A stretch of 32,231 nt of DNA from a virus: positions 1 through 32,231 of IMG/VR virus record IMGVR_UViG_3300005613_000260; one strand, given 5' to 3'. Shown here piece by piece: positions 1 through 32,231 of the stretch. The first letter of the stretch is position 1, and each line of letters begins with the position of its first letter. The position numbers and the translations under genes are program-made. The notes beneath the pieces are model-generated. The model made no database searches and was not told the origin of the DNA. It saw nothing but the letters and a program-made list of their open reading frames with translations.

Positions 1-123
1 ATGGTTCAAAGGGCTTCGAACTAATCTATCAAGAGTAGACTATTCTTTTTTCTACCAGCTAGGCGGTAAATTTAAGACCAACACGATAAGCGATTCGGAA
101 GCAATCGAATACGGCTACTTGAC
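1..123. repeat. terminal direct repeat, left copy (circular overlap)
   Basis: These 123 bases are identical to 32109-32231. They lie inside the portal coding sequence, and the reading frame continues correctly from the right end of the window into the left end. The simplest reading is the overlap left when a circular or circularly permuted genome is assembled, giving a unit of about 32,108 bp. A real short terminal repeat on the packaged DNA is possible but less likely, because such repeats usually lie outside genes. Confidence 0.97.
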
Positions 124-1261
124 AAACTCTGCTTGGTACTCGATAGCCTCAACAGTTACAGAGGGGGTTACTTCACTACCAATAAGATTAGGAGTAGTAA
201 ACTCACAAGGCGAAGTCGAGAGAGTAACAGAAGGAGAAGTACACGACTGGTTTTTTCGTAACGGAAAGGAGCAAACATTAAGCGAACTTTGGGAACTAAA
301 CTCACTCTACTATTTATGCAATGGGGAGTTTTTCGAGTTGTTTGATAGGGAGTCAGTCGGATTTATGGACGGTAAAATGTACTCCTTACCGCCTCAATGT
401 ATTACTATTGTGACCGACAACGACGAGTCGATAATCAGCAATGTAACTGGATACCAATTTCAAGACAACGCACATAATGTAGTTTACCTACCCGAAGAGA
501 TACTTCACTGCCGTATGCCTAACCCGTCGGTACTTGGAAGGAGAGAACACAACGGGCTGAGTCCATTACAAGCTGGACAAAACATATTGAACTCTTCAAA
601 CAATATCGAGACGGCCATATCCTGGTATTTCGAGAATAGAGGGGTATCTAATTTGATTAGTGGCGACATTCGAGACGGTATGGCTTTGACTAAAGACGAC
701 AAGAGCATGATCGAAACTGCTTTAAACGGAAGGTTAGGAGGTGCGCACAAAATGAACCGAAATATAGTTACAAGCACTCCGATAAATAACGTGTATAATC
801 TATCTGCAAGTAGTACAGATATGCAAATGATTGAGAATTATAATCTAGTTCTCCAGAGGCTTTGTGCATTGATTAAACTACCTTCGATTCTAGTAAACGA
901 CAATGAGCAATCGACTTATAATAACGTGGTCGAAGCTAAGAAACAAGCATACACAGAGGTCTATATTCCAATGGCTGAGAAGTTTATTCGAGCCTATGAG
1001 CGCAAGTGGTTGAAAATGTGGAGCGAAAGAACGGGCCAAGAGTATGTACTCTACATAGCTGAGAGCGAAATAAAAGCATTGCAGAATACTCCACTCGAAA
1101 GAAGGAAAGAAGCAAGAGAGGACGTAGCAAGGGGAATAATTACAAGAAACGAAGCAAGACAAGCGCAAGGACTGGATACTTTAGACATTCCAGAAATGGA
1201 CATTCCAAGCGTACAAAGTGGAACAATACCAGTAGAAACTATAGACAATGGAAACATTTAA
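2..1261 (+). CDS. portal protein, HK97 family (5' end at the other end of the window)
   Basis: Forms the dodecameric ring at the capsid vertex through which DNA is packaged and to which the neck attaches. The frame is open from base 2. Joined across the circular overlap it starts at ATG 32095 and encodes 424 residues, normal for HK97-type portals. Family signs are the GLSPLQAG stretch, an amphipathic region before YFENRG, the conserved LCALIKLPSILV segment and the C-terminal ITRNEARQAQGLD motif. It sits directly after the large terminase and before the protease and capsid genes, the standard head order. Nothing suggests truncation; it only looks partial because the window opens inside it. Confidence 0.95.
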   Translation, partial: WFKGLRTNLSRVDYSFFYQLGGKFKTNTISDSEAIEYGYLTNSAWYSIASTVTEGVTSLPIRLGVVNSQGEVERVTEGEVHDWFFRNGKEQTLSELWELNSLYYLCNGEFFELFDRESVGFMDGKMYSLPPQCITIVTDNDESIISNVTGYQFQDNAHNVVYLPEEILHCRMPNPSVLGRREHNGLSPLQAGQNILNSSNNIETAISWYFENRGVSNLISGDIRDGMALTKDDKSMIETALNGRLGGAHKMNRNIVTSTPINNVYNLSASSTDMQMIENYNLVLQRLCALIKLPSILVNDNEQSTYNNVVEAKKQAYTEVYIPMAEKFIRAYERKWLKMWSERTGQEYVLYIAESEIKALQNTPLERRKEAREDVARGIITRNEARQAQGLDTLDIPEMDIPSVQSGTIPVETIDNGNI

Positions 1262-1265
1262 TTTT

Positions 1266-1370
1266 ATGGCAGAGGTTAGCAAGATAAACAAGGAATTGAA
1301 GGAGAGAATCGAAAAGGCAAAGGAAGCCAAGAAAAAGGTCCTCGATAAAAATCAAATCGTAAGAAAATGA
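1266..1370 (+). CDS. 34-residue charged helical ORF between portal and protease
   Basis: An ATG-started ORF of 34 codons fills the space between the portal stop and the protease start, and its TGA overlaps the protease ATG (ATGA). The product begins MAEVSKINKELKERIEKAKE and is almost entirely Lys, Glu and small residues, so a single amphipathic helix or short coiled coil is likely. Position suggests a small head-assembly or scaffolding accessory. Function is unknown. The tight overlap and absence of other coding in this gap are the reasons for calling it. Confidence 0.55.
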   Translation: MAEVSKINKELKERIEKAKEAKKKVLDKNQIVRK

Positions 1371-2221
1371 AACGAGAAGAGATAAAGCGACTAATCGCAA
1401 ACAAGAACGAGTTAATCAGGCTTAAAAAAGCCGAGTTAAAAAAGGCTGATATAGTCGAGTGGTCTATTCCAGATTTCAAAACGGCTTTCAAATCCATTGG
1501 AGAAACTTTAAAACAAGACAATGACTCAGAGATATACAGAACAATCGTGGGCAATACCTACGGGTTTATGGACTCACACGATGACGTTCATATCAAGGGA
1601 ATATTCACCAAGTCAATCAACGAGAACGGAGGCCGAGTGCTGCACCTACACGACCACGTCCACCAGTTGAGCGCAAAGGTAGGAACTCCTTTAAAAGTCT
1701 ATGAGAAAGAATTAAACTGGTCCGACGTTGGATTAGATAAGTCAGGAATGACGACGGCCTTGTTAATGGATACTCGAATTGAAAAGGCTCGAAACGAAAA
1801 CATTTTTTTAGATTACAAGAATGGAGATATTAATCAACATTCAGTAGGTATGCAATACGTTAAGTTAGAGTTGGCCGTTAACGATCCTGAAGAAAAGGAA
1901 GAGTATGCAGCATGGGAAAGATACAAAGGCGAGGTAATCAATATCGAGAAAGCCGAAGAGAACGGCTACTTCTGGGCCGTAACCGAAGCCAAGTTGATAG
2001 AGATTAGCTGCGTTATAAAAGGCTCAAATGAGTTAACGCCTACCCTCGACAATAAGAGTATTGAAACGGTTGCAAGTGAACTTAAAACGAAGTATTCAAA
2101 AAATGATATACTTTTGCTATCCAAAGCACTTGGAGAAGTTGAGCCGGATACACCACTCAAAGACGAAAAGCCGCACCAGAATAAATTAAGAGAATATTTA
2201 ATCCAAAATTTAAGATCATGA
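1367..2221 (+). CDS. prohead maturation protease (HK97 / U35 type)
   Basis: Serine protease that cleaves the capsid delta domain and scaffold during prohead maturation. The 284-residue product has the family's landmarks in order: GNTYGFMDSHDDVHIKGIF at about 62-80, a His cluster LHLHDHVHQ (His93-His99), the nucleophile in QHSVGMQY (Ser159) and the acidic position in EAKLIEIS (Glu207 or Glu212). This matches the His-Ser-Glu triad order of the HK97 protease. The first 30 residues are Lys-rich and helical. The C-terminal 60 residues resemble a disordered scaffold-like tail. Its last codon overlaps the capsid gene start (TCATGA), so the two are translationally coupled. Confidence 0.92.
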   Translation: MKREEIKRLIANKNELIRLKKAELKKADIVEWSIPDFKTAFKSIGETLKQDNDSEIYRTIVGNTYGFMDSHDDVHIKGIFTKSINENGGRVLHLHDHVHQLSAKVGTPLKVYEKELNWSDVGLDKSGMTTALLMDTRIEKARNENIFLDYKNGDINQHSVGMQYVKLELAVNDPEEKEEYAAWERYKGEVINIEKAEENGYFWAVTEAKLIEISCVIKGSNELTPTLDNKSIETVASELKTKYSKNDILLLSKALGEVEPDTPLKDEKPHQNKLREYLIQNLRS

Positions 2222-3486
2222 CACTACATGACCACTTGTCCTCAAAAAATGTAAAGGACATATCAAAAGATTTCGAGGCGGCAACTACTGACGAGTTACA
2301 CGCTTATTATGCTGCAAAGCTAGAGTTCGAGCAAATCGAATTAAAAGAAAGATTAGCTACTTTAGAAAAAGGCTCACAAGAAGAAGTCGAGGCTGCAAAG
2401 GCCCAGATTACTGAGTTGAAAGAAGCTATCAGAATGCAAGGAACTACATTAAAGGCAATCCAGACGGGTCAACTTTCAGGTCGCCAAGTGAATAACGCAG
2501 AGGGAACCGTAAAGGCTATTCTTGAAGCACACAAAGAGGACTTCTCAAAGGCTGCTAATGGTAAGCATGAGTTCGGGTTTACAATGAAGACGGTTGGAGA
2601 TATGACCTTTTCAGGTAACGTAACTGGAACCGTTCCACAAGCGCAAAGACTTGAAGGTGTAAACGATATTGCAGAGAGATTTGCAGTTACTTACGGCCTT
2701 TGTATGCAAATGACTACCGATAGAAATGTTATCGAGTGGGTATATGAGACGGCTCAGGAAGGAACTCCAGGAGCTACTGCGGAAGGTGCTGCTAAGAATC
2801 AGATTGACAATAACTTCGTTGTTGCTTCTGTAAGTCTTAAAAAGTACACTGCTTACTTGAAGGTATCAACTGAAATGTTGGACGACGCTTCATTTATGGA
2901 GGGTTGGTTGAGAAACAAGTTAATCCTTAGACTATTCTTAGCGGTTGACAATGGTATCTTAAACGCTGACGGAACTTCAAACACCGTTGACGGTATCTTG
3001 AATAACGCTACTGCTTTTGCTGCTGGTACTTTTGCTAATACAGTTTATAACGCAAACGACGTAGATTCATTGACGGTTGCTATTAACCAGATTAAAATTG
3101 CAAATCAAGCGGTTGGGAATTTGGCTGTCATGATGCACCCTTCTGACGTTACTGCTTTAAAGTTGGAGAAAGTTTCAACTTCTGACAAGCGTTACGTTGA
3201 GAAGTTGTCAATGGTAGGAGATCAACTTTCTTTAAGTGGAGTTCCAATCGTTGAGAATGTAAATATTACTGCTGGAGATTTCTTAGTAGGAGATTTCTCT
3301 AAGGCTACGGTTGTTCAGAAATCAGGTATTAATGTTGAGGTTGGTCTTGACGGAAACGACTTGACTAAGAACATGAGAACTTTTGTAGCTGAGTGGAGAG
3401 GTGCTTTATTCATTGAGAATAACAACACTACTGCATTCGTTAAAGGTACATTTGCTACTACAAACGCAGCTTTATTGACGACTTAA
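2218..3486 (+). CDS. major capsid protein, HK97 fold
   Basis: Main shell protein, 422 residues. Residues 1-80 form a Glu/Lys-rich coiled coil (LEKGSQEEVEAAKAQITELK) acting as the delta (scaffold) domain that the protease upstream would remove. The remainder reads like an HK97-fold capsid: TFSGNVTGTVPQAQRLEGV, then a KYTAYLKVSTEMLDDASFM stretch typical of the E-loop/spine region, and late NVNITAGDFLVGDF and FVAEWRGALFIENN segments of the A-domain and C-terminus. Codon use here is the smoothest in the window (GAC, GTT, ACT, GCT), as expected for a highly expressed gene. A terminator follows at 3507. Confidence 0.94.
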   Translation: MTLHDHLSSKNVKDISKDFEAATTDELHAYYAAKLEFEQIELKERLATLEKGSQEEVEAAKAQITELKEAIRMQGTTLKAIQTGQLSGRQVNNAEGTVKAILEAHKEDFSKAANGKHEFGFTMKTVGDMTFSGNVTGTVPQAQRLEGVNDIAERFAVTYGLCMQMTTDRNVIEWVYETAQEGTPGATAEGAAKNQIDNNFVVASVSLKKYTAYLKVSTEMLDDASFMEGWLRNKLILRLFLAVDNGILNADGTSNTVDGILNNATAFAAGTFANTVYNANDVDSLTVAINQIKIANQAVGNLAVMMHPSDVTALKLEKVSTSDKRYVEKLSMVGDQLSLSGVPIVENVNITAGDFLVGDFSKATVVQKSGINVEVGLDGNDLTKNMRTFVAEWRGALFIENNNTTAFVKGTFATTNAALLTT

Positions 3487-3506
3487 TAATAGTTGGTTAG
3501 AATAAG

Positions 3507-3540
3507 AAAGGCCCGTTGATTAAGTTCTTCGGGCTTTTTT
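3507..3540 (+). terminator. Rho-independent terminator after capsid gene
   Basis: GCCCG (3511-3515) pairs with CGGGC (3530-3534), extended by A-T and G-T pairs on both sides, loop of 14 nt, followed by a run of seven T. It ends the head operon. The T run merges directly into the next promoter's TATATTTG box, so termination and re-initiation are back to back. Confidence 0.88.
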
Positions 3541-3548
3541 TATATTTG
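3541..3548 (+). promoter_or_regulatory. Bacteroidetes-type promoter (-7 box TATATTTG)
   Basis: Exact match to TAnnTTTG. A TTG lies at 3516-3518, 22 nt upstream, as a possible -33 element. The ATG of the acyltransferase gene is only 4 nt downstream of the box, so the transcript should begin at or very near the start codon (leaderless). Confidence 0.72.
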
Positions 3549-3552
3549 GTAA

Positions 3553-4044
3553 ATGATACATGAGACAGCAATAATCGAGAAAGGCGTAATATTAGGTAAG
3601 AACGTAAGCGTCGGAGCCTATTCAGTAATCGGAACACCAGCTGAAATGAAAGGCGAGGAAGGAATATCTGGCCGAGTAAGAATAGGAGACAATACGGTAA
3701 TCAGAGAACACGTTACAATACACTCTTCGAGATTCGCAGACAAGTTAACCGACGTTGGAAATGATTGCTATATTCAGGCTCATTCTCATATCGGACACGA
3801 CTCGAAGATAGGAGATAATGTTACTATTGCTTGTTTTGCTTGTATTGGAGGCCATAGTATCATAGGCGACTGGTGTAATTTAGGACTCCATGCAATTACT
3901 CACCAATTCACCGAGATAAAAAAAGGGACCATGTTAGGGGCTGGAGCATTCGCAAAGGGGATAATAGACTCTTGGAGCGTTTATGTAGGAGTTCCAGCAA
4001 AGAGAATAAAGGCAAACGAATATCTAATTAAAAAACTTCGATAA
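3553..4044 (+). CDS. LpxA-like hexapeptide-repeat acyltransferase
   Basis: Left-handed beta-helix acyltransferase related to UDP-N-acetylglucosamine O-acyltransferase, expected to move an acyl group from an acyl carrier onto a sugar hydroxyl. The 163 residues are mostly hexapeptide repeats (IEKGVI-LGKNVS-VGAYSV pattern). His79, His82, His101 and His117 have the same motifs and spacing (SHIGHD, GGHSII, THQF) as the active-site histidines His122, His125, His144 and His160 of E. coli LpxA, so it looks catalytically intact. It lacks the roughly 70-100 residue C-terminal helical domain of LpxA. It has its own promoter, and its TAA overlaps the next gene's ATG. Substrate is unknown: a virion glycan, a nucleotide sugar or host lipopolysaccharide are options. 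Confidence 0.85.
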   Translation: MIHETAIIEKGVILGKNVSVGAYSVIGTPAEMKGEEGISGRVRIGDNTVIREHVTIHSSRFADKLTDVGNDCYIQAHSHIGHDSKIGDNVTIACFACIGGHSIIGDWCNLGLHAITHQFTEIKKGTMLGAGAFAKGIIDSWSVYVGVPAKRIKANEYLIKKLR

Positions 4045-4967
4045 TGTTTACGCTATTAGTACCTATCTGGAAAAGACCAAAGTTGACCGAGAGAGTAATA
4101 AATTACTATAAGGTAAGACAAAAGAAATTCGGGTTTAGATTGGTAGTAGTAGGATCAGAGGACGAGGACTATGGTAAAAAAATGGGCGTAGATTATGTTC
4201 ACTCCGACAATTATCCGGTAAGTAGAAAGTGGACAAACGGAGCAAAGGGTTGTATTGATACGAGTTCAGAGGGTATTTTAATGGCTGGAAGCGACAACTA
4301 CATGAGCGACGAGTTACTGACTTACATAGGCAGCTTAAAAGGAAATACAGAATATTGTTTACAATGGAAGGAATGTTACTTCTACCGTTGCTCAGATACA
4401 AAATTGAGCCTTTGGAGTTCGGGCAAAATGGGAGTGGGGAGATTCTTTTCAAGGTCCGCTTTAGAGAAAGTTGATTACACTCTATTCACCCAAGACACAA
4501 AAGAGAACAACGCACTCGACCATCACGTCCATACTCACTTTAGAAGTCATGGCGTAGAGTGGATAAATAAAAGTCTATTCGATATTGACGCTTACATTAT
4601 TGACGTGAAATACTCCGACAATTTAAGCCCTCACGCAATAACTGACGCTGGACCAGTTCGAGACGTTTCTATCTTACCTACCTATATTCAAAAAGAATTG
4701 GTAATTTTGAATAAATTATTCGACCAAGAGCCTAAAGAGCAAAAGGTCAAAAGATTAAATTTAAAAGGTATGCAAGTAATTACGGCAATAAAGCACTCAG
4801 CGAGTAAAATGGTTCCAGGTAGAGACTACGAAGTATCGGACGAATTAGCCGAGATTCTAATCAATAAAGGAATGGCCCACTTGAAAGGCCAAGAGCCAAA
4901 GAAGGTAGAACCAAAGGTAGAAGCACCAAAAGAAGCACCTAAGAAGAAGCCAAGAGCAAAGAAATGA
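4044..4967 (+). CDS. GT-A glycosyltransferase-like protein with extra C-terminal domain
   Basis: The N-terminal ~215 residues look like a nucleotide-sugar transferase of the GT-A fold: LLVPIWKRPKLTERV at the start, VVVGSEDEDYGKK after strand two, and ILMAGSDNYMSDE (81-90), where SDN is in the place of the DxD metal motif. A distinct segment follows (about 243-280), with the pattern VPGRDYEVSDELAEILINKG as in small head-tail connector proteins, and then a Lys/Pro/Glu tail (KVEAPKEAPKKKPRAKK). Coupling to the acyltransferase (TAATG) and to the next structural gene (ATGA) suggests both act on virion proteins or their glycans. The variant metal motif leaves room for a non-catalytic role. Confidence 0.68.
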   Translation: MFTLLVPIWKRPKLTERVINYYKVRQKKFGFRLVVVGSEDEDYGKKMGVDYVHSDNYPVSRKWTNGAKGCIDTSSEGILMAGSDNYMSDELLTYIGSLKGNTEYCLQWKECYFYRCSDTKLSLWSSGKMGVGRFFSRSALEKVDYTLFTQDTKENNALDHHVHTHFRSHGVEWINKSLFDIDAYIIDVKYSDNLSPHAITDAGPVRDVSILPTYIQKELVILNKLFDQEPKEQKVKRLNLKGMQVITAIKHSASKMVPGRDYEVSDELAEILINKGMAHLKGQEPKKVEPKVEAPKEAPKKKPRAKK

Positions 4968-5161
4968 TTTTAAAAGTAAAGTTCTTAAAAACATTTGAGG
5001 CAAAGTCTAATCTACCCGACGGGCGGTTAATGACTCGAATAGCCGAGAAGGGAAAGGTTTACTTAATGGAGGAATTTGCAGCTAAGTTTCACGTTCGGAA
5101 AGGGAACGCAGAAATAGTAGAAAGTGGAAAGATTAGCAAATTAAAAGAGTTTGTGAAATGA
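4964..5161 (+). CDS. small head-associated protein, 65 residues
   Basis: Compact Lys-rich protein (MILKVKFLKTFEAKSNLPDG at the start). Its middle, EKGKVYLMEEFAAKFHVRKGNAEIV, follows the pattern of a short beta-strand, a G-x-x-Y turn, a helix and a glycine-rich strand, resembling the C-terminal segment of the preceding glycosyltransferase (GRDYEVSDELAEILINKGMAHL). The two may therefore be related small domains. It overlaps both neighbours by ATGA and lies between capsid and a large decoration-like protein, so a virion connector role is plausible. No family is recognised with confidence. Confidence 0.6.
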   Translation: MILKVKFLKTFEAKSNLPDGRLMTRIAEKGKVYLMEEFAAKFHVRKGNAEIVESGKISKLKEFVK

Positions 5162-6573
5162 GTTTCATTCAGGAGATTATAAACGGGGTCACCAAGACCA
5201 ACGTAAACGGGAGCGACTATTCATTCCAGTACTTTTTTCCTTTAGCCACTATAAAAGTAACTACTTCGGCAAGTCCAGCCGATACCGATAATATCAACAT
5301 TCGATACAAGGACACCACAAAACAAGCTGAGAACTTTACATTCGGGGATATTACAGACCCTTTGAGCCAAACAAGCGCTGAGACTTATGTAGACGAGTTG
5401 GCAAATCAAGGCTTTTTTTTTGACTCTCCGACAATAGTTCAAGAGAAAATCGTAGATAGTACTTTAAACAGTACCACAACTCCTTTAGCTGGAGCCGCTA
5501 CATTTACGGGAACATTTGAAAAGGTTATGACTACTGGTATTGGGGTAAGCATGAAAACCGATCAAGCTGGAACTCTTTACATTGACTTTTCTCCAGACGG
5601 AACGAATGTAGACAGCACTCTTTCATTCAATTATCAAACGGATAGAATATTCGTACCCGTTCCACTAAGCCAAGTTGGTAGATATGCAAGAGTTCGGTTC
5701 ACAAATGATAGCGGAACGCTACAAACATATTTAAGGATATTTACAGTATTTGAGCCTTATACTCAGCTTACTTCTACATTAAACGGAACAGTAGCGGAGA
5801 ACTTTCCAGCTTCGGTAACTAGACCAACTGACTACACCGAAGAAGTAGCGCAAGGTAAAAGACAAGGACATAGAACATGGAATAAATGGGGATTTAACGA
5901 GGATATAGATAGCGGTTCAGCTGAGGTTGTTGCTTCATTTGGTGGAACGTATGAGCCTCCTACGACTGCCGAAACTTTAGACATTGTATCAACAAGCGTT
6001 AACGACATTAACACAACTGGCTCAGGGGTTCAACAGTTATTTATTGAAGGAATAGACGCTGATAGGCTTTATCAATTCGAGATAGTAGAAATGAACGGGA
6101 CTACAACCGTTACAACTGCTTCGACTTGGTTAGGGATTAATAGAATGAGTGCGTATTTATGCGGTTTTGGCCTTACAAATGCTGGTGATATAAATGTAAT
6201 TAACACTACCTCTAGAGCTAACTTAGCACAAATGCCAGGAGGGACAAGTGTAACTCAACAAGCTATATTTCACGTTCAACAGAACCATACATTCTTAGCT
6301 ACTTGGCTATGGGTAAACGTCCGTAAATTGTCAGGCGGTGGAGGAAGCCATCAAGTAACTGTTAGGGGTTATGTATTCAGCCCAGTTGCAAATGCTAAAA
6401 TGGAAATCTATAAACAAAGAATAGACACTGGCGTAGAGAATGCAATAGAGCTAAAACCGACTGAACCCTTTCCAATAACCGAGAAGAGTGTATTATGGTT
6501 TACTGCGGAAAGTGATACTAATAATACTGAGGTAGCGGTTAGGTTTTCAGGAAAGGAAGTAAGGAACTCATAA
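5158..6573 (+). CDS. beta-rich virion structural protein (decoration or head-fibre type)
   Basis: 471 residues, almost wholly beta-strand and Thr/Ser/Gly/Asn-rich. The half from about residue 230 contains a pattern seen in many environmental phage virion proteins: KWGFNEDIDSGSAEVVASFG, then ETLDIVSTSVNDINTTGSGV, LFIEGIDADRLYQFEIVEMN, and INRMSAYLCG. That family is usually annotated as a capsid decoration or structural protein. The N-terminal half has its own repeated strand pattern (YIDFSPDGTNVDST). Position just downstream of the head genes supports a surface or joining role. The exact site on the virion cannot be read from sequence. Confidence 0.7.
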   Translation: MSFIQEIINGVTKTNVNGSDYSFQYFFPLATIKVTTSASPADTDNINIRYKDTTKQAENFTFGDITDPLSQTSAETYVDELANQGFFFDSPTIVQEKIVDSTLNSTTTPLAGAATFTGTFEKVMTTGIGVSMKTDQAGTLYIDFSPDGTNVDSTLSFNYQTDRIFVPVPLSQVGRYARVRFTNDSGTLQTYLRIFTVFEPYTQLTSTLNGTVAENFPASVTRPTDYTEEVAQGKRQGHRTWNKWGFNEDIDSGSAEVVASFGGTYEPPTTAETLDIVSTSVNDINTTGSGVQQLFIEGIDADRLYQFEIVEMNGTTTVTTASTWLGINRMSAYLCGFGLTNAGDINVINTTSRANLAQMPGGTSVTQQAIFHVQQNHTFLATWLWVNVRKLSGGGGSHQVTVRGYVFSPVANAKMEIYKQRIDTGVENAIELKPTEPFPITEKSVLWFTAESDTNNTEVAVRFSGKEVRNS

Positions 6574-7013
6574 TGAAAGGTCTTTTTGATTTGGTTGATA
6601 GATCCAAGAAACTAAGCGAGGGGAGGGTCTTTCTATTGACCTTTGACAATCCAGATTTAAAAAACCTTGTGATTAGTTTGAACCTGGACCAGTTGAGAAT
6701 TGGAATGGGATCGAATGAAGAGGAACTACCAGACTATTCAGATATGAGCGTTTTTTTGGGTAAACCTCCTGGCCGTTGGAGGTTATACGATACGGGCCGA
6801 ACCTATGACTCATTCAAAGTTGTACAAGTAACCCAAGAATACATACTAGAGTTAGCCGAGTTAGATATTCATGGCGAAGACTTACAAGAAAAGGTATTCG
6901 CAAAATCAAACGCTGAAATAATGGGTTTAGGAGGTGAAAGCCTTTCGATATTACAAAACGAGGCCATTCCAATCATGCAAGAAATCATATTAAATGAATT
7001 GCTTTCTAAATAG
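6573..7013 (+). CDS. probable neck or tail-completion protein, 146 residues
   Basis: Starts within the stop of the previous gene (TAATG). Contains LPDYSDMSVFLGK and WRLYDTGRTYDSFKVVQV, the shape of small phage proteins with a 'leucine-tyr-aspartate-thr-gly then aromatic-ser-phe' core that join head to tail, and a C-terminal IMGLGGESLSILQNEAI helix. The size fits the HK97 gp10-like class, but similarity is by pattern only. It is followed by a promoter, so it ends the operon begun at 3553. Confidence 0.5.
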   Translation: MKGLFDLVDRSKKLSEGRVFLLTFDNPDLKNLVISLNLDQLRIGMGSNEEELPDYSDMSVFLGKPPGRWRLYDTGRTYDSFKVVQVTQEYILELAELDIHGEDLQEKVFAKSNAEIMGLGGESLSILQNEAIPIMQEIILNELLSK

Positions 7014-7014
7014 T

Positions 7015-7022
7015 TACTTTTG
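7015..7022 (+). promoter_or_regulatory. promoter -7 box TACTTTTG
   Basis: Match to TAnnTTTG in the short gap between two genes. The downstream ATG (7028) is 5 nt after the box, implying a leaderless message for the pre-tape-measure gene and the tail genes behind it. No clear TTG is seen at the -33 distance. Confidence 0.6.
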
Positions 7023-7027
7023 TAATT

Positions 7028-7471
7028 ATGAAAGTCTGGGATTCAATCGATAGTTTGCCGATATATTTTTACTGGAAGGTAATTGATACTCGGAGCCTCG
7101 AATGGTTGCTCGAAGAAAAACCCGACAAGAAAACACCACAAGCCGAAGTCGATAAACTACTAAGGGCCGCATGGGATAAGATAGAGGTCGAAATGTACGA
7201 CTTGCAACTCCAGGACAAAGACTTTATTCAGAATTTAGAAGCCGAGAGGCGACACTATTTGAAGAAAATCAAAGCGGCAGTATCTCAGAAAACAATCGAC
7301 GTGCTACATTACGAGCAAAGCGCACTCATTCACGAGAAGAAAGAAAAGAGTAAATTTGACTACGATCAAAGCATAGTAGCAATCGAAGAGAAAATTGGTC
7401 AAATAGACGATAAAAAAATGAGCGTGAGACGCTATTATGCACACCTAAAGAAGTTGAAGAATGGCAAATAA
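7028..7471 (+). CDS. pre-tape-measure protein (candidate tail assembly chaperone)
   Basis: 147 residues opening with MKVWDSIDSLPIYFYWKVID, then a long charged helical region with many Glu, Lys and Gln (QDKDFIQNLEAERRHYLKKI). It immediately precedes and overlaps the tape measure gene by 11 nt. Siphoviruses normally put the tail assembly chaperones in this slot. I looked for a slippery heptamer near its end that would give a programmed frameshift product and saw none. The chaperone role is inferred from position only. Confidence 0.5.
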   Translation: MKVWDSIDSLPIYFYWKVIDTRSLEWLLEEKPDKKTPQAEVDKLLRAAWDKIEVEMYDLQLQDKDFIQNLEAERRHYLKKIKAAVSQKTIDVLHYEQSALIHEKKEKSKFDYDQSIVAIEEKIGQIDDKKMSVRRYYAHLKKLKNGK

Positions 7472-9764
7472 AAGAATAGAGCGTTCAGACTTAGTTGCAC
7501 CAAATGCAATTACCAGCGTTATCGAGGAAACGGTAGAACTCGAAGCGCAATTAACCAAGATTTTAAAAATCAATCAGGAACTTTTAAAAACTAATCCATT
7601 AAAGAGTGGCTCAGACATTAAGAAGCTAAACGACGATATTCAGTCAGTTAATACAAGTTCAAAGGCTTTAGAGGAAACAACCAAGAAGTTAAACGAGCAA
7701 ACCGACGAACAAATAAAGGAGCAGATTGCACTACAAAGAGCCAGACAAGAGCAAAAAAAGGCTTTACAGGACGAGGTTATTTTAAGCGACAAATCAGCTG
7801 GAACGCTTCAAAAGTTAGCTGCTCAAAGTAGAAAATTAAGACGTGAGCGTGACGGGTTAAATCTTGAAACAAAAAAAGGGACTGATAGGTTAAAGGCAAT
7901 CAACGCCCAACTTGACAAGAACAATGCTAAAATCAAAGAGAATAGCGACAAGTTAAAGCAGCAAAAGTTAAACGTAGGTAACTACTCGGCTTCTATTACT
8001 CAGGCAGTCGGTGAAATGGGTTTGTTTGGTGGAGTAATTGCTAAGATAAATCAACTACAAAGGTCATTAACTGCGGCTCAAACTGCTTATAGTACTGCGG
8101 TTGCCGCCTCGACTACAAAGCTACAATTATTCAAAGTTGCTCTTTTATCTACTGGAATAGGTGCTTTGTTGGTTGCTTTAGGTTCATTGGCTGCGGCTTT
8201 CCAAAGTTCTGAGGAAGGACAAGACAAATTAAGCAAAGGTTTAAAGGCAATCGGTGTAGTAGTTGGGAATGTTTCAGACGTTTTTGCTGCATTCGGTGAG
8301 CAATTAATATCATTTTTTAGTGGTGAAGGATTCGATAGTTCAAAGATTACCGAAGCACTCGACGACTTGATTAATAAAACAAAGGAAGAAGTTGCAGAAT
8401 CAAATAGACTTTCAGACTTAATTGCTAAGACAAATAGATTAGAGCGTGAGTTATTGGTAGAAAACGCAGAGATTCAGGCCAAAATAGCTGATTTAAGGCT
8501 TAAAGCTAGAATGGAGGACGAATTTACCGCAGCCCAAAGAAAGAAGTTTCTAATCGAGGCTAACGAGCTACAAGACGACCTAATTATTAAAGAGTTGACT
8601 ATTGCTAAAAATAGAGCCGAAGAGATCCGAATAAGAAATACATTCAGTAAATCAACAAGAGAAAATTTAGAAGAAGAAGCAGCCGCACAAGCTAAAGTAT
8701 TTGACGTTGAGACTAAAAGGTTAAATCAACAAAGGCAAATTCAAAGAGAATTGAACACCGTATCAAAACAACAACAAGCCGAGTTGAATAAACAAAAGAA
8801 AGCCTCCGACGATTTGCTCAATTCTATAAAAGACGCAGAATCAGAATTAGACGAGGACGAGGACGATGCTGCGTTTGCTGCAATCCAAAGAGAAACCGAA
8901 ATACTACAAGCCAAAAGAGATATAAGAGAGGACGAGTTAGCCGAGAACCAAGAGTACTTGGACAAATTACTAGAGCAAACAGAAGAGGCTAATCAAAAGA
9001 AAGTAGAGGACGAACAAAAGACTGCTGAAGAACTCCGAAAGGAAAGGGAGAAAGCAGTAGACGACGCTATTGCTATTACTAATCAGATTGGGGATTCTTT
9101 GCAGACGGTAAGTCAAAAAAGATTACAATCACTCGATCAAGAAACTACCAAACAAGCCGAAGAGTTAAGCCGTCAGGAGAGAAGAGCCGAACAAGGACTA
9201 AGTAATGACTTAGCAAACCAAGAGAAAAAAGCGGCAGAACTATCAAGGCAAAGAGAAGAAGAAGCAAAGAAAGCCGAGAGAACTCAAAAGGCTCTAGCAT
9301 ATTTTGCCCAATTTCAAGAGTTGAGCAAGGAAAACCCAAACACCGCAGCGTTTAAAGCGGCTGCAAACGTGGCAATAGCCGAAACAATCGCTGGTTTATT
9401 CTATGACGGAGCTGAGAATATCGACGATAAAACGGCTCACAAATGGAGAAACACGGGCAAAGACGACTTTTTAATCGGTGTTCATGGTGGCGAAAGGGTA
9501 CTTACTGCGACTCAAAATAGTAAGATTGGAGACATATCAAACGAGGACTTAGCAAATATAGCGGTTCAATACCGAACTGGAAACTTGGGAAGCGTTGTTC
9601 CAATTATGGACGATAGAGTAGTATCGAGATTAGAGTCAGTTGAGAAAGCCGTTAAGAATATCCACTTTGATATTTACATTGATTCAGATTCAAACGTAAC
9701 AAAGACCGAGTTTAAAAACGGATTGAAAAAGATTTCAACTACTAAACGTAAAAGGCTTAGATAA
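7461..9764 (+). CDS. tail tape measure protein
   Basis: 767 residues, dominated by coiled coil (Glu, Lys, Gln, Ala), with one long hydrophobic stretch at about 222-248 (VALLSTGIGALLVALGSLAA) that could enter the host membrane during DNA ejection. NVGNYSASITQAVGEM before it is typical of Bacteroidetes phage tape measures. So is the C-terminal GVHGGERVLTATQNSKIG segment followed by ISNEDLANIA. At roughly 0.15 nm per residue the tail would be near 115 nm long (inference). It is coupled to both neighbours by overlaps. Confidence 0.9.
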   Translation: MANKRIERSDLVAPNAITSVIEETVELEAQLTKILKINQELLKTNPLKSGSDIKKLNDDIQSVNTSSKALEETTKKLNEQTDEQIKEQIALQRARQEQKKALQDEVILSDKSAGTLQKLAAQSRKLRRERDGLNLETKKGTDRLKAINAQLDKNNAKIKENSDKLKQQKLNVGNYSASITQAVGEMGLFGGVIAKINQLQRSLTAAQTAYSTAVAASTTKLQLFKVALLSTGIGALLVALGSLAAAFQSSEEGQDKLSKGLKAIGVVVGNVSDVFAAFGEQLISFFSGEGFDSSKITEALDDLINKTKEEVAESNRLSDLIAKTNRLERELLVENAEIQAKIADLRLKARMEDEFTAAQRKKFLIEANELQDDLIIKELTIAKNRAEEIRIRNTFSKSTRENLEEEAAAQAKVFDVETKRLNQQRQIQRELNTVSKQQQAELNKQKKASDDLLNSIKDAESELDEDEDDAAFAAIQRETEILQAKRDIREDELAENQEYLDKLLEQTEEANQKKVEDEQKTAEELRKEREKAVDDAIAITNQIGDSLQTVSQKRLQSLDQETTKQAEELSRQERRAEQGLSNDLANQEKKAAELSRQREEEAKKAERTQKALAYFAQFQELSKENPNTAAFKAAANVAIAETIAGLFYDGAENIDDKTAHKWRNTGKDDFLIGVHGGERVLTATQNSKIGDISNEDLANIAVQYRTGNLGSVVPIMDDRVVSRLESVEKAVKNIHFDIYIDSDSNVTKTEFKNGLKKISTTKRKRLR

Positions 9765-11620
9765 TGGCGCAAGAACATTACATAGACGGGAAGTTAGTAC
9801 CGCCTCCACAGAATAATGATAGTGTTTCGATTAGTATCAATTTCGAGCCTAACGATACGGAGGTCCAAGTAAGCTCTACCGATTTCGACTGGATAAACGA
9901 AAACTACGACACCCTCCTATCTCGATTTCAATCCGGAACGACTGGAGGACTTGGGATATTAGAAGGAGTTAAGCATGAAATATTTAACAAAGAGAACGGA
10001 AGTACTCTAAAAGTATTTAGCGGGTTTATAGACCTTAGTACGGCTGATTGGGACAAAGACAAGGTAAGCGCAAAGAGTAGCGAGTTAGGTAGTTTAGATT
10101 GGCTTACAGAGGTTGGGGACGGGTTTAATTTCGAGGACTTATTCGAAGAAAAGATACTGACCGAAGCAGACAAGGTATTCGTTCCTTATATCATTAATTC
10201 AATACCGAATTATAAAGATATAATGATTGCAAACCTGACAATAGTTTTTATACTGGTCGAAGTTCAGAGGACAATCAAAGACGCAACGGAAGCAACTGCA
10301 AAGACTCCTACTATTATCGATTCAGCTTCTGGAGTAATTGAATTAATCGGGACTGTTATTTACTTTGCTTTATTGCTTGTAACGGTTGTTAAATTATTAC
10401 TCGATTTAGTAGACCTAATTATCCAAAGGGTTAAGTATGTAGCCTCAATGAGCGTAAACACTTTACTAGAGGCTGGTTGTAAAAAGTTAGGATTTCAGTA
10501 CAAAAGCCCACTATTGCAATCAGCACCTTATAACACTCTTCATATTATACCAGAATGCCAAGCGCCGCCAATCACTCAAACGGACAATAAAATAAAAGGG
10601 TTTTTGAATGGCGACGTAGTAGAGCAAACTGGATATTATAAAGGGACATTCTCAGATTTAATTCGAGGACTTCAAGAACTCTTTAACCTTCGAGTATTTA
10701 TAGCTAACAATACATTGAATTTAGTACCATATCAGAAGCCTTTAGTTTCTGCTACATTTACTCTACCGCCCTACGATATAACCAAATGGAGAACAAATGC
10801 TAGTGAGTTTGTAGCTAATCACATTCTAAGTTTTCAGACTGACCAAGTGGACGGAAATACGATTGACCAATGGGCTGGGACGAATGTTCAAAGCACTTTG
10901 ACTCCAATTAATTTAGTTGATCGTAGAAAATCTTTAATGAAAGGAGTCAGAAAGATTCAGATACCTTTCGCAAGAGCATACGCAAAGACTGAACTTACAG
11001 TAGTTGAGGAAGTAGTAGACGTGTTTTTCAATGTATTAGGGCCGATATTAGGTGGGTTAGTATCGGTTGTAAATGGAGCAATCAAAGCAGTTAACCAAAT
11101 AACCAAGAAAATAAATAAACTAATTGACAAGCTCGACTCTTTAGGTATTAAAATCAAGTTCGAGATTCCAACTATCAATGAGATAGAATACACTCCTTTA
11201 CAAGATTTAATCGACAATCGAATTGGAATGTTAATCTTAGAAAAGGATATGATAGGAGTTCCAAAAGTGGCTTTATTAGACGTTGGAGCAAAAGAACGAG
11301 ACACCAAGATAAGCACCAACAACGGAACGTATCTAAACGCTTCCTATTTATGGCAAAACTTTTACAAGGATTTGAGTTTTGCTCCGACGGCAAACACAGC
11401 CCAGAGATATATTTACGAATGGCCTAATGTAGAAATGAATTTAACCGACGTCCAGAACGTATTAAACGAGGGCTTAGTAAAGAAGCCAGACGGTAAAGTA
11501 GTCGAGGTTGTAAGTTGTGAATGGAACTCTTCTACTAAATTGGCTAATTTTGTAATCAAAGAAAGAAAAATTTTCACGAACAATCTAAAAGAGACAATCT
11601 ATGAACCCTCAGGAAATTAA
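9764..11620 (+). CDS. tail-tip / hub protein with internal hydrophobic helices
   Basis: 618 residues directly after the tape measure, the place of distal-tail and tail-associated proteins. The N-terminus is strand-rich. Two strongly hydrophobic segments interrupt it: about 190-220 (GTVIYFALLLVTVVKLLLDL) and about 416-443 (FFNVLGPILGGLVSVVNGAI). Aqueous tail proteins seldom carry such segments; they may be buried in a trimeric tip and released into the host envelope during infection. The C-terminal third (YEWPNVEMNLTDVQNVLNEG) resembles baseplate-hub ends. No enzymatic motif seen. No named family recognised. Confidence 0.65.
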   Translation: MAQEHYIDGKLVPPPQNNDSVSISINFEPNDTEVQVSSTDFDWINENYDTLLSRFQSGTTGGLGILEGVKHEIFNKENGSTLKVFSGFIDLSTADWDKDKVSAKSSELGSLDWLTEVGDGFNFEDLFEEKILTEADKVFVPYIINSIPNYKDIMIANLTIVFILVEVQRTIKDATEATAKTPTIIDSASGVIELIGTVIYFALLLVTVVKLLLDLVDLIIQRVKYVASMSVNTLLEAGCKKLGFQYKSPLLQSAPYNTLHIIPECQAPPITQTDNKIKGFLNGDVVEQTGYYKGTFSDLIRGLQELFNLRVFIANNTLNLVPYQKPLVSATFTLPPYDITKWRTNASEFVANHILSFQTDQVDGNTIDQWAGTNVQSTLTPINLVDRRKSLMKGVRKIQIPFARAYAKTELTVVEEVVDVFFNVLGPILGGLVSVVNGAIKAVNQITKKINKLIDKLDSLGIKIKFEIPTINEIEYTPLQDLIDNRIGMLILEKDMIGVPKVALLDVGAKERDTKISTNNGTYLNASYLWQNFYKDLSFAPTANTAQRYIYEWPNVEMNLTDVQNVLNEGLVKKPDGKVVEVVSCEWNSSTKLANFVIKERKIFTNNLKETIYEPSGN

Positions 11621-11825
11621 AGCTCTAATGAATGACATGAAGCAAGTTCAAAAGGGGTTGAAAAGCCTCTCTACATTTGCTGAAAAAGCCGTTAAGGAGA
11701 TAAAGACTGAGAACTTAAAAGACTCCGATTTAATAAAATTGTCCGAGTTACAAAAAGAATCAAAGAAAATAACGGACCAGATACTTGAACAAAAGAAGAG
11801 GTTTGACGAAATAAGTAAAAGATAA
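11601..11825 (+). CDS. 74-residue coiled-coil protein between tail-tip genes
   Basis: Starts 20 nt before the end of the preceding gene in another frame, and its TAA overlaps the next ATG (TAATG). The product is uniformly helical and charged (MNDMKQVQKGLKSLSTFAEK, then ELQKESKKITDQILEQKKRF). It could be a small tail-assembly chaperone or a trimerising clamp in the tail tip. The tight overlaps on both sides make a real gene likely. Function unknown. Confidence 0.7.
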   Translation: MNPQEIKALMNDMKQVQKGLKSLSTFAEKAVKEIKTENLKDSDLIKLSELQKESKKITDQILEQKKRFDEISKR

Positions 11826-14800
11826 TGCCAGGATTTTTAGAGACTTTAGAAATAGCAGAAGAGGGAGTTACTGGAAGCGTTGACTTCTTAAAGGGTAACC
11901 TATACCAAAAGATAGTATCGACTGCTACGGTCAGGTTTGAGACTTGGTTTAATTGTCTGGTTGACGAAGAAATTACATTCGCTGACCCTTCAATGAGAAC
12001 GTCCGACTGGATTCGAGACGACACGATAGGAACTCGATTCTCAGAGTTCAATGTAGGCGACGAAATAGAAGTATCACTTGCTAATACTGGAGGAAATGAC
12101 GGAAGCTATTTAATATCCGAAAAGTTAAACGACTACCAAATAAGGGTAACGGATACACTAGGAGCCGCAGTAACTTTAAGTTTAGATTTGTTAGACCCTA
12201 CTGCAAAGTTTCTATTAAAGCAAGATCCACAAGGATTTACATTTGATTATGGCCTGATTGAAAACTCAGAAGCGACTAACTTCAATTCGAAGGTTGACGG
12301 TAATATTATGAGGTACGAGTATGCGGTCCCAAGTGGCTCCACTACGATTCCGAATAGTGCTACTGCTATGAGTGCAGTCGGTATGAAGGACTGGCAACTT
12401 GGTACGGTTACAATCGAACAAACTTCAGTAGGTTCAGATAGAGACAACGGGCTTTATAGATACGAGATAGTTCATACTTTCTACATTCACCCTTTTTATT
12501 TACACCAACAAATCTTAGATTATACGGCTACTTTTCCAAAAGCACCGAATTACTTTAGATATGGAAATTGTTTGAAGTATGTATTCAGAGCAAGAGGACT
12601 TCGAGAACTAACCGACCCGAATGTATTTCAAGAATTAGTATTCGACGAAAAAGACGGTAATACTGGTTGGGAGAATGAAGAGTACAACGGAGGAACGCCA
12701 GAGTTTGAGATTAGAAACTTAGCCTACTCGAATAGTTTAGGGCTGACGAGAGATGATTCTGTAACGGTTACATTTGACATTTACGAACTAGGAACAAACC
12801 AAGCTCAGCTACTCGGATTGAACTTTATCTTATTGCCAGAAAACGATAACCAATACAAGAACCGAAACGAGTTAATGTTAGAGAATTACTGCTTTGATAG
12901 AGCTTATACAACGGTAGGAGCTAGTGCGGTAAATGGTGAGAACTTTGGAACGGGATATGAAGTATTCAGTTCAGTAACCTTGACTAACAATACCGGATAT
13001 GCTTCCGTTTCTGCGGTTGTTGACTTTGGGGCCGACGTTCAGGCTAAGATAGACACCCTAACAAATAAACAATACTCAATAAGGGCTTATACTGCGACGG
13101 CTGGTTTAACTGAGTCTACGGTTAATTATGTGACTTTGCCCGTCGATATAAAAGCTATCCAGGTTGAGATTCCAGACGCTACGGTTGCAGTCACTAATCA
13201 AGTTCTATTCCACGATCAAAACGATAATAGTACAGTTCAAGCGAGTCCTATAATTAAAGTCGAGGACGAAATAGTAATCGATTCACTTTTAGAACTGGAC
13301 CGAAGTACTTTAGATATTCAGATTGAAAATATCAACTGCGAGATAATCGCAACAGACGGAAGCGAAGTCGTTACTTTGGAAACCTTACAATTCGATTTGA
13401 GTCAACAACCTTTAATTGGTGGGGTTAGGTTTATTAACCAGACTATCCAAGATTCATTTAATGTAAATTCGAGCGAGATTCGTAAGGAGTATAAATGTTA
13501 TAGAAGCGTGTCTCAGGACGTTGGTAGTGTTTTTGCTTATAGATTACAGTATCCTTTCTTGTTTCGTTGGGAGTATTGGGAGCAATTATTTTTGAACTCT
13601 CCTTTACCTTCTGACCTTTACGACGTTACTCAAAACTTCAACGGGTATAACCAAGATTGGATTAGATTAGGTTCTATTTCGGGTTGGGATATAAAGTACC
13701 GAGTGAGAACTAATGTAGCGGTCAATCAAACTCTAGCCGAGAAGATTACCGACGAAACTTTAGTAGAAAAGGATTATCTAGGTAATAGTTCAGAGTGGGA
13801 CAATCCATATTTAAGGACATTCGACGGGGCTACTGCCTTAACTTATTCGAGTGATCCTTACATAATGACCAACAAGAGAACAAAGGTCAATATTGAATGG
13901 GAATACTTAGGAGTTGATCCAATAGACGAGACCGACGTTTATATGGTTGCTCGAATTATACCAAAGGAAGGAGGAACGTACATTCAAAATGATTCTTTTA
14001 GTTCGGTTTGGGATCGAGAAGGACTAGGAGTATTTACCTCGAATGACGGGTCAAGTGCTGGAAATGGATTAATTAGTATTCAAAAAAGTGGAACGTTATT
14101 TACGGGAACGCTTTATATCGATCATACTAAATTACCTCTCGGAGTAAATGACTTTACAATCTCCTGGAGTATTAATAGAGATACGGCAACAAGTAAGCCA
14201 GATTGGGGCGACGTAGCAACTCAGGACGTAAAGGCTTTAGAGGTTATTATTCCAGACCCCGAGATTGAATTGGAAGAAAACCCTTTCAAATTATGTTGTT
14301 TGCCTATTAAAGTATTTGCTTCTACAAGTGATTCAGATACTTACAAGAATGACTTTTATTCACCTTTGAAGGCTTTTCCGTTACAATATACGGTGACAAT
14401 GTATTTAGAGCTTTACAATCCAACTACGGATACATGGTCAAGCGTTGCGACTTTAGCTAATCAAGTTTCGAGAACAAAAAACAACTTGACATACTACGGC
14501 CACAAGATTGAATGGAGAACGTATTTAATCAGCGACGGAGAAGGAAAATATCGGGTAAACTTCGACTATGGTACTTCGAGTATTTATTCCGAAGAGTTCT
14601 GCTTATACGAATACTCACAAGACGCAGTTAATAAAACGGTTCGATTCGAGTACACTTGGGACTCTGTTATCGGAGACAAAAGCCAGTCTAAAACTAGAGA
14701 CTTTGCCGGTATGGATTGGACTTCTCAATTAAGAATATGCGACTCGGTATTTTATGGAAGAAGGGGAGGCTTTGAAAAAGAAACTCAGAGACTCGAAACG

Positions 14801-15079
14801 GGAGAAGAACTTTCAGTCAAGAAATCATTTAGAGAAGAATACACGCTAGAAATGCGGAAAGCTGGAATGGCCGTCCATAAATTTTTAATGTATGACGTGC
14901 TAATGGCTGACGAGATTCTTGTATGTGATTACAACTCCGAGAATGCAGACGCTTTCGTTGATTTGAGCGTAGAAATTAACTCAGGTTATGAACCAAATTA
15001 TGAAGGGTCAAGACCTTACCCAAGCGTTGAAGTTACATTCATTGACAAATACAATCAACGTCGAAAATTATATTCATAG
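11825..15079 (+). CDS. large tail-tip / baseplate protein, 1084 residues
   Basis: The largest gene in the genome. The product is beta-rich with few charged helices, and has long stretches of Thr, Asn, Tyr and Trp typical of host-contact proteins at the end of siphovirus tails. Internal segments such as YSIRAYTATAGLTESTVNYV and LPVDIKAIQVEIPDATVAVT look like Ig or fibronectin-like sandwich domains in series. The final 100 residues contain KTRDFAGMDWTSQLRI and VDLSVEINSGYEPNYEG. It lies between the hub and the fibre genes. Role as receptor-contact or baseplate protein is inferred from position and composition. Confidence 0.7.
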   Translation: MPGFLETLEIAEEGVTGSVDFLKGNLYQKIVSTATVRFETWFNCLVDEEITFADPSMRTSDWIRDDTIGTRFSEFNVGDEIEVSLANTGGNDGSYLISEKLNDYQIRVTDTLGAAVTLSLDLLDPTAKFLLKQDPQGFTFDYGLIENSEATNFNSKVDGNIMRYEYAVPSGSTTIPNSATAMSAVGMKDWQLGTVTIEQTSVGSDRDNGLYRYEIVHTFYIHPFYLHQQILDYTATFPKAPNYFRYGNCLKYVFRARGLRELTDPNVFQELVFDEKDGNTGWENEEYNGGTPEFEIRNLAYSNSLGLTRDDSVTVTFDIYELGTNQAQLLGLNFILLPENDNQYKNRNELMLENYCFDRAYTTVGASAVNGENFGTGYEVFSSVTLTNNTGYASVSAVVDFGADVQAKIDTLTNKQYSIRAYTATAGLTESTVNYVTLPVDIKAIQVEIPDATVAVTNQVLFHDQNDNSTVQASPIIKVEDEIVIDSLLELDRSTLDIQIENINCEIIATDGSEVVTLETLQFDLSQQPLIGGVRFINQTIQDSFNVNSSEIRKEYKCYRSVSQDVGSVFAYRLQYPFLFRWEYWEQLFLNSPLPSDLYDVTQNFNGYNQDWIRLGSISGWDIKYRVRTNVAVNQTLAEKITDETLVEKDYLGNSSEWDNPYLRTFDGATALTYSSDPYIMTNKRTKVNIEWEYLGVDPIDETDVYMVARIIPKEGGTYIQNDSFSSVWDREGLGVFTSNDGSSAGNGLISIQKSGTLFTGTLYIDHTKLPLGVNDFTISWSINRDTATSKPDWGDVATQDVKALEVIIPDPEIELEENPFKLCCLPIKVFASTSDSDTYKNDFYSPLKAFPLQYTVTMYLELYNPTTDTWSSVATLANQVSRTKNNLTYYGHKIEWRTYLISDGEGKYRVNFDYGTSSIYSEEFCLYEYSQDAVNKTVRFEYTWDSVIGDKSQSKTRDFAGMDWTSQLRICDSVFYGRRGGFEKETQRLETGEELSVKKSFREEYTLEMRKAGMAVHKFLMYDVLMADEILVCDYNSENADAFVDLSVEINSGYEPNYEGSRPYPSVEVTFIDKYNQRRKLYS

Positions 15080-15087
15080 AAAAAAAG

Positions 15088-15095
15088 TAAATTTG
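15088..15095 (+). promoter_or_regulatory. promoter -7 box TAAATTTG
   Basis: TAnnTTTG match in the 21-nt gap before the tail fibre gene. The ATG at 15101 is 5 nt downstream, again suggesting a leaderless transcript. An A run precedes the box. No TTG is seen at the -33 position. Confidence 0.6.
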
Positions 15096-15100
15096 CAAAT

Positions 15101-16057
15101 ATGGCAACTCGAACAAGAACGGCACTTCAAACACAGATAGATACTTTACTACCTGATAATAACGTCGAGGCGATAAGCGCAGCCGATACAAGAAGCACTC
15201 AAACGGATTTAAACGACTCTAACTTTAATCTGAATACGGACGACTCCGACGACATTACAGAGGGGGCCAGTAACTTGTTTTTAACCACTTCTGAAAGGAC
15301 TTTAATCAGTACGGCAGAACAAGCGGCAAACAAAGGAGCTGCAAACGGTTACGCTTCATTGGGTGCTGATAGTAAAGTTCCAGCGGCTCAGATTCCAGAC
15401 ATTGCAGTCAGTGAGTATTTAGGTTCAGTAGCTAATCAAACGGCCATGTTAGCCTTAACTGGTGAAAAAGGCGACTGGTGTACTCGAAGCGATACGGGAA
15501 CAAATTTCATTATTACTGGTGCTGATCCTTCGGTTATTGGAGGTTGGACTGAACTAAGCTATCCAACTGCACCCGTAACGAGTGTAAATAGTGCGACGGG
15601 AGTAGTAGTACTTGATTTAGATAATATTGCTGACTCTGCGACAAGAATAGCCTTAACAACTGGGATACAAGAATTTCAAGGTGCTAAAACCTTTGAAGGT
15701 GCAGTAACATTTAGCTCAACCGTTGCGGCTGGAAGTATTACGGGATATAGGCCAGTAGTGAATATTACTACTTCGGATAACCTTGATACGGTTGCTAAAA
15801 ACTCAATGAATGTATGTGACACGACTTCTGGAGCGATAGTGATTACTGTAAACGACGCAGCAGACTCAGCCGACGCAATAGGCACAGAATATGAGTTCTT
15901 TCATTCGGTTGGAGGTAATACGGTAACCTTTGGGGTAACTGGAAGCCAAGCGATAATAAGCAAGGATTCAAATGTTCAAATTACGGGTATTGGTTCGGCT
16001 GCGGTTCTTAAAAAGATAGCGGCCAATACTTGGGCTTTAATCGGAGACCTCGCATGA
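15101..16057 (+). CDS. tail fibre / collar-type protein, 318 residues
   Basis: Contains a phrase common to many phage fibres, KGAANGYASLGADSKVPAAQ followed by IPDIAVSEYLGSV, then a carbohydrate-module-like EKGDWCTRSDTGTNFIITG leading to GGWTELSYPTAPVTSVN and SATGVVVLDLDNI. These elements occur at fibre shafts and tips. The C-terminal ~100 residues form a strand-rich knob (IVITVNDAADSADAIGTEYE) ending in AANTWALIGDLA. The gene has its own promoter, and its TGA overlaps the start of the lectin gene (ATGA), so the two are likely parts of one adsorption apparatus. Confidence 0.78.
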   Translation: MATRTRTALQTQIDTLLPDNNVEAISAADTRSTQTDLNDSNFNLNTDDSDDITEGASNLFLTTSERTLISTAEQAANKGAANGYASLGADSKVPAAQIPDIAVSEYLGSVANQTAMLALTGEKGDWCTRSDTGTNFIITGADPSVIGGWTELSYPTAPVTSVNSATGVVVLDLDNIADSATRIALTTGIQEFQGAKTFEGAVTFSSTVAAGSITGYRPVVNITTSDNLDTVAKNSMNVCDTTSGAIVITVNDAADSADAIGTEYEFFHSVGGNTVTFGVTGSQAIISKDSNVQITGIGSAAVLKKIAANTWALIGDLA

Positions 16058-16728
16058 TAGGCTCAAGAGTAGGGATATATGGTCAGGGGGGTGTAGTTCC
16101 TTTCGCCTTCGGCAATGCTTTACAATTTGACGGGGTAAATGATTATGTTTCGTTTGCTAGCATTAATCATGGAATCACATTTACATTTTCATTTTGGTTC
16201 AAGCCCGACACATTTACAGGCACTATCTTCGGAGATAGTGGTAGTGCTACTTACATTGTAAGATTAGTTAACAGCACAACATTCCGATATGCCGCAGGTG
16301 GTTTTGCAAGGGATTTTACAATCCCAACATTAACCACAGGCGTTTGGTATCATGGAATGTTATCTTCTAATGGTGCAGGTTCAAATTTAAGGTTTTATTT
16401 AAACGGTGTTGAAAGCACAACAGGAGCATTAGGCGCAGTAACAGGTACAACAAATCAACTTGGTAGATATTCTACTACCACAAGCGTTCAATATGGTGGA
16501 GTGTTAGATGAATTGGCTATTTCGGTAGGTTACGCAGGGAGTTTAGCCAACGCTGCTGCATTATACAACAGTGGAAATGGTGCCTTCGCTAAAGATATTT
16601 TAAGTAATGTTGTTGCTTATTGGAGAATGAACGGAGTATCAGGAGATTCAACAGCAGTTGATGAACAAGGCACTTATAACGGAACTTTAAACAACTTTCC
16701 AGCAAGTGGAATGTGGGTGCCTCATTAA
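16054..16728 (+). CDS. LamG / concanavalin-like lectin domain protein
   Basis: 224 residues from the ATG that overlaps the fibre stop (an upstream TTG at 16030 is less likely). Typical LamG signs: NALQFDGVNDYVSF near residue 25, TFSFWFKPDTFTG, VWYHGMLSSNG, LRFYLNGVES, and GGVLDELAISVGYAGSL. Such domains bind carbohydrate, so this is a candidate receptor-binding tip or adhesin. Its base composition departs from the neighbours: Thr is mostly ACA, Asp often GAT, and it holds two of the few GATG tetramers outside the ParB-TET cassette. That fits a recently exchanged host-range module. Confidence 0.82.
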   Translation: MIGSRVGIYGQGGVVPFAFGNALQFDGVNDYVSFASINHGITFTFSFWFKPDTFTGTIFGDSGSATYIVRLVNSTTFRYAAGGFARDFTIPTLTTGVWYHGMLSSNGAGSNLRFYLNGVESTTGALGAVTGTTNQLGRYSTTTSVQYGGVLDELAISVGYAGSLANAAALYNSGNGAFAKDILSNVVAYWRMNGVSGDSTAVDEQGTYNGTLNNFPASGMWVPH

Positions 16729-16730
16729 TT

Positions 16731-17084
16731 ATGGAAACTATGACAATACTTGATTTTGGATTTACTACGGTTCTTTGGCTAGTCGGGTCGGGGTTGTTTG
16801 GGGCGTTCACTTTAGAAGTTGTTAAATTTGCTTCTAATGAGAAAAGTTACGACTTTTCAACTCGAATGGGAGACGTGCTTCTTGCTTCTTGTATTGCGGT
16901 TGCATGGGCTATTTATTCACCTTATTTATGGGGAGTTTTAGACGGTAATACAATAATGGGAATAGAAATTACTTTCGGTTGGTATAATGGAGGAACAAAT
17001 TATATGGCTGGACTTTCCTCGATTTCATTATTCAAAGCATGGAGAGGTATCGAGAAAAAGTATATAAAGAAAGCAAGTGAATAA
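16731..17084 (+). CDS. membrane protein, holin candidate 1
   Basis: 117 residues from ATG 16731 (ATG 16740 is an alternative; a GTG at 16713 would overlap the lectin gene). Hydrophobic segments lie at about residues 8-28 (FGFTTVLWLVGSGLFGAF) and 45-65 (VLLASCIAVAWAIYSPYLWG), with a weaker one near 85-100, and the C-terminus is basic (KKYIKKAS). This architecture, just before another small membrane protein and an endolysin, fits a holin that makes holes in the inner membrane. No family motif recognised. Confidence 0.6.
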   Translation: METMTILDFGFTTVLWLVGSGLFGAFTLEVVKFASNEKSYDFSTRMGDVLLASCIAVAWAIYSPYLWGVLDGNTIMGIEITFGWYNGGTNYMAGLSSISLFKAWRGIEKKYIKKASE

Positions 17085-17391
17085 TCCAGAGGTCATAAGT
17101 GCGTTAGTTGGAGTAGTTGGTACGGGATTACTAGGGGGCTTCGTTGCCATTATAACCATGTTTGTCAAACTACATTTAATTCAGCAACAAGTGAAAGAAA
17201 ATACCGAATATAAGAACAAGAGCGAACCCGACAAAAACAAAGCACTTGTAGCCCTTCTAAAGAATAACGCTTTACTCGAACAAGTACTTGAGGAACAGAA
17301 AGCAATGAAGCAAGAACTTCACTCTTTAAAGATAGAACTTGAAAATTTACTTGCCTTAAATCCTGATTTAAGAAAACCTTTGAAACAATGA
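17077..17391 (+). CDS. single-span membrane protein with coiled coil, holin candidate 2
   Basis: Starts with GTG, 8 nt inside the end of the previous gene. There is a glycine-rich membrane segment at residues 7-30 (ALVGVVGTGLLGGFVAIITM), followed by an amphipathic coiled coil (LEQVLEEQKAMKQELHSLKI). This one-span plus coiled-coil layout is common for Bacteroidetes phage holins or antiholins. Its end overlaps the endolysin start (CAATGAG). It may act with holin candidate 1 as a holin/antiholin pair; which is which cannot be decided from sequence. Confidence 0.6.
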   Translation: MNNPEVISALVGVVGTGLLGGFVAIITMFVKLHLIQQQVKENTEYKNKSEPDKNKALVALLKNNALLEQVLEEQKAMKQELHSLKIELENLLALNPDLRKPLKQ

Positions 17392-17852
17392 GACTATCAA
17401 AGAACCTCACGCTTAAAGAAGTAATTAAATCAAATACGGCTATTAAAAACGGCCTAGACAATAACCCAACAGAAGAACATTTAGACAACCTCGTACTATT
17501 AGCAGAGAGGGTATTTCAGCCGATTAGAGAACGCTTCGGAGTACCAATAGGAATAAGCTCAGGATACAGAAGCAAAGACCTGAATAGGATAATTGGAGGA
17601 AGTTTAACGAGCCAACATTCTAAAGGTGAGGCTTTGGACTTGGACGCTGATATGTTTGGAGGGGTCAAGAACTCGGAAATCTTTTATTTCATTCGAGACA
17701 ATATCGAGTTCGATCAACTTATTTGGGAGTTCGGAAATGGCTCCGAGCCTGATTGGGTTCATGTAAGCTACAAAGAAAATCTAAACAGAGGCGAAGTATT
17801 AAAAGCATACCGAGAACATGGAAGGATACGATACAAACACCTGGAGAAGTAA
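17388..17852 (+). CDS. endolysin, M15-family D,D/L,D-carboxypeptidase type
   Basis: Zinc peptidase that cuts peptide cross-links in the cell wall at lysis. The 154 residues carry the family's motif set: SSGYRSKDLN (58-66), the zinc ligands in SQHSKGEALDLD (His77 and Asp84), and DWVHVSY with catalytic-position Asp122 and zinc ligand His125. There is no signal peptide, so release must depend on the holin candidates upstream. Overlaps with both neighbours place it centrally in the lysis operon. Confidence 0.9.
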   Translation: MRLSKNLTLKEVIKSNTAIKNGLDNNPTEEHLDNLVLLAERVFQPIRERFGVPIGISSGYRSKDLNRIIGGSLTSQHSKGEALDLDADMFGGVKNSEIFYFIRDNIEFDQLIWEFGNGSEPDWVHVSYKENLNRGEVLKAYREHGRIRYKHLEK

Positions 17853-18168
17853 TTTAATATCCTTTTTAATTGGGGTTGGTCTTACGGTAGTATTTTATCT
17901 ATGGTTGCCTACTGAGGTCAATACTGAGTTTGAAAGTAAATCGAAGTTTTACGACTCATTAATTACCGAGCAAAATATCTACATTGATTCAATTCTATTA
18001 ATTAACGAAGAACTCGAAATCGAAAAGAATAAAATAGATACTTTTGAAAAGAAAGTCTACATTAATTTAAACAATGACATTCAAGACGTTTATAAGAATA
18101 ACGATTCTGATTCTTTGGTCAAGCTCATTAAGAGCGCAATTCACGACCAAAGAACTGCAATCGATTAG
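17818..18168 (+). CDS. inner-membrane spanin-like protein (i-spanin candidate)
   Basis: 116 residues. One N-terminal membrane span (SFLIGVGLTVVFYLWL, about 15-30) is followed by a helical periplasmic domain rich in Ile, Asn, Glu and Lys (NEELEIEKNKIDTFEKKVYI). It starts 35 nt inside the endolysin gene and ends 95 nt inside the next gene in a different frame. This is the topology and nested layout of Rz/Rz1-type spanin pairs, which fuse inner and outer membranes of Gram-negative hosts. Sequence similarity to known spanins is not visible; call rests on topology and context. Confidence 0.6.
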   Translation: MEGYDTNTWRSNLISFLIGVGLTVVFYLWLPTEVNTEFESKSKFYDSLITEQNIYIDSILLINEELEIEKNKIDTFEKKVYINLNNDIQDVYKNNDSDSLVKLIKSAIHDQRTAID

Positions 18169-18454
18169 AGTCAGTCAATTAAAGGCGTTAGCTTGTGATA
18201 CGTTGCTAATATCGAAGGACAGAACTATATCCATACAATCGAGCCAGATAAACAACTACAAAGAAGCGGTTACACGTTACCAACTTAAAGACTCAATTTA
18301 CCTCGACGAAAAGCATTACTACCTCGATCAAATAAGGGAAAGGAACCAAGAGATTACACGATTACAACGGAAACAAAAACTCTCTAAAATAACATTGATA
18401 GGGTTTGCTATTGGGTCCGGTATTTTATTCGGTTATTTAATGCTAACAAAATAA
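18074..18454 (+). CDS. spanin-like partner with signal peptide and C-terminal membrane span
   Basis: 126 residues. The N-terminus looks like a cleavable signal (TFKTFIRITILILWSSSLRA then Gln), a coiled-coil region follows (YYLDQIRERNQEITRLQRK), and the C-terminus is a membrane span (ITLIGFAIGSGILFGYLML). It overlaps the preceding gene by 95 nt. Classical o-spanins are lipoproteins, but no lipobox cysteine is present at the cleavage position, so the two-end anchoring is closer to a u-spanin-like design. It ends the lysis block before a new promoter. Confidence 0.6.
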   Translation: MTFKTFIRITILILWSSSLRAQFTTKELQSIRVSQLKALACDTLLISKDRTISIQSSQINNYKEAVTRYQLKDSIYLDEKHYYLDQIRERNQEITRLQRKQKLSKITLIGFAIGSGILFGYLMLTK

Positions 18455-18455
18455 C

Positions 18456-18463
18456 TACTTTTG
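18456..18463 (+). promoter_or_regulatory. promoter -7 box TACTTTTG
   Basis: TAnnTTTG match in the short gap after the spanin-like gene. ATG 18471 begins 7 nt downstream, so the leader would be at most a couple of bases. It separates the neck/tail-tube genes from the lysis operon transcriptionally. Confidence 0.62.
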
Positions 18464-18470
18464 TGATATT

Positions 18471-18971
18471 ATGATACTTGCAACAACAGACTTTGAATCA
18501 GGGCTTACACGAATAGCACAAGACTCAAATACTATAATCGACCTGACTACCTATTTAACAACTGACAACGAGAAGAGATACATTTATAAAGTTATGGGTA
18601 AGACTCTTGGAGACTTATTCATTGCCGACTTGGTGAACGGGATTCCTCAAACGGCTAAGTATGTGACTATATTTAACCCTTTCTACTTTGTTGAAGGAGA
18701 TACTACCTACTCGAATATAGGTCTTAAAGAGATTCTTAAATACTTTGTTTATTTCGAATATACGTCAGGCCAGACGGTAATCAATCAATCTGGAGGCAAT
18801 CAAGGGATTTTAACCGAAGCAAGTACTCCAGAAGGTTTGATAAAAAAAGGAGAGATAATTTACAATAGAGCCGTTGACAATACAACTAATCTACAATGTT
18901 ACATAATTGATAATTCGACTGACTATCCTGATTTTGCTGGTCAAATGTTAGATCCTATTTCACCGATATAA
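18471..18971 (+). CDS. head-tail connector-like protein, 166 residues
   Basis: Begins MILATTDFESGLTRIAQDSN and continues with a mixed helix pattern (LKEILKYFVYFEYTSGQTVI). In Bacteroidetes phages, proteins of this shape and size occupy the first slot of the neck module (DUF6712-like), and the following gene resembles their usual partner. Here the module lies after the lysis genes. The family assignment is by pattern memory and should be read as tentative. Its stop overlaps the next start (TAATG). Confidence 0.5.
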   Translation: MILATTDFESGLTRIAQDSNTIIDLTTYLTTDNEKRYIYKVMGKTLGDLFIADLVNGIPQTAKYVTIFNPFYFVEGDTTYSNIGLKEILKYFVYFEYTSGQTVINQSGGNQGILTEASTPEGLIKKGEIIYNRAVDNTTNLQCYIIDNSTDYPDFAGQMLDPISPI

Positions 18972-19756
18972 TGGAAGTCGCAACGCTTATAAAAGAGGTC
19001 ATAACTGATTTAGATTTAAAGCTAAATATTTTCGCAGTTCGTTTGACTAATTCTCGATACCGTTGCTATACCCAAAACACGCAGTACCTAGCAAAAAATA
19101 TGGTAGTCACTTTATCGGGCTATTCATATCGAGTTTACTCATTCTCTTTAAATGAGTATGTAGAGTTCGAGATTCCAGCAGACGCAGACGGTGAGCCTAT
19201 TCATTCTGAGCCTATTGTAACGGGTATTTATACACTACCTAACCCGACGTTTATTCATGGTAAATTAAAGGCCGTTACGGACGAACTAAGCAAAAAACAA
19301 TCAACTGCAATCATGCCGTTAATATGGTTGTTCGAATTACTACCGAGACGAGTACCAACTAATAAGTTGAGCATATTTGAAACCGAGGGAACCATTCGAC
19401 TATTCTTTATGAATACGGCTAACTTCCAGGACTACGAAACAGAGGACCACTACGAACAAGTAATTATCCCTATGGGTAATTTAATAACCGAGTTCTATTC
19501 TCAGTTGAAAAGACACAAAAGGACTGGTTTGCCAGTTAGTATTTCGGGCCGGACCAATCATGCCAAGTTTACAACGGGAGGAAACTCGACAACGGCTGGA
19601 AGTGAGAAAAACGTATTAAATAAAATGCTATCAGGAATAGAACTAGAGATAGATTTACCGATTAAAATTAATTTGGTTTGTCCTACGGTTGTTATTCCAG
19701 AGGTTGCTGGAGGGGCTTTCGATAGTAGTTTTGATAATTCCTTCAATCGTTCTTAA
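18971..19756 (+). CDS. neck / tail-terminator-like protein, 261 residues
   Basis: Contains a predominantly strand-rich N-terminal half, a central LIWLFELLPRRVPTNKLSIF segment, and a C-terminus of the form AGGAFDSSFDNSFNRS. That repeated Phe-Asp/Asn-Ser-Ser ending occurs on neck proteins that precede the major tail protein in Bacteroidetes phages. It directly precedes the predicted tail tube gene here, supporting a tail-terminator or neck role. Function is inferred from neighbourhood. Confidence 0.5.
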   Translation: MEVATLIKEVITDLDLKLNIFAVRLTNSRYRCYTQNTQYLAKNMVVTLSGYSYRVYSFSLNEYVEFEIPADADGEPIHSEPIVTGIYTLPNPTFIHGKLKAVTDELSKKQSTAIMPLIWLFELLPRRVPTNKLSIFETEGTIRLFFMNTANFQDYETEDHYEQVIIPMGNLITEFYSQLKRHKRTGLPVSISGRTNHAKFTTGGNSTTAGSEKNVLNKMLSGIELEIDLPIKINLVCPTVVIPEVAGGAFDSSFDNSFNRS

Positions 19757-19764
19757 AAAAAAAC

Positions 19765-19772
19765 TACTTTTG
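19765..19772 (+). promoter_or_regulatory. promoter -7 box TACTTTTG with AT-rich leader
   Basis: TAnnTTTG match after a nine-A run. Unlike the leaderless sites, ATG 19797 is 24 nt downstream, behind an AU-rich leader, as might be expected for a highly expressed structural protein. Confidence 0.65.
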
Positions 19773-19796
19773 TATAAATATTTAAATTGAAAGACA

Positions 19797-20720
19797 ATGC
19801 CAGTATGTGAATGTTCGGTAACTCTAAAAAATAGCGGTACTCTTGGGTGTATGCCGATTCAAGACGTTGCAAGACGTTTGATAATAGTACCAATCTACGA
19901 TAGTTCAAATGCGTTAAATCGTATTGATACTAGTTCAATTCCTACTAATACTCAGATTCTTGCTCTGATTAACAACTCCGACGACAAAGCGAGGTTTTAT
20001 CCTCTACCTTTAATGGAGAATGTTACCAATGAAAGAGCCGATCCGATTATTCAGAGTTTTCCAAGTGGTAAAAATATCAAGGTCCGAGACGGTGAGAAAA
20101 CATTTACCGGTCAACTTTTGTTATTGGGTGCTGATTATGCTGGTCAAATCGAAGGATATGGCTGCGCAGAGGTTGGAGCTTATATAGTAGATGCACAAGG
20201 TAATTTAATCGGAGACAAGAGCGTTACTGGTTACCTTTCACCAATTAGAATAGATAAGGCTACTTGGGACGTTAGAACGGTTGATACTAAAGACCAAGAG
20301 GTTGCATATATTCAGTTGGGCTTTCAATGGAAGTCAAGCGTAAAAGACTCAGATATTGGAATGCTTATGTATTCTGACTTTGCTTCTGACGTTGACTGGC
20401 TAGATTACAACGGTCTGATTGATTTGTACGGTACTTCTTCGGCAGCTTCAACTACTGGATTCACTATGAAAGTAACTACCTTATTTGGGTCGGTTGCAAA
20501 TCCTAAAGTTGTGACGAACTTGGATAGTACAGACTTCGAGATATACAACGAGAATACTGCTTCGACGGTAACGATTTCGACAATGACGGAAGATCCAGCT
20601 GGAACTTACGCCTTTACTTTTACTGCTCAAACTGCTGGTAACATTTGTCAACTTAGGATAGCAAGTACCACAAATGGGTACGACGATACTAATTTAAGAA
20701 GTGTTGACGTTACATTATAA
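19797..20720 (+). CDS. major tail (tube) protein with C-terminal Ig-like domain
   Basis: 307 residues. The N-terminal ~215 residues match the Bacteroidetes phage tail-tube pattern: CSVTLKNSGTLGCMPIQDVA, RRLIIVPIYDSSNALNRID, the ending EVGAYIVDAQGNLIGDK, then GYLSPIRIDKATWDVRTVD and DWLDYNGLIDLYG. From about 225 to 307 a Thr/Ser-rich strand region (STDFEIYNENTASTVTISTM) resembles an Ig-like decoration domain displayed on many tail tubes. Own promoter and leader imply high expression. Coupled to a 51-codon gene by TAATG. Confidence 0.8.
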   Translation: MPVCECSVTLKNSGTLGCMPIQDVARRLIIVPIYDSSNALNRIDTSSIPTNTQILALINNSDDKARFYPLPLMENVTNERADPIIQSFPSGKNIKVRDGEKTFTGQLLLLGADYAGQIEGYGCAEVGAYIVDAQGNLIGDKSVTGYLSPIRIDKATWDVRTVDTKDQEVAYIQLGFQWKSSVKDSDIGMLMYSDFASDVDWLDYNGLIDLYGTSSAASTTGFTMKVTTLFGSVANPKVVTNLDSTDFEIYNENTASTVTISTMTEDPAGTYAFTFTAQTAGNICQLRIASTTNGYDDTNLRSVDVTL

Positions 20721-20875
20721 TGGTATTTCGATCAGGAAATAAAAAGATAGACATTGCTTCGGGCCTTTTTAAGAGGTCGAAGAAAGGCGATAAGGGTAAA
20801 TTCACCGCCTTATTAAATTCGATTGGTTATCGTGGCGACACGAACCAAGCCTGGAAAGATTACCTATCTTTGTAA
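20720..20875 (+). CDS. 51-residue basic protein after the tail tube gene
   Basis: ATG overlaps the tail-tube stop (TAATG). The product is Lys/Gly-rich (MVFRSGNKKIDIASGLFKRS) and ends TNQAWKDYLSL. It could be a tail-assembly helper. The last codons coincide with a TATCTTTG box (20865-20872), so the gene's end doubles as a promoter-like sequence. Function unknown. Confidence 0.6.
   Translation: MVFRSGNKKIDIASGLFKRSKKGDKGKFTALLNSIGYRGDTNQAWKDYLSL
20865..20872 (+). promoter_or_regulatory. promoter-like box TATCTTTG at the end of the 51-codon gene
   Basis: Exact TAnnTTTG match, but lying inside codons for Tyr-Leu-Ser-Leu and without a TTG 19-23 nt upstream. If active it would make a transcript of about 65-70 nt ending at the terminator at 20917-20948. 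That transcript begins near ATG 20881, which opens a 10-codon ORF (MFFSRQRDCF). Could be coincidence. Confidence 0.35.
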
Positions 20876-20916
20876 GACTCATGTTTTTCTCTCGCCAGAG
20901 GGATTGTTTCTAAGTT

Positions 20917-20948
20917 AAGAGCCTCGTTTATTCGGGGCTTTTTCTTTT
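20917..20948 (+). terminator. Rho-independent terminator ending the late region
   Basis: AGCCTCG (20920-20926) pairs with CGGGGCT (20933-20939) around a six-base loop, extended by further A-T pairs, and is followed by TTTTTCTTTTT. It separates the structural genes from the early/replication region. The rest of the 150-bp gap up to 21026 holds the early promoter. Confidence 0.88.
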
Positions 20949-20972
20949 TATAGAAAATAATTAGCATAAAAT

Positions 20973-20984
20973 CTTTGTACTAAG
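20973..20984. promoter_or_regulatory. near-palindrome CTTTGTACTAAG (operator or -33 element)
   Basis: CTT-T-GTAC-T-AAG reads almost the same on both strands. The same 12-mer recurs at 22444-22455 and, with one change (CTTTGTACCAAG), at 27176-27187, each time at a promoter of the early region. Its TTTG could serve as the -33 element, but the palindrome suggests a dimeric regulator site. Confidence 0.5.
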
Positions 20985-20995
20985 AAATATTATTC

Positions 20996-21003
20996 TATCT
21001 TTG
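20996..21003 (+). promoter_or_regulatory. early promoter P1, -7 box TATCTTTG
   Basis: TAnnTTTG with a TTTG 18-19 nt upstream (20974-20977), the best two-element match in the window. The leader of 22 nt, GCTCAGAAACAATTTAGAAA plus AC, precedes ATG 21026 and resembles the leaders of the promoters at 22471 and 27173. Confidence 0.8.
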
Positions 21004-21025
21004 GCTCAGAAACAATTTAGAAAAC

Positions 21026-21343
21026 ATGAGAAAAGAAACAATAACTGGAACGCTATCATTTAGAATAACTCCAGAGTGGATATTTCCACTTGAACAAATC
21101 AAACTAGGTCAAATCGTATTAGATTGCTTTGAGGATTCGGAAGTTGCCGACTTCGACTATAAAGTAGTTTATGAGTTGGAAGATTACGAGCAGTATCATT
21201 CTGACGTTCACATGAGCGAAACTTTAACCGACGAGAAAAGCGTTACTTATTACATGGTTTATGACGACGGAATCAACTATGTAGAAGAGCAAATCAATGA
21301 CGAGTTTTTAATAGAGCAAATCGAGAACAATTTAAACAGATAA
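21026..21343 (+). CDS. acidic protein of unknown function, 105 residues
   Basis: First gene behind early promoter P1. The product is strongly acidic (many Asp and Glu, e.g. ELEDYEQYHSDVHMSETLTD) and probably strand-rich at the N-terminus (TGTLSFRITPEWIFP). Acidic, first-expressed small proteins in phages are often DNA mimics or host-takeover proteins, but nothing in the sequence proves that. No family recognised. Confidence 0.75.
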   Translation: MRKETITGTLSFRITPEWIFPLEQIKLGQIVLDCFEDSEVADFDYKVVYELEDYEQYHSDVHMSETLTDEKSVTYYMVYDDGINYVEEQINDEFLIEQIENNLNR

Positions 21344-21345
21344 AC

Positions 21346-21609
21346 ATGAAAAGGACTGGAATAACATTAACGGAAGAACTACTCGAAGAGGGTAAGCCAT
21401 TTGCAGAAAAAGGAAATCAAGAACTTTATACTGGCAATGTGTATAAAAGAGGTATATTTTTAACTATTGAAAATCTATCAAGGAATAGAATGTTCTCAGC
21501 CGACTACGTCAAAAAAGGCTTTTTGGAGATTTATGCTTACGTTGGAAGTACTCTAGTTTCTGGAACGATCGAATTAAAAAACTTTGAAATAATCGAAATA
21601 AACGAATAG
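21346..21609 (+). CDS. protein of unknown function, 87 residues
   Basis: Follows the previous gene by 2 nt. Mixed composition: a helix early (ITLTEELLEEGKPFAEKGN) and strands later (GFLEIYAYVGSTLVSGTIEL). No motif or membrane segment. Probably part of the early operon started at P1. Not recognised. Confidence 0.7.
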   Translation: MKRTGITLTEELLEEGKPFAEKGNQELYTGNVYKRGIFLTIENLSRNRMFSADYVKKGFLEIYAYVGSTLVSGTIELKNFEIIEINE

Positions 21610-21611
21610 AC

Positions 21612-21803
21612 ATGGATTTAAAAAGCAGAGTAATAATGGCAAAGGCCAAGATACCAGTTTACAGACTGGTCCCGTATTTCATGGAGCGATACCCTGAGTA
21701 CAAAGAAAAGGAGACAAGAGTAGCAAATGTATTGCAGCTGAGGGGCGTTGATGAAGACATTACTACTAAGTTGGAAACAATAGCTAAATCATTTGAATCA
21801 TGA
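21612..21803 (+). CDS. small helical protein, 63 residues
   Basis: Begins MDLKSRVIMAKAKIPVYRLV and is predicted helical. The RYPEYKEKETRVANVLQLRG segment recalls a small DNA-binding or dimerisation helix pair found upstream of recombination genes in Bacteroidetes phages. Its TGA overlaps the ATG of the annealing protein (TCATGA), so the two are coupled. Function unknown. Confidence 0.68.
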   Translation: MDLKSRVIMAKAKIPVYRLVPYFMERYPEYKEKETRVANVLQLRGVDEDITTKLETIAKSFES

Positions 21804-22441
21804 GTAATATAACACTTTCAGAAATCGAGCAGAATCCTGAGTTAAGGAAGAACCAAGAGAACCTAAAATTAATCCTGAACACTAACCCGTCTGACAAGTG
21901 GGTTAAGAAACACCCTTTTGCAAAGAATGTGAATTACATTCCAATAGAGCGAATAGAATGGTTACTCGATACCCTATTCATTCAATGGAGAGTAGAGGTG
22001 ATTAATTACTCTCAGTTGTTTAATTCGGTTAGTTGTCATGTTCGACTCCACTATTTGAACCCTATCAGCGGTTCTTGGGAGTTTCACGACGGACTTGGGG
22101 CGGTAGGTATCCAAACCGACAAAGGAGCTTCTGCGGCTGACTTAGGGGCCATAAAACAAGACTCTGTAATGAAAGCCCTACCAGCGGCAAAATCATACGC
22201 TATAAAAGACGCAACGGAACATTTAGGTAAGATATTCGGTCGAGACATTAACCGAGCCGATCAAGTGGTCTACAAATCGACGAGAAAGACTCTAGAAGAG
22301 AAGCTCGAAGAAATCCAAGAACTATATCTTGAAAAGTCCGACAAGCTAACTGCAAAAGATTTAGCCGACTTGGATCGAATAATCAACGAGAAGGAAGTCA
22401 ACTCTTACGATAAGGTTCTTCGGAACTTGAAGAAGTTATAA
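21800..22441 (+). CDS. Rad52-like single-strand annealing protein
   Basis: Phage recombinase that anneals complementary single strands. Over 213 residues it shows the Rad52-superfamily phage pattern: NYIPIERIEWLLDTLFIQWR, then SVSCHVRLHYLNPISGSWEF, HDGLGAVGIQTDKGASAADL, and the signature KQDSVMKALPAAKSYAIKDA leading to TEHLGKIFGRD. The last 60 residues are a charged helical tail, likely flexible. The next operon begins with an exonuclease, giving the usual exonuclease/annealase pair, though here under separate promoters. SSB, its expected partner, is 1.5 kb downstream. Confidence 0.83.
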   Translation: MSNITLSEIEQNPELRKNQENLKLILNTNPSDKWVKKHPFAKNVNYIPIERIEWLLDTLFIQWRVEVINYSQLFNSVSCHVRLHYLNPISGSWEFHDGLGAVGIQTDKGASAADLGAIKQDSVMKALPAAKSYAIKDATEHLGKIFGRDINRADQVVYKSTRKTLEEKLEEIQELYLEKSDKLTAKDLADLDRIINEKEVNSYDKVLRNLKKL

Positions 22442-22443
22442 AA

Positions 22444-22455
22444 CTTTGTACTAAG
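22444..22455. promoter_or_regulatory. near-palindrome CTTTGTACTAAG, second copy
   Basis: Identical to the 12-mer at 20973-20984 and placed just upstream of the second early promoter. The distance from its TTTG to the -7 box is 22 nt here against 18 at P1, so it is unlikely to be just a fixed -33 element. Confidence 0.5.
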
Positions 22456-22470
22456 TTTAGAAATTATTTT

Positions 22471-22478
22471 TATATTTG
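22471..22478 (+). promoter_or_regulatory. early promoter P2, -7 box TATATTTG
   Basis: TAnnTTTG match in the 60-bp gap before the exonuclease. The leader GTTCAGAAACAAAACTTAAA plus AAC (23 nt) ends at ATG 22502 and shares the YTCAGAAACAA start and AAAAC end of the P1 leader. Confidence 0.78.
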
Positions 22479-22501
22479 GTTCAGAAACAAAACTTAAAAA
22501 C

Positions 22502-23203
22502 ATGAATAGAGAAGGAACATTTAGCAGCAGTAGTATCCATAACCTAATTAAAGCTGGTCGGGGTGCTGACTTTTCGGCTCCTGGAGTTCGATATATTAAA
22601 GAGAAGTCTTACGAGATTAGACTACAAAGAGAATTAAGTAACGATCATGGAAGCCGTCCTACAATGTGGGGCAAGTTGGTCGAGAAACGAGCGTTTGACT
22701 TAATAGAAGAATGGGATTATAAACTCCAATCCAAAACCCGATACAAGCACCCTGACCTACTTTGGACTGGTGCACCTGACATTGTATCCGATAAAGTAAG
22801 CGGAGATATCAAATGCCCTTTTACAATGAAGTCTTTTTGTGAGTTGGTGGATATAATCGACTCCAGAAGCATAGAGGTATTTAAGGCCGAGAAACCCGAG
22901 TACTACTGGCAGTTGGTATCCAATTCTATATTAACGGGCTTAGACGAGGCTTTATTCGTAGTTTATTGCCCTTTCCAATATGAGTTGGACGGTATTCGAG
23001 ACATGGCCGAGAATTACGACGGGGACCAGAATAAGTTAGCTTGGTTAGGTTGGGCGACGGACGAGGAACTTCCTCACTTAGTTGAAGAGGGGACATTCGA
23101 TAACCTTAATACATGGGAGTTTACAATTCCACAAGAGGATAAAGATTTATTAACCGAGAGAGTAAGAATGGCAGAAGTTGAACTTAAAAAATTATTAAAG
23201 TAA
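22502..23203 (+). CDS. YqaJ / lambda-exonuclease-type nuclease
   Basis: Makes 3' single-stranded tails for the annealing protein. The 233 residues contain the PD-(D/E)xK set: WGKLVEKRAF with Glu61, WTGAPDIVSDKVSGDIKCPF with Asp93 and Asp102-x-Lys104, and the downstream YYWQLVSNSILTG with Gln137. This order and spacing fit YqaJ-like recombinases. The length is close to that of lambda exonuclease. Located just after the Rad52-like gene, it completes a two-component recombination system. Its stop overlaps the next ATG (TAATG). Confidence 0.87.
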   Translation: MNREGTFSSSSIHNLIKAGRGADFSAPGVRYIKEKSYEIRLQRELSNDHGSRPTMWGKLVEKRAFDLIEEWDYKLQSKTRYKHPDLLWTGAPDIVSDKVSGDIKCPFTMKSFCELVDIIDSRSIEVFKAEKPEYYWQLVSNSILTGLDEALFVVYCPFQYELDGIRDMAENYDGDQNKLAWLGWATDEELPHLVEEGTFDNLNTWEFTIPQEDKDLLTERVRMAEVELKKLLK

Positions 23204-23466
23204 TGCAAATATCAGAGATCCGAAGCTACATTCAAGAACTCAGAAACTATTTAGAGTTCCAGAAAAGAAACAATCATAGAGCAGATAACTTTGTGTTCTT
23301 TACGACTTCAAAGGCTTTGAGAATCGAGGCCGAAATAAGGCTATTCGAGGGAATATTAAGAGTTCGAGGTCAGTACTTGGCAGCTCCTTGTATTATGAGT
23401 AAAATGGACGACGAGAGATACGTTAATCAAATGGAGCAAAATGCTAAGCATAAGGTGGAATATTAA
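23203..23466 (+). CDS. protein of unknown function, 87 residues
   Basis: Coupled to the exonuclease by TAATG. Basic and helical (ISEIRSYIQELRNYLEFQKR), with a later RLFEGILRVRGQYLAAPCIM segment. No known motif. Position suggests an accessory of recombination. A second ORF in another frame (23441-23569) overlaps its end. Confidence 0.68.
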   Translation: MQISEIRSYIQELRNYLEFQKRNNHRADNFVFFTTSKALRIEAEIRLFEGILRVRGQYLAAPCIMSKMDDERYVNQMEQNAKHKVEY

Positions 23467-23569
23467 AAAGAGGCCGAGCAAAGAGCAAGAGAAGGCCGAG
23501 AGGTTAAGGAAACGATTATTAAAATCAGAAATTAGAAACAGTCAAAAATTTAAACATGAGCTATTTTAA
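23441..23569 (+). CDS. 42-residue very basic ORF bridging two genes
   Basis: ATG at 23441 inside the previous gene, TAA inside the next. It is the only ORF covering the ~90-nt stretch 23467-23555, which otherwise would be the one untranslated gap of this operon and has no promoter box. The product is rich in Lys and Arg (KKRPSKEQEKAERLRKRLLK), as in small nucleic-acid-binding peptides. Alternatively the stretch is just an AT-rich spacer. Confidence 0.45.
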   Translation: MLSIRWNIKKRPSKEQEKAERLRKRLLKSEIRNSQKFKHELF

Positions 23570-23837
23570 TACTTTAGGCGAGAAAGGAGAGCAACTCGAA
23601 ATGTACCGTAAAAAGGCAACGAGTCAAGACAAGTTAATACTTCATTTTTTCAAACAAACTCCGAGAATCAATTACACTCCGAGCCAAGTCTGGAGAATGT
23701 TATTCAAGGAGAAAATACCTTTAACAAGCGTTAGACGATCAATTTCCAGCCTGACCAATGAAGGACACCTAAAACAATGCGAAGAACGTAGAGAGGGGGT
23801 CTATGGAAGAAGTGAGGGCACTTGGAGTATTTGCTAA
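23556..23837 (+). CDS. winged-helix DNA-binding protein, 93 residues
   Basis: Pattern of a winged-helix domain. TSQDKLILHFFKQTPR is helix 1, TPSQVWRMLF helix 2, LTSVRRSISSLTNEGHL the recognition helix, and the wing follows to the RREGVYGRSEGTW end. Similar small proteins sit beside replication genes in many Bacteroidetes phages and could regulate early transcription. It is the only obvious DNA-binding regulator candidate in this genome, so it might recognise the CTTTGTACYAAG sites (inference). Confidence 0.72.
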   Translation: MSYFNTLGEKGEQLEMYRKKATSQDKLILHFFKQTPRINYTPSQVWRMLFKEKIPLTSVRRSISSLTNEGHLKQCEERREGVYGRSEGTWSIC

Positions 23838-24003
23838 TCTAAAGAATATGAAGTCAAGTAGATACTGGTGCGACAAGCTGAGCGAGTTACTTACAGAAGA
23901 ACAAGCGAGGCAGATATACCTTCGACACAATCGGAGGGTTAGGAAAAGAGAGAGAAGTTTTTTTACATTTATCAAAAAATTAATAAGCTATGGCAATAAA
24001 TAA
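23803..24003 (+). CDS. small basic protein, 66 residues
   Basis: Starts 35 nt inside the previous gene and ends 14 nt inside SSB. Helical, with an Arg/Lys-rich C-terminal half (RHNRRVRKRERSFFTFIKKL). The overlaps on both sides fit the packing style of this operon. No family recognised; an overlapping accessory of replication is a guess. Confidence 0.6.
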   Translation: MEEVRALGVFANLKNMKSSRYWCDKLSELLTEEQARQIYLRHNRRVRKRERSFFTFIKKLISYGNK

Positions 24004-24376
24004 TAATTGCAGATTTTTAGGAAGGTTGGGCAAAGACCCAGAAATTATCAGTTTCGGAATGGACAAGCAAATGGTAAAGCTATCATTGGCGGTATCAGAT
24101 AACTACAAAGACAAGTCAGGAGAATGGCAAGAGAATACAACTTGGGTTAATTTAACGTGTTTTCGGCCTGGATTAGTAGACGTTATTCAAAAGTACTACG
24201 GAAAGGGTAATGTAGTAACCGTAGAGGCTACATATCAGCAAAGAGAATACGAGAAGGACGGGGAGAAAAGGTTTTCTCACGAGTTCATAATTCAGGAGAT
24301 CCGGAACTTAACTTCTGCTGGAAACAAGGCGAAAGAAAATAATCTTGAAAAAGAAAACGACGACTTACCTTTTTGA
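23990..24376 (+). CDS. ssb: single-stranded DNA-binding protein
   Basis: OB-fold SSB of 128 residues: NNCRFLGRLGKDPEI at the start, VKLSLAVSDNYKDKSGEW, then TTWVNLTCFRP and VVTVEATYQQREYEKDG. The C-terminus ends DDLPF, the conserved acidic tip by which SSB recruits host and phage replication proteins. Length is shorter than E. coli SSB (178) because the linker is short. It lies between the recombination genes and the helicase genes, serving both. Confidence 0.95.
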   Translation: MAINNNCRFLGRLGKDPEIISFGMDKQMVKLSLAVSDNYKDKSGEWQENTTWVNLTCFRPGLVDVIQKYYGKGNVVTVEATYQQREYEKDGEKRFSHEFIIQEIRNLTSAGNKAKENNLEKENDDLPF

Positions 24377-24377
24377 T

Positions 24378-24385
24378 TATATTTG
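24378..24385 (+). promoter_or_regulatory. promoter -7 box TATATTTG
   Basis: TAnnTTTG match 1 nt after the SSB stop. It continues into GAATCATG, so a start codon lies 4 nt downstream (24390). The 11-mer TTTGAATCATG is shared with the promoter at 27908, a second leaderless site. No good -33 match. Confidence 0.6.
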
Positions 24386-24389
24386 AATC

Positions 24390-24491
24390 ATGTTTACCAC
24401 CACTTTAGAACAAATAACATTTTTAAATAACCCTGATAAGGATTCAGACTGTGGTGGTTCTGAGTTTTTATTGGGGTTTTTTATTTTATAG
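24390..24491 (+). CDS. 33-codon leader ORF before the DUF1376-like gene
   Basis: An ATG placed 4 nt after a -7 box opens a 33-residue ORF (MFTTTLEQITFLNNPDKDSD then CGGSEFLLGFFIL). It ends at TAG 24491, 2 nt before the ATG of the next gene. It spans a stretch with competing inverted repeats and a T-rich tract. It may be a genuine small gene or a leader peptide. Position and spacing are the only support. Confidence 0.42.
   Translation: MFTTTLEQITFLNNPDKDSDCGGSEFLLGFFIL
24396..24480 (+). promoter_or_regulatory. possible attenuator with two alternative stems
   Basis: ACCACCAC (24396-24403) is perfectly complementary to GTGGTGGT (24451-24458). AACCC (24429-24433), inside that loop, can instead pair with GGGTT (24474-24478), which is followed by TTTTATTTTA. 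The two pairings cross each other, so they exclude each other or make a pseudoknot, the arrangement of a terminator/antiterminator switch. Pairing energies were not computed. Confidence 0.35.
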
Positions 24492-24493
24492 AT

Positions 24494-25237
24494 ATGAGTA
24501 AAGACCCAGCATTTTTATTTTACTCGAATGATTTCATTACTGGAGTTTCAGATTTAACAATGGAAGAGAGGGGCCAATTTATAACGCTGCTTTGTATCCA
24601 ACACCAGAAAGGGAGTATTTCAAGCAAATGGTTAAGCATTAACTTACCAAATGCTTCAAGCGACGTACTAAGCAAATTTGAAAAAGACGAAGAAGGTAAT
24701 TATTTTAATATTCGATTAGTTGAAGAAACGGAAAAGCGTTCAAAGCATATACCAAGAAAAAAAGCTGCTGCAATATTAGGTGGTTTAATTAGTGCCAATA
24801 AGGTATCTAAGGCAAAAGCCACTAAAATAAAAGCTGAATTTGATATTAATGATTATCAAGATTTAGAGGGTGAAGAAATGAAAATATGCCTAACCAAATG
24901 GTTTAAGCAAATGCTTAACCTTTTAGAAAATGAAAATGAAGATATAAATAGTATTAATAAAAAGGTATTCATAGCTCCTAATTTTGAAGAAGTGAAATCC
25001 TACTTTATCGAGAAAGGCTATTCCATACAATCAGCAAAGAAAGCCTATGATTATTACGAGGCGGCAAACTGGAAGGACTCGAAAGGCAATCAGGTTAAAA
25101 ACTGGAAACAAAAAATGATAGGAGTCTGGTTTAAAGACGAAAACAAACAAACGGCAACGGGACCAGTAAAGCGAAAGGTATCTGGAGAGAATGAGCAAGG
25201 TCAGTTAATAGACCAATTCGGGGAGGTAATATCATGA
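24494..25237 (+). CDS. DUF1376 / DnaD-like replication protein (helicase loader candidate)
   Basis: 247 residues. The N-terminus FLFYSNDFITGVSDLTMEER followed by QFITLLCIQHQKGSIS is the DUF1376-like pattern. The C-terminal half (VKSYFIEKGYSIQSAKKAYD then YYEAANWKDSKGNQVKNWKQ) resembles the phage replication-initiator tail that precedes DnaB. It is translationally coupled to the helicase (ATCATGATTG), which supports a loader or initiator role. Base composition shifts inside the gene: 24640-24990 is rich in GAT, GAA and AAT codons, while the last 200 bp return to the GAC/CGA-rich style of the genome, suggesting a mosaic junction near 25000. Confidence 0.72.
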   Translation: MSKDPAFLFYSNDFITGVSDLTMEERGQFITLLCIQHQKGSISSKWLSINLPNASSDVLSKFEKDEEGNYFNIRLVEETEKRSKHIPRKKAAAILGGLISANKVSKAKATKIKAEFDINDYQDLEGEEMKICLTKWFKQMLNLLENENEDINSINKKVFIAPNFEEVKSYFIEKGYSIQSAKKAYDYYEAANWKDSKGNQVKNWKQKMIGVWFKDENKQTATGPVKRKVSGENEQGQLIDQFGEVIS

Positions 25238-26544
25238 TTGAAGAAGTAGAAAGGGCGGTACTTGGTGCGATAGTTATAGACGCTGAGGCTCTGGAGGACG
25301 TTATAAATTTATTAAGTGTTGATATTTTCGAGGACAAGAAAGCCAAAACGATTATTCAAATCATTTTAGACCTTTACAAAAAAGGCGACAAACACGACAT
25401 TCTTACTATTTCTGAGGAAATCAAAAACAGAAACTTATTTCACATTGTTACGGTTATGGACGTGGCAAGTCTTACAAATGGAATAAATGGAAGTTGGCAA
25501 CTCGAAACTCATATCCGTATCCTTCACCAACGCTGGATAAGAAAAGAAATAAGAAAGTCAGGAAACGAACTACTAATCCAGGCCGACGATTACGAAATAG
25601 ACTCGTTGGACTTATTAGGAAAGGCCGAGACGACGTTGAACACGATAAACAACCTAATCGTTAAAGGAGAAGTAAAAAGCACTCAGAGCATAGCGAAAAA
25701 CGTACTAGCAAAGAATGAGAAGATAATTCAGAACGAGAAAGGATTGAGTGGTATTCCTTCTGGCTTTGGATACTTGGACAAGGTTACTGGAGGTTGGCAA
25801 GATAGCGACTTAATTATTTTGGCAGCAAGGCCCGGAATGGGTAAGACTTCACTTGCTTTAAATCTATGGGCAAGACCAGCAATCAATCATAATATTCCTA
25901 CGGCTTTCTTTAGTTTGGAAATGAGCGCAGAGCAATTATTTCAGAGAGTTGTGAGCCAAGAATCAGGAATACCTTTATCGAAAATAGCAAGAGATGGAAT
26001 TAGGGGAGAAGATTTAAAAGCGTTTGAAGGTTGGGTTGAACATTTAGCAAGTCAGCCTTTAAGCATAGACGATACTGGAGGAATAAGTATATCCGACTTT
26101 CATTCTAAAGCCTCGAAGCTAAAGCGAGAAAAAAACATTCGATTGATCGTGATAGATTACTTGCAGCTAATGACTTCTGGAGTAAAGAGCCATTCACAAA
26201 ACCATGAAGTAGGGTTAATTAGTGGAAAGTTAAAAATGATTGCAAAGGAGTTGAATGTTCCGATCATAGTATTAAGCCAGTTGAGTAGAGCCGTCGAACA
26301 AAGGGGGGGCGCAAAGAAGCCAGTATTAAGCGATTTGCGAGACTCAGGAAGCATAGAGCAAGATGCAGATATGGTAATGTTTTTATATCGACCAGAATAC
26401 TACGGAATAACCTCCGACGAACTAGGAGAAAGCACCGAAGGGCTAGCTGAGTTAGAAATAGCGAAACATAGGAACGGAAGCCTCTCGACGATTGAATTAG
26501 AATTTATACCGAGTAGAACTACTTTTGAGAATAGAAAATTTTGA
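25234..26544 (+). CDS. dnaB: replicative DNA helicase, DnaB family
   Basis: Hexameric 5'-3' helicase at the phage fork. The N-terminal domain ERAVLGAIVIDAEALEDVIN matches DnaB. The RecA-like core has Walker A in ARPGMGKTSLALN (198-210), FFSLEMSAEQLFQRV, Walker B in LIVIDYLQLM, the arginine-finger region SQLSRAVEQRGGAKKPVLSD, LRDSGSIEQDADMVMFL, and the C-terminal KHRNGSLSTIELEF. 436 residues is a normal phage length. No primase gene is visible beside it, so host primase is probably recruited. Confidence 0.96.
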   Translation: MIEEVERAVLGAIVIDAEALEDVINLLSVDIFEDKKAKTIIQIILDLYKKGDKHDILTISEEIKNRNLFHIVTVMDVASLTNGINGSWQLETHIRILHQRWIRKEIRKSGNELLIQADDYEIDSLDLLGKAETTLNTINNLIVKGEVKSTQSIAKNVLAKNEKIIQNEKGLSGIPSGFGYLDKVTGGWQDSDLIILAARPGMGKTSLALNLWARPAINHNIPTAFFSLEMSAEQLFQRVVSQESGIPLSKIARDGIRGEDLKAFEGWVEHLASQPLSIDDTGGISISDFHSKASKLKREKNIRLIVIDYLQLMTSGVKSHSQNHEVGLISGKLKMIAKELNVPIIVLSQLSRAVEQRGGAKKPVLSDLRDSGSIEQDADMVMFLYRPEYYGITSDELGESTEGLAELEIAKHRNGSLSTIELEFIPSRTTFENRKF

Positions 26545-26546
26545 GA

Positions 26547-27167
26547 ATGAAACCAAAGAAATGTAAATACTGTAAGTCGGACTTTGATCCGGTTCGGCCA
26601 CTTCAACAATGTTGCTCATTTGACTGTTCGATACTCTACGCCAAAGAGCAGCAAGAGAAGAAAAGAGCAGCTTCCTGGAGGCAAAAAAAAGCCCGAATGA
26701 AAGAAGCTATTAAAAGTTTATCGAGTTACAAAAAGGATTTACAAATATTGGTTAATGAGATAGCGAGGAGAATCGACCACGACCAAGAATGTATATCATG
26801 CGGAACCAAAGAAGGAAAAATAAACGGAGGCCACTTTCATTCGGTTGGGTCTAATCCAGCGTTAAGATTTAACCTTTTGAATATATTTCGCCAGTGCGAG
26901 AAGTGTAATTCTTATCTATCTGGAAACCTTTTGAACTATGAGAAAGGACTTGACGAAACATTTGGAGAAAGTGTCAAATATGAGATAAAATACAAATTAC
27001 CGATTTTAAGCCCCGAACTAAAGGCGACTAAGGAAGAACTAAAGGAAGCTATAAAAAACGCAAGAGAAGCCGTTAAAAGGCTAATCAAAGAGGAAAAACG
27101 ACTATCGAACCGAGAAAGAATAGAACTAAGGCGAGAAATAAATAAAAAGTTAGGATTGTATCAATAA
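26547..27167 (+). CDS. ninG: NinG/Rap-type recombination endonuclease
   Basis: Phage endonuclease that cuts branched DNA. I start at ATG 26547; a TTG at 26541 overlapping the helicase stop is possible. The product opens with a zinc knuckle (KKCKYCKSDFDPVRPLQQCC then SFDC). After a charged helix it has an HNH-like motif: CISCGTKEGKINGGHFHSVG followed by LRFNLLNIFRQCEKCNSYLS and GNLLNYEKGL. That arrangement is characteristic of lambda NinG. The C-terminal 60 residues are highly charged helix. Completes the recombination set with Rad52-like protein, exonuclease and SSB. Confidence 0.9.
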   Translation: MKPKKCKYCKSDFDPVRPLQQCCSFDCSILYAKEQQEKKRAASWRQKKARMKEAIKSLSSYKKDLQILVNEIARRIDHDQECISCGTKEGKINGGHFHSVGSNPALRFNLLNIFRQCEKCNSYLSGNLLNYEKGLDETFGESVKYEIKYKLPILSPELKATKEELKEAIKNAREAVKRLIKEEKRLSNRERIELRREINKKLGLYQ

Positions 27168-27172
27168 ATATT

Positions 27173-27180
27173 TATCTTTG
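27173..27180 (+). promoter_or_regulatory. early promoter P3, -7 box TATCTTTG
   Basis: TAnnTTTG in a 30-nt gap, followed by the 17-nt leader TACCAAGAAACAAAAAC and ATG 27198. The -7 box itself forms the left half of CTTTGTACCAAG (27176-27187), the third copy of the near-palindrome. At this promoter a bound regulator would sit directly on the -7 box. Confidence 0.7.
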
Positions 27181-27187
27181 TACCAAG
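27176..27187. promoter_or_regulatory. near-palindrome CTTTGTACCAAG, third copy
   Basis: One base different from the copies at 20973 and 22444. Here it overlaps the -7 box and the predicted transcription start instead of lying upstream, so the same protein could activate P1 and P2 but block P3 (inference). Confidence 0.45.
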
Positions 27188-27197
27188 AAACAAAAAC

Positions 27198-27902
27198 ATG
27201 AACACTATGAATATTTACAGAAAATTTTGCCCAAATGTATTTGTGGCGCAATGTGATGAAAGGCATGAAAAAGGCGAAGTAATCATTATGACCACAAAAT
27301 ATGGTAAGGAGATTGAAAATGAAGTTCACAACCTAATAGGTAGAACAAGAGAAGGGTTTTATCTTTATTCGATTACCAGGATTGACGGTTTTAATAGTCA
27401 AGAGAGAGCGAAAAGAAAAGCTGAGAAATTAGGCGGTTATGCTGCTAATGCAGAAAAGAGAAGTGACCAACATTACCAAGCATCAAAAGAGGGTGCTGAT
27501 TTTCTTGCACTTGGAGAACCGATAAAAGTTGGACACCACTCAGAGAGAAGACACAGAAAACTAATTGAGCGTAATTGGGATAGAATGGGTAAATGTGTTG
27601 CTGAGAGCGATAAGGCTAAGGAATACGAAAGAAGGGCTGAATATTGGGCCGAACGAGCAAACAAAATAGACTTATCAATGCCAGATAGCCTAGAGTATTT
27701 TGAATTTGAACTCGAAAAAGCAAAAAAATACCACCAATTCTTAAAAGACAATCTAGATAAAAGACCACACTCAATGAGTTTGCAATATGCTAATAAAGCG
27801 GTAAAAGACCTAAAGAATAAAGTTGAGACTGCAATTAGATTATGGGGTGACCATGAAGAAATAGAACTTTTGAAGCGTGAAAAAGAAGCTGGAAAATTTT
27901 AA
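27198..27902 (+). CDS. DUF3560-family protein, 234 residues
   Basis: Matches DUF3560, found in phages and mobile elements, often beside antirestriction genes. Residues 70-130 carry the family phrase RKAEKLGGYAANAEKRSDQH, then FLALGEPIKVGHHSERRHRK, with the GHHSERRHR core. A Lys/Glu-rich coiled coil (YERRAEYWAERANKIDLSMP onward) follows. Function is not established; the neighbourhood suggests a role in protecting or modifying phage DNA. Codon style differs from DnaB and NinG upstream (more GAT, AAA, GAA; one GATG and one CATC), so it may be a separate acquisition. Confidence 0.8.
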   Translation: MNTMNIYRKFCPNVFVAQCDERHEKGEVIIMTTKYGKEIENEVHNLIGRTREGFYLYSITRIDGFNSQERAKRKAEKLGGYAANAEKRSDQHYQASKEGADFLALGEPIKVGHHSERRHRKLIERNWDRMGKCVAESDKAKEYERRAEYWAERANKIDLSMPDSLEYFEFELEKAKKYHQFLKDNLDKRPHSMSLQYANKAVKDLKNKVETAIRLWGDHEEIELLKREKEAGKF

Positions 27903-27907
27903 AAATG

Positions 27908-27915
27908 TAATTTTG
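27908..27915 (+). promoter_or_regulatory. promoter -7 box TAATTTTG
   Basis: TAnnTTTG match in the 17-nt gap before the lipoprotein gene, followed by AATC and ATG 27920, 4 nt away. Shares TTTGAATCATG with the promoter at 24378. Implies a leaderless lipoprotein mRNA and may also drive the ParB-glycosyltransferase-dioxygenase cassette. Confidence 0.62.
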
Positions 27916-27919
27916 AATC

Positions 27920-28225
27920 ATGGAAACTACTGAAAAAGCAAAAGCAGAAATTAATAGAAGAATAAACTTTGTCTTATTTGTGGCTTTGTTCTTCACTATG
28001 TTAGCCTCGATTATCGGGTGCAAAAAAGAACCAGAGCAAAAGTGCTACGAGTGTACTACATACCTGAGTTATCAATTCGACGACGGGTCGAGCAGAAGCG
28101 AAGGATCGATAAAAGTAGAGAAGCTATGCGAGGAAAACCCGAATAACTCTCACGAGGAAAAAGGAGAATACTTCGGAAAACAAGGAGTCAAAACTACCGT
28201 AAGACGGTGTAAAACTATAAAGTGA
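27920..28225 (+). CDS. small lipoprotein, superinfection-exclusion candidate
   Basis: 101 residues. A charged N-terminus of about 14 residues precedes a hydrophobic stretch (FVLFVALFFTMLASI) and a lipobox IIGC with Cys34. CKKEPEQ follows, in which Lys and Glu next to the lipid-bearing Cys recall the surface-export signals of Bacteroidetes lipoproteins. The mature domain has paired cysteines (KCYECTTYL; later LCEENP and RRCKT). Phage lipoproteins often block receptors against a second infection, but that is inference; the sequence shows only an outer-membrane-type lipoprotein. Placed directly before the DNA-modification cassette. Confidence 0.72.
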   Translation: METTEKAKAEINRRINFVLFVALFFTMLASIIGCKKEPEQKCYECTTYLSYQFDDGSSRSEGSIKVEKLCEENPNNSHEEKGEYFGKQGVKTTVRRCKTIK

Positions 28226-28229
28226 AGCA

Positions 28230-28826
28230 ATGAGTAAAGTAAACGATTTTAAAACTGAGACTATCTCACTAAACGAGATAAAAAATAACCCGAATAACCC
28301 TCGATTAGTAAAGGACGTTAAGTTCAAGAAGCTGGTTAAGTCAATAAAGGAATTTCCGGAAATGCTTAAAATCAGGCCGATAGTAGTAAACAAGGATATG
28401 ATAGTTCTTGGTGGCAACATGAGACTAAAAGCGTGTAAAGAAGCTGGACTAAAAGAAGTGCCTATAATTCGAGCCGAAAACCTGACCGAAGAACAACAAA
28501 GAGAGTTTATCATTAAGGATAACGTAGGCTTTGGTGAATGGGATTGGGATTTATTAGCAAACGAATGGGATGCTATCCAGCTTGGTGAATGGGGTTTGGA
28601 TGTTTGGCAACCTGATGAGGATGTAGACTACTCAATACTAGATGAAGAGGATGTAGACGACCAGCTTCAAGACATGGCTGATGGCGTGAAAAAAGCTATT
28701 CAAATTGAGTTTGAGCCTGACCACTATGACGAGGCTTACGAGTTGGTTAAGTTTTGGCGAGACCAAGACGCCTACGTTGGTAAGATGATTCTTGACTTCT
28801 TGAAATCTGAAAAGAACAAGATATGA
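28230..28826 (+). CDS. ParB/Srx-fold protein of a DNA-modification cassette
   Basis: ParB-like N-terminal domain (about 10-95): NPNNPRLVKD, IKEFPEMLKIRPIVVNKD, the nucleotide-binding GGNMRLKACKEAGLKEVP. The C-terminal half has GEWDWDLLANEWD and a long helical tail. Phage ParB-like proteins of this kind are known neighbours of TET/JBP oxygenases and DNA glycosyltransferases, where they may direct base modification. Two compositional halves meet near 28530. The first 100 codons are in the genome's GAC/CGA style with no GATG. The rest has eight GATG in about 220 bp, so the gene looks like a chimera. Four-base ATGA overlap with the glycosyltransferase. Confidence 0.82.
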   Translation: MSKVNDFKTETISLNEIKNNPNNPRLVKDVKFKKLVKSIKEFPEMLKIRPIVVNKDMIVLGGNMRLKACKEAGLKEVPIIRAENLTEEQQREFIIKDNVGFGEWDWDLLANEWDAIQLGEWGLDVWQPDEDVDYSILDEEDVDDQLQDMADGVKKAIQIEFEPDHYDEAYELVKFWRDQDAYVGKMILDFLKSEKNKI

Positions 28827-29536
28827 AATGCCTTGTTTGCATACCAAGTAAGGCAAGACCAAACAACATAAAGAAGTATGTTGAGCCGTTTATGCAAAGG
28901 TTGGGGCTTGATTATAAGATATTCGTTGAGCCGCAAGATGCTGAACAATACAGATTGTCAAACGTAGTGCTTCTTGATGCAAACGACAAAGGGTTAGGAT
29001 ACGCTACTTCATTTGCCAAGAAATACGCTGAAGAAAACGGCTACGACCTTGTTTTTAAAATAGATGACGATACCAAAGCTATAGGCAATATTGAAAAAGA
29101 CATTGAAAGAATCATAAAGGCTTTCGACATACAGAGGGTTGGTGCGGTTGTATTTCCTTATGCTTTTGAGTGGTACGCCAAAACAGAAAAATTATTTACT
29201 CGATCGAACAAGCGGATACAAACTTGTTATATCATAAGAACAAAGTTATGGAGGCCAAATGAATCCGTTAGCACCTTCGAGGATTTCTACGAGTTCCTTC
29301 TTCTGCGTAATGACAATTACGATACATTGTATTGTTCAAAGCATTTAATTGACTGCGCACCAGTCGGGGGAGGTACTGGCGGTTTGCAAATTTTTGACCG
29401 TTCAGAAATGGCTTTGAATGAGATTAACATATTCAAAAGCATTGACCCGACAATTAAGGTGATAGCTAAGCCTGATAAGTCTTGGAAATATGAGCCTAAG
29501 TTTACGGATAAGAAATACAGAAGCAAAAAGATATGA
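28823..29536 (+). CDS. GT-A glycosyltransferase, predicted DNA-base glycosyltransferase
   Basis: 237 residues with the GT-A layout: CLVCIPSKARPNNIKKYVEP at the N-terminus, a DANDKGLGYATSFAKKYAEE strand-helix, and the metal motif in YDLVFKIDDDTKAIG (Asp81-Asp83). Near the C-terminus it has GGGTGGLQIFDRSEM, typical of a nucleotide-sugar loop. Coupled by overlaps to the ParB-like gene (upstream) and the TET/JBP dioxygenase (downstream), it is expected to add a sugar to a hydroxymethylated base in DNA. Distinct from the glycosyltransferase at 4044, which has SDN in place of DDD. Three GATG here mark it as part of the acquired segment. Confidence 0.82.
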   Translation: MKCLVCIPSKARPNNIKKYVEPFMQRLGLDYKIFVEPQDAEQYRLSNVVLLDANDKGLGYATSFAKKYAEENGYDLVFKIDDDTKAIGNIEKDIERIIKAFDIQRVGAVVFPYAFEWYAKTEKLFTRSNKRIQTCYIIRTKLWRPNESVSTFEDFYEFLLLRNDNYDTLYCSKHLIDCAPVGGGTGGLQIFDRSEMALNEINIFKSIDPTIKVIAKPDKSWKYEPKFTDKKYRSKKI

Positions 29537-30324
29537 AACGAATAGACCTCAATAAGTTAGAACACTCTGTAAAGATTGGCGACCAATGCCCAGCGTTTGA
29601 ACCTAACGTAACAGAGGACTGCATATTCTATGCTGATGGTGAGCCGATTGGCTTCTTTATGCGACAGATGCCTGAGAAGATGTGTAAGTTGGCAGACCTT
29701 GCAGATAAAGAGTTTAGAAGTGAAAATGTGCCTAAGTCGTTAATGGATAGAGTTTCAAGCATAAAAGGAAAATTCAAGCATACCGCCACTAATAAAGGGC
29801 AAGGCGTTGAACAATACTCCGTAATATTAGGATCCGTGCCACCAAAGCCAATGGTACGCAGACCATATCCTACAAGGTCAAGCGTTCATTCTGTAAAGGC
29901 AGCGCAAACTTTTATAAAGTCTATGTTATTGCTTGCAAAGGAAAGCGAGAAGCTGATAGCTGAAATAATACCTGAGCAATACCAAAGACAAAAGGAACTA
30001 TTCGAGCAAGTGCCTGACCAATGGAAGTTCAAGAACCTATTCACTTCGTCAATCAGCAACTACAATATCAGCGCACCGTTTCACAGAGACACGGGAAACA
30101 TACAAGGAGCAGTAAACGTAATAATCACAAAGCGGAGAAATAGCAAAGGCGGAAATCTTAACGTGCCCGACTACGGTGCTACAATTGACCAATGCGACAA
30201 CTCGATTTTAGTTTACCCAGCGTGGAAAAATATACATGGAGTTACACCTATTGAACCAACATACGAAGGCGGTTTTCGTAACTCTTTGATTTTTTACCCA
30301 TTAAAAGCATTCATGGGATTATGA
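29533..30324 (+). CDS. TET/JBP-family 2-oxoglutarate/Fe(II) dioxygenase
   Basis: Predicted to hydroxylate the methyl group of a pyrimidine in DNA (5-methylcytosine or thymine). The catalytic double-stranded beta-helix spans about 170-263. Iron ligands are His184 and Asp186 in APFHRDTGN and His235 in WKNIHGVTPI; the 2-oxoglutarate-binding Arg249 is in GGFRNSLIFYP. The GGNLNVPDYGA strand-turn is typical of TET/JBP. The ~165-residue N-terminal part is longer than the core of small phage TETs; its DGEPIGFFMRQMP and RPYPTRSSVHSVKAAQTF are probably DNA-facing. It is coupled by overlap to the glycosyltransferase. No cytosine methyltransferase gene is visible anywhere in the genome. Confidence 0.85.
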   Translation: MKRIDLNKLEHSVKIGDQCPAFEPNVTEDCIFYADGEPIGFFMRQMPEKMCKLADLADKEFRSENVPKSLMDRVSSIKGKFKHTATNKGQGVEQYSVILGSVPPKPMVRRPYPTRSSVHSVKAAQTFIKSMLLLAKESEKLIAEIIPEQYQRQKELFEQVPDQWKFKNLFTSSISNYNISAPFHRDTGNIQGAVNVIITKRRNSKGGNLNVPDYGATIDQCDNSILVYPAWKNIHGVTPIEPTYEGGFRNSLIFYPLKAFMGL

Positions 30325-30473
30325 AAGAAGTAGAAAAGAAAGTAATTGAACTTTGCAATAGGTATAAAATCAAAGCCTTTAAAATGGAGGTATTCAAGTC
30401 CAATTACAGAAAGTTTAATTTTGCTGGAGTTAATAGAGATTTGTTAGCTTTAAAAATCTATGAATTACTATGA
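30321..30473 (+). CDS. 50-residue ORF between dioxygenase and small terminase
   Basis: ATG overlaps the dioxygenase stop (ATGA), and its TGA overlaps the small-terminase ATG in the same way. The product is basic and helical (KEVEKKVIELCNRYKIKAFK, then RKFNFAGVNRDLLALKIYEL). Being coupled on both sides in an otherwise gene-tight region makes it real. Function unknown; it could be a DNA-binding helper of packaging or of the modification cassette. Confidence 0.68.
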   Translation: MKEVEKKVIELCNRYKIKAFKMEVFKSNYRKFNFAGVNRDLLALKIYELL

Positions 30474-30856
30474 GCGAGGATAAAACACAGTACGGAAACA
30501 ATAGACAAAATTCCACACTTAAAAAGGCAATGGTTGACGCCTTAGAAAAATCTTTGGGAGTTGTAACTACTGCGTGTAAGAGCGTTGGTATTGATAGGGG
30601 TACTCACTACAACTGGTTGAAGGCCGACGAAGAATATGCAGAGAAGGTTAAAAGCATTGAGGATATTGCTATTGATTTTGCCGAGAGTAAGCTACACAAA
30701 CAAATCGAGAAAGGAGACACAACTGCGACTATCTTTTACCTAAAGACTAAAGGCAAGAACAGAGGGTATATTGAGCGTCAGGAAATTACTCACGATTTGC
30801 CGAATGCTAATATCAACATTGAAATAATAGGAGAAGATCCAGAAGTAAATGAATAA
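30470..30856 (+). CDS. terS: terminase small subunit
   Basis: DNA-recognition subunit of the packaging motor, 128 residues. The helix-turn-helix region is GVVTTACKSVGIDRGTHYNW, followed by LKADEEYAEKVKSIEDIAID and the oligomerisation helix, then KTKGKNRGYIERQE near the end. This is the pattern of Bacteroidetes phage small terminases. It overlaps the large subunit start by 8 nt. If pac or cos recognition lies near its gene, as in many phages, the genome's true end would be near here. Confidence 0.85.
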   Translation: MSEDKTQYGNNRQNSTLKKAMVDALEKSLGVVTTACKSVGIDRGTHYNWLKADEEYAEKVKSIEDIAIDFAESKLHKQIEKGDTTATIFYLKTKGKNRGYIERQEITHDLPNANINIEIIGEDPEVNE

Positions 30857-32018
30857 TGATAGGTTTCAGAGTAGTAAACTTTTCAACACAAACTACAATT
30901 ATCCAGAGGGTAAAGACCTGACGATTAATAGAGGCGGTAGTAGTTCCGGTAAGACCTACACCGTAATGACTGTAATATTAACCAAGTGCATAAAGGAGCC
31001 AGGAATAACGGTTACAGTAGTCGGGCAAGACATACCAAATCTTAAAAAGGGAGCAATAAGGGATACAGAATTAATCTTAAACAACACGCCACAACTAAGG
31101 CAATGGATAAGAAGCTACAACTTATCAGATAGAATATACAAGTTCAAAAACGGATCAAAGATTGAGTTCACCAGCTACGATAATGAGCAAGACGCAAAGA
31201 ATGGTAAAAGAGACTACTTGTTTTGCAATGAAGTAAACGGTATATCGGAAGGTATATTCGAGGCCCTTTATATTAGAACCAAGAAGCATACATGGGTTGA
31301 CTTTAACCCTTCTGCTGAGTTCTGGTTAAGCCTAAAGAAGTATGAAGAAAGGCCGACAAGCCGAGTAATAATCAGTACATTCAAGAATAACCCTTTCCTG
31401 GACATAACAGTAAGAAACAAAATACTAGCCTATGAACCGACAAAAGAAAACATAAACGCTGGAACCGCAGACACATATCGTTGGAAGGTTTACGGATTGG
31501 GTCAATATGCAGCACTAGAAGGAGCAATCTATAAGAATTGGAGGTCTGGACAATGGCCCGAAGATAAAGAGTTGACTATCATTCATGGGTTGGATTGGGG
31601 ATTTACAGACCCTTTTAGCTTGATAGAGGTTGGAATAGACGAACCGACAAAACAAATCTACGTCAGGCAGAAGGTATATCAAACCGAGTTAATCAAGTGG
31701 AGAAAAGCCGTAAGCGATAACGTCAGGGTTGGTCAGGTAATCGTTTGCGATAGTGCGGTCCCTGGAAACATTCACGAGCTGAGAATGGACAACCACGAAG
31801 CATACGGAGCATGGAAGGGTAAAGGCTCGATACTCAAAGGGATATCATGGCTTCAAGGCTACTCAATAGTAGTATGTAACTCACCCGATATTGAACACGA
31901 GCTGAATAATTACGAGTGGGCGGTCAAGGAAAACACTCCGATAGACAAGTACAATCACGCTCTTGATTCCATACGGTATGCGGTTTCTTGGTATAAAATG
32001 AATATTGTTCGGGAATAA
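30849..32018 (+). CDS. terL: terminase large subunit
   Basis: Packaging ATPase-nuclease, 389 residues. The Walker A-like motif is NRGGSSSGKTYT (27-38), with Walker B in RDYLFCNEVN (121-130). The RNase-H-like nuclease acids are Asp249 in GLDWGFTDP, Asp301 in VIVCDSAVPG and Asp373 in NHALDSIRYA. All active-site positions are intact. It directly follows the small subunit and precedes a terminator and the portal gene, the typical packaging-module order. The subfamily resembles the terminase_3 group. Confidence 0.95.
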   Translation: MNNDRFQSSKLFNTNYNYPEGKDLTINRGGSSSGKTYTVMTVILTKCIKEPGITVTVVGQDIPNLKKGAIRDTELILNNTPQLRQWIRSYNLSDRIYKFKNGSKIEFTSYDNEQDAKNGKRDYLFCNEVNGISEGIFEALYIRTKKHTWVDFNPSAEFWLSLKKYEERPTSRVIISTFKNNPFLDITVRNKILAYEPTKENINAGTADTYRWKVYGLGQYAALEGAIYKNWRSGQWPEDKELTIIHGLDWGFTDPFSLIEVGIDEPTKQIYVRQKVYQTELIKWRKAVSDNVRVGQVIVCDSAVPGNIHELRMDNHEAYGAWKGKGSILKGISWLQGYSIVVCNSPDIEHELNNYEWAVKENTPIDKYNHALDSIRYAVSWYKMNIVRE

Positions 32019-32026
32019 GCACACAA

Positions 32027-32060
32027 AAAGCTCGATTATTTTAGTCGGGCTTTCTTTTTT
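32027..32060 (+). terminator. Rho-independent terminator after large terminase
   Basis: AAAGCTCGA (32027-32035) pairs with TCGGGCTTT (32045-32053) through nine base pairs with one G-T, around a nine-base loop, followed by CTTTTTT. It separates the packaging operon from the head operon. Confidence 0.9.
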
Positions 32061-32070
32061 ATTAAATGAT

Positions 32071-32078
32071 TAATTTTG
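32071..32078 (+). promoter_or_regulatory. head-operon promoter, -7 box TAATTTTG
   Basis: TAnnTTTG directly downstream of the terminator. The portal ATG at 32095 follows after 16 nt; the earlier ATG at 32085 opens only a two-codon frame. Drives the head genes portal, protease and capsid up to the terminator at 3507. Confidence 0.7.
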
Positions 32079-32094
32079 TTGCAAATGTATTAAT

Positions 32095-32231
32095 ATGAAT
32101 TTCGGATCATGGTTCAAAGGGCTTCGAACTAATCTATCAAGAGTAGACTATTCTTTTTTCTACCAGCTAGGCGGTAAATTTAAGACCAACACGATAAGCG
32201 ATTCGGAAGCAATCGAATACGGCTACTTGAC
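32095..32231 (+). CDS. portal protein, N-terminal part (continues at base 2)
   Basis: ATG 32095 opens the true N-terminus of the portal gene: five codons (MNFGS) before the repeated segment begins, then WFKGLRTNLSRVDYSFFYQL shared with the left end. The frame runs off the right end and is continued from base 2 through the TAA ending at 1261. ATG 32095 is preferred because it lies 16 nt after a promoter box, and the ATG in frame at 32109-32111 is out of phase with the portal frame. Confidence 0.93.
   Translation, partial: MNFGSWFKGLRTNLSRVDYSFFYQLGGKFKTNTISDSEAIEYGYL
32109..32231. repeat. terminal direct repeat, right copy (circular overlap)
   Basis: Identical to bases 1-123. Deleting one copy closes the circle and restores a full portal gene. 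Confidence 0.97.

What the first reader, a model, noticed from the sequence alone, without database searches (positions are those of the whole stretch)
28230..30324. ParB + glycosyltransferase + TET/JBP cassette without a methyltransferase: predicted DNA base hypermodification
Three overlapping genes encode a ParB-like protein, a GT-A glycosyltransferase with an intact DDD motif, and a dioxygenase with His184-x-Asp186, His235 and Arg249 in TET/JBP order. Published phage TET systems usually act on 5-methylcytosine made by a phage methyltransferase. I see no methyltransferase here. Either host methylation is used, or the enzyme oxidises thymine directly to 5-hydroxymethyluracil, which is then glycosylated. 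That would be a phage analogue of the trypanosome base J route in a Bacteroidetes virus.
Basis: partly seen in the sequence, partly recalled or inferred. Interest (0 to 1): 0.9.

Follow-up and report, generated by a model that had tools for sequence, protein, structure and literature searches.

The report
Phage cassette for sugar-decorated thymine
A small virus of bacteria carries a three-gene kit that probably oxidises thymine in its own DNA and attaches a sugar to it, and hundreds of other viruses carry the same kit with the decorating enzyme swapped for another one, which makes it a good test case for how viruses change the chemistry of their DNA.

Summary
Window 28230-30324 holds three 4-bp-overlapping genes: a ParB-domain protein, a TAGT-family GT-A glycosyltransferase and a TET/JBP dioxygenase with all Fe/2OG residues. 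The window is a closed genome (123-bp terminal repeat) without a detectable C5-methyltransferase. New here: (1) ParB-TET is a conserved frame around a variable slot in hundreds of IMG/VR contigs and in Prochlorococcus phage isolates. The slot holds TAGT, an FkbM methyltransferase, an amino acid:DNA transferase with a kinase, or nothing. (2) C5-methyltransferases are rare beside it (3 of 27 records of at least 27 kb, window included). (3) Slots with amino acid:DNA transferase and kinase, and ParB-TET actinophages with such genes, point to 5-hydroxymethyluracil as the intermediate. (4) The residue equivalent to TET2 His1904 is Leu or Ile. I favour direct thymine oxidation followed by glycosylation (about 0.65). 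Against it: the closest relative, L006, carries a C5-methyltransferase, and TAGT is named from 5-hydroxymethylcytosine systems. Thymine oxidation by phage TETs was already proposed for actinophages, so this is a variant of a known kind. No biochemistry was available; the sugar, the modified fraction and the role of ParB are unknown.

The parts
28230..28826 (+). ParB-domain (Srx-like fold) protein, 198 aa; frame gene 1 of the cassette; Pfam reports no DNA-binding HTH domain
   Evidence: PF02195 32.8 bits at residues 10-98; conserved in 117 distinct homologues with near-invariant N23, G62, R65, A68, D97, N98, W121, G122
28823..29536 (+). TAGT-family GT-A glycosyltransferase, 237 aa; the slot gene
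   Evidence: PF20691 34.1 bits; D82 and D83 of the DDD motif invariant in 30 homologues; model pLDDT 92.2, closest solved folds GT-A enzymes such as GalNAc-T2 (Z 17.1)
29533..30324 (+). TET/JBP 2OG-Fe(II) dioxygenase, 263 aa; frame gene 2 of the cassette; Fe ligands H184, D186, H235; 2OG R249; N189 = TET2 N1387; L257 = TET2 H1904
   Evidence: PF12851 46.8 bits; invariant residues; alignment to TET2; fold
26541..26552 (+). Junction of the dnaB and ninG genes where the sister phage L006 carries a 229-aa C5-cytosine methyltransferase and the window has none
27198..27902 (+). DUF3560 protein; in L006 an N6/N4-type methyltransferase stands here. Association with the cassette not shown
   Evidence: PF12083 140.5 bits; L006 ORF 3454-4128 with DPPY motif

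Best explanation
The three genes form a self-contained, transferable cassette for post-replicative DNA hypermodification. The TET/JBP enzyme most likely oxidises the 5-methyl group of thymine in phage DNA to 5-hydroxymethyluracil. The TAGT enzyme then transfers a sugar from a host nucleotide-sugar to the hydroxymethyl group, giving a base-J-like glycosylated 5-hydroxymethyluracil that shields the DNA from restriction. The ParB-domain protein, nearly always next to the slot and TET, probably binds DNA or a nucleotide and delivers or activates the TET enzyme (inferred only). Shown: gene order, intact active sites, fold, absence of a detectable C5-methyltransferase, slot swapping. Inferred: base, sugar, function.
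For: Closed genome without a detectable C5-methyltransferase. TET-bearing records of at least 27 kb: 3 of 27 have PF00145, window included; rate per 100 kb 1.16 and 0.19 in the two TET clades against 0.70 in TerL kin, where only 2 of the loci L094-L157 gave a TET hit. The same ParB-TET frame holds ADDT in L075, L023 and L080, with a P-loop kinase in L075 and L080 and GATase_6 or an FAD/NAD-binding protein; characterised relatives of ADDT and its kinases act on 5-hydroxymethyl-dU (Lee et al. 2018 and 2022, own knowledge). Actinophages Kozie and Hangman pair TET with ADDT and P-loop nucleotide kinase 3, Tonitrus pairs it with an aGPT-Pplase2 protein and that kinase, and none of these has PF00145. 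The TET2 His1904 equivalent is Leu in all 131 homologues with a letter there and Leu or Ile in the actinophages. The catalytic C-terminal 96 residues of L006 TET differ by one residue from the window's, though only L006 has the methyltransferase. No CpG or GpC depletion in the window (rho 1.03, 1.00). Cassette homology with L004 starts in ParB and stops at the TET end, while TerL is 35% identical.
Against: TAGT is named from phage systems in which TET makes 5-hydroxymethylcytosine from 5-methylcytosine (Burke et al. 2021, known to me only through PMC12730594 and memory). Ten of 50 window-clade records carry a C5-methyltransferase, including the nearest relative L006. N189, equivalent to TET2 Asn1387, is kept. 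The closest solved folds are 5mC enzymes, though such a fold does not fix the base. Kinetoplastid JBP sequences were not on hand, so JBP pocket residues were not compared. Host methylation cannot be excluded.
Confidence: 0.65

Rival explanations
1. Ordinary 5mC route: host C5-methyltransferases (or a phage one in some relatives) make 5-methylcytosine, TET turns it into 5-hydroxymethylcytosine, TAGT glycosylates it.
For: L006 and 9 more of 50 window-clade records have PF00145 genes; closest solved structures are 5mC enzymes; published phage TET work is on 5mC (PMC12730594 citing Burke et al. 2021).
Against: Methyltransferase absent from the closed window genome and from 24 of 27 large records; not clearly enriched with TET; placed at varied sites and of different types. 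56 of 87 Prochlorococcus genomes lack PF00145, so host methylation would be a patchy substrate for the cyanophage members. No CpG/GpC depletion.
Confidence: 0.22
2. The TET enzyme is promiscuous and oxidises both thymine and 5-methylcytosine, so a C5-methyltransferase adds a second modified base when present.
For: L006 and window TET share the catalytic region with one difference, with and without the methyltransferase; NgTET1, the best structural match, is reported to accept thymine weakly (own knowledge).
Against: No direct evidence for dual activity; methyltransferases are not clearly enriched and may only protect against host enzymes.
Confidence: 0.09
3. The cassette acts on something else (host DNA or RNA, tRNA as the PHROG label 'queuine tRNA-ribosyltransferase' would suggest) or is not expressed.
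For: PHROG 6059 carries that label.
Against: The protein has the TET/JBP fold and active site and no tRNA-ribosyltransferase match in Pfam or NCBIfam; the label is an evident mis-annotation. Partners in relatives are DNA-modifying families.
Confidence: 0.04

Closest known systems
Actinophage TET thymidine hypermodification operons (Rhodococcus phage Tonitrus, Mycobacterium phage Hangman, Microbacterium phage Kozie)
   Same: TET/JBP with a kinase and an amino-acid transferase or aGPT-Pplase2 gene near the genome end, ParB-domain gene beside it in Tonitrus and Hangman, no C5-methyltransferase found
   Different: TET only 23-30% identical to the window's; the window has a glycosyltransferase instead of kinase plus transferase, placed between ParB and TET
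Prochlorococcus phages MED4-184, MED4-117, P-HS2
   Same: ParB - slot - TET - small gene - TerL order in MED4-184; TET 52% identical in all three
   Different: MED4-184 slot gene is an FkbM methyltransferase, which predicts O-methylation rather than glycosylation
Phage 5mC-TET systems with TAGT (Burke et al. 2021)
   Same: TET plus TAGT-family glycosyltransferase
   Different: Those systems have a phage C5-methyltransferase (own knowledge and PMC12730594); none detected here.
Base J pathway of kinetoplastids (JBP1/JBP2 plus JGT)
   Same: TET/JBP-superfamily oxygenase plus a glycosyltransferase, as predicted here on thymine
   Different: GT family not compared with JGT; no J-binding domain tested; JBP sequences not on hand
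dUMP-hydroxymethylase thymidine hypermodification (phages PhiW-14, ViI, M6)
   Same: Relatives of the window's cassette carry ADDT and P-loop kinases in the slot
   Different: There 5hmU is made at the nucleotide level by a thymidylate-synthase homologue; Pfam found no such gene in the window; here a TET would make it in DNA

Membership tests
TET/JBP dioxygenase (PF12851) | Double-stranded beta-helix with HxD...H iron ligands and Arg for 2OG | tested here: met
   46.8 bits over cut-off 34.9; conserved H184, D186, H235, R249; fold match to NgTET1 and TET2, Z 19
TAGT glycosyltransferase (PF20691) | Profile match above gathering score and DDD motif | tested here: met
   34.1 bits over 27.5, match covers profile positions 3-93 of 205; D82 and D83 invariant; GT-A fold
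ParB partition protein | ParB_N domain plus a DNA-binding HTH domain; score over the curated partition-protein cut-off | tested here: not met
   Only ParB_N is found; TIGR00180 29.6 bits against cut-off 58.45. A ParB-domain protein, not filed as a partition protein
5mC-TET phage system | C5-cytosine methyltransferase in the phage genome | tested here: not met
5mC-TET phage system | TET acts on 5-methylcytosine | not testable with these tools
   Needs enzyme assay or nucleoside analysis
TET-based thymidine hypermodification | TET with 5hmU-specific enzymes (kinase, amino-acid transferase) | tested here: inconclusive
   Found in relatives L075, L023, L080; the window itself has TAGT in the slot
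Base J pathway | Thymine hydroxylation followed by glucosylation | not testable with these tools

The most novel reading that the evidence does not exclude
A phage-borne mobile frame of two constant genes, ParB-domain protein and thymine-oxidising TET, writes 5-hydroxymethyluracil into DNA, and an exchangeable slot between them decides the final base: glycosyl (TAGT; this phage, a base J analogue), O-methyl (FkbM methyltransferase; cyanophages), amino-acid derived (ADDT plus kinase) or bare hydroxymethyl (empty slot). Swapping the slot lets phages change DNA chemistry without changing the writer.
Probability: 0.5. Interest if true: 0.8.

Novelty: new variant of a known kind. Interest (0 to 1): 0.6.

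Why it matters
It would give a prokaryotic, two-enzyme counterpart of the base J route and a modular system in which one slot sets the DNA modification, spread over hundreds of phage contigs. Cyanophage isolates with the same cassette exist, so both the substrate question (T or 5mC) and the predicted O-methylated base can be settled by mass spectrometry on phages in hand. It would also supply a family of small DNA-decorating enzymes.

Tried and rejected
Prophage and host route: the genome-contig scan with the TET found no relative, so host methylation could not be tested on real phage-host pairs. The second scan was used to reach Prochlorococcus: 56 of 87 genomes of the genus have no PF00145, but strain MED4 could not be picked out, so that argument stays statistical. 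Idea that the variable TET loop (residues 73-90) tracks the slot enzyme: not supported, similar loops occur with different slots. IMG/VR scan with the Tonitrus TET found nothing. Dinucleotide signatures: window CpG and GpC near 1, other genomes mixed, weak evidence only. PHROG label queuine tRNA-ribosyltransferase: rejected. Burke et al. 2021 and 'Pathways of thymidine hypermodification' were not held; statements about them rest on secondary citation or memory. I know of no solved catalytic structure of JBP, so closeness to TET rather than JBP in the fold search says little.

Full report
Observation. Pfam places all three above their gathering scores: ParB_N 32.8, TAGT (TET-Associated Glycosyltransferase, PF20691) 34.1, Tet_JBP 46.8 bits. 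The dioxygenase model (pLDDT 90.5) matches NgTET1 (Z 19.4) and human TET2 (Z 19.1) end to end. H184, D186 and N189 are invariant in all 134 homologues, and H235, R249 and Y255 in the 131 with letters there. The glycosyltransferase model (pLDDT 92.2) is a GT-A fold, with D82 and D83 of the DDD motif invariant in 30 homologues.

Completeness and methyltransferase. The window's first and last 123 bases are identical, so it is a closed phage genome; the recognisable genes are all on the + strand. PF00145 gives no hit, no ORF has a C5 motif pair, and profiles built from the methyltransferases of relatives give at best E 0.41. Nearly all plausible window ORFs were scanned against Pfam and no methyltransferase or thymidylate-synthase-like gene was found.

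A conserved frame with a variable slot. An IMG/VR scan with the TET protein confirmed 383 relatives (80 kept), and a second scan with the cyanophage MED4-184 TET confirmed 166 (80 kept; the overlap between the two scans is not known). ParB and TET flank the same position in most loci that reach far enough, while TerL is mostly 29-43% identical. With L004 the nucleotide match to the window starts inside ParB (28275) and stops near the end of TET (30311), the TAGT gene being 95% identical, while TerL is 35% identical at the protein level: the cassette moves as a unit between distantly related phages. The slot holds TAGT-like genes of several families (45 proteins joined by BLAST, window included), FkbM methyltransferases (PF05050 48 bits for L006; fkbM_fam 58 bits for L006 and MED4-184; 83 loci by BLAST), multi-gene inserts in L023, L075 and L080, or nothing (L019, L020, L225, L226, L243-L246); the 27-kb record of L020 has no TAGT, FkbM, ADDT or kinase match elsewhere by my profiles. 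On a TET tree of 71 rows the slot class needs at least 19 changes, or 30 if TAGT families are told apart (a quick tree with many weak branches, and one row counted as unknown there, L274, was later seen to be TAGT-like). ADDT slots and empty slots each fall in three separate places.

Which base. Three lines favour thymine. First, C5-methyltransferases are not a constant part of the cassette: of TET-bearing records of at least 27 kb, 1 of 12 in the set, 2 of 14 in the cyanophage-type set and 0 of 1 for the window have PF00145. Per 100 kb the rates are 1.16 and 0.19, against 0.70 in TerL relatives, among whose loci only L122 and L123 gave a TET hit. Those found differ in type and position. Many records are fragments, so these are rates, not proofs of absence. 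Second, the slots of L023, L075 and L080 hold ADDT (42, 71 and 41 bits), with a weakly matching P-loop kinase in L075 and L080, GATase_6 (below its gathering score) in L023 and L075, and an FAD/NAD-binding protein in L080. Characterised relatives of these enzymes act on 5-hydroxymethyl-dU in phages such as ViI, M6 and PhiW-14 (Lee et al. 2018 and 2022, own knowledge). Actinophages Hangman and Kozie pair TET with ADDT and P-loop nucleotide kinase 3; Tonitrus pairs TET with a gene annotated aGPT-Pplase2 and the same kinase; no PF00145 was found in these genomes. The Tonitrus authors call it a possible thymidine hypermodification system (PMC11955845). Caulobacter phage Cr30 also has Tet_JBP, ADDT and a weak TAGT match without PF00145. 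Third, TET2 His1904, which contacts the cytosine (own knowledge of the TET2-DNA structure), aligns with Leu257, invariant in the 131 homologues with a letter there, and Leu or Ile in the actinophage enzymes; Asn1387 is kept as N189.

Natural comparison. L006 has the window's backbone (dnaB, ParB, TerS, TerL 98-99%, ninG 95%) but a different slot gene (FkbM), a short C5-methyltransferase (PF00145 26.8 bits, PPCP and ENV motifs) between dnaB and ninG, and an N6/N4-type methyltransferase where the window has DUF3560. Its TET differs from the window's by one residue in the C-terminal 96. One catalytic domain thus serves phages with and without the methyltransferase, so the methyltransferase is probably not required. 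It could also mean that host methylation suffices or that the enzyme takes both bases; the data do not separate these.

Mechanism. Shown: gene order, motifs, fold, absence of a detectable methyltransferase, slot exchange. Inferred: TET oxidises thymine in DNA to 5-hydroxymethyluracil; TAGT adds a sugar; the product protects against restriction; the ParB-domain protein, which has no HTH match, assists the TET. The sugar and the fraction of bases modified are unknown.

Novelty. TET-based thymine hypermodification has been proposed before, and TAGT with TET is known, so this is a new variant of a known kind. The exchangeable slot, the FkbM variant in cyanophages and the glycosylated version without a methyltransferase are what I would follow up. 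Whether the exchangeable slot has been described in papers outside the library held here I could not check.

Noticed in passing
window 29533-30324; phage records NC_020847.1, NC_011044.1, NC_051587.1 and others: PHROG 6059 labels this TET/JBP family 'queuine tRNA-ribosyltransferase', and many RefSeq phage records carry the wrong name.
   Followed up: partly
L001 (MED4-184) 15790-16431: Annotated 'DNA methylase' (CPAG_00033) but it is the cassette's ParB-domain protein; the window's ParB matches only the N-terminal part of the PHROG 498 DNA methyltransferase profile, which may explain the name.
   Followed up: partly
L359 7347-8675, 10373-11602, 11584-12510 (Caulobacter phage Cr30): Gene annotated 'putative SNF2 DNA repair protein' is Tet_JBP (74 bits), with ADDT (179 bits) and a weak TAGT match 2-3 kb downstream and no PF00145 in the 156-kb record: an isolate in which to test TET-made hypermodified thymine.
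   Followed up: partly
window 27198-27902: DUF3560 protein (140 bits) stands where L006 has an N6/N4-type methyltransferase; DUF3560 may have a modification- or restriction-related role.
   Followed up: no
L358 5815-8086 (Arthrobacter phage Prairie): TET followed by a weak TAGT match and an annotated glucosaminyl deacetylase, which hints at an amino-sugar decoration.
   Followed up: no
window 3553-4044 and 4044-4967: Hexapeptide-repeat acyltransferase-like gene and an unassigned gene lie between the capsid gene and the next structural genes.
   Followed up: no
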